Made by a program: the position numbers and the translations under genes
Part shown: piece by piece, positions 1-64,000 of the stretch
How positions within the stretch are numbered: the first letter of the stretch is position 1
Layout: each line of letters starts with the position of its first letter
NCBI RefSeq assembly: GCF_024345835.1
Contig: NZ_JAGQBW010000007.1
Coordinates: 81,366-145,365 of the forward strand
Direction: 5' to 3'
Length of the DNA: 64,000 nucleotides
Source: Synechococcus sp. HJ21-Hayes
Lineage (GTDB): Bacteria; Cyanobacteriota; Cyanobacteriia; PCC-6307; Cyanobiaceae
The notes under the pieces: model-generated
The model's input: the letters and a program-made list of their open reading frames with translations, nothing else
The model's database searches: none
Told to the model about the DNA's origin: nothing

Positions 1-331
1 GGCTCCCATCGACCAGGCGCCAGCTCTGCCGCTCGTAGAGCCGCGGCACCCCCTCGAAGCGGTCCAGGGCGGCCAGCATTGCCGGGGTCACGGCGTAGAG
101 CTCGCCAGCAATGGTGTCGGCTGGATCGTCGCTGGCCACGGCCATCGGAAAGGGGCCCAGGTCGTAGAGCCGAGCGCCCGGCAGCAGCGCTTCGCCGCGG
201 TAGGTGCCAGCGGCGATCCAGTGGTGGTTGCGCTCACCTCGTTTCAGGCTGCCGTACACGAATACCGGAGCGGTGTCGCTGGGGCTGGCCCCAGGCCAGG
301 GATAATCAGCCGATTCGCCTTGTGCTGCCAT
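1..331 (-). CDS. gamma-glutamylcyclotransferase-like protein (3' end off the window)
   Basis: Only the N-terminal 110 residues are present; the gene runs off the left edge. After about 20 variable residues it shows the family signature VFVYGSLKRGERNHHW, the substrate-binding YGSL loop of the AIG2/YtfP gamma-glutamylcyclotransferase fold, and later the phrase GELYAVTPAMLAALDRFEG, typical of the same fold. Members act on gamma-glutamyl peptides or amines, but the exact substrate cannot be told. The ATG at 331-329 is the first start in frame and overlaps the ATG of a tiny divergent reading frame. Confidence 0.8.
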   Translation of the reverse strand, partial: MAAQGESADYPWPGASPSDTAPVFVYGSLKRGERNHHWIAAGTYRGEALLPGARLYDLGPFPMAVASDDPADTIAGELYAVTPAMLAALDRFEGVPRLYERQSWRLVDGS

Positions 332-410
332 GACGATTGCCCTGCTGATTGCCCTGGCCGGATCCCTGGTGCTGATGAGTGTGATTGTGCGCCGTCTGGA
401 GCGTTCCTGA
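330..410 (+). CDS. possible 26-residue single-span membrane peptide
   Basis: A short frame encodes about 20 hydrophobic residues followed by a basic tail (VRRLERS), as in a single-helix membrane peptide. Its ATG shares the bases CATG with the start of the divergent cyclotransferase gene. There is no clear ribosome binding site. It does not match the small photosystem or cytochrome b6f subunits I know. It could be chance, but the composition is that of a membrane miniprotein. Confidence 0.3.
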   Translation: MTIALLIALAGSLVLMSVIVRRLERS

Positions 411-470
411 ACCAAGGGCTGCCGTTCCATGCCCGTGCGTGCGCCTGGGTGGATAGTGCGCCTGTTCTTG

Positions 471-2999
471 TTAGTTGGCTTCCGCTCGTTCCGCCTCGCG
501 GATCAGCCGTTGCACCCGCTCCAGTAGCGACTCGTTGCTCATGCGGCTGTTGAGGCGCTCCACCAGCAGCGGAAAGGCCAGGGGGCCGGGCCTGCTGGTG
601 CGCTCCAGCAACCGTTCACTGCCGGCCAGGCGTGTGAGCACCTCCTCGAGGCGATGGAGCTCCAGCTGCTCCTGCATCACCTCCCGCCGGGCCTGCTCCA
701 GCAGCAGATGCTCCGGCTCATGTTTCGTCAACACATCGAACAGCAACGCGGCGCTGATCTGGAGTTGCCCGCCCGTCTTGTTCTGGCCTGGCATGCCCTG
801 GGTCACCAGACCACTCACCTGGGCGATGGCCCGGAACCGCCGGCGGCAGAGTTCCGAGAGGTTCACGGCCTGTTCCAGGTCGGCTTTGAGCTGGCTGAGG
901 TCGAACAGATCGTCGCCGTGGAGCTCCAGCAGTTCATCAAAGGGGTAGCCCTTGGGGGCCAACAGCTCAAAGCCGTAGTCGTTCACCGACACGGTGATGG
1001 TGCTGGGGCGATGGCGGGCCAGGCGCCAGGCCCAGAGGAAGCCGAGGCCCTCGTGTACAAAGCGCCCTTCCAAGGGAAAGGCGAACAGATGGCTACCCTC
1101 GCGGCTGCGGCACACCTCCATCAGCAGCTGGTGCTGCAGCGGCAGGCGTGAGAGGTTGGCTTGCCGCTGCAGCAGCGGTTTGAGGGCCTGCAGTTCCGGG
1201 CTGTCCAGTTCAGCGCTGCCGGCTAGGGCCCGGGCACAGCGATCCATCTCCGCTCGCAGGTGCTGGCTGAGCAGGTCGGAGAGGGCCATCTGGCCGCCTG
1301 CCCAGGCTGGAACCGTTGCGCTCTTCTTGGCCGTGGCCCTCACCATGGCGGTCATCTCCCGCAGGCGCACGAACTCCAGTTGGCGGCCCGCGAAGAAGAA
1401 CACGTCGCCAGGTTTGAGACGGCCGATGAACGCCTCCTCCACATGGCCGATCACTGCGCCTCGAACGAAGCGCACCGTGACGGAGCGATCGGCCGTGATC
1501 GTGCCGATGTTGAAGCGATGCAGCCTCGCGATGGCCTTGTCGAGCACGCGGTAGCGGAACGGCTCGCCAGCGGCGGCCGGCTCGTCGTCTAGCCGGCAGC
1601 GCACCAGCTTGCGGTAGCGCGGGTAGGCCGCCAGGCATTGGCCGCCGTGTTCGAGAAAGGCCAGGCACCACTGCCATTGCGTGTCTGTGAGCTGGCGGAA
1701 ACTCCAGCTCCTCCGCACCGCCGTGAGGGCCTCCTCGGGCAGGAAACCAGGGCCGCAGGCCAGGGTGACCAGGTGCTGCAGTAGCACATCCAGCGGCAGC
1801 TGGGGCGGCCGGCGGTGTTCCACCAGCCCTGCGGCCAACCCCCGCCGCATGGCGCTCAGTTCCAGTAGTTCGAGGGCATTGGTGGGCATGAACAGCACCT
1901 GGGAGGTGCCTCCCGGCGTGTGGGCACTGCGTCCCGCGCGCTGCAGCAGGCGGGCCAGGTTCTTGGCGGAGCCGATCTGCACCACTCGCTCCACGGGTTG
2001 AAAATCCACACCCAGATCCAGGGAGCTGGTGCACACCACCCAGCGCAGGTCACCGGTCTTCACCTGGGCCTCGATCGCCTCGCGCTCAGCCCGGTCGATG
2101 GCGCTGTGGTGCAGGGCGAGGAGCCCCTCCATCTCGGGGCAGGCGAACCGCAGGCACTGGTGCCAGCGCTCGGCCTGGTTGCGGGTGTTGGTGAACAGCA
2201 GGGTGCTCACCGCCGGATCCAGGCCGGCCACCAGCTGTTCGTACATGCGCAGTCCGAGGTGGCCGCCCCAGGGGAAGCCATCGATTGAGTCGGGCAGCAG
2301 GCTGCGGATCGCCGTGGTGCGCTGGATGTCGGCGGTGACGATGCGCGGTTCTGGGCTGGTCGCCGCCGCGGCACCCACGCCCACTGCCGCTTGCGCCGCC
2401 TCGTTGAGGTTGCCGATCGTGGCGCTGATCGCCCAGGTGCGCAGTCCCGGCCGCAACTGTCGCAGCCAGCTCAGGCAGAGCTCGGCCTGCACGCCGCGCT
2501 TGCTGCCCATCAGCTCATGCCACTCATCGATGACCACGGCCTGCAGCGCGCCGAATAGCTCTGGTGCCTTGGGATTGGCAAGCAGCAGGCTCAGGGATTC
2601 GGGGGTGGTGATCAGGATCTGGGGCGGGGTGCGCAGCTGTTTGCTGCGCTCGTGGCTGCTGGTGTCGCCGTTGCGGATGGCCACCCGCAGCGGCCAGCCC
2701 ATGGCGCTGATGGGTTGCTCGATCGCCAGGGCCAGATCGCGGCTCAGGGCCCGCAGGGGGGTGAGCACCAGCAACCGCAGGCCATGCGCCGCCTTGGCTT
2801 GGCTCTCCTGCCCCGGCTGAGCCGCCAGCATCTCGGCGATGGGGCCCATCACCGCGGCATAGGTTTTCCCAGACCCCGTGGGCACCTGCAGCAGGCCGCT
2901 CTCCCCAGCGAGATAGGCCTGCCAGCACTGGCGCTGGAACGGCATCGGGATCCAGCCTTGCAGGCGAAACCAGGCCTCGATCGGCGCCAGCACGGTCAA
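471..2999 (-). CDS. ligase-associated DEXH-box DNA helicase (Lhr-like)
   Basis: This 842-residue SF2 helicase has Walker A TGSGKT at residues 41-46, motif II DEWH at about 158-161, motif III SAT at about 192-194 and motif VI QRAGRSAHTPGG in the second RecA domain, followed by a long C-terminal Lhr-type region. The family is found beside an ATP-dependent DNA ligase and a beta-CASP-like exonuclease and is thought to act in DNA repair, unwinding DNA 3' to 5'. Its ATG overlaps the stop codon of the ligase gene by four bases (ATGA), so translation is probably coupled. It is the last gene of the operon. Confidence 0.92.
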   Translation of the reverse strand: MTVLAPIEAWFRLQGWIPMPFQRQCWQAYLAGESGLLQVPTGSGKTYAAVMGPIAEMLAAQPGQESQAKAAHGLRLLVLTPLRALSRDLALAIEQPISAMGWPLRVAIRNGDTSSHERSKQLRTPPQILITTPESLSLLLANPKAPELFGALQAVVIDEWHELMGSKRGVQAELCLSWLRQLRPGLRTWAISATIGNLNEAAQAAVGVGAAAATSPEPRIVTADIQRTTAIRSLLPDSIDGFPWGGHLGLRMYEQLVAGLDPAVSTLLFTNTRNQAERWHQCLRFACPEMEGLLALHHSAIDRAEREAIEAQVKTGDLRWVVCTSSLDLGVDFQPVERVVQIGSAKNLARLLQRAGRSAHTPGGTSQVLFMPTNALELLELSAMRRGLAAGLVEHRRPPQLPLDVLLQHLVTLACGPGFLPEEALTAVRRSWSFRQLTDTQWQWCLAFLEHGGQCLAAYPRYRKLVRCRLDDEPAAAGEPFRYRVLDKAIARLHRFNIGTITADRSVTVRFVRGAVIGHVEEAFIGRLKPGDVFFFAGRQLEFVRLREMTAMVRATAKKSATVPAWAGGQMALSDLLSQHLRAEMDRCARALAGSAELDSPELQALKPLLQRQANLSRLPLQHQLLMEVCRSREGSHLFAFPLEGRFVHEGLGFLWAWRLARHRPSTITVSVNDYGFELLAPKGYPFDELLELHGDDLFDLSQLKADLEQAVNLSELCRRRFRAIAQVSGLVTQGMPGQNKTGGQLQISAALLFDVLTKHEPEHLLLEQARREVMQEQLELHRLEEVLTRLAGSERLLERTSRPGPLAFPLLVERLNSRMSNESLLERVQRLIREAERAEAN

Positions 3000-4630
3000 G
3001 GCCGTACCTCCATCAGGGCGAGGGCCGAAGCGAGGCTGTCGGCCTCGGCGGCGGGCTTGTCGCGGCGCCAGCGGCTGATCCGGGGGAAGCGCACGGCAAT
3101 CCCGCTCTTGTGGCGCTTGGAGGCTTGCAGGCCCTCAAAGGCCAACTCGAACACCTGCAGCGGCTCCACCGACCGAACCGGCCCGAACCGCTCGCGGGTA
3201 TGGGCGCGGATCCAGCGGTCGAGTTCGCGAATCTCGCCATCGTCGAGGCCGGAGTAGGCCTTGGCGAAGGTCACCAACTCGCCGGCGTCATTCCAGAGTC
3301 CAAAGCTGTAATCGGTGTAGAGGTTTGCCCGCTTCCCGCTCCCGGCCTGGGCATAGAGCAGCACCGCATCCAGTTTCAGGGGCTCCAGTTTGTGCTTCCA
3401 CCAGTGGCCCCGTCGCCGGCCCGCTAAGTAGGGGGAGTTCAGGGCCTTGAGCATCAGGCCTTCGGCCTTGCTGTGGCGGGCCTGTAGGCGCAGTGGTTCC
3501 AGCCCCTGCCAGTCGCTCAGGGCTTGGCAGGGGGAGAGCCGCAAGCGGCTCTGCAGCTCGGCGGGGGCTGTGGCGCTCCAGTGCTGATGTAGCTGCTCCA
3601 GCCACAGTCGCCGCTCCCTCAGGGGGTAGGTGCGCACATCGACGCCCTTGCGCTCCAGCAGGTCGTAGGCCACAAAGGCGGCCGGGCACTCCCGCTGCAG
3701 GGCCTTGCTGGGCGCCTTGCGGCCCAGCCGCCGCTGCAGGTTGGCGAAGGGTTCAGGGGCCTCAGCCTCCGGATGCCACACCACCACTTCGCCGTCGAGC
3801 ACGGTGCCCTGGGGAAGGCTGGAGGCCAGGTTGATCAGCTCGGGGAAGGCCTCGTTGATCAACTCCTCTCCACGGCTCCACAGGCTGGATCCTGCGCTCC
3901 GCTGGATCAGTTGGCCCCGGATTCCGTCCCACTTCCACTCCAGTTGCCAGTCGGACGGCGCGGTGTCGGCCAGCTGCCCAGGCTCCAGGGGGCTGGCCAG
4001 AAAAAATGGATAGGGCCGCCCCGACAGCTCCTCGCCCTCCCCCGCCGGCGCGATCAGGCCCTGGAAGGCCGCGGCGGAGGGTTCGAACCCTCCCATCAGT
4101 CGGTGGGCCAGCAGGGCTTCATCCAGCCCGGCGCTGCGGGCCAGGCCACGGGTCACCAGACCGGTGGAGACGCCCACCCGAAAGCCGCCACTGAGCAGCT
4201 TGTTCACCAGCAGCAGTTCGCCGGCGGTCAGGGTGGCCCAGCAGTGGCGCACGGCCTCAGCCTGGGCGGTGGGCTCCAGGGCGGCGAGATGGGGGAGCCG
4301 TTTGGCCATCCAGATTTCGAGGGAATCGGCCTCGTTCGTGGCCTGCGGCGCTGGATGGGGCCAGAGCAGTGCCACGGTTTCGGCGGAATCGCCCACCTGG
4401 CTGTGGCAGGCCTCGAACAGCCAGTCGGGCAGCGCCGTGGCTTCCTGGCAGATCTCCCGCAACCGGCGGCCGCTGATCAGTCGCCGCCGCCGTTTGCCCA
4501 GCAGTAGGGCCAGGGCCCAGGCGGCATCGCCCGGGGGCACGGAACGGAAATAGTGCTCCAGCCGCTCCACCTTGGCGTTGGTGCTGGTGGTGCGGTCCAG
4601 GTCGTCGAACAGCGCTGCAAAGTGCCTCAA
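2996..4630 (-). CDS. ATP-dependent DNA ligase (ligase-associated repair operon)
   Basis: This 544-residue ligase seals nicks using ATP, unlike the NAD-dependent replicative LigA. The active-site motif EWKWDGIR lies at residues 231-238, with Lys233 the expected AMP-accepting lysine. The N-terminal 200 residues form the helical DNA-binding domain, and the C-terminal OB domain begins after about residue 400. The start overlaps the exonuclease stop and the stop overlaps the helicase start, both by four bases. The tight exonuclease-ligase-helicase order is that of the bacterial ligase-associated DNA-damage cluster. Confidence 0.93.
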   Translation of the reverse strand: MRHFAALFDDLDRTTSTNAKVERLEHYFRSVPPGDAAWALALLLGKRRRRLISGRRLREICQEATALPDWLFEACHSQVGDSAETVALLWPHPAPQATNEADSLEIWMAKRLPHLAALEPTAQAEAVRHCWATLTAGELLLVNKLLSGGFRVGVSTGLVTRGLARSAGLDEALLAHRLMGGFEPSAAAFQGLIAPAGEGEELSGRPYPFFLASPLEPGQLADTAPSDWQLEWKWDGIRGQLIQRSAGSSLWSRGEELINEAFPELINLASSLPQGTVLDGEVVVWHPEAEAPEPFANLQRRLGRKAPSKALQRECPAAFVAYDLLERKGVDVRTYPLRERRLWLEQLHQHWSATAPAELQSRLRLSPCQALSDWQGLEPLRLQARHSKAEGLMLKALNSPYLAGRRRGHWWKHKLEPLKLDAVLLYAQAGSGKRANLYTDYSFGLWNDAGELVTFAKAYSGLDDGEIRELDRWIRAHTRERFGPVRSVEPLQVFELAFEGLQASKRHKSGIAVRFPRISRWRRDKPAAEADSLASALALMEVRP

Positions 4631-5661
4631 GATGGTTCCGCCTGCTCCTCATTGCCGCTGCGTTCGGCTTCGAAGTGCCCGGCCAGGGGCGCAGCGCTGA
4701 TGCCTTCTACCTCCCGCAGGTAGCGAGCGAGCACGTCGCTTTGGCCGTGGGTCACATACACCTGCTGGGCGCGGCTCTGCTGCACCGTGCGGACCAGTCC
4801 TCCCCAGTCGGCATGGTCGCTGAGCACAAAACCGCGCCCGTAGCCCCGGCGCCGCCGCGCGCCGCGCACAGCCATCCAGCCACTCACGAAGGCCGTTTGG
4901 GCGCCGGCCAGCTGGCGCATGCCCGTGCCGCGCTGGGCCGCTGGCGGAGCGATCAGCAACCGGCCCGCCAGGGAGGCCCCGCGGGGCAGGCTGCCCAGGG
5001 GCACCGTTGGCGGCATGGCGACCCCCGCCTCTCGGTAGCTGGCCATCAAGTTGTGCACGGCGCCATGCAGCAGCACCTCATGCTCCACGCCGATGGCGGC
5101 CAGTTCCGCCAGTAGCCGCTGGGCCTTGCCGAAGGCATAGGCAAACAGCACCGATGGGCGGTCGGGCGCCTGCTGCCACCAGGTCTGGATCTGGCGGGCC
5201 ACCTCGGTGCCGCTCTGCCAGCGGTAGATCGGCAATCCAAAGGTGGCCTCGGTGATGAACACATCGGCTGTCACGGGCTCAAAGGGGGTGCAGCTGGGGT
5301 CGGGGCAGCGCTTGTAGTCGCCGCTCACCAGCCAGCTTTCAGCGCCGGCCTCGAGCCGGATCTGGGCGCTACCCAGCACATGGCCGGCCGAATGGAACGA
5401 CACGCGGGCGTCGCCGATGCCCAGCACCTGCCCGTAGTCCACCGGCAGCAGGCGGATGTCCTGGCCCAGGCGTTGGCGCAGGATGCCTTCACTGCTGGCA
5501 ATGGCCCAGTACTCGCCGCAGCCGGCACGGGCGTGGTCGGCATGGGCGTGGGTGATCAGGGCGCGCGGTACCGGCCGCCATGGGTCGATCCAGGCCTGCG
5601 CAGCGCGGCAGTAGAGGCCCTGGGGGGTGAGCGTGAGGAGGCCGTCGGCGGGAAGGGGCAT
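4627..5661 (-). CDS. ligase-associated DNA exonuclease (metallo-beta-lactamase fold)
   Basis: A 344-residue protein with the metal-binding signature HAHADH at residues 38-43, a later GHVLGSAQ histidine motif and a C-terminal SDHADW/VTHGQ segment, as in beta-CASP nucleases and the ligase-associated exonuclease family. It likely trims DNA ends before ligation by its neighbour. It is first of the three overlapping repair genes and begins only 9 bases after the nadA stop, so the four genes may share a transcript. Confidence 0.88.
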   Translation of the reverse strand: MPLPADGLLTLTPQGLYCRAAQAWIDPWRPVPRALITHAHADHARAGCGEYWAIASSEGILRQRLGQDIRLLPVDYGQVLGIGDARVSFHSAGHVLGSAQIRLEAGAESWLVSGDYKRCPDPSCTPFEPVTADVFITEATFGLPIYRWQSGTEVARQIQTWWQQAPDRPSVLFAYAFGKAQRLLAELAAIGVEHEVLLHGAVHNLMASYREAGVAMPPTVPLGSLPRGASLAGRLLIAPPAAQRGTGMRQLAGAQTAFVSGWMAVRGARRRRGYGRGFVLSDHADWGGLVRTVQQSRAQQVYVTHGQSDVLARYLREVEGISAAPLAGHFEAERSGNEEQAEPS

Positions 5662-5670
5662 GGCCCCGCT

Positions 5671-6675
5671 TCAGCGGCTCATCTCCAGCATCTTCTGGAT
5701 CGGCAGCAGCGCCCGCTGGCGCATGGCCTCATCCAGTTCGATCGCCGGGGCCATGCCGTGGAGGCACTGCCATAACTTCTCGAGGGTGTTCAGCCGCATG
5801 TAAGGGCAGGCATTGCAGCTGCAGCCATCGGCACCCGGCACCTCGAAGAACTGCTTGTGGGGCACGGCCTTGCGCATCTGGTGCAGGATCCCTGGTTCGG
5901 TGAGCACGATGAAGCTCTCGGCGGCGCTGGCCTCGGCCCGGTGCAGCAATTTGCTGGTGGAGCCGATGAAATCGGCCAGGTCCAGCAGGTGCTGTTGGCA
6001 CTCCGGGTGGGCCAGAACCTCGGCTCCGGGATGTTCGAGCTTGAGCTGCAACAGGGCCTGCTCGCTGAAGGTTTCATGCACGATGCAGCTGCCAGGCCAG
6101 AGGGTGAGCTCCCGGCCGCTCTGGCGTTGCACCCAGCGGCCCAGGTTCTGATCGGGGGCGAACAGGATCGGTCGATCGGCCGGCAGCTGCTGCACCAGAT
6201 CCACGGCGTTGCTACTGGTGCAGATCAGGTCGCTTTGGGCCTTCACCGCGGCCGAGCAGTTGATGTAACTCACCACCAAGTGGTCGGGATGGGCCTCCCG
6301 GAAGCTGGCGAAGGCATCGGCGGGGCAGGCGTCCGCCAGGGTGCAGCCCGCCTCGAGATCCGGCAGCAGCACCGTTTTGTTCGGGCTCAGGATCTTGGCG
6401 GTCTCGGCCATGAAGTGAACGCCGCAGAACACGATCACCTCCGCATCGGTGGCGGCGGCCTTGCGGGATAGCTCGAGGGAATCGCCGATGAAGTCGGCGA
6501 TGTCCTGAATGGCGGGGTCCTGGTAGTAGTGCGCCAGGATCACGGCCTTGCGCTCCTGCTTCAGCGCAGAAATGGCCGCCGGTAGCTCGGCATGGGGCGG
6601 GCATGAGCCAGTGGCAGGGTTTCCGCTGCTGCCCTGGGCACCTAACGCTGTGTTCTGAGCAGCCGCGAAAACCAA
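5671..6675 (-). CDS. nadA: quinolinate synthase A
   Basis: NadA condenses iminoaspartate with dihydroxyacetone phosphate to give quinolinate, the first dedicated NAD precursor, using a 4Fe-4S cluster. The protein (334 residues) shows AHYYQ at 48-52 and the three cluster cysteines in their usual settings: AGCTLAD (Cys111), PGSCIVH (Cys197) and CNACPYM (Cys290). The start is a TTG preceded by GAGG at suitable spacing; a stop lies just upstream, so no longer frame is possible. The repair operon follows in the same direction. Confidence 0.95.
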
Positions 6676-6690
6676 CCGAATCCTCAGCTA

Positions 6691-7590
6691 GTGCAGGATG
6701 GCAAGAGCCTAGGCATCAGGTTGTCAGATCTCCGCATTGCTATCGCCGGAGATCTCCACGGCCAGTGGGACGCCACCGATGAACGGCTGCTTGAGCTGAT
6801 TGCACCCGATGCGCTCCTGGTGGTGGGCGATCTCAACGACGGCCAGCAGCAGATTCCAGCCCGGTTATCGCGGCTGCAGTTGCCCCTGGCCTGCGTGCTC
6901 GGCAACCACGACACTGGCCGTGACTCCAGCGGTCGCACCCTGCAGCGCCAGCTGGCGGCTCTCGGTGATCGCCACTGCGGCTGGGGGCTGCGGGAGTTGC
7001 GGCCGCCGGGCCTGGCGGTGGTGGGGGGCCGGCCCGCCAGTGCCGGCGGCGGCTTTCATCTGAACCAGGGGGCCCAGGCGGTGTTCGGGCCGGTGAGCCT
7101 GGAGGAGTCTGTGTCGCGCATCGTGACGGCTGCCCTGGCGGCCGACCCGAGCCTGCCCCTGGTGTTGCTGGCCCACAGCGGACCCACGGGGCTGGGCAGT
7201 GCTGCCGGGGATCCCTGCGGGCGTGACTGGAAGCCTCCCGCCTGCGACTGGGGCGATCAGGACCTGGCTCTGGCAATTGAGCGCATTCGCCGTCGCCGGC
7301 CCGTGCCACTGGTGGTGTTTGGGCACATGCACCACCGGCTCAAGCGGGGCCAGGGCGACCGGTTGAGTTTCTGCCGGGATCGGGCAGGAACCGCCTACCT
7401 CAACACGGCCTTTGTGCCCCGCCACGGCACCGACGACCGCGGCCGGCCCCTGCGCCATTTCAGCTGGGCCGTGTTTCGCGACGGTGAGCTGGGGGAGGTG
7501 AGCCACCGCTGGTATTCCCCGGAGGGTGAGCTGCTCTACCGGCAAGTGCTGGCTGCGCCGCTGGCCGCCAAGCAGCTCGCGCCATGCTGA
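6691..7590 (+). CDS. metallophosphoesterase, cyanobacterial TIGR04168-type
   Basis: The calcineurin-like motifs are all present: GDLHG at residues 20-24, GDLND 46-50, GNHD 71-74, AHSGP 161-165 and GHMHH 211-215. It matches the cyanobacteria/plant family known as TIGR04168, whose substrate is not established. A GTG at 6691 gives 299 residues; a TTG at 6721 is an alternative. It diverges from nadA with almost no space and overlaps the following glycosyltransferase-like gene by seven bases. It is not the shorter PdeM nuclease that often joins the ligase operon. Confidence 0.8.
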   Translation: MQDGKSLGIRLSDLRIAIAGDLHGQWDATDERLLELIAPDALLVVGDLNDGQQQIPARLSRLQLPLACVLGNHDTGRDSSGRTLQRQLAALGDRHCGWGLRELRPPGLAVVGGRPASAGGGFHLNQGAQAVFGPVSLEESVSRIVTAALAADPSLPLVLLAHSGPTGLGSAAGDPCGRDWKPPACDWGDQDLALAIERIRRRRPVPLVVFGHMHHRLKRGQGDRLSFCRDRAGTAYLNTAFVPRHGTDDRGRPLRHFSWAVFRDGELGEVSHRWYSPEGELLYRQVLAAPLAAKQLAPC

Positions 7591-8660
7591 TCCTGGCCTG
7601 CGTCAGTGGCCATGGTTTTGGCCATGGTTCGCGGGTGGCGTCGGTGCTCACGGCCCTGCACCAACTGCAGCCCGACTGGCGTCTGGTGCTCTCCACTCCG
7701 CTGCCGGAGGCATTTCTGCAGCTGGCCTTTGGTCCGGTGCCGTTTGAGTTGCGCCCTTGCCGTTGGGATGTGGGGGTGATTCAGGCGGACGCCCTCGGCG
7801 CCGATGGTCCGGCCACGCTCATGGCTCTGGATCAGCTCCAGGCAGCCCTACCTACCCAGTTGGAGCGCGAGGCGCACTGGCTGATGCAGCAGGACGAACC
7901 GGTGCTGGTGCTCGCTGATGTGGCACCTGCGGCCGCCGATCTGGCGGCGGCGATCGGGGCGCCCCTGGTGTGGATGGGCAATTTCGGCTGGGATGCCATC
8001 TACCGCCCCATGGGGGGTGTCTTCAGCGACTGGGCGGACCGCGCGTTGGCCCTGTATCGCCGCGGCCAGGCCGTGATCCGCTGTCCCTTCGCCATGGCCA
8101 TGGACTGGGGCCTGCCCCAGTACGCCGTAGGCCTCACCGCAGGGCGGCCTCGCCAGGCGGCTAGAGACCTGGCCAGAAGCCTGGAGCTCGATGCTCCGCG
8201 GGAACGCACGGTGATGGTGGGCTTTGGCGGCATGGGGTTCGCCCTGGATCCGCATCTGTTTACCCGTTGGCCCCAGCACTGCTTTCTGGCCAGCGATGCG
8301 GCCCTCGCTGCCGCGGCCCCGAACGTCCGGCTGATGCCTGAGCAGCTGCGGCCCCTCGACCTGATGCCCCTCTGCGGACGGATCATCACCAAACCGGGCT
8401 ACAGCACGTTCTGCGAGGCCATGGCCCTTGGGCTGGGCCTTCATTTGGTGCACCGCGAGGGATTTGCCGAAGCCCCGGTGCTGGAGGAGGCCTTGCGGCG
8501 CCACGCCCCCCACCGGCTGCTCACACGAACCCAGCTGCTCGAAGGCGACTGGCAGCTCGACCAGCCCCTGTTGCCAGCCACGGGCTCAGCCCTCGACCCC
8601 GAAGGCCACCAAGAGGCCGCGGTGTTGCTGCGCCAGCTGGCGTTGCAGTTCACCGCTTGA
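7584..8660 (+). CDS. GT-B fold glycosyltransferase-like protein
   Basis: The 358-residue protein opens with CVSGHGFGHGSRVASVL, the glycine-rich loop of MurG/UDP-glycosyltransferase-like proteins. It carries a C-terminal nucleotide-sugar region with IITKPGYSTFCEAMALGLGL, the usual acceptor/donor loop of GT-B enzymes. It resembles the glycosyltransferase-like half of plant arabinokinases. The donor and acceptor are unknown. It overlaps the phosphoesterase gene and is probably co-translated with it. Confidence 0.7.
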   Translation: MLILACVSGHGFGHGSRVASVLTALHQLQPDWRLVLSTPLPEAFLQLAFGPVPFELRPCRWDVGVIQADALGADGPATLMALDQLQAALPTQLEREAHWLMQQDEPVLVLADVAPAAADLAAAIGAPLVWMGNFGWDAIYRPMGGVFSDWADRALALYRRGQAVIRCPFAMAMDWGLPQYAVGLTAGRPRQAARDLARSLELDAPRERTVMVGFGGMGFALDPHLFTRWPQHCFLASDAALAAAAPNVRLMPEQLRPLDLMPLCGRIITKPGYSTFCEAMALGLGLHLVHREGFAEAPVLEEALRRHAPHRLLTRTQLLEGDWQLDQPLLPATGSALDPEGHQEAAVLLRQLALQFTA

Positions 8661-9053
8661 GTGAAACTGCCGCGTATCTGCGCTATCTCAATGCCGATCA
8701 ATCTTGGCATTTTGTTGTTCCGAACTGAAGCTGGCTTCGCCGAGCACAACCGGCCAAATGTATTATTCACTACAGGTGGACACCTGTGTGACTGTCACTG
8801 ACAAGATTTCATCTGGAGGATTTGTTTGACAAACTCTCTGCAACCAATTCTTTAATGCGTCTCGTTCCGACCTCTTTCCCTTGTGGTAGTGAAGTCGCTC
8901 TGAGTCTGAATTTGGTTAACCCGTCCCCCAGTCTTTTCGCCACCGCTTTCGTCTTCGAAACCGTCTGGCTCAATCGATTTCTCGGCTGAACTTGCGCTTG
9001 TCGCCAATCATTGGTGTCATGCGTCGATTTCTGCGGGATGGAAGTCCTTCGCG
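8661..9053. other. 393-base non-coding gap upstream of the lysozyme gene
   Basis: No convincing reading frame on either strand and visibly lower GC than the flanks. It holds a perfect 7-base inverted repeat at 8772-8787 and a TTGACA hexamer at 8826-8831 followed 19 bases later by TTTAAT, a possible but over-spaced promoter reading toward the lysozyme gene. The remainder could be a long 5' leader. Confidence 0.5.
8772..8787. repeat. perfect inverted repeat ACAGGTG-GA-CACCTGT
   Basis: Two 7-base arms separated by two bases form a 16-base dyad in the gap between the glycosyltransferase-like gene and the lysozyme gene, about 40 bases before a TTGACA hexamer. The size and symmetry suit a dimeric regulator. 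No regulator is identified. Confidence 0.45.
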
Positions 9054-9884
9054 ATGCATGGTTTGCTGAGTTCTGCTCTTCGCCGCCTCCCAAGCCCGTT
9101 CCTGCCGGCTTCGATCGCGCTGGGGTGCACCCTCTCCCTGCTTCTGCCTCAGGCGCCTGTGCGGGCCGCGGCTGATCAGGTGGAGGTCCCCCCGACAGAC
9201 TCCGCACCCGCTCTCGCTCCCCCCCTCGAACTGGCCCCGCGACCCACCAAGGTGGCCCTGCGCGATGCCGCTGCGCCGGCGGATACCGCTGCAGCCAGCA
9301 GCGCCTATCCCATCACCCCTGAGCGGCGGGCCCTGCTCAACACCATTCGCTTTGCCGAGGGCACCTGGGCCCGGGGTGAAGATCTGGGCTATCGGATCAT
9401 GTTTGGCGGGGGTCTGGCTCCCCATCTGGAACGCCACCCCGATCGGGTCAACTACTCCGGCGGCTACGCCAGCGCCGCTGCCGGCGCTTACCAGTTCATG
9501 CCGTTCACCTGGGCCCTGGCCAGTCGCAGTTTGCGCCTGCAGGGGTTTGGTCCCCACGTGCAAGATCAGGCAGCTCTGTTCCTGATCCAGCGCCGCGGCG
9601 CCCTTGAGCTGGCCGATCGGGGTGAGTTCACCCCCCATCTGGCCGCCAAGCTGGCGCCGGAGTGGGCCTCCTTCCCCACGTTGGCCGGCCGCAGTTACTA
9701 CGGCCAGCCCGTGCAGCGCTACGCCCTGCTCAAGAGCTTCTATGAGCGCAACCTCTCGGAGCTGCGTGCCGGTGCTGCCATCCCGGCCACCGTGGCCCAG
9801 AGCCCCCGTTGCTTGCCGGTGGAATCCCTGCGTTGCCAACTCGAAGCGCTTGAAGCCATGGGCCCCCGCAGCAAACCCCTGTGA
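9054..9884 (+). CDS. exported lambda-type lysozyme / muramidase-like protein
   Basis: An N-terminal signal sequence (to about residue 39, ending APVRAAA) is followed by a proline/alanine-rich linker and, from about residue 88, a domain resembling phage lambda lysozyme and COG4678 muramidases. The likely catalytic glutamate is in TIRFAEGT (Glu102), and GGYASAAAGAYQFMP matches the conserved core. It would cleave peptidoglycan in the periplasm. It stands alone after a long leader; no holin or other phage gene is nearby, so it looks like a host gene for wall remodelling. Confidence 0.8.
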   Translation: MHGLLSSALRRLPSPFLPASIALGCTLSLLLPQAPVRAAADQVEVPPTDSAPALAPPLELAPRPTKVALRDAAAPADTAAASSAYPITPERRALLNTIRFAEGTWARGEDLGYRIMFGGGLAPHLERHPDRVNYSGGYASAAAGAYQFMPFTWALASRSLRLQGFGPHVQDQAALFLIQRRGALELADRGEFTPHLAAKLAPEWASFPTLAGRSYYGQPVQRYALLKSFYERNLSELRAGAAIPATVAQSPRCLPVESLRCQLEALEAMGPRSKPL

Positions 9885-9896
9885 CTCTGATCAGCG

Positions 9897-10769
9897 TCAG
9901 GTCTCTCCGTCCTTGAGCTTGGCCTTGCCCACGGTGTTCTGGGCGATTAGGTAGGCCACGGCGATGGCTCCCACGAAACCCAGAGCGTTGCGCAGCAGGG
10001 GCAGCAGATCGGGGGTGCGGGTCACGATCGGGGCAACCCCGAACACACCAAACAAAATCACCCACAGGGGAGAGAGCAGCAGCACCCAGGCCCACTCCAC
10101 TTTGTGTTCGGGCTTGCGGGGATAGGCCGCAAATCCCACGATCAGGCCCCCCAGCACCGAGGTGGCCAGGGTGAGCACCCATTGCTCATTGGGCAGCCCT
10201 GGCACCACCTGGCACCCGCCCCGGTCGAGACAGGTTTCCACCGCCGCTAGGGAGTCCACGATGGCCGCATCCTGGCCGTGGTCGCGCACGTAGTACTGGT
10301 TGCCGAAGCGGGTTTGCAGCTCTACCCAGTAGGTGCGCGGCATCAGGGCGAACAGGGCATCACCCACGTTGAAATTGAGCAGGTTGCCGCCGCGCTCATC
10401 GGCCACCAGCAGCAGGCTGCGCTCATCCAGGCCCCAGAATTCCTTCACCGCCAGGCCGGGCGTGCGGTCGTACTGGGTGAGTACCCGCAACTTCCAGCCA
10501 CTGCGCTGCTCCACCTCGTTGAGGTGCTGCTCCAGGCTGCTGCGCTGCTGGTCCGTGAGGATCTTGGCCAGGTCGATCACCGGCGTGGGGTGATCGGGGA
10601 GCAGATCGGGATTGTCGTAGGCCGCCGCAGGCGCAACGCCCAGGCTGAGCAGCAGGGCCAGCCCGAGCACGGTGGTGACCAGGGCGGCAGTGGCTCGCGC
10701 CCAGGCCCGCTGGAGAGTCAGATGAAGAAACTCCCGCGGGCCCATGGCAACTGCTTCAGTGGCCAGCAT
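9897..10769 (-). CDS. TPM-domain thylakoid protein, Psb32-like
   Basis: A signal-like hydrophobic segment is followed by YDNPDLLPDHPTPVIDLAKILTD and a TPM fold (TLP18.3/Psb32/MOLO-1), then two or three C-terminal membrane spans. Homologues assist photosystem II repair and protect it from photodamage, mostly on the lumenal side. I place the start at the ATG at 10769, with GGGAG just upstream; an ATG at 10745 is the alternative. Longer frames would run into the divergent methyltransferase gene. It faces and nearly touches the lysozyme gene. Confidence 0.8.
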   Translation of the reverse strand: MLATEAVAMGPREFLHLTLQRAWARATAALVTTVLGLALLLSLGVAPAAAYDNPDLLPDHPTPVIDLAKILTDQQRSSLEQHLNEVEQRSGWKLRVLTQYDRTPGLAVKEFWGLDERSLLLVADERGGNLLNFNVGDALFALMPRTYWVELQTRFGNQYYVRDHGQDAAIVDSLAAVETCLDRGGCQVVPGLPNEQWVLTLATSVLGGLIVGFAAYPRKPEHKVEWAWVLLLSPLWVILFGVFGVAPIVTRTPDLLPLLRNALGFVGAIAVAYLIAQNTVGKAKLKDGET

Positions 10770-10793
10770 TCTCCCTGAGCTGAGCCCATCCCC

Positions 10794-11960
10794 GTGACTC
10801 CCCTTCCGGCTGCACCCCCCTGGTTGGCCCAGCGCCTGGAGCAGGCCGGTGGCGCCGTGCCGTTTGCCACCTACATGGAGTGGGCCCTGCATGATCCTGA
10901 ACACGGTGCCTATGGCAGTGGCCGGCTGCAGGTGGGCCCCCGCGGCGATTTCGCTACCTCGCCATCCCTCGGCCCCGATTTCGCCGCCCTGCTGGCTCCC
11001 CAGCTGGTGCAGTGGCTGCAGGAGTTGGCTGAGCAGCATCCGGGCCAGCCCCTCGCCTTGGTGGAGACGGGACCGGGAGAAGGCGACTTAGCCCTGCAGT
11101 TGGCCGAGGCTCTGGCCGAGAACTGGCCCGCGTTGGCGGCCCGCACTTCCCTGGTGCTGGTGGAGCCCAATCCGGGCATGGCGGCCCGCCAGCGCCAGCG
11201 CTTGGCCGTCTGCCCCCTGCCCTGCCGATGGGTGGGCCTGGCGGAGCTGGCAGCTGCGCCGGTGCAGGGGGTGGTGCTGGCCCACGAGGTGCTCGATGCC
11301 TTGGCGGTGGAGCGGATTGTCTGGGACGGGGCGCACTGGCGCCAGCAATTGCTGGAACTCCACCAGGGCCTGCTGCGGCTGGTGCCCGGCGAACCCCTGG
11401 GGCCGCAGGCCGAGGCGCCACTCACAGCCCTGGGGCTCCTGCCGGCCAACCCCCAGCGTCCGCCTGGCTGGACCACCGAGTTGCATCCGGGACTGCAGCC
11501 CTGGCTCCAAGCCGCGGCGGCGGGCCTCAGCGCCGGGCGAATGCTGGTGATCGATTACGCCCATGAGGCCTGGCGTTACTACGCGCCCCAGCGCGCCAAC
11601 GGCACCCTGATGGCCTATCGCGGTCAGCAGGCCAGTGATGATCCGCTCCAGGACCCCGGCCACTGGGATCTCACGGCCCATCTGTGCATCGAGAGCCTGG
11701 TGGCGGCAGGGGATGCCACGGGGTGGTCGTTGGTGGGGCAGCGGCGTCAGGGCGAGGCCCTGCTGGCCCTCGGCCTGGCCCAGCGGCTCCATGGCTTGCA
11801 GCACCAATCCGTTGGCCAGCTCGCCGATCTGCTCAGCCGCCGGGAAGCGCTGCTGCGCCTGGTGGACCCCATGGCCCTGGGGGACTTCCGCTGGCTGGCC
11901 TTCTCACGGGGCCCGGCCGGGGCGATGCCCCTGTTCCTGCAAGATCCGTCCCTGGTCTAG
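10794..11960 (+). CDS. class I SAM-dependent methyltransferase, MidA/NDUFAF7 family
   Basis: The 388-residue protein has the family opening PFATYMEWALHDPEHGAY, the GDFATSPSLGPDF loop and the AdoMet motif LVETGPGEGDLALQLAE. NDUFAF7/MidA methylates an arginine of a complex I subunit in mitochondria; in cyanobacteria the likely target would be the related NDH-1 complex, which is inference. The start is a GTG. It diverges from the Psb32-like gene. Confidence 0.82.
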   Translation: MTPLPAAPPWLAQRLEQAGGAVPFATYMEWALHDPEHGAYGSGRLQVGPRGDFATSPSLGPDFAALLAPQLVQWLQELAEQHPGQPLALVETGPGEGDLALQLAEALAENWPALAARTSLVLVEPNPGMAARQRQRLAVCPLPCRWVGLAELAAAPVQGVVLAHEVLDALAVERIVWDGAHWRQQLLELHQGLLRLVPGEPLGPQAEAPLTALGLLPANPQRPPGWTTELHPGLQPWLQAAAAGLSAGRMLVIDYAHEAWRYYAPQRANGTLMAYRGQQASDDPLQDPGHWDLTAHLCIESLVAAGDATGWSLVGQRRQGEALLALGLAQRLHGLQHQSVGQLADLLSRREALLRLVDPMALGDFRWLAFSRGPAGAMPLFLQDPSLV

Positions 11961-11994
11961 GACGAGGGATCGCTGTGTCGGGACTGTCCAGCGC

Positions 11995-13131
11995 TCAGCC
12001 CAAGGCGGCCAACACCGCGCGGATGGTGTCGGCGCTCACGTCGTCACGGATCTCCACCCTGCCCAGCCCGGTGGGCAGCACGAAGCGAACCTTGCCGTCC
12101 CGAACTTTCTTGTCCCCTTGGAGGCACTCGAGCACGGCATCGGGATCGAGATCGGGCCAGGCCATCGGCAGTCCGGCGGCAGCGATCACCGCTTTCTGCC
12201 TCCTCTGATCCTCCTGGCTCCACAGGCCCATGGCCAAGGACACCTCACCGGCGGCGATCATGCCCAGACCCACGGCCTCGCCGTGCAGGTAGGTGCCGTA
12301 GCCGCACAGGGCTTCCACCACGTGGCCGAGGGTGTGGCCGTAATTGAGGATCGCCCGCAGGCCGCCTTCCCGTTCATCGGCCGCCACCACCTGCGCCTTG
12401 GCAGCGGCGGAGCGCTCCAACAGGCTCTGCAACCGCTGGGCGCCAACGCTGGCCAGGCTGGCCAGGCCCGCAGCGGGGTCATGCTCGGCGGCGGTGTGCA
12501 GATCGGTGAACAGTTCGGCATCACCGATCACGCCGTACTTGATCACCTCGGCCATGCCGGCCCGGAATTCGCGCTCCGGCAGGGTGGCGAGGGTGGCGGG
12601 ATCGATCAGCACCAGCCTTGGCTGGTGAAACGCCCCGATCAGGTTCTTGCCGCCAGGGTGGTTCACGCCAGTCTTACCGCCGATGGCGGCATCCACCATG
12701 GCCAGCAGGGTGGTGGGCACCTGCACCACGGCGATGCCCCGCAGCCAGGTGGCGGCGGCGAATCCCGCCATGTCGCCCACCACGCCGCCGCCAAGGGCCA
12801 CGATCAGTGACCCCCGCTCCAACTTGCGGGCGAAGGCGGCGTCGTGAATCTGCGCCACCGTGGCGGGGGTCTTCTGGTCTTCGCCGGCCTCGATCACCAG
12901 GTCCGTTGCCGCGAAGCCACTGGCGATCAAGCTCTGCAGCACGTTCGCGCCGTAGTGCTGGTGCACCACCGGGTTGGTGACCACCAGCACCTTGGTACCG
13001 GCCTTAAAGCCGCGGCCACGCACCTGCTTTCCCAGTTGGTGCAGGCTGCCGTCACCGATCACGATCGGATAGGGGTTGGCGCTCAGGGCCACCTCGATGG
13101 TTCGGGAGGGGCACGCGGCGGCAACGGTCAT
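11995..13131 (-). CDS. aroB: 3-dehydroquinate synthase
   Basis: AroB converts DAHP to 3-dehydroquinate, the second step of the shikimate pathway, with NAD and a divalent metal. Motifs visible include the NAD-binding [42 protein letters not shown] and the metal-site histidines in [11 protein letters not shown]. The ATG at 13131 gives 378 residues, close to the usual length; an upstream GTG/ATG extension is proline-rich and unlikely. It lies just downstream of the phosphoribosyltransferase gene on the same strand. Confidence 0.95.
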
Positions 13132-13203
13132 GACGGGTGGTGGGGCGGCCAGAGGTGTTGAGGCTACGGGGGCAGAACGGAGCGATGGCGGGCTCGTCAA
13201 GGC

Positions 13204-13584
13204 TCAGCTGCGTGAGGCGCGGTAGCGCTGCTCATCAGCAGATGCCCCTGCGCCACTTTCCCAAGGAAATACGATCCACTCACTGGAGTCAGTGATCTCC
13301 ACGGCTTGCCACCACTGGGGCTCGGCTTTGCTCACCCACACCACCACCTGGCTGTTTTCCAAGTGCTTGTAGGGCCCCAAGGTCAGCCCGGTTTCGTAGA
13401 CGTCATCAACCACGAGACAGCCCGCCCTGGCCTCTGCCAGCAGGGGGAGCCCCAGGCGGTGGCTGAGGGCTACGGCCAGCACTAGTCCGCCGCGGGGGAT
13501 GCCGAAGATCCCGTTGAAGCCTGAGGACCCCGCAGCGATCTGTTCCACGGCTTGATCAAAGGCGTCCCAGGTGAGGTTGCGCAT
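13204..13584 (-). CDS. phosphoribosyltransferase-like protein
   Basis: The core reads FNGIFGIPRGGLVLAVALSHRLGLPLL and then the PRPP-binding loop CLVVDDVYETGLT, as in small cyanobacterial phosphoribosyltransferases of about 130 residues. The base or substrate is unknown. I start it at the ATG at 13584. The frame stays open to an ATG at 13854 that overlaps the recQ stop (ATGA), so a 216-residue form translated by coupling to recQ is possible. Confidence 0.7.
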   Translation of the reverse strand: MRNLTWDAFDQAVEQIAAGSSGFNGIFGIPRGGLVLAVALSHRLGLPLLAEARAGCLVVDDVYETGLTLGPYKHLENSQVVVWVSKAEPQWWQAVEITDSSEWIVFPWESGAGASADEQRYRASRS

Positions 13585-13850
13585 TGATTGGGGTCGATCC
13601 CTGAACGATCGCCATGGTCGCAACAGCGTGGCTGGTTGCGGGAGTGTCGCGCGTTCTTCGCCCAGGGTCCGAGCGCTTGGCCCCAGCTCCATATCGACCC
13701 AAGGCCGAGGCGCATGAAGAACCAGCCGCAGCTTGACAAACCTGGGCGCCTGGTTGGCGGCGCCATAGTCCGAGGGATCAAACAGGTCGCTGCGATTCGC
13801 GGGAGGACTGAGCCTGCTGGCCACGCTGATCGAATCCAGCGACCTCTGCG

Positions 13851-15795
<1,945 letters not shown>

Positions 15796-15797
<2 letters not shown>

Positions 15798-16677
15798 GCC
15801 AGCCACCACCCGCAGTGCCACCGCCTGGGGCTTCCTGGCACCGGGCCTGATCCTGATCGGACTTTCGGTGCTGATCCCCGCGGCCATGGCCCTGGTGATG
15901 AGCTTCACCCAGAGCGGTCTGGATGTGAGCGAACCGCTGCAGTTCGTTGGTCTGGCCAATATCCGCCGTCTGCTGGCGGATCCGATGTTCTTCAAGGTGC
16001 TTGGCACCACCCTTCTTTATCTGGTGGGCGTGGTTCCGCCAGTGGTGCTTGGGGCCCTGGCCCTAGCGGTGCTGGTGAACCGACAACTCCCGGGCATCCA
16101 CTGGTTTCGGGCCGCCCTTTACACGCCGGTGTTGGTGTCGATCGTGGTGGCGGCGATCGCTTTTCGCTGGCTCTATGCCGAAACCGGCTTGATCAACGGC
16201 TGGCTCAGCGCGCTGCTGGGGCCGGCCTTTTCGCCGATCGGCTTCCTCACCAATCCCCTGCTGGCGCTGCCCTCGGTGATGGTGGTGACGCTCTGGAAAG
16301 GCCTCGGTTACTACATGGTGATTTTTCTGGCTGGCCTTCAGGGCATCTCTCCGGACCTTTACGAGGCCGCTGAGCTGGATGGCAGCGAGGGCTGGCGTAA
16401 GCACCTCGACATCACCCTGCCGTTGCTGCGGCCCTACCTCACCCTCGTGGCCGTGATCTCCGCCATCGCGGCCACGAAGGTGTTCGAGGAGGTGTACCTG
16501 ATGACCCAGGGCGGCCCAGCGGATGCCACCAAGACCCTCGTGTACTACGTGTACGACCAGGCCTTCGCCGAACTGGAGATCAGCTACGCCTGCACTGTTG
16601 GCCTGGCTCTGTTTGTGATCGTGCTCCTGCTCAGCTTGGTGCGCTTCGCCTTCGCCGGCGACAAAGGTTTCAGCTGA
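15796..16677 (+). CDS. sugar-type ABC transporter permease (MalF/UgpA-like)
   Basis: About 294 residues with six hydrophobic spans and the permease EAA loop YEAAELDGSEGWRKHLDITLPLLRP, the site that docks the ATPase. It belongs to the carbohydrate ABC importer permeases. No substrate-binding protein, second permease or ATPase gene is adjacent, so its partners must be elsewhere. Its ATG overlaps the recQ start; an in-frame ATG at 15760 is an alternative. Confidence 0.85.
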
Positions 16678-16737
16678 CCGGCTTGCCCCTTCTGAAGCCC
16701 CTAGAGATGCGATGGTGGTTGATTGACCTGCCGGCGC

Positions 16738-17985
16738 ATGGGCGCTTCGATCGGGATAGTGGGGGGAGGCCAGCTGGCCTGGATGCTGGCGGAGGCTGCC
16801 CAACGGCGGGGTGTGTCCCTGCAGGTGCAAACCCCCAATCCCCAGGATCCTGCCGTTGCGCTGGCATCCGGCGTGGTGCAGGCGGATGTGCGCGATGTGG
16901 GCGCCACCCGGAGGTTGGCCCAGGGCTGCTCCGCCATCAGCTTTGAGAATGAGTGGGTGGATCTGCAGGGCCTGGCTCCCTTGGAGGCGGAAGGTATTCA
17001 GTTCGTTCCCTGCCTGGATGCCCTCAAACCCCTGGTGTGCAAGCGCAGCCAACGGGAACTGTTGCAGCGGCTGAATCTGCCTTCCCCGCGCTGGATTCCC
17101 CTGGATCTGGTGCAGCAGAAGCAGCCCGTTCCAGAGCTGATGCCGCCGGTACCGACGGGTGCTCCCAGCGGTGCTCCTGCCCCAGGCCCTGCTGTGCAGT
17201 TGCCGGATGGGTTCGCCTTTCCGTTGATGGCCAAGGCTGCCAGTGGCGGCTACGACGGCAAGGGCACCGCCCTGCTGCGTTCAGCCGTGGAGCTAGAGGC
17301 CTTGATGCAGCGGGTGGACGCCGGGAACTGGATCCTGGAGGAGTTCGTGAGCTTCGACCAGGAGCTAGCGGTGGTGGCTGCCCGGGACCGCCAGGGGGAA
17401 GTGGTGTGTTTTCCCCTGGTGCAAACCCATCAGTACCAGCAGGTGTGTGACTGGGTGCTGGCACCGCTGGAGGCGAACCACGGCCTGCAGCAGCGGGTGC
17501 GCAACATTGCCGCCTCGCTGCTCACCTCTCTGGATTATGTGGGCGTGCTCTCGATTGAGTTCTTTTATGGGCCCAGGGGCCTGATGGTCAATGAACTGGC
17601 GCCCCGCACCCACAATTCCGGCCATTTCTCCATTGAAGCCTGCAATCTCAGCCAGTTTGATCAGCAACTGCTCGTGGTGGCCGGTGAGCAAGCTCAGGAA
17701 CCAGAGCTGGTGGTGCCTGGTGCCTTGATGGTGAATCTGCTCGGCTTCGAGGTGTCCGACAGTGAGTACGCCCCCCAGCGCGAGGCGCTGAAGGCCCTTG
17801 CTGATGCGCACCTGCACTGGTATGGCAAGCAGGGAGCGGCCCCCGGCCGCAAGCTGGGTCACATCACCGTGCTGCTGCGCGAAGCAGAGAGTGCCGCTCG
17901 CCGCCAGGAGGCCATGGCACGCCTTGAGCAGGTGAGGCAGATCTGGCCCCTACCGCCTGGCCCGGATCCCCAGCAGGGGGCTTAG
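16738..17985 (+). CDS. purK: 5-(carboxyamino)imidazole ribonucleotide synthase
   Basis: PurK carboxylates AIR to N5-CAIR with ATP and bicarbonate in purine synthesis. The N-terminal GIVGGGQLAWMLAEAA, the ATP-grasp segment FPLMAKAASGGYDGKGTAL and the C-terminal VNELAPRTHNSGHFSIEAC are diagnostic. The ATG at 16738 is preferred over a TTG at 16723. A proline/alanine insertion (about residues 135-155) sits before the ATP-grasp domain. A 6S-RNA-like structure follows immediately. Confidence 0.95.
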   Translation: MGASIGIVGGGQLAWMLAEAAQRRGVSLQVQTPNPQDPAVALASGVVQADVRDVGATRRLAQGCSAISFENEWVDLQGLAPLEAEGIQFVPCLDALKPLVCKRSQRELLQRLNLPSPRWIPLDLVQQKQPVPELMPPVPTGAPSGAPAPGPAVQLPDGFAFPLMAKAASGGYDGKGTALLRSAVELEALMQRVDAGNWILEEFVSFDQELAVVAARDRQGEVVCFPLVQTHQYQQVCDWVLAPLEANHGLQQRVRNIAASLLTSLDYVGVLSIEFFYGPRGLMVNELAPRTHNSGHFSIEACNLSQFDQQLLVVAGEQAQEPELVVPGALMVNLLGFEVSDSEYAPQREALKALADAHLHWYGKQGAAPGRKLGHITVLLREAESAARRQEAMARLEQVRQIWPLPPGPDPQQGA

Positions 17986-17986
17986 G

Positions 17987-18188
17987 ATTGCGCTGGGCTG
18001 CTGTGTTGGTGACTGCCTTCTACAGTTTTCTGATCTGACTCCCTTTTCGACTTGGGGCGTCTGTCGCGACAGTGCCGTAGACCGGCCTCGTAGCCGGAAA
18101 CGAATCTCCGCTCTGACTCCCCTTCTGGTTTATCCAGGTCGGAATCTGGGGCAACACGGCACGGTGGTCCATCCTCTTCCAGTGCAAT
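17987..18188 (+). ncRNA. ssaA: 6S RNA candidate (6Sa RNA)
   Basis: A rod-like fold is visible by eye. The outer arms ATTGCGCTGG (17987-17996) and CCAGTGCAAT (18179-18188) pair, as do CTGTGTTG (18001-18008) and CAACACGG (18152-18159). The inside holds pyrimidine-rich unpaired stretches and short hairpins such as CTGTCGCGACAG and CCGGC-loop-GCCGG. About 200 bases, a closed rod with a central bubble and a position next to purK fit cyanobacterial 6S RNA, which I recall as purK-linked. It would bind RNA polymerase. Exact ends are estimates. Confidence 0.7.
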
Positions 18189-18262
18189 GAGTCCTGTCAG
18201 TTCCGAGGGTTGGACGGACTGGCGAGTGGACTGACAAACGGTCTGACACATTGACGCACGAC

Positions 18263-18502
18263 ATGACCAGATCCTTTGCCCTCGCTGTGGCTGTTGTTGC
18301 GCTTGGCGTCTGTGTGGTGCCTGTCCGGGCCATCAGCCGTGATGACGCCTGTGCGCGCTTTGCCAGCAAGCTCAGCGACGCAGTGAAAGCTGGCGACACC
18401 GCCAAGGCGCAGCAGGTTTACAGCGTTGGCAGCCAGCGCATCGCCAGCCGCTTCAACGGAGCCACTTGCCCCAACGTTCAGCCCCCGGCCAGCGGCAACT
18501 AA
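18263..18502 (+). CDS. small exported protein of unknown function
   Basis: The 79-residue product has a clear signal peptide (basic MTRSF, hydrophobic core, VPVRA cleavage-like site) and a mature part of about 55 residues with two cysteines and an alanine-rich helix (KLSDAVKAGDTAKAQQVY). I do not recognise the family. The ATG at 18263 is chosen over a TTG four codons upstream. It follows the 6S RNA candidate and stands alone. Confidence 0.55.
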   Translation: MTRSFALAVAVVALGVCVVPVRAISRDDACARFASKLSDAVKAGDTAKAQQVYSVGSQRIASRFNGATCPNVQPPASGN

Positions 18503-19061
18503 GGCCACTCCTGGAGAATGCGGTCGAATAGGACCAGTCGGTCTCATCGGTGAAGATCCCCAGTGGTTGGTAGCGGGATCCGATCTTGCCAGCAAGTGGC
18601 TGCTGGCCAAGCTGAGCACCGACGTTCAATTTGGGTATACGGCTAAAGCTCAGGGAATTTGCTGCATTGCTGGTGGGTAATTTCAATGGATTCTCTTTCC
18701 CGCCAGCGCAAAGCTCTATGGCATTGTCGGGAATACAGGTGCCACGGCGTGAGCGATTCACGACAATCAAAAGGCCGTTCGGGGGTGGTCAGACTTTGGA
18801 CATGTGTTGGGATCAGTTCTCTCCACGTTCAGCGGATTTACCCCACATCGTTAATGCTTTTCATGGTTAGGACTGTTGGGTTCATGGATGATCAACCATG
18901 GAGATCTTCTTCTTGGTTCTAGACTGGTTTCTGTTGCTGTATCTCTTGGTTTGAGCTGTCTTTGAATGGCGTTGCTCAGTTGCCCATAAGCCCCGCTGTG
19001 TGTTGACCCTGTTCTGATGTCTTGGTGTGCCAGCCTTTGTTCGCGTCCACGGGTAAAGACC
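18503..19061. other. 559-base gap without a convincing gene
   Basis: Lower GC than the flanks, with only short frames of uneven composition on both strands. The one clear structural feature is an 18-base near-perfect palindrome at 18883-18900. It could hold an untranslated RNA or a decayed gene, but nothing supports either directly. Confidence 0.5.
18883..18900. repeat. 18-base near-perfect palindrome
   Basis: The sequence CATGGATGATCAACCATG equals its reverse complement except for one A-A mismatch pair. It lies inside the non-coding gap before the DUF2103 gene and may be a protein-binding site. Confidence 0.4.
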
Positions 19062-19340
19062 TCAGTTCTGCATGGTCTGCGCGATGAGGGCTTCCAGGCC
19101 GGCTTGATCCAGGCCGGTGACCACGAACACTTCCTGGGCGCTGCTGCCTCGGCGCGCCACCAGCTTCCAGCCTCCGGTAATGGGAATGGATACCCGTAGG
19201 CGAAGTTCCGGCGCTCGGCCCCTCACCCGGGAGATCACGGCGGGGGTGATGGTGTCGATCTCGGGGCTGCGCACCAGCCGCCGGAGCAGTGGGATCAGCC
19301 CGTCCAAGTAGGTGCTGTGGGTGATCACCAACCTGCCCAT
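19062..19340 (-). CDS. DUF2103 domain protein
   Basis: A 92-residue protein beginning MGRLVITHSTYLDGLIPLL and continuing through TPAVISRVRGRAPELRLRV to a C-terminal EVFVVTGLDQAGLEALI, matching the cyanobacterial DUF2103 family (sometimes called metal-binding). Function is unknown. The ATG at 19340 is chosen because the upstream extension has unrelated composition. Confidence 0.75.
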   Translation of the reverse strand: MGRLVITHSTYLDGLIPLLRRLVRSPEIDTITPAVISRVRGRAPELRLRVSIPITGGWKLVARRGSSAQEVFVVTGLDQAGLEALIAQTMQN

Positions 19341-19451
19341 GGTTTTGCCGTGGTATGGGCTGGCCAACCCTAGGGAACCCTTCAGAGCATGCCGTCCGCT
19401 CCACCTTGTCCATGGCTGCGCCAGCCCTACCCGATCGGCGCCACGCCCTGA

Positions 19452-19556
19452 TTGGCCAGCGCCTACCGGATCATCAGCTTCGTGTTGGAGGCTGAGCAGC
19501 AGAGGTTGCATACCCGGCCGCTGTTCCAGTTGATGCACCGTTCCCGCAACGGTTGA
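19452..19556 (+). CDS. possible 34-residue peptide (TTG start)
   Basis: The frame reads ASAYRIISFVLEAEQQRL then HTRPLFQLMHRSRNG, an amphipathic helix with a basic tail. In the same frame, directly before the TTG, lies a TGA closing a 20-residue frame that starts with ATG at 19399. The two together could be one small gene with an in-frame stop, or chance. No family is recognised. Confidence 0.25.
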   Translation: MASAYRIISFVLEAEQQRLHTRPLFQLMHRSRNG

Positions 19557-19567
19557 GGGTTTCCGCT

Positions 19568-19927
19568 TCAGCCCCGCTCCAACGGCGCCATGGTGAGGCC
19601 TTCAGCCCCGAGTTGTTGGTGGTACAGCTCGGCCTGCTCGAGGGGGCCGCTCCACACCACGGCTGAGCCCGTGGAATCAATCCGGTGGGCGAGATCCCAG
19701 GCCTGGTCTGGCTGCATGCCGGGGATGTAGCGCACCAGTACCTCCACCACGTGCTGGAAGGTGTTGTGGTCGTCGTCCAGCACGATCACCCGTGCTGTGG
19801 GGTAGGGCTGCTGCAGCAACTGGCGTTCCATCACGGCCTGCCCACCGGGGTTGGAGGACGTGCTTTGAACTGACTGCACGGGGGTCTTCAGCACGGCTGG
19901 ATGACGGTCAACAACAGAACAAGGCAT
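19568..19927 (-). CDS. clpS: ATP-dependent Clp protease adaptor ClpS-like protein
   Basis: The 119-residue protein has the ClpS core from about residue 44: ARVIVLDDDHNTFQHVVEVLVRYIPGM, with the DDxxNTF motif that contacts the N-terminal residue of N-degron substrates. ClpS hands such substrates to ClpC/ClpA-ClpP. The N-terminal 35 residues are variable. Cyanobacteria often have two ClpS forms; which one this is cannot be told. It diverges from petN across about 70 bases. Confidence 0.85.
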   Translation of the reverse strand: MPCSVVDRHPAVLKTPVQSVQSTSSNPGGQAVMERQLLQQPYPTARVIVLDDDHNTFQHVVEVLVRYIPGMQPDQAWDLAHRIDSTGSAVVWSGPLEQAELYHQQLGAEGLTMAPLERG

Positions 19928-19998
19928 CGAAGAGGTGGCCTGGGCCCTCTCAGGGCCTCAAGGCTGGGTAAAGTGCGCCCACACGAATTTCTCACGCC
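19928..19998. promoter_or_regulatory. clpS-petN divergent intergenic region with hairpin
   Basis: The 71-base spacer must hold both promoters. It contains an inverted repeat GGCCCT-CTC-AGGGCC at 19943-19957 and, nearer petN, the hexamer TAAAGT as a possible -10 element. No start site can be fixed from sequence. Confidence 0.35.
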
Positions 19999-20100
19999 AT
20001 GTTGATCACCGTGGGTTGGGCCTCCCTGGCTGCTCTGTTCACCTTCTCGATCGCCATGGTGGTGTGGGGCCGCAACGGCGACGGCACCCTTAACTTCTGA
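19999..20100 (+). CDS. petN: cytochrome b6f complex subunit PetN
   Basis: A 33-residue single-helix protein reading [20 protein letters not shown] and ending [13 protein letters not shown], nearly identical to cyanobacterial PetN (subunit VIII). It stabilises the cytochrome b6f complex in the thylakoid membrane. The C-terminal GRNGDGT tail is diagnostic. A small membrane protein gene follows in the same direction. Confidence 0.95.
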
Positions 20101-20120
20101 GCCCCCTGGCAGCGGCTGCT

Positions 20121-20294
20121 GTGACCGATCTCGCCCTCACTGGCAACAACGTGTTGGCGATCGTGGCCACCTCCTTGCTGGTGTTCGTTAGTGGAGGTGT
20201 GATTTATCTCTCCACGATCGAGTGGCGGGATCGCCGGCGCCGCCAGCAACCGGTGCGGATGGCGACGAAAGCCGGCACCAAGGCCCGCCGGTGA
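20121..20294 (+). CDS. small membrane protein downstream of petN
   Basis: A GTG-started 57-residue protein with one membrane span (NNVLAIVATSLLVFVSGGVI) and a strongly basic C-terminus (EWRDRRRRQQ and later KAGTKARR), so the tail is expected on the cytoplasmic side. It lies 20 bases after petN and 24 before cofH and may share the petN transcript. The family is not recognised. Confidence 0.6.
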   Translation: MTDLALTGNNVLAIVATSLLVFVSGGVIYLSTIEWRDRRRRQQPVRMATKAGTKARR

Positions 20295-20318
20295 TCACGA
20301 GCCTGTGAGAGCTCCGCT

Positions 20319-21569
20319 TTGACGCCCTTGCTCCAGGCCGATCGGCCAGAGCCGCTGGCCCAGTGGGCCTGGCAGGAGGCAGGCGAGCTGTTGGTGCCTC
20401 CCCCCTCCGAGGGCCATCGTCCCGGGGCAACCTGGAGCCCCGAGCTGCAGCAGCAGCTGGATGTTGCCCTTCGCCGGGATCCGGCTTCGCATGATGCGGC
20501 GATCCTGGCCTTGCTCTTGCTCGAGACGCCGCCCAGTTCCTCGTTGCGCCAGGCGGCTGATGGCCTCCGCGAGCAGCTGGTGGGTGACGCGGTGACCTAC
20601 GTGGTGAACCGCAACCTCAACTTCACCAACCACTGCCTGCAGCATTGCAGCTTCTGCGCGTTCCGCCGGGATCCCGGTGAGGCAGGAGCCTACTGGCACT
20701 CCTTAGAGCTCCTCCAGGACAGAGCAGCGGAGGCCCAGGCCCTCGGGGCCACGGAGCTTTGCCTGCAGGGCGGCTTGAATCCTGAGGCGCGGCTCCAAGG
20801 CTCTGCCCTTCATTACTACATTCGGCTGCTGACGGCCTGCCGTGATGCGGCCCCCGGGCTGCATCTGCATGCCTTCTCTCCCCAGGAGTTGCTGTTCATC
20901 GCGGAGCAGGACAGGCTCCCCCTTGCGGAGGTGATCGCAGCCCTGAAGCAAGCCGGCCTTGGTTCTGTTCCGGGCACGGCCGCCGAGGTGCTCAGCGAGC
21001 GGATCCGGCGCCGCCTCTGCCCTGAGAAACTCACGGCCCGCCAGTGGTGTGCCGTGATCCGCGAAGTGCATGCGGCCGGGCTGCCGAGCACCGCCACGCT
21101 GATGGCTGGCCATCTTGAACACCCTGCCGACCGCGCAGCTCACCTGCTCACCCTCGTGGCCCTGCAGCAACGGGCCTGGCAGCATCAGCAGATGGGTTTC
21201 ACCGAGTTCGTGCTGCTTCCCTTCATCGGGGCGTCCGCACCCGCCTCCCTGCGTCAACGGGTGGGACGGGATCAGCCCGATCGGGAGGCGATGCTGGCCC
21301 TCACGGCCCAGGCGCGGTTGCTTTTGGGGCCCTGGTTTGTGAATCACCAGCCCAGTTGGGTGAAGCTCACTCTGGAGGGAGCCACAGAAGCCCTGCGCTG
21401 GGGGTGTAACGATCTCGGCGGAACGCTCATGGAGGAGTCGATCACCACCATGGCTGGGGCCCAGGGCGGCACCTGCCAATCGCCGCAGCAACTGGAGCAG
21501 GCGGCGCGCTCCCTGGGGCGGCCCGTGCGGGTGCGCACCACGCTGTATGGGGCACCGGTATGCGCGTGA
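20319..21569 (+). CDS. cofH: FO synthase subunit CofH (radical SAM)
   Basis: CofH joins tyrosine with a ribityl-diaminouracil on the way to the deazaflavin FO, the chromophore of some photolyases. The 416-residue protein has the radical-SAM cluster CLQHCSFC (CxxxCxxC) preceded by YVVNRNLNFTNH, and the C-terminal GGTLMEESITTMAGAQGG typical of CofH/MqnC-like enzymes. The only usable start is TTG at 20319. CofG, which completes FO, is not in this window. Confidence 0.9.
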   Translation: MTPLLQADRPEPLAQWAWQEAGELLVPPPSEGHRPGATWSPELQQQLDVALRRDPASHDAAILALLLLETPPSSSLRQAADGLREQLVGDAVTYVVNRNLNFTNHCLQHCSFCAFRRDPGEAGAYWHSLELLQDRAAEAQALGATELCLQGGLNPEARLQGSALHYYIRLLTACRDAAPGLHLHAFSPQELLFIAEQDRLPLAEVIAALKQAGLGSVPGTAAEVLSERIRRRLCPEKLTARQWCAVIREVHAAGLPSTATLMAGHLEHPADRAAHLLTLVALQQRAWQHQQMGFTEFVLLPFIGASAPASLRQRVGRDQPDREAMLALTAQARLLLGPWFVNHQPSWVKLTLEGATEALRWGCNDLGGTLMEESITTMAGAQGGTCQSPQQLEQAARSLGRPVRVRTTLYGAPVCA

Positions 21570-22885
21570 AGCTCAGCAAGCTGCCCCTGCGCTTCACCAT
21601 CCTTTCAACGGCCGTATTGGTGGTGGCTCCAGCCCTGGTTCTCGGGCTGTTTCCCCGTAGCAATGCCTCGGGCCTGGACCGGCTGGTGGGGGCTGCCGCG
21701 ATGGTCCAGAGCTTTGCCTCGGCGGCGAACCAACCCGTTCCTCCCCTCTGGCGCCAGCGCCTGGGCGAGGCCTCTGCCCAGCGGCTGTGGCGCCAGCAAC
21801 GGCGCCTGTGGTGGCAGTTCTGGGGGGGGCATGGGGATGCCGGCGCCTACCTGGTGCTCAATGCCCCAGCCAACCTCCCCCTTCCTGCCAATGGCCTGCG
21901 GGTGGATGATCTGCTGGTGGTGGCGCCCGACCCCTTGGCGCGCCAGTTGCTACGGGATCAGCTCAAGGTGACCCGCCGAGCCCCTCGGGGCATGGAGCAG
22001 CGCTGCAGCACCCAGTTGCGTCAGCGGGAGGCCGTGCTCTGGAACGGCACGGCCCTGGGCCAGATGTTGGGCCCCCTCGCCCCCGTGGTGCAGAGCGTGC
22101 AGCACGGTTGCCTGCTGCTGCGTTCCGAGCGGCAGGCCCTGCTCTGGCAGGGAGAGGCGGATGCCACTGAGGGGCTGCTGTCCCGAGCCCCCACGCCGAT
22201 ACCGGAACCGGTGTTGCAACCCCTGCCCGCACCCCTATTGATGGAGTTGCAGGGTCGGCGCCTGGATTTGCTCACCCGCGGACTGCTCAGCAGCCAGTTG
22301 GTGCGCCAATCCCTGGCTCAAACCTATGGCCTCGGTCCGCAGCAGCTCACGCTTCTGGAGCGCACACCCTTCCAGTTGCGGCTTAGGGCCGTGCCCACGG
22401 GTCGTTTCCAGGCAGGGCTCGAGCTGCAGGTGCCGGTGGGAGCGGATCGCAGCCGGTGGGGGTCCCTGCTGGCCGGCCTGCGCAAGGCGCTGCTCGATCA
22501 AGGGCTCATGGAGCAGGAGCTGGGCCCTACCGGCCAGGCCCTGCAGGCGCCAGGGCCGGCCACCACGGCGCCCACCAGCACCTGGAGTCGGGAGGACGGC
22601 ATGGTGGTGGGCGGCTGGCGCTGGTTCCAGGCGGCTGGCGCCCCCCAGTTGCTGCTGTTCCTCGGGCCCGTGCCCACCCAGGCCTCGGTGTCAGCCACTG
22701 TTCCCCAGGCCGATTGGCGTCTGCGGCTGCGCCCCCAGGCCATGCTGAAGGCCTCGTTGCTGCCTGAGAGCCTGCCCCTGGTGGTGAGCCGATCCGCTGA
22801 GCTGCAGCTGCTGGGGCGCACGGCCAGTGGCCGTGCTGGCGAGCGCCAGAGCGCCCTGGCGGGGCGCCTGGATTTGAAGCCCTAG
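21560..22885 (+). CDS. uncharacterised exported or membrane-anchored protein
   Basis: The 441-residue protein starts with a basic segment and one hydrophobic span (FTILSTAVLVVAPALVLGLF), so it is probably anchored with the bulk outside the cytoplasm. The rest is rich in leucine, glutamine and arginine, with no motif I recognise. Its ATG lies ten bases inside the end of cofH, implying co-translation. The stop overlaps the convergent thf1 stop by four bases. Confidence 0.7.
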   Translation: MRVKLSKLPLRFTILSTAVLVVAPALVLGLFPRSNASGLDRLVGAAAMVQSFASAANQPVPPLWRQRLGEASAQRLWRQQRRLWWQFWGGHGDAGAYLVLNAPANLPLPANGLRVDDLLVVAPDPLARQLLRDQLKVTRRAPRGMEQRCSTQLRQREAVLWNGTALGQMLGPLAPVVQSVQHGCLLLRSERQALLWQGEADATEGLLSRAPTPIPEPVLQPLPAPLLMELQGRRLDLLTRGLLSSQLVRQSLAQTYGLGPQQLTLLERTPFQLRLRAVPTGRFQAGLELQVPVGADRSRWGSLLAGLRKALLDQGLMEQELGPTGQALQAPGPATTAPTSTWSREDGMVVGGWRWFQAAGAPQLLLFLGPVPTQASVSATVPQADWRLRLRPQAMLKASLLPESLPLVVSRSAELQLLGRTASGRAGERQSALAGRLDLKP

Positions 22886-23577
22886 TTGGCTTCCTCTGCT
22901 GAAGAACCCTGGCTCAGGGCCCGCTCGCGGCGGCGCCGGTCGGCGGCCAGGGTTTCCTCCACGAGTTCCACGGCTTGGGCCATCTTCTCGATGTTGGTGG
23001 CATAGAGGCCCAGGTCCTTGTCCACCCGGTCCTTGATCAGGCCCATGGCCTCCCCGATGTCGTGGGCGGCGCTGCGCAGGGCCTGGGGGTCGAGGGCATC
23101 GGAGCCACGGGCGCTCTGCAGCAGGCTCAACAGCCCCACGGCCACGAGTCGTGAGTAGTGGAAGTCCGAGCGCTGCACGCCGGAGAGCAGGCCCGCGATC
23201 GGGGCCGGGGCACCCTCGCCCCGGTTCGAGAGCCAGCCCTTCACCTCCTCGAGGCTGTGGTGCCCCACGCTGGCCACCGCATCCGCGGCCATCTGGCGCA
23301 GTTGAGCGGGGTCAAAGCCATTGGCGCTGCAGAGGGCGGCGAACAGGGGGTCGCGTTGCTCGTCGGGGCGGTAGCCCTTGGACAAGCTGTCGAACACCTG
23401 GGTGAGGCCCACGGCGAACAGGCCATCGGCCTGGAAGCCCTTCTGGTGGCTCAGCAGGTGCAACTCCACCAGCAGTTCGTCCACCAGGCGGCGGTAAAGG
23501 GGGGCGATCACATGGGGAAACGCCGCATGAAAGGCCCGCTTGCTATCGGCAACGGTCTGGCTGGCGCCCACGCTCAA
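22882..23577 (-). CDS. thf1: thylakoid formation protein Thf1 / Psb29
   Basis: The 231-residue protein matches the Thf1/Psp29 family along its length: TVADSKRAFHAAFPHVIAPL, then YRRLVDELLVELHLLSHQKGF, the QVFDSLSKGYRP loop and the C-terminal coiled region LGLYATNIEKMAQAVELVEE. It is needed for photosystem II biogenesis and influences FtsH protease complexes; an ftsH gene lies 800 bases away. Start is TTG at 23577 or GTG at 23571. Confidence 0.93.
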   Translation of the reverse strand: MSVGASQTVADSKRAFHAAFPHVIAPLYRRLVDELLVELHLLSHQKGFQADGLFAVGLTQVFDSLSKGYRPDEQRDPLFAALCSANGFDPAQLRQMAADAVASVGHHSLEEVKGWLSNRGEGAPAPIAGLLSGVQRSDFHYSRLVAVGLLSLLQSARGSDALDPQALRSAAHDIGEAMGLIKDRVDKDLGLYATNIEKMAQAVELVEETLAADRRRRERALSQGSSAEEAN

Positions 23578-23658
23578 GGGTTCAAGGTGGGGCGACCCTA
23601 GCGCTGCAGATGCCCCACCCTCAGTAGGATCCGCAAAGCTGCTGCCTGCTCCGTGTCG

Positions 23659-24249
23659 ATGATCCCGATCGTGATCGAAGAGTCGGGCCGAGGGGAGCGG
23701 GCGTTCGACATCTATTCCCGGCTGCTGCGGGAGCGGATCATTTTCCTGGGCGAACCGGTGACAGCTGAATCCGCCAACCGCATCGTGGCCCAGCTGCTGT
23801 TCCTGGAGGCGGAAGATCCCGACAAGGACATCTTCCTCTACATCAATTCCCCCGGTGGCTCCGTCTACGACGGCCTAGGAATCTTTGACACCATGCAGCA
23901 CATCAAGCCTGATGTGCAGACCGTCTGCGTGGGCCTGGCCGCCTCCATGGGTGCCTTCTTGCTCTGCGCCGGTGCCAAGGGCAAGCGCAGCAGCCTCACC
24001 CACTCGCGGATCATGATCCACCAGCCCCTGGGAGGCGCCCGCGGCCAGGCCAGCGACATCCGCATCCAAGCCGACGAGATTCTGTATCTCAAGAAGAAGC
24101 TCAATCAAGAGCTCGCCGACCGCACGGGCCAGCCCCTGCCCCGCATCGAGGAAGACACCGACCGCGACTTCTTTATGTCGCCGGCCGAGGCTGTGGAGTA
24201 CGGCCTGATCGACAAGGTGATCGACAAGCGCCCCGTACGGCCTGTCTGA
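23659..24249 (+). CDS. clpP: ATP-dependent Clp protease proteolytic subunit
   Basis: The serine protease ClpP, 196 residues from ATG 23659 (a GTG lies two codons upstream). The catalytic triad is Ser96 in AASMGAF, His121 in MIHQPLGG and Asp170 in DTDRDFFMS, and [13 protein letters not shown] forms the oxyanion region. It degrades proteins with ClpX or ClpC. Cyanobacteria have several paralogues; the [20 protein letters not shown] start is that of the fully active type. Confidence 0.95.
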
Positions 24250-24282
24250 GCCCATGCTTCCAGGCATCATGAGGTCATGAAA

Positions 24283-24310
24283 AAAGCCCGCGGTTCACAC
24301 CGCGGGCTTT
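24283..24310. terminator. strong hairpin between clpP and ftsH
   Basis: Perfect 11-base arms AAAGCCCGCGG and CCGCGGGCTTT around a 6-base loop, with A-runs before and T-rich sequence after. It lies between two convergent stop codons, so it can end transcription from both sides. Confidence 0.85.
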
Positions 24311-24337
24311 CTGTTGGTCTTGCAGGTCCAGGCCAGC

Positions 24338-26275
<1,938 letters not shown>

Positions 26276-26359
26276 GGCAGTGGAAATCCGGATCTGGATG
26301 TTTAACAAGTGTAAAGCGAGCCCTCGCCGATCCGGGGCTGGATCCACTGGAGGTGAGTG

Positions 26360-26680
26360 CTACACGGCTTCCTGCCAGTCCGCCGGCTCGCGGCTGTTCT
26401 CAGGATCGGGCGCAATGCTGAGGGTGCGGGGGGCCGTGCCCGTGGGTGCGGTGGGTTCATCGGGCTCGAGCGACAGCTGTTCCACCGGCAGGCTCTCCAT
26501 CAGCTCAGGCCCGCCCAGGCCGTGGGTCCAGATTTCCACCACGCTGCCGGGAGGCGCCAAGAAGCTGAGCAGCTCGAAGGGGAACACCACCCGTTCGAGA
26601 AAAAACTCATCCGGGCCGATGCAACGCACGATCACCATGCGATCGGTGCCGTTGCGGTAGCCGCAGGAGAGCTGGGCCAA
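26360..26680 (-). CDS. DUF1830 domain protein
   Basis: The core LSCGYRNGTDRMVIVRCIGP, then FFLERVVFPFELLSFLAPP and a C-terminal VVEIWTHG, matches the DUF1830 family of cyanobacteria. The acidic, proline-rich C-terminal 40 residues are variable. Function is unknown. The start is a TTG at 26680; no ATG is available in frame. Confidence 0.75.
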   Translation of the reverse strand: MAQLSCGYRNGTDRMVIVRCIGPDEFFLERVVFPFELLSFLAPPGSVVEIWTHGLGGPELMESLPVEQLSLEPDEPTAPTGTAPRTLSIAPDPENSREPADWQEAV

Positions 26681-26829
26681 GGGAATCAGTCCTATGCAGA
26701 ACAGCTAATAAACTCACCTGTGGGCTCCGTGATGGTTGCATCCAACACGGTTTAGGGGACCCGAGCGCTTCTTAAGCTTTTCTTTCTGCTGGTTTCGACA
26801 TTTGCGGGGCCTGGCGGGAGTGGCCTGCC

Positions 26830-28059
26830 CTAGAGGCTGCGCAGGGCCGTGATCGGGTCGAGCCGGGCCGCACGGCGGGCGGGCAGCACCCCGAAGATCA
26901 GGCCGATGGAGCCGGAGAGCCCCACGGTTACCAACACACTCACGGTGCCAATGGCAGCGGGCAGGGGGGTAAGGGCCCCCAGGGCCGCCACGGCCGAGAG
27001 GCCGAGGGCACTGCCGATCACCCCGCCGAGGCTGGAGAGCACCAGGGCCTCCACCAGGAACTGGGCCAGAACGTCGCTGCTGCGGGCGCCCACGGCTTTG
27101 CGCAGCCCGATCTCCGAGGTGCGCTCACTCACCGACACCAACATGATGTTCATGATGCCGATGCCGCCCACCAGCAGGGAGATGGCGCCGATGGCGCCGA
27201 GCATCAACGTGAGGCCTCCGGTGATGGTGCCCACGATCGAGAGGGCGTCCTGTTGAGAGCGCACGGCGAAATCGTCCTCCCGGAGGATGTTGTGGCGCTG
27301 GCGCAGCAGGTTGGTGATCTGGAACTTGGCCGCACCGGTGCTCGCCTCGTCCTTCGCCTCCACGCTGATGAAGTTGAGGCTGACGCCGTAGGTGGGATCC
27401 CGGCCTGAGAGCTTGCTCACCATGGTGGAGAGCGGGATGTAGGCCGCCTCGTCCTGGTTCTGGCCGAACACGGCGCCCTTGGGGGCCATCACGCCGATCA
27501 CCTCGAACGATTGGTCGCGGATGCGCAGGGTTTTGCCGATGGCCGATCCCACCGGCAGCAACTTGGTGCGCAGGTCGGGACCGATCACCACCACGTTGCG
27601 GGCCGCCTCCAGATCGCGCTGATCAATGAAGCGCCCCTGGGCCACATCAAAGCGGCGAACCGTGATGAAGTCCGGCGTGATGCCGGAGATCGTGGCCGTG
27701 GAGCTCTTGGATCCCGCCTGCAGCACCGAGCTCAGGGTGATCTGGGGCACCACCCGCTTCACGCTCGGCACCTGCTCCGCGATGGCCTCGGCGTCTTCCA
27801 GCACAAGGGTCTTGGGGAAGTCGATGCCCTGGCGGCGGCTGTCGTTGTTGCCGGGCACCACGAACAGCACGTTGGCCCCCAGGGTGTTGAGCTGCCCCTC
27901 GGCCAGGTTCTGGGCTCCCTTGCCCACACCCACGAGGGTGATCACTGAGGCATTGCCGATCACGATGCCGAGCATCGTGAGCAGGGATCGCAAGCGGTTG
28001 GCCTTGAGGGTATTCAAGGCCATCCCCACGGTTTCACGCAGGGGGAGCTTGGCGGCCAT
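26830..28059 (-). CDS. ABC transporter permease, MacB/FtsX family
   Basis: Four membrane spans in the MacB arrangement: one near the N-terminus (LRSLLTMLGIVIGNASVITL), a large periplasmic MacB_PCD domain (to about residue 270) and three C-terminal spans with GGIGIMNIMLVSVSERTSEI and LRKAVGAR, the ATPase-coupling helix. These permeases drive efflux or lipoprotein/peptide export with a MacB-type ATPase, which is not adjacent. ATG 28059 gives 409 residues. The gene follows pyk on the same strand. Confidence 0.87.
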   Translation of the reverse strand: MAAKLPLRETVGMALNTLKANRLRSLLTMLGIVIGNASVITLVGVGKGAQNLAEGQLNTLGANVLFVVPGNNDSRRQGIDFPKTLVLEDAEAIAEQVPSVKRVVPQITLSSVLQAGSKSSTATISGITPDFITVRRFDVAQGRFIDQRDLEAARNVVVIGPDLRTKLLPVGSAIGKTLRIRDQSFEVIGVMAPKGAVFGQNQDEAAYIPLSTMVSKLSGRDPTYGVSLNFISVEAKDEASTGAAKFQITNLLRQRHNILREDDFAVRSQQDALSIVGTITGGLTLMLGAIGAISLLVGGIGIMNIMLVSVSERTSEIGLRKAVGARSSDVLAQFLVEALVLSSLGGVIGSALGLSAVAALGALTPLPAAIGTVSVLVTVGLSGSIGLIFGVLPARRAARLDPITALRSL

Positions 28060-28096
28060 GGGGGCTCCAGAACGGGGCGGTGGTGCCGGTGCTAGC

Positions 28097-29869
28097 TCAG
28101 CGGGAGGCCATGGTGTGGTTGCGGGCACCGCGATGCACCACGCCCTCACGGGTGTCGAGGGTCACCAATTCACCGTGGCGCAGGTCGGCGGTGGCGTTGG
28201 CAACGCCCACGATCACAGGCACACCGAGCTGCTGGGCGATGGTGGCCGCGTGGCTTTCGGCTCCACCCACCTCGACGATCACGCCCCTGGCCTTGCGGAT
28301 GGCGTCGACGAAATCGGCGGTGGTGTCCTTCACCACCAGGATCTCGCCGCTCTGCATGCCGGCGGCCTCTTCAGGGGTGGTGGCCAGGCAGACCTTGCCG
28401 CTCACGGAGGTGCTGCCAATGCCCAGGCCACGGCCGAGGACGGCACTCACAATCCCCACCTTCACCAGGTCGGTGGAGCCGCTGACCCCCGGCAGCGTGC
28501 CGGCGGTCTGCACCACCAAATCGCCCTCCTTGAGCACACCCATCTCCTGGGCGAGGCCCATGGCAATGGTGAAGGTGCTGGTGGCCGAGTTCTCCTGCTG
28601 CACCAGCAGGGGGTTGACGCCCCACACCAGCTGCATGCGGCGGGCCACATCCACTTCACTGGTGATGGCCAGAATCGGGGTGGAGGGGCGGAACTTGCTC
28701 ACATTGCGGGCAGTGGCGCCACTCTTGGTGAGGGTGAGGATGGCGGAGGCCTCAAGCCGGCGGGCGATGGAGCTCACCGCCTGGCTGATGGCGTTGGGGA
28801 TGGTGGAGGCCAGCTGGCTGGTCTCGCTGCGGTGGGGATAGTCGCGCTCGATGCGGCGGGCGATCTGGCTCATGGTGGCCACGGCCTCCACGGGGAAGTC
28901 GCCCACGGCGCTTTCGTTGGACAGCATCACGGCGTCCGTGCCATCGAGGATGGCGTTGGCCACATCGCTCACTTCGGCACGGGTGGGCCGCGGGCAGCTC
29001 ACCATCGAATCGAGCATCTGGGTGGCGGTGATCACCGGGATGCCCAGGGCATTGCACTTGCGGATCAGCTCCTTCTGCAGCAGCGGCACTTCCTCGGCGG
29101 GCATTTCCACGCCGAGGTCACCGCGGGCCACCATCACCCCGTCGCAGAGGGGCAGGATTGCATCGATCTGATCGATGGCTTCGAACTTTTCGATCTTGGC
29201 CACCACCGGCGTGCTGAAGCCGTGGCCGGCGATCAGCTCCTTGATCTCCAGCATGTCGGAGGGGTTGCGCACGAAGCTGAGGGCCACCCAGTCCACCCCC
29301 TGCTTGAGGCCAAAGGCCAGATCAGTGCGGTCCTTGTCGGTGAGGGCGCGAATGGAGAGTTGAACGTCCGGGAAATTGACGCCCTTGTTATTGGAGAGCA
29401 CGCCACCCACGGTGACGGTGCAATAGAGGGTCTGCTCGCCCTGGTCCACCCGGTCCACCACCATCTCGACGCGGCCGTCATCCAGGAGGATGCGGCTGCC
29501 CGGAACCACCTCATCGGCCAGCCGGTCGTAGGTGACGGTGGCAATGGCCTGACTGCACTCCACATTCCGTGAGGTGAGGGTGAAGGCATCCCCTTTGGCC
29601 ACGGTGATGGGGCCGTCCTTGAAGCGACCCAGACGGATCTTGGGACCCTGCAGATCTTGCAGGATGCCCACGTGGATGCCCAGCTCGTGGCCCACCTGGC
29701 GGATGGTGGCGACCCGGGCAGCGTGCTCGGCGTGGTCGCCGTGGGAGAAGTTGAGGCGGAAAGTGGTTGCTCCGGCCTCAATCAGCGCGCGCAGCTGCTC
29801 GGGAGATTCGGTTGCAGGGCCGATGGTGGCCACGATCTTGGTGCGACGCGTGAGATCGGGCAGGGCCAT
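28097..29869 (-). CDS. pyk: pyruvate kinase with C-terminal phosphohistidine domain
   Basis: The 590-residue enzyme makes pyruvate and ATP from PEP and ADP. It shows RRTKIVATIGPATESPEQL, FRLNFSHGDH, the signature IDAILPLCDGVMVARGDLG and the family's allosteric C domain. The last 100 residues form a PEP-utiliser mobile domain with the phosphohistidine-like motif GGAESHAA, as in many cyanobacterial and Bacillus pyruvate kinases. The start ATG at 29869 faces the divergent mazG gene. Confidence 0.95.
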   Translation of the reverse strand: MALPDLTRRTKIVATIGPATESPEQLRALIEAGATTFRLNFSHGDHAEHAARVATIRQVGHELGIHVGILQDLQGPKIRLGRFKDGPITVAKGDAFTLTSRNVECSQAIATVTYDRLADEVVPGSRILLDDGRVEMVVDRVDQGEQTLYCTVTVGGVLSNNKGVNFPDVQLSIRALTDKDRTDLAFGLKQGVDWVALSFVRNPSDMLEIKELIAGHGFSTPVVAKIEKFEAIDQIDAILPLCDGVMVARGDLGVEMPAEEVPLLQKELIRKCNALGIPVITATQMLDSMVSCPRPTRAEVSDVANAILDGTDAVMLSNESAVGDFPVEAVATMSQIARRIERDYPHRSETSQLASTIPNAISQAVSSIARRLEASAILTLTKSGATARNVSKFRPSTPILAITSEVDVARRMQLVWGVNPLLVQQENSATSTFTIAMGLAQEMGVLKEGDLVVQTAGTLPGVSGSTDLVKVGIVSAVLGRGLGIGSTSVSGKVCLATTPEEAAGMQSGEILVVKDTTADFVDAIRKARGVIVEVGGAESHAATIAQQLGVPVIVGVANATADLRHGELVTLDTREGVVHRGARNHTMASR

Positions 29870-29929
29870 TCGGCGGGGCCAAAGTTGAGTTCGACACTAT
29901 CATCGTGGGCCACCAGCCCTGTTGTGCCA

Positions 29930-30259
29930 ATGGATCTCAACGCGTATCAGCAGGGGGCCCGCACCACGGCGAAGTACCCCGATGTGGGCAGCAATCCCAT
30001 CTACCCCACCCTGGGGCTGTGCGGTGAAGCCGGCGAGGTGGCCGACAAGGTGAAGAAGGTGCTGCGTGATCAGGGCGGCCAGTTCTCAGCTGAGGTGCGC
30101 GAGGCCCTCAAGCTGGAGCTGGGGGACGTGCTCTGGTACGTGGCCCAGCTGGCCAGTGAGCTCGATTTCGAGCTGGCGGAGATTGCCGAGGCCAATCTGG
30201 CCAAGCTGGCCAGCCGGGCCGCTCGTAACGTGATCTCCGGCAGCGGCGACCACCGGTGA
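29930..30259 (+). CDS. MazG-type nucleotide pyrophosphohydrolase
   Basis: A 109-residue all-alpha NTP pyrophosphatase. It shows GLCGEAGEVADKVKKVLRD (the first EExxE-like metal helix) and LELGDVLWYVAQLASELD (the ELxD helix). It likely hydrolyses non-canonical or surplus dNTPs. Single-domain length is shorter than E. coli MazG. The stop overlaps the GTG of the next gene by four bases. Confidence 0.85.
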   Translation: MDLNAYQQGARTTAKYPDVGSNPIYPTLGLCGEAGEVADKVKKVLRDQGGQFSAEVREALKLELGDVLWYVAQLASELDFELAEIAEANLAKLASRAARNVISGSGDHR

Positions 30260-30729
30260 GACACATTTTCTACGCCTTGGTGCTGGTGGTTCTGACCCTG
30301 TTCACCCCCCTGGTGCCGCCGGCTCAGGCGGCGGGACTCACGGTGTCGGAGGTGAGCCTCGACCCCTGCCCTGCCGATGACATCGGGGCCCAGCCCCAGC
30401 TGCGTCGACCCAGTGGTGCCAGCTGCTTCGTGCTGCGGGGCACGGTGAGCAACCCCGCCCGCAAGCCGGTGGTGGACACCGATGTGTTCGCTCAGATCCT
30501 GGATGCCAGCGGCGAGCCGGTGCTGCAGAACCGCTCGCGGGTGGGCTCCATCGGCGATGTCCCCCCCGGTTCCTCCAGCTTTGCCCTGCGCCTGGCTGTG
30601 CCGGCCGGCACCCCTGGACCCTTCAGCTTTACCAACGTGAAGGCCCGTGGTTTCAGCGCCCCGGTGCGCACCCGGGCCGGAGAGTTCGACGACCTGCTGC
30701 CCTTGGAGCAGGCTGTGGCGGATCAGTAG
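30256..30729 (+). CDS. small exported protein with FxLYD-like domain
   Basis: The 157-residue product has a signal peptide (to about residue 25, PPAQAAG) and a beta-rich mature part (SCFVLRGTVSNPARKPVVDT, then VFAQILDASG and VGSIGDVPPGSSSFALRL) resembling FxLYD-type domains found on the outside of bacterial cells. Two cysteines may pair. The function is unknown. It starts with GTG overlapping the mazG stop, and its end overlaps the yggT stop. Confidence 0.65.
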   Translation: MRHIFYALVLVVLTLFTPLVPPAQAAGLTVSEVSLDPCPADDIGAQPQLRRPSGASCFVLRGTVSNPARKPVVDTDVFAQILDASGEPVLQNRSRVGSIGDVPPGSSSFALRLAVPAGTPGPFSFTNVKARGFSAPVRTRAGEFDDLLPLEQAVADQ

Positions 30730-31010
30730 CCCGCGCTTAGCACGCTCACGCTGGCGGCACCCAGGAGCTGCTGCACCAGGCTCAGGGCCAGGAAGGCCAG
30801 GATCGCGGAGAGATCGAGCCCACCGAGCGGTGGAATCAGACCGCGAAAGGCGTTCAGGTAGGGGTCGGTGATCGAACTCACCGTCGAGAGCACCGGATTG
30901 CCCCAGTCCAGGTTGGGGAACCAGGTGAGCAGCACCCGCACTAGCAGGATGAGCGAATAGATCTCCAGGGTGCTGGCGAGCACGCTCAGCAGTTGGCTCA
31001 ACACGTCCAT
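30723..31010 (-). CDS. YggT family membrane protein
   Basis: A 95-residue protein with two hydrophobic spans and the YggT pattern LILLVRVLLTWFP...SITDPYLNAFRGLIPPLGGLDLSAILAFLAL. In cyanobacteria and plastids (Ycf19) such proteins influence thylakoid organisation or division, which is known for relatives only. It lies downstream of scpB on the same strand. Confidence 0.87.
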   Translation of the reverse strand: MDVLSQLLSVLASTLEIYSLILLVRVLLTWFPNLDWGNPVLSTVSSITDPYLNAFRGLIPPLGGLDLSAILAFLALSLVQQLLGAASVSVLSAGY

Positions 31011-31046
31011 GGGCTCTGGGGATCGAAGAACAACTCTATGGAGGGC

Positions 31047-31607
31047 TCAGGCGGCCTGCTCCAGGTCTGGCTGATTGTGGGCCGTGATCGCCCGTTTGGC
31101 CGCCACCAACTCCTCGGTTTTCACCGAGAAGGTGCGATGGAACTTTTCGCTGAGGGTGAGCCAGTAGGAGCGGCCCTCGCTCTGGCGCTTGCGTTCGATG
31201 AAGTTCTGGGCCAGCAGTTCCTTGATGTGGTCGTAGGCGCCGGAGCCGCGCAGCTCCACCAGATCCGATTGGAGGATGCGCTTCTTGAGGGCGATGGTGG
31301 CGAGGGTTCGCAGGGCCGCGGTGGAGAGGTCTACCGGCAGCAGGTTCTGCACCAGATCACCAAGTCCGTCGCGGAGCTGCAGGCTGTAGCGCTGTCCCTC
31401 CTGGCGGATCTCCAGGGCGGTGTCGCGATGGGCGTAGTCGGCCATCAGGGTGATCAGCCCGATCTCCGCCTGGTCGCGGCTCACCGCGGCGATCTCGGCC
31501 AGTTCCCCCAGGGTGAGGGCGCGGCCCTTCAAATAGAGGATGGCCTCCATGCGCGCCGGCAGGGAGAGGGCTGTGCCCTGGGGTTGAATCTCGGCCTGGC
31601 TGGACAT
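31047..31607 (-). CDS. scpB: segregation and condensation protein B
   Basis: ScpB is the kleisin-associated subunit of the SMC-ScpAB chromosome-condensing complex. The 186-residue protein has the two winged-helix domains expected: RMEAILYLKGRALTLGELAE at the start, then LALKKRI-like TIALKKRILQSDLVELRGSG in the second. It lies between ilvA and yggT on the minus strand, with about 30 bases on each side. Confidence 0.92.
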   Translation of the reverse strand: MSSQAEIQPQGTALSLPARMEAILYLKGRALTLGELAEIAAVSRDQAEIGLITLMADYAHRDTALEIRQEGQRYSLQLRDGLGDLVQNLLPVDLSTAALRTLATIALKKRILQSDLVELRGSGAYDHIKELLAQNFIERKRQSEGRSYWLTLSEKFHRTFSVKTEELVAAKRAITAHNQPDLEQAA

Positions 31608-31638
31608 TCAGGTTCTCCAGCTCGGTGTTAAAGGCAAG

Positions 31639-33228
31639 TTATCCCACCCCTACGGCACCGGCCACCTCACCCAGAAACAGCCGGTAGGCCGGGTTCTCCG
31701 TTTCGTTTTCATACTGATAGCCGAGGCCATCGAGGAAGCTCTGCCACTCGCCCAGCTCCGCTGGCGGCACCTGCACGCCCACCACAATGCGGCCCACGTC
31801 CGCCCCGTGGTTGCGGTAGTGAAAGATGCTGATGTTCCAGTTGGGATGCAGGCTGGTGAGGAACCTCATCAGCGCACCCGGCCGTTCGGGGAACTCGAAG
31901 CGATAGAGCAGTTCCTCCCCCTGACTGGCGGCTTCCGCGGCACTGGCGGGCAGGCGCCCCCCCACCATGTGGCGCAGGTGCAGTTTGGCCAACTCGTTGT
32001 TGGAGAGATCCAGGCAGGCAAAGCCGGCGTTCTGCACATCGGTGATCAGCTGCTGCTCATCGGCCGAGCCACTGGTCTGCACACCCACGAAGATGTGGGC
32101 GCGCTTGGGATCGGCCAGGCGATAGCTGAATTCCGTGAGGCTGCGGTTGCCCAGCAGCGTGCAGAAGCGCCGCAGGCTGCCGGTTTCCTCCGGGATTTCC
32201 ACGGCCAACATGGCCTCGCGGTCTTCGCTGATCTCGGTGCGTTCGGCCACAAAGCGCAGCCGATCGAAGTTCATGTTGGCGCCGCAGCTCACGGCTACCA
32301 GCGTTTTGCCGTGCAGCTGTCGCTTGGCGACATCCGCCTTCATGCCAGCCACGGCCAGGGCGCCGGCCGGTTCCAGGATCGAGCGGGTGTCCTCGAACAC
32401 GTCCTTGATGGCCGCACAGATGGCGTCGGTGTCCACGGTCACCATGGCGTCCACGTAGTGCCGAGCCAGTTCGAAGGTCTGGGCACCCACCTGGCGCACG
32501 GCCACGCCATCGGCGAACAGGCCCACCTGCTCCAGCTTCACCCGCTCCCCCAGGGCCAGGGAGCGGGTCATGGCATCGGCATCCACCGGTTCCACGCCGA
32601 TCACTTCCACTTGGGGCCACAGGGTTTTCACGTAGGCCGCGATGCCGGCGATCAGGCCGCCACCGCCCACCGCCACGTAGATGGCATCGGGGGGTTCGGA
32701 GCACTGGCGCAGGATCTCGAGGGCGATGGTGCCCTGCCCGGCGATCACCTCGGGATCGTCAAAGGGATGGATGAAGGTGAGACCTCGCTCCCCGGCCAGC
32801 CGGTAGGCCTCCGTGCAGGCATCGTCGTAGCTGTCGCCGTGCAGCACCACCTCGGCGCCGCGGGCGGCCACGGCCCGTACCTTCATCTCGGGCGTGGTGA
32901 CGGGCATCACGATCACGGCCCGGCAGCCGAGCTTCTGGGCGCCGAGGGCCACCCCCTGGGCATGGTTGCCGGCACTGGCGGCGATCACGCCCCGACCCAG
33001 TTCCTCGGCAGAGAGGCTGGCCATTTTGTTGTAGGCCCCGCGCAGCTTGAAGCTGAACACGGGTTGCAGGTCTTCCCGTTTGAGCAGCACGGTGTTGCCC
33101 AAGCGCCGCGACAGGTTTGGGGCCGGATCCAGGGGGGATTCAATCGCTACGTCGTAGACACGCGCCCGCAGGATGCGCTGGAGCATGTCCGGGCAGGGGG
33201 CAGGGGCCGGGGTGCAGGCATCGGTCAT
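31639..33228 (-). CDS. ilvA: threonine ammonia-lyase, biosynthetic
   Basis: IlvA deaminates threonine to 2-oxobutanoate, the first step to isoleucine. The PLP domain shows VFSFKLRGAYNKM with the Schiff-base lysine, the SAGNHAQG loop and the PLP phosphate loop VGGGGLIAG. The C-terminal 190 residues are two ACT-like domains that bind isoleucine and valine (AVEIPEETGSLRRFCTLLG and FEFPERPGALMRFLTSL). ATG 33228 gives 529 residues. The gene diverges from dxs. Confidence 0.95.
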   Translation of the reverse strand: MTDACTPAPAPCPDMLQRILRARVYDVAIESPLDPAPNLSRRLGNTVLLKREDLQPVFSFKLRGAYNKMASLSAEELGRGVIAASAGNHAQGVALGAQKLGCRAVIVMPVTTPEMKVRAVAARGAEVVLHGDSYDDACTEAYRLAGERGLTFIHPFDDPEVIAGQGTIALEILRQCSEPPDAIYVAVGGGGLIAGIAAYVKTLWPQVEVIGVEPVDADAMTRSLALGERVKLEQVGLFADGVAVRQVGAQTFELARHYVDAMVTVDTDAICAAIKDVFEDTRSILEPAGALAVAGMKADVAKRQLHGKTLVAVSCGANMNFDRLRFVAERTEISEDREAMLAVEIPEETGSLRRFCTLLGNRSLTEFSYRLADPKRAHIFVGVQTSGSADEQQLITDVQNAGFACLDLSNNELAKLHLRHMVGGRLPASAAEAASQGEELLYRFEFPERPGALMRFLTSLHPNWNISIFHYRNHGADVGRIVVGVQVPPAELGEWQSFLDGLGYQYENETENPAYRLFLGEVAGAVGVG

Positions 33229-33349
33229 CCCCACAGTGTGACAAGCCTCTGAAGCTGGCCGTTCCAGGGGCTGGTCACGGTGCTTTTTCACGCCAACGCC
33301 CGGGCTGGAACACGTAGATTGCCTCTCATTAAGGCGCAGGACATAGGGC

Positions 33350-35257
33350 ATGCATCTCAGCGAGCTGAATCATCCGAATCAGCTGCATGGCCTGAGCACC
33401 GCTGAGCTCGAGGGCATCGCTCGCCAGATCCGCGAGCGTCACCTGGAGGTTGTGAGCACCAGTGGCGGCCATTTGGGGCCCGGCCTTGGGGTGGTGGAAC
33501 TCACCCTCGCCCTCTACCAGACCCTGGATCTCGACCGCGATCGCATCGTGTGGGATGTAGGCCACCAGGCCTATCCCCACAAGCTGATCACCGGCCGTTA
33601 CAACACCTTCCACACCCTTCGCCAGAAGGACGGCGTTGCCGGCTACCTCAAGCGTTGCGAGAGCAGCTTTGACCACTTCGGTGCCGGCCATGCCAGCACC
33701 TCCATTTCCGCTGCCCTGGGCATGGCCCTGGCCCGCGACCAGCGGGGTGACGACTTCAAATGTGTGGCCGTGATCGGCGATGGCTCCTTGACGGGGGGGA
33801 TGGCCCTGGAGGCCATCAACCACGCCGGCCACCTGCCCAAAACCCGGCTGCTTGTGGTGCTGAACGACAACGACATGTCGATCAGTCCGCCAGTGGGGGC
33901 CCTCTCGACGCACCTCAACCGGATGCGCCACAGCAAGCCCCTGCAGTTCCTGCAGGACAACGCTGAGGAGGCGATCAAACACCTGCCGTTCCTGCACGGT
34001 GAGCTGCCCACCGAGCTCAAGAACCTCAAAGAGAGCATGAAGCGCTTGGCGGTGCCCAAGCTTGGGGCGGTGTTTGAAGAGCTGGGCTTCACCTACATGG
34101 GCCCGGTGGATGGCCATGACATCGCCGGCATGGTGAAGGTGTTCCAGCAGGCCCACGAGCACGAGGGGCCGGTGCTGGTGCACGTGGCCACCACCAAGGG
34201 CAAGGGCTATGCCTATGCCGAGGCCGATCAAGTTGGCTACCACGCCCAGAGCGCCTTCGACCTGGCCACCGGCAAGGCCTACCCCTCCAGCAAGCCCAAA
34301 CCCCCGGGCTACAGCAAGGTATTTGGCCAGACCCTGATCAAGATCTGTGAGCAAGATCCCCGGGTGGTGGGCATCACCGCCGCCATGGCCACTGGTACGG
34401 GCCTGGATCTGCTGGAGAAGGCGAGGCCCCATCAGTATTTCGATGTGGGCATCGCCGAACAACATGCCGTGACCATGGCCGCCGGTATGGCCTGTGAGGG
34501 CCTGCGGCCGGTGTGCGCGATCTACAGCACCTTCCTGCAGCGCGCCTACGACCAGCTCATCCACGACGTGGGCATTCAGAACCTGCCCGTGACCTTCGTG
34601 CTCGACAGGGCCGGAATCGTGGGGGCCGATGGCCCCACCCACCAGGGTCAATACGACATCAGTTACTTGCGCTGTGTTCCCAACTTCACGGTGATGGCGC
34701 CCAAGGATGAGGCGGAACTGCAACGCATGCTGGTGACCTCCCTCCAGCACAACGGCCCCTGCGCCCTGCGCATTCCCCGCGGTGAAGGTGAGGGCGTTCC
34801 CTTGATGGAGGAGGGCTGGGAGCCCCTGGAGATCGGCCGCGGGGAACTGCTCGCCGATGGGGACGACCTGCTGATCGTGGCCTACGGCGCCATGGTTGGC
34901 CCCGCCATGGCCACCGCCGGACTGCTCCAAGAGCAGGGCGTTCGGGCTGCGGTGATCAATGCCCGCTTCCTGCGCCCCCTCGATGAGGCGCTGATCCTGC
35001 CGATGGCCAAGCGCATCGGCAAGGTGGTGACCATGGAGGAGGGATGCCTCGCGGGTGGTTTCGGTGCCGCCGTGGTGGAAACCCTCAACGACCACGACGT
35101 GCTCGTGCCCGTGTATCGCATCGGCATTCCCGATGTGCTGGTGGACCACGCCACCCCAGACCAGAGCAAGCAGGCGCTGGGCCTCACCCCGCCCCAGATG
35201 ACCGACAGCATCCTCAACCGCTTTGGTTCCCTCAAGCGCCAGCCGGTGGGTGTCTGA
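33350..35257 (+). CDS. dxs: 1-deoxy-D-xylulose-5-phosphate synthase
   Basis: Dxs condenses pyruvate and glyceraldehyde 3-phosphate, the entry to the MEP isoprenoid pathway that feeds carotenoids, phytol and quinones. The 635-residue enzyme has the thiamine-diphosphate motif [18 protein letters not shown] through [20 protein letters not shown] near the start and the catalytic [19 protein letters not shown]. An FAD-dependent enzyme overlaps its end by eight bases. Confidence 0.96.
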
Positions 35258-36467
35258 ACGCGAGGGCCTTGCCCCAGCTTGTGTGGATGTGCTGATCGCT
35301 GGTGCCGGCCCGGCCGGTGCCGAGTTGGCCAGGCTGTTGGCTGAGGCCGGCACCTCCGTGCTGCTGGTGGATCCCCTCACCGATCTGCGCCGGGCCGCCT
35401 TCAGCAGTGCCGCGCTTCCCCTGGCCGCCGTGGAGCACTTCGGGCTACCCGCCTCGGTGGTGGCCAGCCAATGGAGCCGCTGGTTGCTGTTGGGTCCTGG
35501 CCTGCAGCGGCGTGAATGGAGTTCCAGCCAACAGCAACCCCTCGGCGCCGTGTTGGATTTCGGCAGCCTGCGCCAGTGGCTGGCCGACCAGGCGGTTGCC
35601 GCTGGCGTCCAGGTGCAGCTGGGTTGGCGGGCTGAGCGCATGGAGCCGGTGGCCGAGGGCATCCGTACCCAACTGCGATCGGTGACGGGTGAACGCCGCT
35701 GGGTGCAGAGCCAATGGCTGGTGGACGCCACGGGCCAGCAGCGGGCCTTGCTGGGTGACCCCTCCCCAGCCCACGGGCCCCTGGTGCGTGGGGTGGGCGT
35801 GGAGTGGTTGCTGCAGGTGGATCCGGAGCAGTGGCAGCCCTGGGCCGATCGCCTCAGTTTTCTGATGGGCAGTACCTGGGTTCCCCAGGGCTACGGCTGG
35901 GTGTTCCCGATGCAGCCCGGTGTGTTGAAGCTGGGGGTATGCCGGCTTCTGGATCCGGATCGGTCCCAGCCGGCCCTGAATCCTCTCCTGGCTGGGCTGC
36001 TGCAACGGCTTGGGCTCAGCCAGGCTCAGGTGCTCGATCGCCACGGTGGGCTGATTCGCAGCACGGTTCGGCGGCGGGAGCCCCACCAGCGGGGCCGCCT
36101 GCTGGGCCTTGGGGATGCCGTGAGCACGGCGAATCTGCTGGGGGGCGAGGGTATTCGCCACGCCATGGCCAGTAGCCGGGTGTTGGCGCCCCTGCTGCTG
36201 AAGGCTTTGCAGGGAAGCCCCCTTGCCCTACGGCGCTATCCGCGCGCGCTGCGTCGCACGCTGGGCTGGCGTTGGACCCTGAGCGGGCGGCTGGCGCGGC
36301 GCACCTGGCTTGGGTTGCGCGATGCCAGGGCAGACCATCGCCTCGAGCAACTGCTCACTGGGCTTCACTCCCAGGCTTCCGCGGAAGATCTCTCCGCCTT
36401 GCTGTTCCACTACCGTTTCGAGCGTTACGGCCTGCGGGTGTTGCCTTACCTACTGGGGTGGCATTGA
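35250..36467 (+). CDS. NAD(P)/FAD-dependent oxidoreductase, geranylgeranyl-reductase/cyclase-like
   Basis: The N-terminal Rossmann motif [20 protein letters not shown] and the second FAD motif [28 protein letters not shown] place it in the geranylgeranyl-reductase/lycopene-cyclase/flavin-monooxygenase superfamily. Its GTG start lies eight bases inside the end of dxs, so an isoprenoid substrate is plausible, but this is inference from position. Length 405 residues. It is not clearly CrtL or ChlP. Confidence 0.75.
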
Positions 36468-36508
36468 ACCTGGGCGCGTTCCACAACCAGGGGTTTGACG
36501 CACAACAA

Positions 36509-36530
36509 AGCAGGCCCATGGGGGCCTGCT
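36509..36530 (-). terminator. hairpin terminator after psaK
   Basis: Nine-base arms AGCAGGCCC and GGGCCTGCT around a 4-base loop; on the minus strand the stem is followed by CTTTGTTGT. It lies between the stop of the FAD enzyme gene and the psaK stop and may serve both. Confidence 0.7.
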
Positions 36531-36570
36531 GGGCTGGGTGAGCGGCCGAAGCCTTCTGCCTAGAGAGGGT

Positions 36571-36828
36571 TCAGACCACACCGCGGGCGGCCAGGCCCAG
36601 GATGGCGCCGATGCCGAAGATGTGGCCCAGGGAGGTGGTGGCCAGGAGGGAGGCGTGGCTCATGCCGCCGAACATCGCGGCGTTCGGCAGCTGGGCGCCT
36701 TCGTTGGGGTACTTGATGGTGGCTTTGCCGATGCCGATGGCGATCACGTTGCAGATGATCATCACCAGCGCCACCTTGGGCGACCAGGAGAGGGAAGCGG
36801 GGGCGATGGCCAGCAGGGGAGCGATCAT
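36571..36828 (-). CDS. psaK: photosystem I reaction centre subunit PsaK
   Basis: An 85-residue, two-span protein with the PsaK signature ATIKYPNEGAQLPNA followed by SLLATTSLGHIFGIGAILGL. PsaK sits at the edge of photosystem I and binds antenna chlorophyll. It has its own hairpin downstream. Confidence 0.93.
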   Translation of the reverse strand: MIAPLLAIAPASLSWSPKVALVMIICNVIAIGIGKATIKYPNEGAQLPNAAMFGGMSHASLLATTSLGHIFGIGAILGLAARGVV

Positions 36829-36884
36829 CGAATTCTTGGCGACGCTTCATCTTCCGAGCAGAGCTCGCCTAGGACCACCTGCGC

Positions 36885-37988
36885 TTAAGACTTGTTCATT
36901 GCCTCCTGACGCCACTGCTGCACCGCGCCGATGCGCTTGAGCTCGGTGATGGCCCGGTTGATGCGATCCGCTGTGGCCTCATCGAGGCGGGGGGAGAGGG
37001 CGAAGGCCTGGGATTCGGGCATCAGCCCCTGCAACACCAGTTCAAGGCGGCGATCCTTGCTGGTCGCAAGGGCGTATTGCAGTTGCAGATCGTCCGCCAG
37101 CACAGCATCCACGCGCCCACTCAGGAGCAGCTGGGGCGCTGCCTTGGCGTTCGCCAGGGGGATCAGTTGGACCTGACTGTCCAGCGATCGGCTATTGAGG
37201 TTTTTGAGGATGGCCTCGCTCACGCTGCCGGGCCTCACGGCCACCCGCTGGCCTTCCAGATCGCCAAGGTTGCGGATCGGGCGGCTGCCCACGGAGCGGG
37301 GTTGCTGCACCACGTTCACGGTGATGGCTCCCACCAGCAGCGAAGCGGTCACGATGCGAATCAGGTAGCTGACCAGCACCAGGGCATGGCCACGGGTGGT
37401 GTCGGCAATGGTGTTCGTTCCGGGCCCGGTGGCCAGGATCTGAAAGATCTTGGCGTAGGTGCGGCGGCGCCCCTGGCTTGCGATGGCGTTGCCCTGCCCA
37501 TGCCCCTCACAGATGCACAGCAGACAGGAGACCAGCGCGATGGCCAGGAGGTAGCCCCCCAGCAGTTGCAGCAGGTCGGGGGCGAGCAGGGCGCGCACGG
37601 ATGCTTGGCCCGCCTCCAGCCGGTTGCGCTTCACCATCACGGCCAGTCCCATCTCCTGGAACGGCACCGCAAAGCGGTAAATGCCCACCCGGTCGGGCGA
37701 CACGTTGAGGCAACTCACGGCCACATCCAGCTGGCCCGCCTGGGTGTCCGCCAGCAGCGCAGCGGCGGTGGCCCTGCCCTCCAGCACGTAGGGAAGATCG
37801 CTGCGCACCGCCACGGTGTTCCACAGATCCACGGCGAGGCCCTGCCAGTTGCCCTCGGCGCGGGAGGAACAGGGTTGGGCCCCTTCCAGCACACCCACTC
37901 GCAGCACCGGCGCAAGCGGCGCGGCCGCCACCGGGGCCGTGAGCAGCAGCGCCAGGGGAAGCAACCAGCCAGGACGCAGCCGGTTCAT
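36885..37988 (-). CDS. ionotropic glutamate receptor-like channel / substrate-binding membrane protein
   Basis: The 367-residue protein has a signal peptide (1-23), a first binding lobe (about 26-125), a membrane span (137-160), a pore-like re-entrant segment (about 178-196), a second span (203-227) and the second binding lobe (235-360). This order, a periplasmic amino-acid-binding fold split by a pore, is that of bacterial GluR0. The segment where GluR0 has a potassium filter reads ATGPGTNTIAD instead of TVGYG. ATG 37988 overlaps the upstream DUF3593 stop. Ligand and ion selectivity are unknown. Confidence 0.7.
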   Translation of the reverse strand: MNRLRPGWLLPLALLLTAPVAAAPLAPVLRVGVLEGAQPCSSRAEGNWQGLAVDLWNTVAVRSDLPYVLEGRATAAALLADTQAGQLDVAVSCLNVSPDRVGIYRFAVPFQEMGLAVMVKRNRLEAGQASVRALLAPDLLQLLGGYLLAIALVSCLLCICEGHGQGNAIASQGRRRTYAKIFQILATGPGTNTIADTTRGHALVLVSYLIRIVTASLLVGAITVNVVQQPRSVGSRPIRNLGDLEGQRVAVRPGSVSEAILKNLNSRSLDSQVQLIPLANAKAAPQLLLSGRVDAVLADDLQLQYALATSKDRRLELVLQGLMPESQAFALSPRLDEATADRINRAITELKRIGAVQQWRQEAMNKS

Positions 37989-38314
37989 TCGCTTGGTTCC
38001 TCTTGCCTGGTGGCCATCCCGCTGAAGCCCAGCAAGACCAGCAGATTGCTCACGGTGAGCAGCGATTCGGCGCCGCCATGCAGTGCATCCACATCGGCCA
38101 GCTGGCGCCCGTATTGGGCCTCCGCCACCAGGGCCGCTGCAATGGTGACAGCCACAAACAGCAGGGTGACACCAAAGCCGATTAGGGCCAGCCGGGGGAA
38201 GCGCCCACTCTTCCAGCCCCACCACAGGAAGGCCAGATAGGGGAAGAGGGACAGGGCAAAGAGGGGGGCTGGATCGAAGCTGGCGAGGTGCAGCAGCAAG
38301 GCAGTCACCGTCAT
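37985..38314 (-). CDS. DUF3593 membrane protein
   Basis: A 109-residue protein with three hydrophobic spans and the family phrases ALSLFPYLAFLWWGWKSG, FPRLALIGFGVTLLFVAVTI and DVDALHGGAESLLTVSNLLVL. DUF3593 proteins occur in cyanobacteria and plastids next to DUF2499/Ycf49-like genes, as here; function is unknown. Both ends overlap neighbouring genes by four bases. Confidence 0.82.
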   Translation of the reverse strand: MTVTALLLHLASFDPAPLFALSLFPYLAFLWWGWKSGRFPRLALIGFGVTLLFVAVTIAAALVAEAQYGRQLADVDALHGGAESLLTVSNLLVLLGFSGMATRQEEPSE

Positions 38315-38613
38315 GGCTGCAGCCGGCTCTGGCGGTAGATGTTCCAGGCGGCAACGGCCATGGCCCCGTTGCCGATGGCGGTGGTTCCGGCCTGCAGCAC
38401 CACCAAGCCCTTCAGTTCAGCGGCGTTGTCGAACAGATGCCAGGTGCAGGCCGCCATGGCACTCACCAGCGCCGGCACCATGGCCAGGGCCAGCCAGGTC
38501 CAGGCCCGTTCACCCCGGCTCAGCCCCCAGCGCTGGATGGCGAGCATGGCCAGCACCCATTCCAGGACGGATGCAACATGGATCCACCAGGTGGGCAGGG
38601 AAAGGGCGTGCAT
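38311..38613 (-). CDS. Ycf49-like DUF2499 membrane protein
   Basis: A 100-residue membrane protein starting MHALSLPTWWIHVASVLEWV and containing MVPALVSAMAACTWHLFDN, the conserved DUF2499 (Ycf49-like) core. It is the first gene of a three-gene overlapping operon with the DUF3593 gene and the receptor-like channel gene. Function is unknown, but conservation with plastids suggests a thylakoid role. Confidence 0.84.
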   Translation of the reverse strand: MHALSLPTWWIHVASVLEWVLAMLAIQRWGLSRGERAWTWLALAMVPALVSAMAACTWHLFDNAAELKGLVVLQAGTTAIGNGAMAVAAWNIYRQSRLQP

Positions 38614-38702
38614 GGGTGGGTTCTAGCGGCTGAGCCCCCCTTTTGCTCGACGCGCTGTGGCCGCTGAATGGCTCGAACACGGTGTTCAGCACCTGGATTG
38701 CG

Positions 38703-38795
38703 CTAGGGACTGGGCCGCCCAGGGCGCATGATGGAGCCGGAGCGGCATTTCACGATGACGTTGCCTTCGGGCAGGGGCTCAGGGTGGTGGTTCAT
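38703..38795 (-). CDS. possible 30-residue peptide
   Basis: The frame MNHHPEPLPEGNVIVKCRSG ending IMRPGRPSP is preceded by AGGG eight bases before the ATG. It sits in a 200-base gap between the Ycf49-like and DOMON-like genes. No family is recognised and no membrane span is present; it could be chance. Confidence 0.3.
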   Translation of the reverse strand: MNHHPEPLPEGNVIVKCRSGSIMRPGRPSP

Positions 38796-38821
38796 CCGGA
38801 GCCCTTCCAGGTTTTCTCCTC

Positions 38822-39367
38822 TTATCGCCACAGCGCCGCGATGAAGCTGTCGCGGCGGTGGAAGTCGGGCTCGCTGCCGGTGTGCTGCAGGGCCCAATAG
38901 CTGCAATCACCATGGCGTTGCTCCAGGACGGCCGTGAGCGAGAGCTCCAGGGCCGCTTCAGTCGGCACCAGCGTGCTGAGGTTCAGCTCCACAGCGAGGC
39001 TCAGGGCATCCCCCTCCTGCTGGCGTGCAACCGGGAGAGCCGAGCAGCGCGGTTCGGGCCGGAGGCCAGTGCGGTAGCCATCGAGGCGGTAGAGGTTCCA
39101 GTGGCCCGCTGGCGACAGGTTCAGTTCCCAGTAGCCCTCGCTGCCGGCCACGCCCACGAAGGCCTCGAAGCAGGTGGATTGCCAGAGCTCATCGCGGCGT
39201 TGTGGCGTGGGGCTGGGCAGGGGGAGCTTCAGGCCCTCGAGGTTGCCGCACAACCGGTAGTGGATGCGCAGGTGGCCCTGCTCCAGGCTGTAGGCACCGT
39301 CCAGCACGAGGCCGGCCAGGGCCGGATCCGGATCGAAGGGCTGCAGGCGAAAAGGCACGGTGGGCAT
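38822..39367 (-). CDS. DOMON-like domain protein
   Basis: A 181-residue beta-rich protein with the DOMON-like pattern: DELWQSTCFEAFVGVAGSEG followed by YWELNLSPAGHWNLYRLDGYR. DOMON folds bind haem or sugars in other proteins. There is no signal peptide, so it is probably cytoplasmic. It ends the minus-strand pair with the kinase-like gene nine bases upstream. Confidence 0.75.
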   Translation of the reverse strand: MPTVPFRLQPFDPDPALAGLVLDGAYSLEQGHLRIHYRLCGNLEGLKLPLPSPTPQRRDELWQSTCFEAFVGVAGSEGYWELNLSPAGHWNLYRLDGYRTGLRPEPRCSALPVARQQEGDALSLAVELNLSTLVPTEAALELSLTAVLEQRHGDCSYWALQHTGSEPDFHRRDSFIAALWR

Positions 39368-39376
39368 GGGGGAGCC

Positions 39377-40510
39377 TCAGGCCACCACGGCCTGCTGCCG
39401 CAGCCGCTGCACCAGGGCCCGCAGCTCGGCCTCCTGGGCCTCGATGCTCTCGGTGAGGCGGAACTGCACCAGGGCCCGGTTGAGGTTGTGCTCTGGATAG
39501 CTGGCCTTGAAGTAGGTGCTGCCGGCCAGGTAGTCGCTGAAGAAGCGCAGGCCAAGCTCAAAGCTGATCAAGCGGGCTGCATCCACGATGTAGGTGATGT
39601 CGGCATCGCTGAGAAAGCTGTTGGCAACAGAGAAGTAGCCCTCCAGGATTTCTGCGGCCAGGCCGGCATCGAAGTTCACCGCTGCGAGGTCTGTGCTGTC
39701 TTCGCCAGCTCGATTGCAGCAGGAGCGCAGGCAGTCGCCGATGTCGTAGTGGATCAGGCCCGGTTTCACGGTGTCCAGATCCACCAGGCCCACGGCCTGG
39801 CCGCTGGTTCCATCGAGCATCACGTTGTTGATCTTCGGATCACCGTGGATGGGCCGAAGCTTCAGCTCGCCGCGGGCCCTGGCGTTTTCGAGCACGGAGG
39901 CGAAGGCCTCGCGGTTGCGGATGAAGGCGATGCAGTGGTCGGTGCGCTCGCAGCGCTCCAGCTCGCTGCGCACCAGGGCCTGGCGGTAGTGCTCGAGATA
40001 GAGCGGTGTGATGTGGAAGCCCTCGAGGGTGTCGGCCAGCTGCTCGGTGGGCAGATCGCTGATCAGCAGGTGGAACATCCCCAGGCCGAACCCCAGTTCG
40101 TGGGCCTGTTCGGGGCCCTCGATCACGTCCACGCTGCGAGCTTCAGCGATGAAGCTGATGGTGCGCCAGAAACCGCCCTGGCTGCAGGCGTAGAGGGGGG
40201 CATTCCCGTGGCGGGTGGTGATCACCTCCGGCAGCTCCCAGCGGCGACCTTCTAGGGCGGGCAGGGGCTGGTGCAGCCGCGCCCGCACGTGGGTGCCCAG
40301 GGTGATCAGGTTTTGCATCACCAGTTGGGGCTGGCGGAACACCTGGGTGTTGATGCGCTGCAGCACCGTGGGGAGCCCGCCCGCGCGCACCAGATAGGTG
40401 TCGTTCACGTTGCCGCTGCCGAGGGGCGTGATCGACTCAATGGTGTCGGGGGCGTGGAAGGCCGCCGCCACGGCCTGGAGATGGTGGCTGTCGTGGCCCC
40501 TGGCCTGCAT
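39377..40510 (-). CDS. APH/choline-kinase-type phosphotransferase
   Basis: A 377-residue kinase-fold protein: ITPLGSGNVNDTYLV nucleotide loop, catalytic loop RPIHGDPKINNVM and metal site VGLVDLDTVKPG. It resembles the aminoglycoside-phosphotransferase superfamily members that phosphorylate sugars such as N-acetylhexosamines in bacteria. The true substrate is unknown, and it should not be read as a resistance gene. ATG 40510 is preferred over an upstream extension. Confidence 0.8.
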   Translation of the reverse strand: MQARGHDSHHLQAVAAAFHAPDTIESITPLGSGNVNDTYLVRAGGLPTVLQRINTQVFRQPQLVMQNLITLGTHVRARLHQPLPALEGRRWELPEVITTRHGNAPLYACSQGGFWRTISFIAEARSVDVIEGPEQAHELGFGLGMFHLLISDLPTEQLADTLEGFHITPLYLEHYRQALVRSELERCERTDHCIAFIRNREAFASVLENARARGELKLRPIHGDPKINNVMLDGTSGQAVGLVDLDTVKPGLIHYDIGDCLRSCCNRAGEDSTDLAAVNFDAGLAAEILEGYFSVANSFLSDADITYIVDAARLISFELGLRFFSDYLAGSTYFKASYPEHNLNRALVQFRLTESIEAQEAELRALVQRLRQQAVVA

Positions 40511-40704
40511 CACGGCTGCACGGATCCGGCTGGTGTCGCAGCGTTGCACGCATGAGAAGACTTTTGAGCCCCGCGGTGCCAGCGCGCCCACAGGCCAAAC
40601 GTCTCAGCAGGTGGTAGGGTGAGACAGATTCAAAGAGTTCTCTTTAGCAAGCTCACCACTTTCTCCAGAGCTGCCTTCGAGTCGGTTCATAGTCTTTCTG
40701 GTTC
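40511..40704 (+). promoter_or_regulatory. leader region of the RRM protein gene
   Basis: The 194 bases before the RRM gene hold a possible -10 element (TAGGGT near 40615) that would give a leader of about 80 bases. A symmetric AAAGAG-TT-CTCTTT sits at 40632-40645. Long leaders are usual for cold-induced cyanobacterial RNA-binding protein genes. The assignment is tentative. Confidence 0.3.
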
Positions 40705-41031
40705 ATGACGATTTACGTAGGGAATCTGTCCTTCGACGCCGAAGTGTCAGATCTCGAGCACCTGTTTGCCGAATACGGTCAGGTGAGCAAGTGCAGCCTG
40801 CCCCTCGACCGCGACACCGGTCGCAAGCGTGGTTTTGCTTTCGTTGAAATGGCCAACGAGGCCGATGAGGCCAAGGCCATCAACGATCTGCAAGATGTTG
40901 AGTGGATGGGTCGCAGCATCCGCGTCAACAAAGCTGAGCCCCGCACCGGCGGTGGTGGCGGCGGCGGTGGCCGTGGTGGCTACGGCGGTGGCGGCGGCTA
41001 CGGCGGCGGCGGCGGTGGCAACCGCTGGTGA
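40705..41031 (+). CDS. glycine-rich RRM RNA-binding protein
   Basis: A single RNA-recognition motif with RNP2 IYVGNL (3-8) and RNP1 KRGFAFVE (41-48), followed by a C-terminal tail from about residue 82 made almost only of glycine with tyrosine and arginine. This is the Rbp family of cyanobacteria, usually cold-regulated and binding U-rich RNA. The glycine tail marks the class-I type. A T-tailed terminator follows. Confidence 0.93.
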   Translation: MTIYVGNLSFDAEVSDLEHLFAEYGQVSKCSLPLDRDTGRKRGFAFVEMANEADEAKAINDLQDVEWMGRSIRVNKAEPRTGGGGGGGGRGGYGGGGGYGGGGGGNRW

Positions 41032-41062
41032 TCCCCAGCCCCTAGGCCCTAACTCGTCTTCG

Positions 41063-41094
41063 AAACCGTTCCTGCTTGCAGGGGCGGTTTTTTT
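41063..41094 (+). terminator. Rho-independent terminator after the RRM gene
   Basis: Arms beginning AAACCG and ending CGGTTT with an inner CCTGC/GCAGG extension (two G-T pairs between them) form a stem of about 13 pairs. It is followed directly by a run of seven T. It separates the RRM gene from the Nif11-like gene. Confidence 0.85.
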
Positions 41095-41137
41095 CTGGCG
41101 TTCTGGCTAGCTGTGGAGGGTCCATCGGGTTGCACCC

Positions 41138-41302
41138 ATGTCCAAATCTCAGCTGAATGCGTTTGTGGCCAAGATGGAAAGCGATCCTTCCCTGAAGGCC
41201 CTGGTGGCATCCGCGACTTCCTCCGAGGCTGTGGTGTTGATCGCCAGCGATAACGGCAACAGCTTCTCGGCCGCCACCTGGAACCGCCACCTGCGCGGCT
41301 GA
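41138..41302 (+). CDS. Nif11-leader-like small protein
   Basis: A 54-residue protein reading SQLNAFVAKMESDPSLKALV, then VVLIASDNGNSFSAATW. This is the pattern of the Nif11 leader domain (helix, DPxL, then AxxxGxxFS) that also forms leaders of prochlorosin-type peptides. There is no GG or GA cleavage site and no core peptide, so it is a stand-alone Nif11 protein. It ends two bases before the convergent exporter operon's stop. Too short for routine gene calling. Confidence 0.7.
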   Translation: MSKSQLNAFVAKMESDPSLKALVASATSSEAVVLIASDNGNSFSAATWNRHLRG

Positions 41303-41303
41303 A

Positions 41304-42104
41304 TCAGCTGGAGGCGGAGGTGTAGTACCGCAGGGCGTACTGCCAGAACCAGCGGCTCAGCCCCAGGGCGGCCGCTGCCACCCCCAGGCTGGCGAGGGCC
41401 CAGCTGGCGCTGACGCGGCCCAGGATCGCCTCCGCCGGCACGGTGGTGAGAAAGGCCACGGGTAACACCAGGGTGAACAGGGTGCGTAGCCCCACTGGGT
41501 AGGCACTCACGGGATAGCGGCCCGCCACCAGCACATAGCGGAGCACTTCAGTGGCGTTCCACACCTTCACGAACCAGATGCTCAGGGCCGCGAGCAGGAA
41601 CCAGAGGCTGTAAAGGATCACCGCACTGCTGGCCAGCAGCAGCGCCGTGAGGGCCACGTGGCTGGCTTGCCAGCTGGCCCCGGCTTGGTTGGCGGCCCAG
41701 AGGATCAGCCCAGCTCCCGCCACCAGGCCCGGCAGGCCCCAGGGGGAGAAGCTGCGGGTGGAGATCCAGAACTGGCTGTCGATGGGCTTCAACAGCACGA
41801 AATCCAGGGTGCCGTTCTGCACATGGCTCACGATCTTGCTGAGGTTGGGCTGCAGCACGGCGCTGGTGAGCCCATCCAGCAAGGTGTAGACGCCGAGCAC
41901 CACCAGCGCCTCATCCCAGCTCCAGCCACCCAGCCTGCTACTGCGGCCATAGAGCAGGGCGAGCACGAACAGGCTGCCGGCCAGGTTGCCCACCACCGCC
42001 AGCAGTTCGATGGCCATGTTGGCCTGGTATTCCAGCTCCGCCGCCAGGGACGTGGCCCAGAAGCGGCCCAGGCTGCGCCAGTAACGGTTCCGAGGCATCG
42101 GCAT
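41304..42104 (-). CDS. ABC-2 type exporter permease (DUF990-like), second subunit
   Basis: A 266-residue protein with six hydrophobic spans matching the ABC2_membrane_6 family: LEYQANMAIELLAVVGNLAG, then GTLDFVLLKPIDSQFWIS, a typical cytoplasmic loop. It pairs with the upstream permease and the ATPase to form an exporter of unknown substrate. Its start overlaps the preceding stop by one base. Confidence 0.85.
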   Translation of the reverse strand: MPMPRNRYWRSLGRFWATSLAAELEYQANMAIELLAVVGNLAGSLFVLALLYGRSSRLGGWSWDEALVVLGVYTLLDGLTSAVLQPNLSKIVSHVQNGTLDFVLLKPIDSQFWISTRSFSPWGLPGLVAGAGLILWAANQAGASWQASHVALTALLLASSAVILYSLWFLLAALSIWFVKVWNATEVLRYVLVAGRYPVSAYPVGLRTLFTLVLPVAFLTTVPAEAILGRVSASWALASLGVAAAALGLSRWFWQYALRYYTSASS

Positions 42105-42892
42105 CAGGCCCCCATCGCTCCGTAGCGCCGCACCCCTGCCCGCCAGAGCAGCCAGGCGATCGGCGCCAGCAGGGCAATCCAGGCTGCCAGGGCCCCGAAG
42201 CCAGCGGCAGCATTCACGGGCATGCCTGCCAGCAATTGGGCCGGGAAGCTGAGCATGTAGGGGAAGGGCGTGGCCAGGGCGAAGCTCTTCATCGGTGCCG
42301 GGAAGGTGTCGAGCGGGGCCACCAGACCGGAGAGGAAGAGGTAGGGAATCAGCAGCAGCCGATCCAGTGCCGCCGCCCGCTCACTCCAAAAGCACAGCAT
42401 GGTCACCACGGTTTGGAGCAGGAAGCGCAGGGCGAAGGCTGCCCCGATGGCCAGCAGTCCCAGGAGCAGGGCCCCAGCGGAGGGCAGTGCCAGGTCGGTG
42501 GGCTGCAGGAGCGCCAGTACCGCCAGCATCAACGCCACGAACGGGATCCTGGTGGCCTGCTCGGCGATGTGGGCGGCCAGGTAGCGCCAGAGGGGCTGCA
42601 GGGGCTGCAGCAGATAGGGAGAGAGCTTGCCCTGCAGGGCGTCCTCCTCGAACACGTGGATCAGCCACACCACGGTGAACTGGCGCACCACGAAGGCCGC
42701 GATGAAGTAGTGGCTCAGCTGTTGGGGGCTCAGGCCTGCCGCCACGGCGCCGCCGGCCCCCTGCCACACCCCCAGCATGATCAGGGGGAGCACACCGGAG
42801 AGGGCCCACAGGGCGATTTCGGCGCGGTATTCGAGCATGTAGGCGTACTGGGTGGCGAGCAACACCCGGGCGATCCGCAGGGCGCGCCTCAC
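42104..42892 (-). CDS. ABC-2 type exporter permease, first subunit
   Basis: A 262-residue permease with six spans. It shows YAYMLEYRAEIALWALSGVLPL near the N-terminus and EEDALQGKLSPYLLQPLQPLW in the cytoplasmic loop, again the DUF990-like pattern. The start lies four bases inside the ATPase gene. Two different permeases with one ATPase suggest a heterodimeric channel. Confidence 0.85.
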   Translation of the reverse strand: MRRALRIARVLLATQYAYMLEYRAEIALWALSGVLPLIMLGVWQGAGGAVAAGLSPQQLSHYFIAAFVVRQFTVVWLIHVFEEDALQGKLSPYLLQPLQPLWRYLAAHIAEQATRIPFVALMLAVLALLQPTDLALPSAGALLLGLLAIGAAFALRFLLQTVVTMLCFWSERAAALDRLLLIPYLFLSGLVAPLDTFPAPMKSFALATPFPYMLSFPAQLLAGMPVNAAAGFGALAAWIALLAPIAWLLWRAGVRRYGAMGA

Positions 42893-43872
42893 GCCACGCT
42901 CCCCTGGCGGAACAGCCGCCCGATGAGTTCTTCCACGGGGGGATCGCTCACTTCGAGGTCGAGCACGTCGAAACGGCTCAGCAGTTCGCCAACCTGCTGG
43001 GTGAGCTGCTCGCGGGGGATCAGCAAGCGCACCTGGTGGCCCTGCAGCGACTCGAGCTCGCCATAGCCCTGGAACTCCTCAGCGTTGGCCAGGTGGCGGA
43101 GCTCCAGGCGCACCTCGCGCTGGGGGGCCAGGCTGGTGGTGAGTTCCTCCAGGGAGCCGTCGTAGAAGAGGCGGCCCTGGTGGATCAACAGCACCCGCGG
43201 ACACAGGGCCGTGATGTCGCCCATGTAGTGGCTGGTGAGCAGCACAGTGGCGCCATAGCGGCGGTTGTAGTCCGCCAGGAAATCACGCACCCGGGCCTGG
43301 GCGTTCACATCCAGGCCAAGGGTGGGCTCATCGAGAAACAGCACCGCCGGGCGGTGCAGCAGGGCGGCCAGCAGCTCTGCCTTCATGCGCTGGCCCAGGG
43401 AGAGCTTGCGCACGGGGCGGGTGAGCTCGTCGCCGAGCTCGAGCATGTCGGCCAGCTCGTGGATGCGCCGCTTGGCCTCGCTGTCGTCGATGCCGTACAC
43501 GGCCGCATTGACGCGGAAGGAATCCAGCGGCGGCAAATCCCAGATCAGCTGCTGCTTGTTGCCCATCACCAGGGTGATCTGCTCGAGGAAGCGGGGCTGG
43601 CGCCGGGCCGGCACCCAGCCCGCCACCTGCACGGATCCAGACGAGGGATGGATCAACCCCGTGAGCATCTTCAAGGTGGTGGTTTTGCCGGCTCCATTGG
43701 GGCCGAGGAAGCCCACGATCTCGCCGGGCTCCACCGCAAAGCTCACGCCCTGCACCGCCACCACATCGCGATGGCGGCGCCGCAGCAGGTGCTGCACACT
43801 GCCACGCAGGCCGGGTTGCCGGTCGGCAACGCGGTAGGTGCGGCTCAGCTCGTCAACGGAAACGATCGGCAT
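42889..43872 (-). CDS. ABC exporter ATP-binding protein
   Basis: A 327-residue NatA/CcmA-type ATPase: Walker A GPNGAGKTT, Q-loop region GNKQQLIWDLPP, signature KLSLGQRMKAEL and Walker B VLFLDEPTLGLD, then a C-terminal regulatory domain of about 90 residues. ATG 43872 is chosen at MPIVSVDELSRTYRV. First gene of the three-gene exporter operon. The signature is degenerate (LSLGQ) but usual for this subfamily. Confidence 0.92.
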   Translation of the reverse strand: MPIVSVDELSRTYRVADRQPGLRGSVQHLLRRRHRDVVAVQGVSFAVEPGEIVGFLGPNGAGKTTTLKMLTGLIHPSSGSVQVAGWVPARRQPRFLEQITLVMGNKQQLIWDLPPLDSFRVNAAVYGIDDSEAKRRIHELADMLELGDELTRPVRKLSLGQRMKAELLAALLHRPAVLFLDEPTLGLDVNAQARVRDFLADYNRRYGATVLLTSHYMGDITALCPRVLLIHQGRLFYDGSLEELTTSLAPQREVRLELRHLANAEEFQGYGELESLQGHQVRLLIPREQLTQQVGELLSRFDVLDLEVSDPPVEELIGRLFRQGSVA

Positions 43873-43879
43873 GGAGCGC

Positions 43880-44179
43880 TCAGGCCGCTTCCACTCTGGT
43901 GACGCCGGAGGTGAACAGGAACACGCCAAGGCCCAGCTGATGGGACTGGCCGTCAATGGCGGCCATGCCGCCGCAGGCGTAGTCCACCAGCCGCTGGCCG
44001 GCGGCCTCGGGCAGGGCGCAGAGGTTGATCACGATCGTGCGGTTCCTGCGCACGGCCTCGATGAGCTGCTCGGCGTCCGCCATGGTGGTGGGGGCCAACA
44101 GCAGAACTTCCGGGCCCCGACGTTCGGGGTAACCAGGGCTGGGCTTGCGCTCAACAGGGGATGCGGCCGGGTTGATCAT
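43880..44179 (-). CDS. SepF-family cell-division protein, short form
   Basis: A 99-residue protein matching the SepF core: PEVLLLAPTTMADAEQLIEA, then RTIVINLCALPEAAGQRLVD and GGMAAIDGQSHQLGLGVFLF. SepF tethers FtsZ to the membrane, but this version lacks the usual N-terminal membrane helix and linker, so it may be a regulator or paralogue. It lies between the DUF2811 and exporter genes. Confidence 0.75.
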   Translation of the reverse strand: MINPAASPVERKPSPGYPERRGPEVLLLAPTTMADAEQLIEAVRRNRTIVINLCALPEAAGQRLVDYACGGMAAIDGQSHQLGLGVFLFTSGVTRVEAA

Positions 44180-44185
44180 CGCGGC

Positions 44186-44422
44186 TTAGCGGGAGACAGG
44201 GGCGTCCTGGCGGCGGAACAGGCCGTCGAGGTAGTGGCGCGCAACGGCGCGGTCCTGACTGCCGTGCTGAAACAGAAACCCCGCCAGGGCCACCTGCATC
44301 AGCCGGTACTGGTCCCACTGCGGATGCACCCGCACGAACTCCCGCATGGCGTCGTACAGGTCCTCCGGGAACTGGTTCTCGACACTGACGAACTGGGGAG
44401 CGTGGTCGGGGATCTGCTTCAT
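44186..44422 (-). CDS. DUF2811 domain protein
   Basis: A 78-residue protein: VSVENQFPEDLYDAMREFV, RVHPQWDQYRLMQVALAGFL and FQHGSQDRAVARHYLDGLF, the cyanobacterial DUF2811 pattern. Function is unknown. It lies six bases before the SepF-like gene and is likely co-transcribed with it. ATG 44422 is preferred over 44455. Confidence 0.75.
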   Translation of the reverse strand: MKQIPDHAPQFVSVENQFPEDLYDAMREFVRVHPQWDQYRLMQVALAGFLFQHGSQDRAVARHYLDGLFRRQDAPVSR

Positions 44423-44567
44423 GCGTTCGCTGCGTGGGGGCCCATGACGCCACAACCATCCCGCATCGTCAAAGCGGCCTGTCGCGGAGTGTTGGGTTGA
44501 GACGCCAGCTGCGACTGGCCGGCTGGATTGGCCTCTGGCGCCCTGGCGCCGTCGCAGGGCCGGGCCA

Positions 44568-44774
44568 GTGCGGTTTGCCCGATGGCGTCAAGGGCTGCGC
44601 CGCTTTCCTCACCCCGCTGGCTGGCTGGTGCTGGGGGTATGGGTCTCAGCTGCAGTGGCTGTGGAAAACACCCCCTTTGAGCTGGGGAAAAGTCCATCCG
44701 TCAGCGTTGCTGATCAATCGCCGTTGCTGTGCTTCTGCGCCAGGGGTGACAAGGGGCGAGGGGCTAGCTGCTGA
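44568..44774 (+). CDS. doubtful small exported protein
   Basis: A GTG-started 68-residue frame with a signal-like segment (WLVLGVWVSAAVAVE) and a short cysteine-containing remainder. It fills most of the gap between the DUF2811 gene and the next small gene, but codon choice is uneven and no family is recognised. Confidence 0.25.
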   Translation: MRFARWRQGLRRFPHPAGWLVLGVWVSAAVAVENTPFELGKSPSVSVADQSPLLCFCARGDKGRGASC

Positions 44775-44838
44775 TCTGGCCATGGCCGCTGGCTGCAGGC
44801 CTGGCAGAGCGTTTGCATCCGTTAGCTGCAGATGCAAT

Positions 44839-44997
44839 GTGAATCGGGAGCTGGATCAACGCTGCCTGGAACTGGCCCTGGCTGATCTGCGTCCGCTGGA
44901 GGCGCAGCAGCGCCAGCGGGCCCTGGCGCAGTTCCGCGCCATCGATCCGCAGCTGGCGGAACGGCTGCAGCTGGAACTGGCCTACAGCCTCAGCTGA
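44839..44997 (+). CDS. small conserved-looking helical protein
   Basis: A GTG-started 52-residue protein, NRELDQRCLELALADLRPLE then AQFRAIDPQLAERLQLELAY, two amphipathic helices with strong third-position G/C, unlike the sequence before it. No function can be given. It faces the J-domain gene. Confidence 0.5.
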   Translation: MNRELDQRCLELALADLRPLEAQQRQRALAQFRAIDPQLAERLQLELAYSLS

Positions 44998-45019
44998 TCA
45001 GGGCCTGGCTTGCAGGCTT

Positions 45020-45409
45020 TCACACGCCGCGGCCGAGTAGCAGATCACGGGCGCCATTCACGAGTTGCATCGTGTCGTGCAGGCCTCCGCGATCCGGATG
45101 GTGTTCGGCGGCAGCCTCCTTCCAGGCGCGCGTCACCTGAGCCTCGGTGAGCCGGCCGGAGAGGGGCAGGTGCAGCCGCTGGCGCGCCACGATCGCATCG
45201 AGGTCGGGGTGCTTGCCGAGGGGGCTCCAATCGGCCTTGCTCAGCGCTGGGCTGCGTTTCTTGCCCGACTTGCGGCGGCTCCCCTTGGCCCCGGCCTTGC
45301 CGCCAAATCCCTTCTGGTCGGCGCCCTCATCGGCACTGCTGCTGCGGGGCCGGCGATTGGCGGAGCGGCTGAGGGCTGGCAGGGTTTGGGGCATCTCAGG
45401 CTCATGCAT
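45020..45409 (-). CDS. J-domain protein
   Basis: The C-terminal 65 residues form a J domain with the HPD motif in EHHPDRGG and the flanking helices (ARQRLHLPLSGRLTEAQVTR). The N-terminal half is low-complexity and rich in serine, lysine and arginine. J proteins stimulate a DnaK partner; no dnaK is nearby. The domain sits at the C-terminus rather than the N-terminus. ATG 45409 is chosen. Confidence 0.8.
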   Translation of the reverse strand: MHEPEMPQTLPALSRSANRRPRSSSADEGADQKGFGGKAGAKGSRRKSGKKRSPALSKADWSPLGKHPDLDAIVARQRLHLPLSGRLTEAQVTRAWKEAAAEHHPDRGGLHDTMQLVNGARDLLLGRGV

Positions 45410-45553
45410 GGGCTCCAGCCTCCCGCACCGCGTGCCCAGAAAAAAGACGGACTGGTGGTCCGCCTTGGGGTCCCTCTTGCACCCTGGAGTGCTCAGCGGC
45501 ATGAACCGCTGGCGTGGGGCTCGCCGATGCATCACCCTCGGAGCAGATCGGAG

Positions 45554-46375
45554 ATGCCTGTGCTGGAGCTGTTTCACGCTGCCCCCTCCTACTACTCGAT
45601 GGTGGCGCGCCTGGCCCTGGTGGAAGCGGGGGTGGAGAGCACCAGCCGGCTTCTGGATATCCACCTGGCCAAGCAGCAGCTGAGCGACGCCTACCGCCAG
45701 CTCAACCCCCACATGACCGTGCCCACCCTGCGGGGCCCCGGCCTGCTGCTCACCGACAGTTCTGAGATTCTCGCCTTCAGCGCGCGCCAGGCTGGCGATG
45801 CCTGGCTGGATGCCGATGCATCCCTGGCCCCGGCGATCGGCCAGGTGGTGGCGGACCACTACGCCATCTCGATTGAAACGCTCACCTTCAGCAAGTTGCT
45901 GGTGGTCAAGCCTTTACTGCTGCCTGTGGTGAAGCGGGTGCTGGGGGGGCTGAGCCGCAGCCTGGAGACCCGGGCGGCGCAGGCCGCGGATGGCGGCGGA
46001 TCCCTGCGGGCCAAGGCCCAGGAGGATCGGCAACGGCTTGCCACGTTTACGGAGGCGCCCCTCGCCCGCACCCTGGAGGCCATGCGAGAGCAGGTGCAGG
46101 CCTACCTGCTCGGTTTGCCTGCCCCGGGCGCCGGGGTCGGGCTGTTCGGGGATCGCCTCTCCAGCGCCGACATCGTGGTGGCCGTGTTGCTGGCCCGGCT
46201 CAGCATGGCCGGCGAGCTGCCGCTGCTGGAGCGGGAGGATGTGCGTCAGTGGTGGCAGCGCTTCCAGGCCCGCCCTGGATTTCAAGCCGCTGACATCTGG
46301 ACCCGCTTTCAGCGCCGCCGCTTTGTGCAGGCCCTGATCGAGGCCCGCCGCACCCCCCTAGCTGTTCAGGATTGA
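45554..46375 (+). CDS. glutathione S-transferase family protein
   Basis: The 273-residue protein has the thioredoxin-like N-domain (VLELFHAAPSYYSMVARLAL, then the cis-proline and glutathione-binding TVPTLRGPGLLLTDSSEI) and a helical C-domain. Substrate is unknown. The C-terminal domain is longer than average. Its last ten bases overlap the convergent pyrFE gene. Confidence 0.82.
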   Translation: MPVLELFHAAPSYYSMVARLALVEAGVESTSRLLDIHLAKQQLSDAYRQLNPHMTVPTLRGPGLLLTDSSEILAFSARQAGDAWLDADASLAPAIGQVVADHYAISIETLTFSKLLVVKPLLLPVVKRVLGGLSRSLETRAAQAADGGGSLRAKAQEDRQRLATFTEAPLARTLEAMREQVQAYLLGLPAPGAGVGLFGDRLSSADIVVAVLLARLSMAGELPLLEREDVRQWWQRFQARPGFQAADIWTRFQRRRFVQALIEARRTPLAVQD

Positions 46376-47850
46376 TGGCTGCCCAGGCTCACCGCCTGCT
46401 CGGCTGTGAGCCGTCCGGCCTGGCGCAGGGCCCTGGTGATCTGGCCCAAATCGAGCACGGCATGGGTGCGGTAGCCGGCATCGGCCAGCCGCTGGCGGGC
46501 TGTGCCGCCGTGGTCGATGAACACCACCACATCCCGCACCACAAGACCGGAGCTCTCCAGCTTGGCGATCCCCTCGAGCACGCTGCCACCGGTGATCAGC
46601 ACGTCGTCCACCACCACAGCGGTGTCGCCGGCGTTGAAATCCCCCTCGATCAGGCGCCGGGCGCCGTGGGCTTTCACCTCCTTCCGGGGATAGATCAGCG
46701 GTTTCTTGAGTTGCAGGGAGAGGCCGGTGGCCGTGGGCAAGGAGCCATAGGGAATCCCGGCAATGCGGTCAAAGAGCAGCCCCTGCAGTTTCTCCCCGTA
46801 GGCGTGTAAAACCCGGTGGAATAGATTGGGATCGGAAATAATCTGGCGCAGATCGATGTAGTAATTGAACACGGCACCAGAGGCTTGCATGTAGTTGCCA
46901 AATAGCAGGCAGCCGATGTCGAACAGATCCACGATCAGGCCATCGAGGTTGTCGCTGAGGACCTCTGATGCATCGGCAGGGGGTTCCAGCGGCGGTGGCA
47001 GCCACAGGGCGCAGGTGCCGGTTTGGGCCTGGCCTTCGAGGTAGGTCTGCCGCATGGCGTTCACCGTTTGTTTGAGCTGCCGGGCCTGGGTGTCGATCTC
47101 CTCCCCCACCAGCAGGTTTTGGGGCAGCGGCAGCAGCAGGCCATCGCCGGCGGGGGTGAGGCCTTCCCGCAGCAGAGCCTCCAGCCGTTGCTCCTCTGCC
47201 CAGAGGCTGCGCAGGATCACGAAACGGGAGGGAGCGGCCTGTCGCACCCTTGCCAAGATGTCGGGCTCGCTGGTGCCGATCTCCAGCAGCACCTGTTCCG
47301 GTGTGCCCCAGCGCTGGGCTTCCCGCACCAGTTCGAGATACAGGGGCTGGCTGGCGTTGGGGTAGTGCTGCACCACGCGGGAGGCCGGGTTGGAGCTGTG
47401 GCACGTCACCACCACGCCCTTGTCGCCATGGAGCAGAAACGGAGCGGCGATGTCCTGTCCCGGCAGGGGCGAGAGGGTCACAGCATCGGCCCCCAGCTCG
47501 TCAAACAGATAGTGGGCCAGGGCGCTGGAGCTGTTGAGATCGCCGTGTTTGCAGTCAACGATCAACGGGATGGAGCGCGGCACAAGATCCCGCACCTCAT
47601 GCAGCAGCTCCAGGCCCGTTGGCCCCAGAGCCTGGTAAAAGCCAAGGCTGGGTTTGTAGGCACAGATGTGCTCGTCTGTGGCATTGATCACCGCCTTTAA
47701 CCAGCGGCGCGCCTGGGAGAGAAAGGAGCCGGTGCTGATGCCCCGCTGGCGATTCCAGCTTTCGAGCATTTCGGGGTTGGGATCCAACCCGGCGATCAGT
47801 AACGACTGATGGCTGGCGATGGCATCCGTGAGCTTGACGAAGAACGACAT
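46366..47850 (-). CDS. bifunctional orotidine 5'-phosphate decarboxylase / orotate phosphoribosyltransferase
   Basis: A 494-residue fusion carrying the last two steps of UMP synthesis. Residues 1-280 are the decarboxylase, with the catalytic DCKHGD at 99-104 (Lys101) and AGLDPNPEML. Residues about 300-494 are the phosphoribosyltransferase, with the PRPP loop VVVDDVLITGGS near 411-423. The order is PyrF then PyrE, opposite to animal UMP synthase. ATG 47850 is the best start. Confidence 0.93.
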   Translation of the reverse strand: MSFFVKLTDAIASHQSLLIAGLDPNPEMLESWNRQRGISTGSFLSQARRWLKAVINATDEHICAYKPSLGFYQALGPTGLELLHEVRDLVPRSIPLIVDCKHGDLNSSSALAHYLFDELGADAVTLSPLPGQDIAAPFLLHGDKGVVVTCHSSNPASRVVQHYPNASQPLYLELVREAQRWGTPEQVLLEIGTSEPDILARVRQAAPSRFVILRSLWAEEQRLEALLREGLTPAGDGLLLPLPQNLLVGEEIDTQARQLKQTVNAMRQTYLEGQAQTGTCALWLPPPLEPPADASEVLSDNLDGLIVDLFDIGCLLFGNYMQASGAVFNYYIDLRQIISDPNLFHRVLHAYGEKLQGLLFDRIAGIPYGSLPTATGLSLQLKKPLIYPRKEVKAHGARRLIEGDFNAGDTAVVVDDVLITGGSVLEGIAKLESSGLVVRDVVVFIDHGGTARQRLADAGYRTHAVLDLGQITRALRQAGRLTAEQAVSLGSHQS

Positions 47851-47877
47851 CGACCCCAGAAGCAAGCAGCGTTCAGG

Positions 47878-48096
47878 CTATGGACAACCTGAAGCCACTG
47901 GCAAACGGCGGTTCTTGGTGCGGTCGTTGGAGATTTGGTGATCCACCTGGCCAAGCCGCTCGAGGATCAGCTGAAGATCGAGGTCGGTGAGCTCTCCATC
48001 AGCGCTCCATTTCATGCAGGTGCGTCCCATGCAGGTTTCCACAGGGGACCTGGCATGAACCTGTTGATTGATGACATGGGCCACGGCATTACCCAC
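47878..48096 (-). CDS. small hypothetical protein upstream of pyrFE
   Basis: A frame of up to 72 residues whose second half is coherent (GELTDLDLQLILERLGQVDH). The true start may be an internal Met (MGRTCMKW or MKWSADG). It lies 27 bases before pyrFE on the same strand. No family is recognised. Confidence 0.4.
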   Translation of the reverse strand: MGNAVAHVINQQVHARSPVETCMGRTCMKWSADGELTDLDLQLILERLGQVDHQISNDRTKNRRLPVASGCP

Positions 48097-48188
48097 GGAT
48101 TTGAGCTTGTCTACACCCTAGAAATCGCAGGTCCTGATTCTGTGTCCCCAAATCGGGGTAATTCAGAGGCGCTGCATCATGCCGTGCC

Positions 48189-48479
48189 TCAGTTGGACTC
48201 TGAGCCGGCCTTGTTGGCGCCCTCTGGCGACTCTTCCGTGTTTTGTTTGACCTGCGGTTCCATCACCGCGCCCAAGGAGCGGCAGTGGTTGATTGGGTCC
48301 ACATCGGGTGCCACGCCGAGGGCCTTGCGCAGGGCATCCATCTGCGTGATGGATTGCAGGTCGATTGAGGCGGCAGCCTGCTCACAGGCGATCTTCTGCA
48401 AGGCCTTGAGATCAGGAGCCCCGCAGCTGCTCAGCAGGCCAATGGCCGCAACGGCGGCGAGGGGTAGCACCCGTGACAT
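48189..48479 (-). CDS. small lipoprotein
   Basis: A 96-residue protein with a lipoprotein signal ending in the lipobox LSSC (residues 16-19), so the mature protein should be lipid-anchored. The mature part contains two further cysteines (KIACEQ and NHCRSLG) and an acidic C-terminus. Family not recognised. Confidence 0.65.
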   Translation of the reverse strand: MSRVLPLAAVAAIGLLSSCGAPDLKALQKIACEQAAASIDLQSITQMDALRKALGVAPDVDPINHCRSLGAVMEPQVKQNTEESPEGANKAGSESN

Positions 48480-48555
48480 GGGCTGGGGCAGGCGATCAGC
48501 ACCGGAAGGCTAGGCAGTGGATCTGGGTTTTGCTGCGGCGCTCCAGCTGGGTGTG

Positions 48556-49029
48556 TTAGGCCTGCAGTCCCTGCAGCCAGCGCATCAGACCCTTGGCGGG
48601 GTCGGCTAGTTCCTCCATTGAGCCGTAGAGATAGGCCTGCCAACCGATGCGCGGCAGACCGCTGAACACCATCAGGTTGAGGGGATAGTCCTCGGAGTCG
48701 CTGCAACGGCGGAAGTCGTCGCGATAGAGAAAGGTGGGCTTGCCCAGGGCGATGGCTGCTCCCAGCTCCAGCATCACGCCTTCATCGGGAGGCGTTCCAT
48801 TCACGATCGCGAGCATGGCATCGGCCTCGCGCACGTCCTGCAGGTCGGCTTGGGCCACCTGCCAGGCCCAGCCCTCCTGGGCCAGATCCACCTGGCCGTT
48901 GCGGGCGAATGGCTCCCACACCTCCAGCCCGAGGGCCTCAAGGGCCTCCACGAAATCCGGCAGCAACCGGTTGCGCCAATGGGCGGAGAAGCCGTAGGGC
49001 GATGCCAGGTAGAGGGTGGGGCGCTTCAT
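48556..49029 (-). CDS. nucleoside 2-deoxyribosyltransferase-like protein
   Basis: A 157-residue protein with LYLASPYGFSAHWRNRLLP at the start, the acidic DAMLAIVNGTPPDEGVMLELG motif (substrate binding and the nucleophilic glutamate region) and ALGKPTFLYRDDFR. The family moves deoxyribose between bases or hydrolyses nucleotides. Exact activity is unknown. Confidence 0.82.
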   Translation of the reverse strand: MKRPTLYLASPYGFSAHWRNRLLPDFVEALEALGLEVWEPFARNGQVDLAQEGWAWQVAQADLQDVREADAMLAIVNGTPPDEGVMLELGAAIALGKPTFLYRDDFRRCSDSEDYPLNLMVFSGLPRIGWQAYLYGSMEELADPAKGLMRWLQGLQA

Positions 49030-49053
49030 GGCCGCGAGGGGATGGAGGGATTG

Positions 49054-49497
49054 TCAGGCCACAAAACGCTTGTACAGCCAGCGCACGAAACCGCCCACCA
49101 CCGGCACCGGCTCAAACGTGGGGCCCACGAAATCGAAATAGTCGCGATGATCAACAATGCGGCCATCCGCCCCGAAACGCAGGCGGCTGGTACCGGGGTA
49201 GATGAATTCGATGCCCTTGATCTTCAGGCCCATGCGCCACTCCACGAAGGCTGTGTCGCCATCGAGGGCCACGGCCTCAGCCTCCAGGAACACATCGTCG
49301 CAGCGCTGCACCAGCCCCTGCTGGGCCAGGATATAAGCGTCGACGCCGTCCTTGCTCTGGGTGGGGTCTTCGAAGTGCACGTTTTCGGCATACACCTTTC
49401 GCCATTGCTCGGCCGTGGGTGCGGCCACCCCGTAGGGCTTGGTGAACAGTTGCCGCAGGCTTGCCTGGTTCAGGGGCGGTGTGATGGCGTCAGGCAT
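49054..49497 (-). CDS. nuclear transport factor 2 / SnoaL-like protein
   Basis: A 147-residue alpha+beta cone-fold protein: VYAENVHFEDPTQSKDGVDA, then VEWRMGLKIKGIEFIYPGTS and DGRIVDHRDYFDF, the standard NTF2-like pattern. No catalytic assignment is possible. ATG 49497 is preferred; a longer frame to 49557 has an unlikely start. It is 24 bases after the start of the deoxyribosyltransferase gene on the same strand. Confidence 0.75.
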   Translation of the reverse strand: MPDAITPPLNQASLRQLFTKPYGVAAPTAEQWRKVYAENVHFEDPTQSKDGVDAYILAQQGLVQRCDDVFLEAEAVALDGDTAFVEWRMGLKIKGIEFIYPGTSRLRFGADGRIVDHRDYFDFVGPTFEPVPVVGGFVRWLYKRFVA

Positions 49498-49641
49498 GGC
49501 GATGGGGGCAGGTGTGGCGTTCAGCCTGGCAACGGCCAACCCCGGGCTGCGAGCCATGGGTATGCTCCAGCCATGGAATCGCTCCCCTTCGGCGTGCCGC
49601 TGGCCGTTGTGCTGAATCCGGCGGAGTCCTGAGGTCTGAAA

Positions 49642-49821
49642 TCAGCGCTGGTCGTTGCCAGGGCCCGCTGGGCCCGCTGCAACGCTTTCCAGCTCCAGTA
49701 GATCCTCAGCCAGTAGCAGCAGGGAAATGCCCATCAGGGCCAGGGACGTGCCACGGTGCTGATCGCCGGTGAGCTCGATGGTTCGAGCGGCCTGCAGATG
49801 CTGGGGCCAGCTGAGGCGCAT
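49642..49821 (-). CDS. small hypothetical protein
   Basis: A 59-residue protein from the internal ATG at 49821, with LQAARTIELTGDQHRGTSLA followed by MGISLLLLAEDLLELESV and a glycine/proline tail. Third positions are G/C-rich as in real genes here. The longer frame upstream of this ATG is serine/cysteine-rich and antisense to the NblA-like gene, so I exclude it. Confidence 0.5.
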   Translation of the reverse strand: MRLSWPQHLQAARTIELTGDQHRGTSLALMGISLLLLAEDLLELESVAAGPAGPGNDQR

Positions 49822-49978
49822 GGGGAGAGGGGGCGATTGCTCATCAATACCATTGGCACTGCTTATCGAGATGGGCATTACATAACTTGCAATGCTGTTG
49901 TCTGGCGCTCTTGTAGTGCTCGCTACGACCGCTCTGTGCCTGCTCGATACCTTTGCATCACCCATCGGGAGTGAGGCC

Positions 49979-50188
49979 ATGTCCATGCCGATTGATCTCT
50001 CCATCGCACAGCAATTCGAGATTGAGCGCTTCAATCGCGTGATTGATGCCTCTGTGGATCCCGCTGAACTGCAGCAACTGGCGAAACAGTTGCTGCAGGC
50101 CTGGCACACCCAGAAGGCTGCCACCAACTGGGCCATCAGTCAGCAGTCGTCCGCCTCCACCGCCTTCCAGCCAGCAGGCCCTGAGTGA
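49979..50188 (+). CDS. NblA-like small helical protein
   Basis: A 69-residue protein: DLSIAQQFEIERFNRVIDA, then ELQQLAKQLLQAWHTQKAA and TNWAISQQ. The pattern (helix with QQFExxRF, short loop, helix with ELQxLxxxLL) recalls NblA/Ycf18, the phycobilisome-degradation adaptor. The second helix continues differently, so this is a resemblance and not a firm match. GGGAG lies eight bases before the ATG. The preceding hydrophobic frame is probably not part of it. Confidence 0.5.
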   Translation: MSMPIDLSIAQQFEIERFNRVIDASVDPAELQQLAKQLLQAWHTQKAATNWAISQQSSASTAFQPAGPE

Positions 50189-50217
50189 GTTGCTGCGTGG
50201 ATCCCGGCCCGGTGGCC

Positions 50218-50361
50218 TCAGGGCTTGGCTGTGCGTTGGCGGCGGCAGCGCTCTGAGCAGTAGCGCACTTCCTCCCAAACGTCCTTCCACTTTTTCCGCC
50301 ACTGGAAGGGGCGCTGGCAAACGGGGCAGATCTTGGTGGGGCGCTCGGCGTGGTGGGGCAT
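50218..50361 (-). CDS. DUF2256 zinc-ribbon protein
   Basis: A 47-residue protein with two cysteine pairs, [16 protein letters not shown] and [13 protein letters not shown], the signature of DUF2256. It probably binds zinc. It lies 13 bases after the flavoprotein gene. ATG 50361 gives the usual family length. Confidence 0.85.
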
Positions 50362-50374
50362 CAGTGCGGGAGGG

Positions 50375-50947
50375 TCAGGGATTGAGGCGCTGCTCCGCCC
50401 AGCCATCTTCGCGGCACCAGCGGCTGCGGCGGTGGGGGTGGTTGGTGAGCTGCAGCAGCTCCACTTGCTCCAGCCCAATGCGCAGCAGCTGGAAGCAGGT
50501 GGGGATCGGCAGGTGATCGCTCAGTTCGGCGGGGAAGCCGGCCTCGCCATCGAGCGGCTCGCCCGGTGCCGGCCAGCCCCACAAGGCGCGGCCACCCGGG
50601 GTGAGGCCCTGCCAGTGCCGTTGCCGCTCGCTGGCCTCCAGCTCGGCCGCCAGGTTCAGCACCGCACCGCGCAGGCGGAACTGGCAGCGGGCCTTGGGCA
50701 GCAGCCACCCCAGCTCCACCGCCGGCTGGTGGCGCAGTTCGGTGGCCTTGGCGCTGCGGCCATCGGTGAGCAGATCCAGTTCCGCAGCGCCGGCCCAGCC
50801 GCGGAACACCAGGGTGCGCAGCCGCGGCGTGCCATCGGCCGCCACGCTGGCCAGCTGCAACCAGCGGGCCTGGGGTGAGCGCCCCTCCCGCTCGCGTGCC
50901 CCGCGCAGCAGGGGCCGCCAGGGCGGCAGTGGATCAACGCTGGCCAT
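50375..50947 (-). CDS. PPOX-class FMN-binding protein (pyridoxamine oxidase-like)
   Basis: A 190-residue split-barrel protein: [45 protein letters not shown] and a C-terminal RLNP, the pattern of the cyanobacterial Alr4036-type FMN-dependent family. It is related to pyridoxamine phosphate oxidase but the substrate is unknown. The DUF2256 gene follows. Confidence 0.83.
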
Positions 50948-50996
50948 GGCTGCAGGCTAGGGAGGCCCAGAACCCACCAGAACGCCGAGGTGCTGT

Positions 50997-51179
50997 ATGG
51001 CCAGGCACTACCGGATCCAGCGGGACGATGGCGGCCAGGACGCCATCACCGGCCAGGTGTTTGCCAGCTACGACGAGGCCCACGTGGTGCTCGAGCGCTA
51101 TTACGCCGATCTGTGCTGCTCCGATGATCGGCTGTACTACAGCATCGAGGAGGAGAGTGCCGCCTCACCCCGGCGGTAG
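50997..51179 (+). CDS. small conserved cyanobacterial protein
   Basis: A 60-residue protein: HYRIQRDDGGQDAITGQVFA, SYDEAHVVLERYYADLCCSD and DRLYYSIEEE. The tyrosine-rich YYxDxCCSDD pattern looks conserved in cyanobacteria, but no function is known to me. Its last 43 bases overlap the convergent GH57 gene. Confidence 0.6.
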   Translation: MARHYRIQRDDGGQDAITGQVFASYDEAHVVLERYYADLCCSDDRLYYSIEEESAASPRR

Positions 51180-52591
51180 ATCTCCGTGGCGTAGTCGGTC
51201 CAGGTGCCCTGGCCCCAGTAGCGGAAGCAGCTGGTTTGCAACAGCAGCAGCTGCAACAGGGCCTGCTGGTAGGGCTGGCTGCGGGTCACGGCGGGGTCGG
51301 CCGCCACTGGAGCATCAAAGCGCTGGTGAAAGGCGGCGCTGAGGCGGTTCATCGGCTCCAGCACGTTGGTGTAGCCCTCCACCCAGCTGAGGTTGTTGGT
51401 CCAGGAGGCGCCGGCCATGGAGAAGCTGGGATCGCTGGCCTGGAGTGCGCCGATGGCGGCCTGCACCGCTTCCGGGCTGGTGGGTGCATCCAGGCGTTGC
51501 CACAGCTTGTGCTGCTGCACCGCCTGAATCCGGGGATAGGCCTCAGTGGTGACACCGGCGGCCTCCAGCAGTTCGAGGTATTCCGTGCCGTTGATCGCTG
51601 CCGTGCGTCCGCCTTCGCCCGTCAGCTTGCGATGGGCCTGGAGGAAGGCCTGGGGGAATTCGTTCATCATCACGCCGCCGTTTTCACCGTCGGCGATCTG
51701 GGACACCAGGGCGGGAATGGGGATGTCGCCCAGCGCCATCCGCCCCAGGCTCAGGGCCTCGTAGCAGGGCTGCATCTGGCCCACCAGCTTGGTGTCGGAG
51801 CCCTGGGTTTTGATCAGGGCGGTGATGCTCACCGTGTCGCCGCTGGAGCTGCGCGCCACCAGTTGATTGGGGATGTACTTCTGCTCGTGGCTGAGGCCGG
51901 AACCATCGAGGTTTTCCACGCTGTGTTCCTGCACCAGCAGCCAGCGGTAGCCACACTCCCGCAGGGCCTTCACGAAGGCATAGAGGGTGTCGGGATGATT
52001 GGGCAGGTGCATCTCTGGTGGCGAGAAGCCCTTCACCCGTTGCAGGGCCGCATCACCAAACAGGGCGGCGAAGTGTTGCTGCCAGGCCAGGATCTGCAGC
52101 TTCAGATCGGGGATCGGCGTGGAAGGGGCCACAGCGTGGCTCCAGAAGGTGCCCAGCCACTCCACGTGGGGTTGCATGGTGGGATCGCAGGCCAGATATC
52201 GCAGGGCCTCGAGGATGTCGACGCGGCCCATCTGCTCGAACCCCCAGAGCAGATTGCCGGAATAATCCAGCATGATCCGTGGGTTGCAGCCTTCGCTGAT
52301 CAGTTGGGGAATGAACTCGGCCAGACGCCGGTAGCACTGGGCGAAGGGTTCGGCGTTGTGGTTATCGCCCTCGCCCGGATGCTCAACCATGTATTGCAGA
52401 TGGGAGATCAGCTCTCCGCTGGCCCCGGCCGGAATCGTGGGCTGGTGCATGTGCAGGGCACAGGCGAAGGCGGAGCAGATCTGCTCCAGCTGAAGCTTGG
52501 TGTTGGGCAGAAACACGGGTTGGTTCTGCTGCACCAGGGCCAGGATCTCTGCCTCGCGTCCAGCGATTGACGGCAGGGCGTTGGCACTCAC
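51137..52591 (-). CDS. glycoside hydrolase family 57-like protein
   Basis: The 484-residue protein shows GH57 features: CALHMHQPTIPAG at the first beta strand, the GFSPPEMHLP region where the catalytic glutamate is expected and HNAEPFAQCYRR. GH57 enzymes are alpha-amylases, branching enzymes and related glucanases. The start overlaps the stop of a GT2 gene, which suggests a joint role in a polysaccharide. Confidence 0.82.
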   Translation of the reverse strand: MSANALPSIAGREAEILALVQQNQPVFLPNTKLQLEQICSAFACALHMHQPTIPAGASGELISHLQYMVEHPGEGDNHNAEPFAQCYRRLAEFIPQLISEGCNPRIMLDYSGNLLWGFEQMGRVDILEALRYLACDPTMQPHVEWLGTFWSHAVAPSTPIPDLKLQILAWQQHFAALFGDAALQRVKGFSPPEMHLPNHPDTLYAFVKALRECGYRWLLVQEHSVENLDGSGLSHEQKYIPNQLVARSSSGDTVSITALIKTQGSDTKLVGQMQPCYEALSLGRMALGDIPIPALVSQIADGENGGVMMNEFPQAFLQAHRKLTGEGGRTAAINGTEYLELLEAAGVTTEAYPRIQAVQQHKLWQRLDAPTSPEAVQAAIGALQASDPSFSMAGASWTNNLSWVEGYTNVLEPMNRLSAAFHQRFDAPVAADPAVTRSQPYQQALLQLLLLQTSCFRYWGQGTWTDYATEIYRRGEAALSSSML

Positions 52592-53346
52592 AGGCTCACC
52601 ATGGTCTGGCGGATCAGAGGCACCGAGGTGTTTGGCTGCTGCTGCTGAGCGAGAATGGATGCTCCGCGCTCCCAGGCAGAGCGGCGCGACAACAGCTCCA
52701 AATCATCAAACCAGGCGGCTTTCGTCATCTGGCCAACATGCAGGCGTATGTGATACACGTAATCAGCAATCAACACACCTGGGGCACTACTGGTCACCGC
52801 GATCATCATGCCCACATCTTCGCCTTGAGGCAGGCCCATCCAGCCACCGACGCGTTTGAGCAAGGCAGCCTCCACCAGCAGGGTGGTTGGGCCTAGGGGA
52901 ATGCTGTCATGGGGGGATGGCCATGCGCGCCAGATATCACCCGCCAGGCATGGTCCCGCAGAGACAATAGCGGGATCATTCTTGAGGTCGTCCGTGCAAT
53001 ATCCCGCTGCCCATAAGGCCCCTGTCTGGCCTTCGATTGCCGCCAGACGTTGGTCGATGGAGTAGGGATAAAGCCAGTCGTCATCGTCGGCGCTGGTGAT
53101 CCACTCACCCCGAGCCACAAGCAACCCCAGATTCCGAGCTGCGGCCTGACCAATGGGCCGGGTGGAGGCGATCACGGTGGCGTTGGCCGCCAGCTCCGCG
53201 GGGAGGGCTTCGATGCCGTTGCCATCAACGACGATCACATGTTCGATGCTGCAGCTATTGGCAGCGAGGCTGCGATTTAAATCGCTCAACATGGGCAACC
53301 GATCCGGCAAAAGCCTGGTCGGTGTGATGACGCTTACGGTCGTCAA
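52588..53346 (-). CDS. family 2 glycosyltransferase
   Basis: A 252-residue GT-A fold enzyme: TVSVITPTRLLPDRLPML at the nucleotide-sugar site, NLGLLVARGEWITSADDDD (the DXD motif) and GGWMGLPQGEDVGMM further on. The donor and acceptor are unknown. It overlaps the GH57 gene by four bases and is the upstream gene of the pair. Confidence 0.85.
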   Translation of the reverse strand: MTTVSVITPTRLLPDRLPMLSDLNRSLAANSCSIEHVIVVDGNGIEALPAELAANATVIASTRPIGQAAARNLGLLVARGEWITSADDDDWLYPYSIDQRLAAIEGQTGALWAAGYCTDDLKNDPAIVSAGPCLAGDIWRAWPSPHDSIPLGPTTLLVEAALLKRVGGWMGLPQGEDVGMMIAVTSSAPGVLIADYVYHIRLHVGQMTKAAWFDDLELLSRRSAWERGASILAQQQQPNTSVPLIRQTMVSL

Positions 53347-53376
53347 ATGGGAGGCGTCATTGCGAACCCCTTGACG

Positions 53377-53592
53377 CTAGTCGAGCCGGTTGGATTGCCT
53401 TGGCCAGAAGGGACAGAAGGCCCCACCTTCGGCCCGCTCCTCTGCTGGGCGGCTTCGTAGGCTGAAGCGGCGCCAGACGCTGGCAAACAGACGTTTGCGT
53501 TCAACACCGACCAGATCTTCGCCATCCACGGCAGCAACAACAACCGTGTCGCTGGGAGCTGGGGGGGTGATCTGTGCCCATGGACTCAGCAC
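53377..53592 (-). CDS. small hypothetical protein
   Basis: A GTG-started frame of 71 residues: SDTVVVAAVDGEDLVGVERK then RLFASVWRRFSLRSRP and a basic/aromatic C-terminus. Composition is protein-like and it would share a divergent promoter with the P450 gene. No family is recognised. Confidence 0.4.
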   Translation of the reverse strand: MLSPWAQITPPAPSDTVVVAAVDGEDLVGVERKRLFASVWRRFSLRSRPAEERAEGGAFCPFWPRQSNRLD

Positions 53593-53598
53593 GTTGTG

Positions 53599-54885
53599 AT
53601 GCCCCTCTCTCCTCGCCCACTGCCAAGCACCGGCGCCATCAGCGGCGTCCTGGAGGCGCTGGCGTTCTTCCGCGATGCGGACTTTGCCCGCGGCCGCTTC
53701 GAGCGCTACGGCGATGTGTTCGAAACGACGTTGCTGGGCCAGCCGCTGGTGTTCATCCGCGGCGAGCGGGCGATCACGGATCTGCTCAGCCAGCCCGAAA
53801 GCACTGAGGGCTGGTGGCCGGAGAGCGTGCGGCAGCTGCTGGGGAGCCGTTCGCTGGCCAACCGCAACGGCGCCGATCACCGCGCCCGGCGGCGGGTGGT
53901 GGGCCAGCTGTTCTCGGCGGCGGCGCTACGGCGCTACAGCCCGGCGATCACCGATCTGGTGGAGGAGCTGGCGGCGGAGCTGAACGCGGGCCGCGAACCG
54001 ATCGCCCTGGTGGAGCGGATGCGGCGTTTTGCCTTCGCGGTGATCGCCGACGTGGTGCTGGGCCTGGAGCGGGGCGATAGCGAGGCCCTGTTCGCAGACT
54101 TCGAAATCTGGACGCGGGCGCTGTTCTCGGTGCCGATCGCCCTGCCTGGCAGTCCCTTCGCCCGGGCGCTGCAGGCGCGCTCGCGGCTGCTTGAGCGGCT
54201 GCGGCGCGTGCTGGAGAGGGCCCAGGAGCGCCCCACCGGTGGCCTGGATCTGCTCAGCGGCGGCCTCGATGAGGCGGGGCTGCCGCTCACGGACGACGAC
54301 CTCGTGGAGCAGTTGCTGTTGCTGCTCTTCGCCGGCTACGAAACCACGGCCTCCTCGTTGAGCTGCCTGATGGCGGCGCTCCTGCAGCACCCGGCGGAGC
54401 TGGCCTGGCTGCAGGAGGAGATCAGCAGCCAGGCCTGGCCCCTGGCGGAGGGGGCGCCGACCCCGCGGCTCACGGCGGTGGTGCAGGAGGTGATGCGCCT
54501 CAACCCGCCGGTGGGTGGCTTCTTCCGGCGCACCACCCAGCCGCTGGAGCTGGCTGGCGTGCTGGTGCCCGCCGGGCGGGTGGTGCAGGTGGCGCTGGCG
54601 GCCTCCAATCGGCTGGCCGGCAACGGCGCGGATGATCTGGATGCCTTCCGCCCCCAGCGCCATCTCGACCCCAACAATGGCCTCACGCTGCTGCCCTTCG
54701 GCGGCGGCGATCGCGTGTGCCTGGGCAAGGCGCTGGCGGAGCTGGAGATCCGGCTGATGGCGGTGGGCCTGCTGCGCCAGTGCCAGCTGCAGCTGGTGCC
54801 CAACCAGGACCTCAGCCTGGCGCTGATCCCCAGCCCCAGCCCGCGGGATGGGCTGCTGGTGATGGCGGCGCCTGGTCCGCTCTAG
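53599..54885 (+). CDS. cytochrome P450
   Basis: A 428-residue soluble P450. The I-helix oxygen motif AGYETT is at about 245-250, the ExxR pair in QEVMRL at about 297-300 and the haem-ligand loop PFGGGDRVCLGKAL has its cysteine near 374. It most resembles cyanobacterial CYP120/CYP110-type enzymes acting on retinoids, alkanes or fatty acids; the substrate is not known. A GTG lies one codon upstream. No ferredoxin gene is adjacent. Confidence 0.93.
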   Translation: MPLSPRPLPSTGAISGVLEALAFFRDADFARGRFERYGDVFETTLLGQPLVFIRGERAITDLLSQPESTEGWWPESVRQLLGSRSLANRNGADHRARRRVVGQLFSAAALRRYSPAITDLVEELAAELNAGREPIALVERMRRFAFAVIADVVLGLERGDSEALFADFEIWTRALFSVPIALPGSPFARALQARSRLLERLRRVLERAQERPTGGLDLLSGGLDEAGLPLTDDDLVEQLLLLLFAGYETTASSLSCLMAALLQHPAELAWLQEEISSQAWPLAEGAPTPRLTAVVQEVMRLNPPVGGFFRRTTQPLELAGVLVPAGRVVQVALAASNRLAGNGADDLDAFRPQRHLDPNNGLTLLPFGGGDRVCLGKALAELEIRLMAVGLLRQCQLQLVPNQDLSLALIPSPSPRDGLLVMAAPGPL

Positions 54886-54959
54886 GACGCATTGCTGATC
54901 CACAGGCTGAGTGCCTGGCAGCGGCGAATGTGCTGGCTGGCGTGCGGGGGGAGGATCCC

Positions 54960-56315
54960 ATGACCGCAACTTCAGGCGTTGCCGTGCTCATCCTGCTCAC
55001 GACCCCACCCGAAGGCCCCGCCTACCTGGCTGGGACCCTGTTACCGCGTGGTTTTTTCCTCGGACTGGGGCTGATGTATCTGGCGGCTCTGGCCGTCGAT
55101 CGACTGGCGGCTGGGTGGCGTCTGCCGGGGGCAGCGGCCGTGTTGCTGCTGGGCCTCGCCATCCCCAGCGACCTCCTGGCCCGCACCGAGCCCCTGGCCC
55201 CGTTGCAGCTGGAGACGCTGCACCGGGTGAGCTTGGCGCTTCTGCTCTTCTATGCCGGGCTGCGAACCAATCTGCGCCGCATCCATGGCATGAAGGCCGC
55301 CGGACTGCGGCTGGGCACGTTGGGCTTGCTGATCACGGTGTTGATCGCAGGCCTGGCGCTGTGGTTGCTGGCCCCTGGCCTGCCCGGAGGGCTGCCGCCA
55401 TCGGTGGTTTGGCTTGTGGTGTGTTGCCTTGCGGCCACCGACAGCGGCGCCCTCGAGGATCTGCTGGTGGCCCTGCGCCACAGCGTGAGTGGCCGCCTCA
55501 GCCATTTGTTGGAGTTTGAAGCGGCCCTCAGCACCGTGATGGCGCTGTTGTGCTTTGGCTTTGTGGCCGCGATCCTGCAGGTTCAGGCCCATGGCGACCA
55601 CCAGTCGCTGCATGCGGCGCTGACGAGTCGGTTGCCGGAGCAACTGGGGGCGTTGGCCCTGCATGTGCTGGCCGGGATGGTGGCCGGGGTTGCGGTGGGA
55701 GGCCTGGCTCCGCGGCTGATCGATCGCCTGGTGCGCTCCGACCAGCAGCTCCTGTTGGTGGCTGTGGCCCTCGCGTTCGTGGCCTTCGGCTTTGGCCAGT
55801 TGCTGGGGGGTGGTGGCCTGCTGGCGGTGTTTCTGGCCGGGGTGTGCCTCTCCAACGGCCGCTACCGCATCGACCGTTTCGAGCAGCAGGCGCTGGGGCG
55901 CGTGATGCAGCCGTTCAACACCGCCGCCGAACTCACGGTGCTTCTGCTGCTGGGGCTGATGGTGCAACCAGAGGCGCTGGGTTCGGTGTTGCCGGTTGGG
56001 CAGGGCCTGGCGCTGGTGTTACCCCTGGCCCGGTTGGTGGGGGTGTGGCTGGTGCTTCGCCCGCCGGCCTTTCCGCGCGGCGACCGCCTGATCATGGCGG
56101 GCTGCGGCATGCGGGGTGCCGTGCCCCTCGCCCTCACCGTTTCGCTTACCGAGGAGCTTCCCCATCTGCGGGGCATCACGGCGGCGGCGGTTGAACCGCT
56201 CGCCGACCAGCTCCTGGCCCTGGTCTTTGTGGTGGTGCTGATTGATCTGGTGCTGCAGCCGCTGGCGATGCGACAGCTGTTGCATGCCATCGCAGCCCCT
56301 CGGCCCTCTGCCTGA
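54960..56315 (+). CDS. CPA1-type sodium/proton (or potassium/proton) antiporter
   Basis: A 451-residue membrane protein with about 12 spans. It shows ATDSGALEDLL in the transport core (the conserved aspartate of CPA antiporters), GFGQLLGGGGLLAVFLAGV and the C-terminal GCGMRGAVPLALT motif. It exchanges cations for protons. It follows the P450 gene after 74 bases. ATG 54960 is chosen over frames reaching into the P450 gene. Confidence 0.88.
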   Translation: MTATSGVAVLILLTTPPEGPAYLAGTLLPRGFFLGLGLMYLAALAVDRLAAGWRLPGAAAVLLLGLAIPSDLLARTEPLAPLQLETLHRVSLALLLFYAGLRTNLRRIHGMKAAGLRLGTLGLLITVLIAGLALWLLAPGLPGGLPPSVVWLVVCCLAATDSGALEDLLVALRHSVSGRLSHLLEFEAALSTVMALLCFGFVAAILQVQAHGDHQSLHAALTSRLPEQLGALALHVLAGMVAGVAVGGLAPRLIDRLVRSDQQLLLVAVALAFVAFGFGQLLGGGGLLAVFLAGVCLSNGRYRIDRFEQQALGRVMQPFNTAAELTVLLLLGLMVQPEALGSVLPVGQGLALVLPLARLVGVWLVLRPPAFPRGDRLIMAGCGMRGAVPLALTVSLTEELPHLRGITAAAVEPLADQLLALVFVVVLIDLVLQPLAMRQLLHAIAAPRPSA

Positions 56316-56323
56316 AAACCGCG

Positions 56324-57022
56324 TCACAAGGGGTTGGTGCTGCCCTCTGTGAAGGGAGAGTGCTCCACGAGGTTGGCGATCCCCAGCTGCTCACGCCACT
56401 CGGCCAGTGGCCGTTGCCATCCCTCCTCCCACCGCTGGGCGAGCAGCGGCTTGCAGGTGCGGCCCAGCTCGAGTCCGTAGGCCACCGCCTGCCCCACGTC
56501 GACCTCGCCAGGGATCGGCCCCTCCAGGCAGCGGTGCAGCAGATCGGCCCCCAACAGCATGGCGCTGCCTGGCCAGCGCAGCTGCATCACGTTGATGGCA
56601 CTCAACGCCGCTTCCCCGGCGGGGGTGGGTGGGCAGCCGCACACCACATGCCAGAGGTCGTGGGTGTGGCGCACCCGTTGGTGCAGCCAGATGTCGTCGC
56701 CATCGGTGCCTTCCGCCAGCTGGGGATCCGGTAGAGGTTTCCCGCCGGCATTGGCAAACCAACTGGCATAGCCATGGCCGAGGCTGCCGCTGGGCATGGC
56801 CAGCAACGCCGTCTGGCTGGGCCAATGGCCCCAGTAGCGCTCGCGCAGCAGCGGCGCGATCGCCCCGCAGCTGCGCAGGGAGGCGCGGGCCGCATCGGCC
56901 ACCGGTGTGGAGTAGCTGCGGGTGAGCAGGTCGAAGCCGTGCCCCAGATCGTCTGGGTTCTGCACCAGGGCCGAGAGATCGGTGGCGAGGTGGAGCAGCT
57001 GGCGGCGGAGGGTGGGTCGCAT
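56324..57022 (-). CDS. Coq4-family protein
   Basis: A 232-residue protein with the Coq4 metal motif HDLWH in RVRHTHDLWHVVCG and flanking LGHGYASWFANAG. In mitochondria and some bacteria Coq4 acts in ubiquinone synthesis. Cyanobacteria make plastoquinone, so the role here is uncertain. It lies just downstream of the MpaB-like gene on the same strand. ATG 57022 is chosen. Confidence 0.8.
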   Translation of the reverse strand: MRPTLRRQLLHLATDLSALVQNPDDLGHGFDLLTRSYSTPVADAARASLRSCGAIAPLLRERYWGHWPSQTALLAMPSGSLGHGYASWFANAGGKPLPDPQLAEGTDGDDIWLHQRVRHTHDLWHVVCGCPPTPAGEAALSAINVMQLRWPGSAMLLGADLLHRCLEGPIPGEVDVGQAVAYGLELGRTCKPLLAQRWEEGWQRPLAEWREQLGIANLVEHSPFTEGSTNPL

Positions 57023-57179
57023 CGGGCCGGGGCTCGCCGCCGCAGTTGATCGGATGGGCTTGCGCCATCCTGGCCGAAGCACTCGATAAGCAGTACGGCG
57101 CCCCGGGGCGTCGTTCAGCCCGGCAGTGGCCATGAGGGAGTTGTTGTTGCACAACGCTCGGGGTGCGGGGTCGCGATGC

Positions 57180-58058
57180 TCAACGCGGCTCGGGCCGGTT
57201 CAGCTGCGGCAACAGCGGCGGCGGGCCCAGCTGGTCGAGCGCAAAGCAGCGGCCGTAGCTGGGTGTGGGGTGCATCGAGTAGAAGCGCGGCGAGGGCTCA
57301 GCGCCGAGACGTCGCCGCAGGGCCAGCCAGCCGCCGGCGATCCGGCTGCGGCTGCGCAGCGCCAGCAACACACCGCGCTGGAGGACGCCCGGCGCCGCGG
57401 GCCAGCCGAGGCTGCCGGCCACTTCATTGGCCAACAGGCTCTGGAGCACACGCCGCAGCAACGGTCGCAGTGACGCAGGCCAGTCGGCCAGCAGCATGCC
57501 CAGGGTGGCCTCCGCAATCCTCTGGTTGCTTGCGGCGTAGCGGAACGTCTCCTGCTCCACCCGCTCGTTGAGCGCCAGCAGCGCGGCCAGGCTGGACGGG
57601 ATCGCCGTGATCCCCATCCGCTCCCCCGCCGCCTGCCAGAAGCGGAACAGGTGCTCCCGCTCCTCGTGCGTCAGCCCACGCCAGCCATAGCGCTCAATCC
57701 ACCGGATCGGCTCGGCCACGAAGCTGGAGAGCACATACAGGAAATCGTCGTTGGTGATGGCGTAGTGGCCGTGGATGCGGTTCATGCGGGCGATCACCGC
57801 CGCGCCTTGTGCGCTGTCCAGTCCATGGCGTAGCAGCTCGGCCACCATTAAGCCGGTGTCGTCGTAGCGCTTGCGCGGCCGCTGTTCAAACTCGCCGGTG
57901 TGCGCCAGCAGCGCCGAGATCGAGGGAACGCAGAAGGTTTTCAGCAGTGCCAGTTCCAGGGCCCGGGTTACATCCCAGGGGAAGAGCACGCCAGCCAGCC
58001 GGTGGCAGCAGGCCTCGGAGGCCTCAAGGGTCCTGGGGTGGGGGCAGAGTTGATCCAA
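57180..58058 (-). CDS. MpaB/DUF2236 family oxygenase-like protein
   Basis: A 292-residue protein with the DUF2236 pattern RMNRIHGHYAITNDDFLYVL, SSFVAEPIRWIERYGWRGL and EEREHLFRFWQAAGERMGI. Members such as MpaB and latex-clearing protein are haem-dependent oxygenases. The only start is TTG at 58058. It precedes the Coq4 gene, with 157 bases between them. Confidence 0.8.
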   Translation of the reverse strand: MDQLCPHPRTLEASEACCHRLAGVLFPWDVTRALELALLKTFCVPSISALLAHTGEFEQRPRKRYDDTGLMVAELLRHGLDSAQGAAVIARMNRIHGHYAITNDDFLYVLSSFVAEPIRWIERYGWRGLTHEEREHLFRFWQAAGERMGITAIPSSLAALLALNERVEQETFRYAASNQRIAEATLGMLLADWPASLRPLLRRVLQSLLANEVAGSLGWPAAPGVLQRGVLLALRSRSRIAGGWLALRRRLGAEPSPRFYSMHPTPSYGRCFALDQLGPPPLLPQLNRPEPR

Positions 58059-58183
58059 AATCGCTCCCTTGGGGGACTTGCTGCCTGCCGACAGCCGCGC
58101 CTGCGTGAGGCACGTTCCATCAGCGTCGCCTTCTCAGCATCATTCTGGATTCACATCCAGCCCGCTCTAGCAATGGAAGCATT

Positions 58184-58210
58184 TTGATTGATTGATTGGT
58201 TGGTTGATTG
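58184..58210. repeat. TTGA/TTGG tetranucleotide repeat
   Basis: About six consecutive tetramers, alternating between TTGA and TTGG, in the gap between the MpaB-like gene and the SDR remnant. Such tracts are slippage-prone. No gene is read through it. Confidence 0.7.
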
Positions 58211-58244
58211 CCAGCATGGGCGAGTGTATTCGCCAGTTTACGCA

Positions 58245-58430
58245 TCAAACTGCGGTCAGGCCGCCATCCAGACGGATCACTTGACCACAGATGAAGTTGG
58301 AAGCATCGGATGCAAGGAATAGCACCAAATCAGCGTAGGCAGCGTGGCCCACAGGTGCCAGCACAGCAGCAGCCGAAGAGATCAGGACGCGCCGATTGTC
58401 GAGGCTGAAGCGTCCGGATGCATCGGGCAT
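58245..58430 (-). pseudogene. short-chain dehydrogenase remnant with internal deletion
   Basis: A 61-residue frame reads NRRVLISSAAAVLAPVGHAAY and then jumps to ADLVLFLASDASNFICGQVI, followed by RLDGGLTAV. These are the central (SxxxY) and extreme C-terminal parts of a classical SDR (FabG-like), with the roughly 80-90 residues between them missing, as is the N-terminal Rossmann half. It cannot form an active enzyme. It marks the beginning of the disturbed right end. Confidence 0.75.
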
Positions 58431-58680
58431 CAGGATGACTGGATGACGGAATTAAGGACCGACGCGGATCTCCCAGCCTGAGAGAACGGTGGGCCGATCT
58501 CTAGGGCCACGGGTGATGGTGTAGCTGAAGCGGCTGCGGCACCAGCATGGCCACGACACACGCGCCGAGATCGGAGCGGCCTTCGGCGTGCTCAACACCG
58601 ACACCCCCTGGATCCACCGCGAAGGCGTTGGCAACTCTGCCAGGCGTGAAGAAACTGAACAGCGAATGCTTTGACTTGCG
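58431..58680. other. gap before the MFS gene
   Basis: The 250 bases contain short frames on both strands, one on the minus strand ending LSGWEIRVGP, none with a recognisable family. It probably holds the MFS promoter and decayed sequence. Confidence 0.4.
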
Positions 58681-60021
58681 GTGTCTCTCGCTTCCGCCCC
58701 CCTCGACCGCGCGCTGGTCGGAATTCGCAGGCACCTGTTGCCGTTTCTGTTCCTGCTGTATCTGGTCGCCTATCTCGACCGGGTGAACATCTCCTTTGCT
58801 GCCGCCGGTGTGAGCGCAGCCCTGGGGCTGACCACCGCCAGCTACGGCGTTGCCGCTGGCATCTTCTTCCTCGGCTATGTGCTGTTCGAGATCCCCAGCA
58901 ATCTGATGCTCGAGCGGGTGGGCGCGCGCCGCTGGATCGGCCGCATCCTGCTCAGCTGGGGGGTGGTGGCCGGCCTGATGGCTTTCATGACCAGCGCTCA
59001 GCAGTTCAATGGGCTGCGGCTGCTGCTCGGCGTGGCGGAGGCGGGCTTCTTCCCCGGCATTGTTTTGTATCTCAGCCAGTGGGTGCCGGCCGCGCAGCGC
59101 TCCCGCACCCTGGCGGGGTTCATGTTGGCGATCCCGATGGCGGGCCTTCTGGGGGGGCCGATCTCGGCGGGATTGCTGTCGCTGCATGGTGTGGGCGGAT
59201 TGGCCGGCTGGCGCTGGCTGTTCCTGCTCGAGGCCCTGCCGGCGATCGCGCTGGCCTTTGTGGTGTGGCGGCGTCTGCCCGACCGGCCCCATCAGGCGCC
59301 CTGGCTCTCGGCTGAGGAGGCCTCAGCCCTGGAGCAGGTGCTGCAGGAGGAACAGATCCAACTCCACGGCAGTGGCCGGCAGGTGCATGGCCTGTTGGCG
59401 GGCCTGCGCCAACCGCGGCTTTGGCTGCTGGGGATTCTCTACATGGCGATCGCCACCGGCTTCTACGGATTCAGCTTCTGGATCCCGCGCTTCGTGGCCG
59501 AGGCTCTGTCACCGGCGACGGCTTCACCGGTGCTGGCCAATCTGATGAGTGCGGTTCCCTATGCCCTGGCGGTGGCCGCGATGCTGCTGGTGGGCGCCTC
59601 CTCCGATCGGAGCGGCGAGCAGCGGCTGCATGTGGCGGTGGCCCTGGCGGTGGCGGCCGTGTCGTTGGGCCTGGCCAGCGCCGGCAGTGGCCTGGTGCGC
59701 CTGGCCCTGATCAGTGTGTCCACCGCCGCCACCTTCTCCTGCCTGGGGCCGTTCTGGGCGATTCCCTCCCAGTTCCTGGGCGGCCGGGCGGCGGCGGGCG
59801 GCATTGCCTGGATCAACTCGGTGGGCAATATCGGCGGCTTCCTGGCACCGATCGTGATGGGCCGGCTGATGCTGCGGCCGGGCGGCGACGGCCTGGCGCT
59901 CGCTGGCCTGGCGGCTGTGCTGTTGCTGGCCTCGGCCCTGGCCCTGTTGCTGCCGCGCATGCAGGGGCTGGCTGATCAACTCACGACGAACAGCTGTAGT
60001 GCGACACCCCACCGGCGTTGA
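58681..60021 (+). CDS. MFS transporter, anion:cation symporter family
   Basis: A GTG-started 446-residue protein with 12 spans: [20 protein letters not shown] at helix 1, the loop-2 motif [15 protein letters not shown], and [20 protein letters not shown] at helix 4, typical of the ACS family (phthalate, tartrate and other organic anions). Substrate is unknown. The last 41 bases overlap the convergent selO gene. Confidence 0.88.
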
Positions 60022-61675
60022 AGAACTCCCTGGGCTTGAGGCGGTCGTAGGTCGCCGCCAGTTCCGGGGCTGGCTCGTTGTAGGGATGGCTGAACACCGC
60101 CTGCAGCTCCTGGATCAAGCTGGTGTCTCCCTGCGCCGCCTGTTGGTAGGCCGGTGCGACCAACCATTCGCGCCAGGTGATGGCTGGGTTCACGCGCTGC
60201 ATCGCGGCGGATGTCTCGCGGAGGTCGCCATGGGCCGCGATGGCAGCACGCCAGCGGCCGAGCCATTGGGTCCACTGCCCATTGAGCTCCTCTGAACTCG
60301 GCAGGTAGAAGCTCTCCTTCAGGGCTGAGAGGTGCTCGGGGATGGTGGCGGGAATGGCCGACAGCCTTCGGAAGGCAATCGTGTAGTCCGCCCTGGAGCT
60401 CACCAGGAGCTCCAGCAGATCGTTCACCAGTTCGGCATCAGGGGCGGCCAGGCCGAGCTTGTGGGCCCACATCGCCGCGAGTTCCTGCTCCATCGCTGCG
60501 GCAAACCCTTCGCGGATCTGATCGAGCCGTGCCAGGGCCTCGCTGTTGGTGTCAAGCAACGGCCGCAGCGCTGTCCAGAACATGTGGAAGTTGGCCTCGG
60601 CCGCCTGCGGTTGGTTGAAGAAGCTGAAGTGCTCGCCGCCGCCGGTCCAGGGCTGAAAGCGGGGATCGAACAAGTCGCAGAAGCCGAAGGGGCCGTAGTC
60701 GAGGGTGTAGCCGCCGGCGGCGCAGTTGTCGCTGTTGAAATTCCCCTGGCAGTAGCCCACCCGGATCCAGTTGGCCACCAGGGCGGTGAGCCGCGTGCGG
60801 AACAACCCCGCCAGCTCCAGCACCTGCTCGCTGAACGGGAGAGCGGGATCAATCTCCGGCCGGTAGTTGCGCTCGATCAGGTGGGCCACGATCAGGCGCA
60901 GCTCCTCCAGCGCGCCTGGATGGGCCTGGCGGCGGACGCGGCGGGCGAACAGCTCCAGCTGGCCAACCCGCAGAAACGAGGGGGCCACGCGGGTTGTGAT
61001 CGCCGCTGGGTTGTCCACCAGGATGTCTGGGTCGAACGACTGGGACCCCGGCGCGTACCAGGGCCGGCGCACGGTTTCGGCGCCGGACCCATAGAGCGTC
61101 AAGGAGCGGGAGGTGGGAATGCCCAGGGCGTGCATGAACTCCTGGGCCAGAAACTCGCGCACGCTGGAGCGCAGCACGGCCCGGCCATCGGCGCCGCGGC
61201 AGTAGGGCGTGGGGCCGCCTCCTTTCAGCTGCATCTCCCAGCGCCGGCCGTTGAACACGCCCTCAAACACGGAAATGGCTCGGCCATCGCCATAGCCGTT
61301 GCCGGTGCCAAATGGACACTGCTGGATGTATTCAGCGCCGTAGATCGAGAGGGCATAGCCGGTGGCCCAGCCATAGGGGCGCATCGGCTGCCGCGCCACG
61401 CTGATGTCGCCGGACAACAGCCGCAGGAACGCCTCGTCGTGGGCCAGGGCGTCGTCCAGACCCAGCTCCTGGAACAGGGCAGGACTGTGGGCCACATACT
61501 CCGGATTTGGAAGCGGCGTGGGTGTCACCGGCACGTAATGGCCCGAGAACACCTGGCGGGGCCGGTGATCGTGGCCATCCAGCGTGGCTTGCGGATCCGG
61601 CTGCAGCCCCTCCAGCAGCGAATAATCGGCCCGTTGCGCGAACTCAGCGAAGGTTGTGATCGGAGGGGTGCTCAC
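59981..61675 (-). CDS. selO: protein adenylyltransferase SelO
   Basis: A 564-residue pseudokinase-fold enzyme that transfers AMP to proteins. The family landmarks are visible: [40 protein letters not shown] and [18 protein letters not shown]. The C-terminus ends YSCSS, where animal SelO has selenocysteine-Ser-Ser; here the residue is cysteine. Substrates in cyanobacteria are not known. It overlaps the MFS gene tail to tail. Confidence 0.93.
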
Positions 61676-61715
61676 GGGGCTCGCGGGTTCTGGCCGGCAG
61701 GGATCAGTGGAGGCT

Positions 61716-61988
61716 AGGGATGGAGGCTTCCACCTGCAGAGTCTTCAACCCAGCGTCCATCACCTGGTTGCCCTGCGCGGGGATGTGGTGTTCAGCTACG
61801 CCAAGGGCCGCATCAGCCAGATCGGGCTGGTGGAACCAGAGGCGGGTACGGAGCGGGAGCCGGCCTGCCGGGTTACGGGGCTGCAGCGGCAGGAGTGTCT
61901 GGTGGCGAGCCACAGCAAACCCTGGCGCCACGGCCACAACCGCGAGCGGCTCGAAGGCGCCAATGGCCTGCAGGTGCTGCGGCGCTGA
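61716..61988 (+). pseudogene. HNH endonuclease remnant
   Basis: The frame joins two pieces of one enzyme type. First, DGGF...LRGDVVFSYAKGRISQIGLV resembles the N-terminal recognition domain of HNH restriction-like nucleases. Then REPACRVTGLQRQECLVASH and SKPWRHGHNRERLEGANGL is the start of an HNH_2 domain. The segment that should separate them, and everything after NGL (including the usual LDALFD part), is missing; the frame stops at VLRR. A dead endonuclease is the simplest reading. Confidence 0.65.
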
Positions 61989-62457
61989 ACGTTGGTCCTT
62001 CGAGCAGGCGGCACCTGTGGGGTAGCCGTTGTGGTGGAGGACGAGGTGGTTGAGAGGCTGGCGGGGAAAGCCGGCACAGGTATAGACAACGCGGGTGGCC
62101 ACGGGTATGAAGCGGCTGCGCCTGTAGGTGCCACCGGTATCTCAGTTGCCGTTTGCAGCGTGACGGCCTACCAGCTGCAGGGGCACATGGGGAGGTGCGA
62201 GTGGCAGAGACAAGCGGTGCACTCCAGCTCAACAGCATTGTTCTGAAGGCCATCAACACAAAGGCCTTAGGCAAGAAGGAGCGAGCCAATGGCCTGATCC
62301 GCATTCAGCGGGTCCGCATAACATCCCGATGGATTACAGGGGCCACGCGAAAAGACAGCCTCCGACGGGCCTATTGTGTTGTTGCCTGTGGAGGCGGAGG
62401 CTCTTATACGGACATGACAAGGGCGCAGCAGGGATTAGGCGGGTCCGCCCATTCAGC
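61989..62457. other. about 470 bases without a convincing gene
   Basis: Frames exist on both strands but none has a recognisable family. The region contains two copies of GCGGGTCCGC (62308-62317 and 62439-62448), each close to CATTCAGCG, arranged with the second copy directly before the first GTTAGAG site. It may be the remains of cassettes or an insertion-site region. Confidence 0.45.
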
Positions 62458-62464
62458 GTTAGAG
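62458..62464 (+). other. GTTAGAG core site (cassette boundary candidate)
   Basis: The heptamer GTTAGAG within GCGTTAGAG is identical to the closing heptamer of the attC-like element at 63059-63158, and marks the left edge of the orphan-gene cassette. In integrons, recombination cuts after the first G of such GTTRRRY sites. Its own left partner is not clear. Confidence 0.45.
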
Positions 62465-62484
62465 TGAGTTGACGCCATTTACTC

Positions 62485-63012
62485 ATGACCACGGCTCGCA
62501 TTGGTTATGTCGCAGAAAGCAAGGCAGTTGTTTCTTGTTATCATCACTATGATGGTTACCCGCAGTGGCTTGGTAGAATTCTTGCCTCATTCTACTGTTC
62601 ATTTGGAGATGTCAAGGCATTGATAGATGGCGGGGATATGCAATGCTGCTTTTCAAATACTGATTTTGAAGGGTGTATAGTTCTTGATGAATTCGGTGCA
62701 CCTAGCCGGATCTGGACGCCTCTTTATTATTCTGAAAGAGGTTCTGGCGAATTCGGCTCGATGATTCACAAAGATCTTGATGACTTCCTGGGGTATTGCG
62801 GTTTTGGACGGGGTGTGCACCTACACAAAGAAAGACTTGAATTTGCTTACCTGTATGCTGATGAGAAATGGACTTGCTATGACATTTTCAAGGATCAGGT
62901 TTATCAAGCGCCTTTTGATAGTTCAGCCACAGATGCTGCTGAACACATCATCCGCAAGCTAGATCTATACGAACGGATAGACGGTGAATTAAAATGGCAA
63001 ATGTCTTTATGA
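62485..63012 (+). CDS. orphan AT-rich gene in a cassette-like unit
   Basis: A 175-residue protein, clearly richer in A/T than every neighbouring gene. It contains CYHHYDGYPQWLG near residue 18, a motif type (Y-x-H-x-DGYP) seen in small proteins of phages and mobile elements. The remainder has many aromatic and acidic residues and no known catalytic motif. It starts 27 bases after a GTTAGAG site and ends about 46 bases before an attC-like palindrome, with no terminator or good ribosome site. Confidence 0.65.
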   Translation: MTTARIGYVAESKAVVSCYHHYDGYPQWLGRILASFYCSFGDVKALIDGGDMQCCFSNTDFEGCIVLDEFGAPSRIWTPLYYSERGSGEFGSMIHKDLDDFLGYCGFGRGVHLHKERLEFAYLYADEKWTCYDIFKDQVYQAPFDSSATDAAEHIIRKLDLYERIDGELKWQMSL

Positions 63013-63058
63013 GCAATCGAATCGCATTCGGCATTTCAATGGTGTCTGCCTTAGTCCA

Positions 63059-63158
63059 CTCTAACGACGCAATGCACCTGTCCCGCTCCCCGAAAGTATG
63101 CACCCAGTGAATAGCTCTGGCAATAGCCCCTGCGGGCAGGTGATCGCTGGCGTTAGAG
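63059..63158 (+). other. attC-like recombination site
   Basis: A 100-base imperfect palindrome. The outer arms CTCTAAC (63059-63065) and GTTAGAG (63152-63158) are fully complementary. Inside them CACCTGTCCCGC pairs with GCGGGCAGGTG except for one bulged T, with a short unpaired spacer between the two stems and about 44 bases of variable centre. Paired R boxes, spacer, paired L boxes with an extrahelical base and a variable loop are the architecture of integron attC sites. The R boxes differ from RYYYAAC/GTTRRRY only at the outermost base. Confidence 0.6.
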
Positions 63159-63221
63159 AGATGGGGGCGAAGCGGTTGCAGCCCAGAGCTAGTATACTCT
63201 CTGTATAGCCGCTGGGTTGCT

Positions 63222-63467
63222 GTGCGGACACGGGTCCAGAAATGGGGAAACAGTCTCGGGGTGCGGATCCCGCGCGGCCTGGCTGAGGAGGTTGGCCTCG
63301 GCGCTGGCTCTGAAGTTAGCTTGAGTGCCAAGGATGGCGAGCTTGTCGTGAAACCGTCGGTTCCTGCTCGCCTCAGCCTCGACGATCTCTTGGCAGAGGT
63401 CTCAGAGGAGAACCTCCATTCCTCTATCGATACGGGTTCAGCTGTCGGTGCGGAGATCTTCTGTTGA
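63222..63467 (+). CDS. MazE-type antitoxin (AbrB/SpoVT fold)
   Basis: An 81-residue protein with the swapped-hairpin DNA-binding domain: VQKWGNSLGVRIPRGLAEEV then GAGSEVSLSAKDGELVVKP, and a flexible C-terminus that would wrap the toxin. The start is GTG. The stop overlaps the TTG start of the toxin gene (TTGA). It should bind its own promoter together with the toxin. It lies in the second cassette-like unit. Confidence 0.88.
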   Translation: MRTRVQKWGNSLGVRIPRGLAEEVGLGAGSEVSLSAKDGELVVKPSVPARLSLDDLLAEVSEENLHSSIDTGSAVGAEIFC

Positions 63468-63823
63468 CTGCTGCGTATGTCCCTGATCGGGGTGACTTGG
63501 TCTGGCTGGAGTTCACACCGCAGACGGGTAGTGAGCAGGCTGGAAGGCGTCCTGCTTTGGTGATCTCGCCGAAGGCCTACAACGCGAAGGTTGGCTTGGC
63601 CTTGTTTTGTCCGGTGACATCACGTGTTAAGGGCTATCCCTTCGAGGTTGCCTTGCCAGATGGTGGTGGTGTGGTCGGTGTCGTTCTTGCTGATCAATTG
63701 AAGAGCCTTGATTGGCGTGCCAGGAAGGCGAAGCTGATTGAGCGCGCTTTGCCTGAGGTGCTGGCAATGGTTACTGCAAGGATTCTGCCCTTGCTTGTTC
63801 CCGACAATGCTGCCACTCTCTAA
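63464..63823 (+). CDS. MazF/PemK-type mRNA interferase toxin
   Basis: A 119-residue ribonuclease toxin: PDRGDLVWLEFTPQTGSEQA then GRRPALVISPKAYN, LALFCPVTSRVKGYPFEVAL and VVLADQLKSLDWRAR, the complete MazF core. It cleaves mRNA when not bound by the antitoxin. The TTG start overlaps the antitoxin stop. The TAA stop is part of the R box of the following attC-like element, as is usual for compact integron cassettes. Confidence 0.9.
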   Translation: MTAAYVPDRGDLVWLEFTPQTGSEQAGRRPALVISPKAYNAKVGLALFCPVTSRVKGYPFEVALPDGGGVVGVVLADQLKSLDWRARKAKLIERALPEVLAMVTARILPLLVPDNAATL

Positions 63824-63875
63824 CACGGCCATGCACCTGACCCGCCCCCAAAGACAGGGCTGATTCAAAGTGTGG
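63818..63875 (+). other. left half of a second attC-like site, interrupted
   Basis: CTCTAAC (63818-63824) is followed after six bases by ATGCACCTGACCCGC and CCCAAAG, matching the left half of the element at 63059 (ATGCACCTGTCCCGC, CCCGAAAG) almost base for base. The expected right half with GCGGGCAGGTG and GTTAGAG is absent; a transposase-like gene begins instead, so an insertion has probably split or deleted the site. Confidence 0.5.
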
Positions 63876-64000
63876 TCACGGGTTGAGCTCTGGTTGTCGT
63901 CGCGCCATCGCCAGCAGTGCCTTGATGTCATGCATCACCGCTTGCAGGCCCTCGCGGATCGAGTCGAAACCGGCCAGGCGCAGCAGATTGAGACCAGCGG
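63876..64000 (-). CDS. transposase C-terminus, possibly ISAs1 family (partial)
   Basis: The last 41 residues of a minus-strand protein: AGLNLLRLAGFDSIREGLQA then VMHDIKALLAMARRQPELNP. The pattern NLLRxxGFxSIxxGLxAxxHDIxxLL is that of the end of ISAs1-like (H-repeat) transposases. The rest lies beyond the window. The element's end should be between the attC-like half-site and the stop codon, but its inverted repeat cannot be defined from one side. Confidence 0.55.
   Translation of the reverse strand, partial: AGLNLLRLAGFDSIREGLQAVMHDIKALLAMARRQPELNP

What the first reader, a model, noticed from the sequence alone, without database searches (positions are those of the whole stretch)
62458..63888. 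Integron-style gene-cassette array in a picocyanobacterium
Two consecutive plus-strand units each have a gene or gene pair followed by the same type of imperfect palindrome: an AT-rich orphan gene, then a MazE/MazF pair. Unit edges carry GTTAGAG, stops lie at or near the palindrome, and there are no internal promoters obvious by eye. This layout is that of mobile integron cassettes, where toxin-antitoxin cassettes are common. No integrase gene is in view, so this may be an attC cluster lacking integrase or the edge of a larger array. I know of few described in this group of cyanobacteria.
Basis: partly seen in the sequence, partly recalled or inferred. Interest (0 to 1): 0.88.

Follow-up and report, generated by a model that had tools for sequence, protein, structure and literature searches.

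The report
Integron landing dock without local integrase
This freshwater picocyanobacterium carries an integron landing site (attI) followed by two gene cassettes, with no integrase gene beside it; many related genomes hold several such sites, often likewise without an integrase gene beside them, so one integrase likely loads genes into several landing sites from a distance.

Summary
attC1 (63059-63158) is a genuine attC by its fold, by the position of its two extrahelical bases, and by a profile built only from other genomes. The second 'palindrome' is only the 5' arm of an attC (63818 to about 63854), cut by an insertion sequence that repeats in this genome. Addition: 62308-62462, just upstream, is a full-length attI: a profile of 21 attI sites that sit directly behind intI genes of other picocyanobacteria finds it at E 4e-16. 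No intI remnant was found beside it; the genome's only intI match is a fragment cut by the same insertion sequence. So this is an attI-headed platform without its own integrase, not merely an attC cluster. Such orphan attI sites recur: of 90 strong attI hits in 300 Cyanobiaceae genomes, 49 have no intI match within 400 nt upstream. One closed genome has an identical gene-less cassette at two different orphan attI. One orphan attI locus is shared by 11 genomes, with different DNA behind the core. Likely model: dispersed docks fed in trans by IntI (untested). The parts are known; this arrangement I did not find in the papers searched.

The parts
62308..62462 (+). attI (cassette landing site) without intI beside it; core G/TT at 62458/62459
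   Evidence: profile of 21 intI-linked attI of other genomes, E 3.8e-16, positions 3-158; R3 E 9e-16; GCGGGTCCGC block repeated near both ends; no IntI remnant better than E 0.2 in 59500-64000
62459..63152 (+). cassette 1, between the attI core and the attC1 core
   Evidence: GTTAGAG at both edges
62485..63012 (+). orphan ORF of cassette 1, 175 aa, function unknown
   Evidence: ORF; no Pfam family; 272 proteins at E <= 1e-3, the closest 55-60% identical
63059..63158 (+). attC1, complete; R'' CTCTAAC 63059-63065, R' GTTAGAG 63152-63158
   Evidence: fold; profile from other genomes E 8e-14
63222..63467 (+). mazE-like antitoxin gene of cassette 2
   Evidence: PF04014 above cut-off
63464..63823 (+). 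mazF/pemK-like toxin gene of cassette 2; stop codon inside attC2 R''
   Evidence: PF02452 above cut-off; TAA at 63821-63823
63818..63854 (+). attC2, 5' arm only, cut by the insertion sequence
   Evidence: 81% identical to the attC1 5' arm over 32 nt; profile positions 2-32, E 5e-4
63855..64000 (-). end of an insertion sequence, runs off the contig
   Evidence: 10 matches in the genome; a related copy in C1 has a DDE_Tnp_1-associated protein, PF13808

Best explanation
The end of the window is an integron platform without its own integrase: a full attI (62308-62462) followed by two sense-oriented cassettes (an orphan gene and mazEF), the second cut by an insertion sequence, which an integron integrase would likely have loaded from elsewhere in the genome. 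Shown: attI, attC1, half of attC2, no intI found beside them, a cut intI on another contig. Inferred: IntI binds the stand-alone attI and inserts circular cassettes at G/TT as at an intI-linked attI. On this reading Cyanobiaceae keep several attI docks round the chromosome, and an IntI serves them in trans. In this particular genome the only intI match is a fragment, so its docks are predicted to be frozen unless another integrase arrives.
For: attI profile without own-genome sites: E 3.8e-16, full length; control of 2.5 Mb shuffled or reversed sequence, best E 4.2. attC1 by a foreign profile. 51 of 65 attI genomes have an above-cut-off intI, against 9 of the other 235 (related genomes, so not independent). 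49 of 90 attI hits lack an intI match within 400 nt upstream. Of 18 such sites fetched, 15 show no IntI similarity and 10 have an attC downstream at E <= 1e-3. Identical gene-less cassette at two orphan attI of one closed genome whose attI bodies are 64.5% identical. Conserved orphan attI locus whose sequence similarity ends at the core.
Against: No recombination assay. The genome's IntI is broken, so loading at this dock is not possible now with what the assembly shows. 18 of 90 attI hits sit beside intI fragments and 3 of 18 fetched orphans have IntI remnants, so some orphan docks are decayed integrons. 8 of 18 fetched orphan docks gave no attC hit at E <= 1e-3. At the conserved locus 6 of 12 cores have lost GTT and 4 of 12 are not hit by the attI model. 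No comparison locus exists for the window dock itself.
Confidence: 0.8

Rival explanations
1. A former complete integron whose intI was deleted in place; attI and cassettes are leftovers and no loading in trans ever happened here.
For: 18 of 90 attI hits lie beside intI fragments; L210, L218 and L220 keep IntI remnants upstream of attI; this genome does lose intI.
Against: No IntI remnant at the window or C11 docks, in 15 of 18 orphan loci or in the 12 loci of the conserved dock. The broken intI of this genome sits elsewhere, at the place where G005 has its intact intI, and is 96% identical to it over 81 residues, while the window attI is 65% identical to the G005 attI. It also does not explain identical cassettes at two orphan docks.
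Confidence: 0.12
2. The cassettes were inserted at a chance genomic site (attG) and the sequence upstream only resembles attI.
For: attG insertion is described in print (Loot 2024, seen only as a reference and in passages); a G/TT core alone is short.
Against: The whole 155-nt attI profile matches, not just the core.
Confidence: 0.03
3. The palindromes are a MITE or other dispersed repeat, not attC.
For: Similar copies exist in the genome, and in the own-genome intervals of contigs C31 and C3 that I scored the longest ORF reads against the attC in 4 of 4.
Against: 91 model hits in 80 intI loci are all on the intI strand, 90 of them downstream of intI; unpaired bases at 8 and 15 nt recur in attC of different sequence.
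Confidence: 0.02
4. Assembly artefact: attI and cassettes were brought together by misassembly at a contig end.
For: Contig C37 ends 1.5 kb behind attI in a repeated insertion sequence.
Against: attI, attC1 and mazEF lie inside the contig, before the repeat; the same arrangement occurs in single-contig genomes.
Confidence: 0.02

Closest known systems
Chromosomal integron with intI read toward attI, as in Treponema (PMC3607928, section 9; its intI tree groups Treponema with a Synechococcus sp.)
   Same: attI, attC cassettes and, in relatives with an intact intI, the same direction of intI
   Different: no intI at this dock; docks elsewhere in the genome
CALIN (attC cluster lacking an integrase, IntegronFinder; passages of PMC9024848)
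   Same: attC cassettes without intI nearby
   Different: headed by a full attI; only one complete attC plus one half in the window
attG insertion of cassettes into genomes (Loot 2024; not held, seen as a citation and in passages)
   Same: cassettes outside the main integron
   Different: the target here is a conserved 155-nt attI, not a minimal G/TT site
Gene-less promoter cassettes of Vibrio (PMC11014356, abstract and outline seen)
   Same: short cassette without a gene in front of others, here a 139-nt one at four platforms of genome G120
   Different: promoter activity not tested here; it sits as first cassette at several attI
mazEF / pemIK type II toxin-antitoxin pair
   Same: domains and overlapping order of the two genes
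   Different: carried as an integron cassette; activity not tested

Membership tests
complete integron | intI gene beside attI | tested here: not met
   no IntI similarity better than E 0.2 in window 59500-64000; the one intI match is a fragment on C16
complete integron | attI site | tested here: met
complete integron | attC with R''/R' boxes and extrahelical bases | tested here: met
   attC1; attC2 only half
complete integron | whole-unit exchange at G/TT | tested here: inconclusive
   seen at the C12 dock of the same genome; no comparison locus for the window dock
complete integron | platform promoter Pc | not tested
   only a consensus scan, nothing above chance
CALIN | at least two attC without intI (IntegronFinder 2 default, passage) | tested here: inconclusive
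   one complete attC and one half in the window; IntegronFinder itself was not available
attG insertion site | target without attI architecture | tested here: not met
   full-length attI profile match
mazEF toxin-antitoxin | MazE and MazF/PemK domains in adjacent genes | tested here: met
   PF04014 and PF02452 above cut-off
mazEF toxin-antitoxin | toxin activity neutralised by the antitoxin | not testable with these tools
   needs expression

The most novel reading that the evidence does not exclude
Picocyanobacteria run a distributed integron: one trans-acting integrase serves several inherited, integrase-free attI docks fixed at separate chromosomal loci, at least one of them conserved across genera, and can fit several docks with the same gene-less starter cassette, so that gene capture happens at many places of the chromosome rather than in one array.
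Probability: 0.7. Interest if true: 0.87.

Novelty: new variant of a known kind. Interest (0 to 1): 0.8.

Why it matters
An integron is normally described as intI, attI and its array in one place. Stand-alone attI docks kept at fixed loci would make cassette capture a chromosome-wide service, would help explain why integrase-less arrays persist, and give a large natural set of attI sites (about 155 nt with repeat blocks) for testing what an attI needs. Surveys keyed on intI or on attC clusters alone would miss the docks themselves.

Tried and rejected
Window locus synteny: 61000-62456 matches same-genus genomes only up to about 61690, in the gene upstream, and 61990-62462 in 300 genomes matches, apart from the own genome, only a stretch of about 140 nt at 62005-62153, not the attI; so no empty site was found for the window. 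C11 attI: a paralogous flank in the same genome (89-90% identical) stops 48 nt before the attI, suggestive only. My arm-pairing scan for attC gives 2-3 chance sites per 10 kb at scores 24-25 and was used for geometry only. RNAalifold on A1 missed the outer stem, so the structure was written by hand; covariation is weak (6 pairs with both sides changed, 5 of 500 shuffles reach that; percentage paired reached by 36 of 500). R1 gave one weak minus-strand hit in an intI locus (L070, E 0.14). The G004 'intI' hit (profile 1-179) looks like the recombinase found beside an IS91-like transposase in L221 (labels recalled), not IntI; other weak hits covering about 14-180 are probably the same. Pfam and PADLOC gave nothing convincing for the orphan ORF (one PADLOC match at E 0.013). 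Paper searches turned up no report of stand-alone attI docks; one search returned mostly unrelated papers on attitudes, and most subscription papers are not held, so this is no proof of absence.

Not done: the second attI type (ending CAATAAAGAGTTAG) got no profile, so dock counts are lower bounds; further listed attI hits, for example in G068, G112, G141, G197 and G219, were not fetched as 6-kb loci; 13 of the 25 rows that matched the C12 query only in part were not aligned.

Full report
What the window holds. The last 1.7 kb of the window (contig C37 ends at base 64000) reads: attI 62308-62462; cassette 1 (62459-63152) with an orphan ORF and attC1 63059-63158; cassette 2 with mazE 63222-63467 and mazF 63464-63823; the 5' arm of attC2 from 63818; from about 63855 the end of an insertion sequence. 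GTTAGAG stands at 62458 and 63152, and the mazF stop lies inside the CTCTAAC of attC2. The insertion-sequence end has 10 matches in the genome, this one included, several at contig ends, which probably explains why the contig stops here.

attC. The site folds better than shuffles (z -3.9 and -3.1; z -2.9 for the trimmed minus strand). The folded bottom strand carries two unpaired bases on its 3' arm, and in my scan the bulges lie 8 and 15 nt from AAC, a geometry that recurs in attC of different sequence. That this is the canonical place is recalled knowledge of attC sites. A profile of 91 aligned hits from other genomes (of 99; 8 own-genome hits dropped) finds attC1 at E 8e-14 and the half site at 5e-4. 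Covariance models R1 and R2 contain own-genome sites and are not independent evidence for them. R2 over 88 sources gives 99 hits; 91 lie in the 80 named intI loci, all on the intI strand, 90 downstream of intI and one weak one (L053, E 0.15) upstream. So in this clade intI reads toward its array, as described for Treponema (PMC3607928, section 9 read).

attI. Behind the intI stop codon of picocyanobacterial integrons lies a site of 134-160 nt with CGGACCCGC-like blocks near both ends and a core such as AGCGTTAG. A profile of 21 such sites (20 named loci plus L028, chosen by me as one sequence type; none from this genome) was run over eight own-genome stretches. It finds two full-length plus-strand sites, window 62308-62462 (E 3.8e-16) and C11 (L015 4747-4903, E 3.7e-9), and a weak partial minus-strand overlap of the window site (E 8e-5). 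Control of 2.5 Mb shuffled or reversed sequence: one hit, E 4.2. A whole-genome search adds a third site in C12 (E 1.1e-5), which has an attC downstream. tblastn with seven IntI finds nothing at the window or C11 docks better than E 0.05; the only good match is the C16 fragment, to about residue 90, which ends where the insertion sequence begins. It is 96% identical over 81 residues to the intact IntI of relative G005, which has the same neighbouring gene.

Is this general? R3, the same 21 attI as a sequence model, hits 65 of 300 Cyanobiaceae genomes at E <= 1e-3 (filters that lose weak matches); 45 of the 65 have two or more hits. The intI family TIGR02249 is above cut-off in 60 of the 300 and at E <= 1e-20 in 78 (some weak ones are other recombinases). 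51 of the 65 attI genomes have an above-cut-off intI against 9 of the other 235; three attI genomes, G068, G129 and G219, have no intI match at E <= 1e-20. Taking the 90 attI rows down to E 9e-9: 23 follow a full-length intI (some of these are the sites that trained the model), 18 an intI fragment, 49 have no intI match within 400 nt upstream on their strand. Limits: the intI listing is cut at about 5e-27, and an intI beyond a contig edge would be missed. I fetched 18 sites without listed neighbouring intI, 16 from single-contig genomes, one from two-contig G141 and one from this genome. 15 of 18 show no IntI similarity at E <= 0.01 in 5.5-6 kb; 3 show remnants (L210, L218, L220). 10 of 18 have an attC downstream at E <= 1e-3, 11 at E <= 0.05, 7 none; all 17 attC hits in the 20 loci of that call are on the attI strand and downstream.

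Signs that orphan docks receive cassettes. (a) In closed genome G120, with one intI match, a 139-nt cassette without a gene, with its own foldable attC-like end (z -4.4 and -5.1; not hit by R2) and a promoter-like stretch (by eye), sits at the core of orphan attI L204 and L206 (100% identical) and L205 (89%), and at L207 (98.6%), where R3 matches two parts of an attI 1.2 kb apart behind intI. The orphan attI bodies are 63-73% identical to each other, and the L204/L206 similarity runs only from -15 to +136 about the core, so this is not a copied dock. Relatives of this cassette stand at attI in L196, L197, L215 and L217 and behind an attC in L067. (b) The C12 dock of this genome is a shared locus. 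Its flank plus attI matches 20 of 300 genomes at E <= 1e-8. In the 12 loci that match nearly the whole query (11 genomes, 7 genera) identity to L202 is 72-85% (own copy 100%) up to the core and then ends: mean pairwise 71.5% in the last 100 nt before, 51.7% in the first 100 nt after, 51.3% for shuffled sequence; no IntI similarity in any of the 12. 8 of the 12 are hit by R3; GTT is intact in 6 of 12 cores; 5 of 12 have an attC downstream within the 1.5 kb held. In three (L232, L237, L238) the right flank resumes just behind the attC hit, so what differs is the unit between attI core and attC end. The own-genome unit there carries a DUF4365 protein.

Reading. Shown: full-length attI without intI, recurrent, at one locus shared across genera, with different DNA behind the core. 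Inferred: IntI inserts cassettes there in trans; no assay was run. In this genome the integrase is broken, so its docks would be inactive now. How docks first arise is open: 18 of 90 sit beside intI fragments, so loss of intI is one route.

Literature seen: PMC3607928 section 9; passages of PMC3607928, PMC3108266, PMC2426708, PMC9024848, PMC9668308, PMC11023631, PMC12901181, PMC10127599, PMC5101192, PMC8352920; abstract and outline of PMC11014356; everything else only as search listings. Cyanobacterial integrons are known in print (passages of PMC2426708, PMC9668308, PMC8352920). I found no description of stand-alone attI docks in searches. A passage of PMC10127599 says that attI-like sites are frequent in genomes, in the context of off-target recombination at a short core motif, which differs from the 155-nt sites here.

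Noticed in passing
L013, L014 (own contigs C31, C3) and L042 (Vulcanococcus sp. Clear-D1): Cassette genes run against the attC orientation: 4 of 4 scored intervals here and 4 of 5 in L042 (1 unclear), against 3 reversed, 29 sense and 6 unclear of the 38 other scored intervals (8 of 55 intervals skipped for length). Many of these proteins are acidic orphans without Pfam match.
   Followed up: partly
L203-L207, L196, L197, L215, L217, L067: A 139-nt cassette without a gene, promoter-like by eye, stands at several attI of one closed genome and in relatives.
   Followed up: partly
L218, L221 (G105) and L220: An element with a tyrosine recombinase and an IS91-like transposase (label recalled) begins exactly at attI cores; 100% identical copies at two attI of one genome, in tandem at one.
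   Followed up: partly
L014 2116-2691 (own contig C3): A second mazEF-like unit behind an attC; its mazF-like reading frame is broken, and half an attC follows, as in the window.
   Followed up: partly
window 62005-62153: A stretch of about 140 nt just upstream of attI that matches 45 other Cyanobiaceae genomes of 300 at about 70-80% identity, once or twice each; nature unknown, no Pfam match for the minus-strand ORF over it.
   Followed up: no
window 17992-18174: 6S RNA gene, the only Rfam hit above gathering score in the window.
   Followed up: no
   Followed up: no
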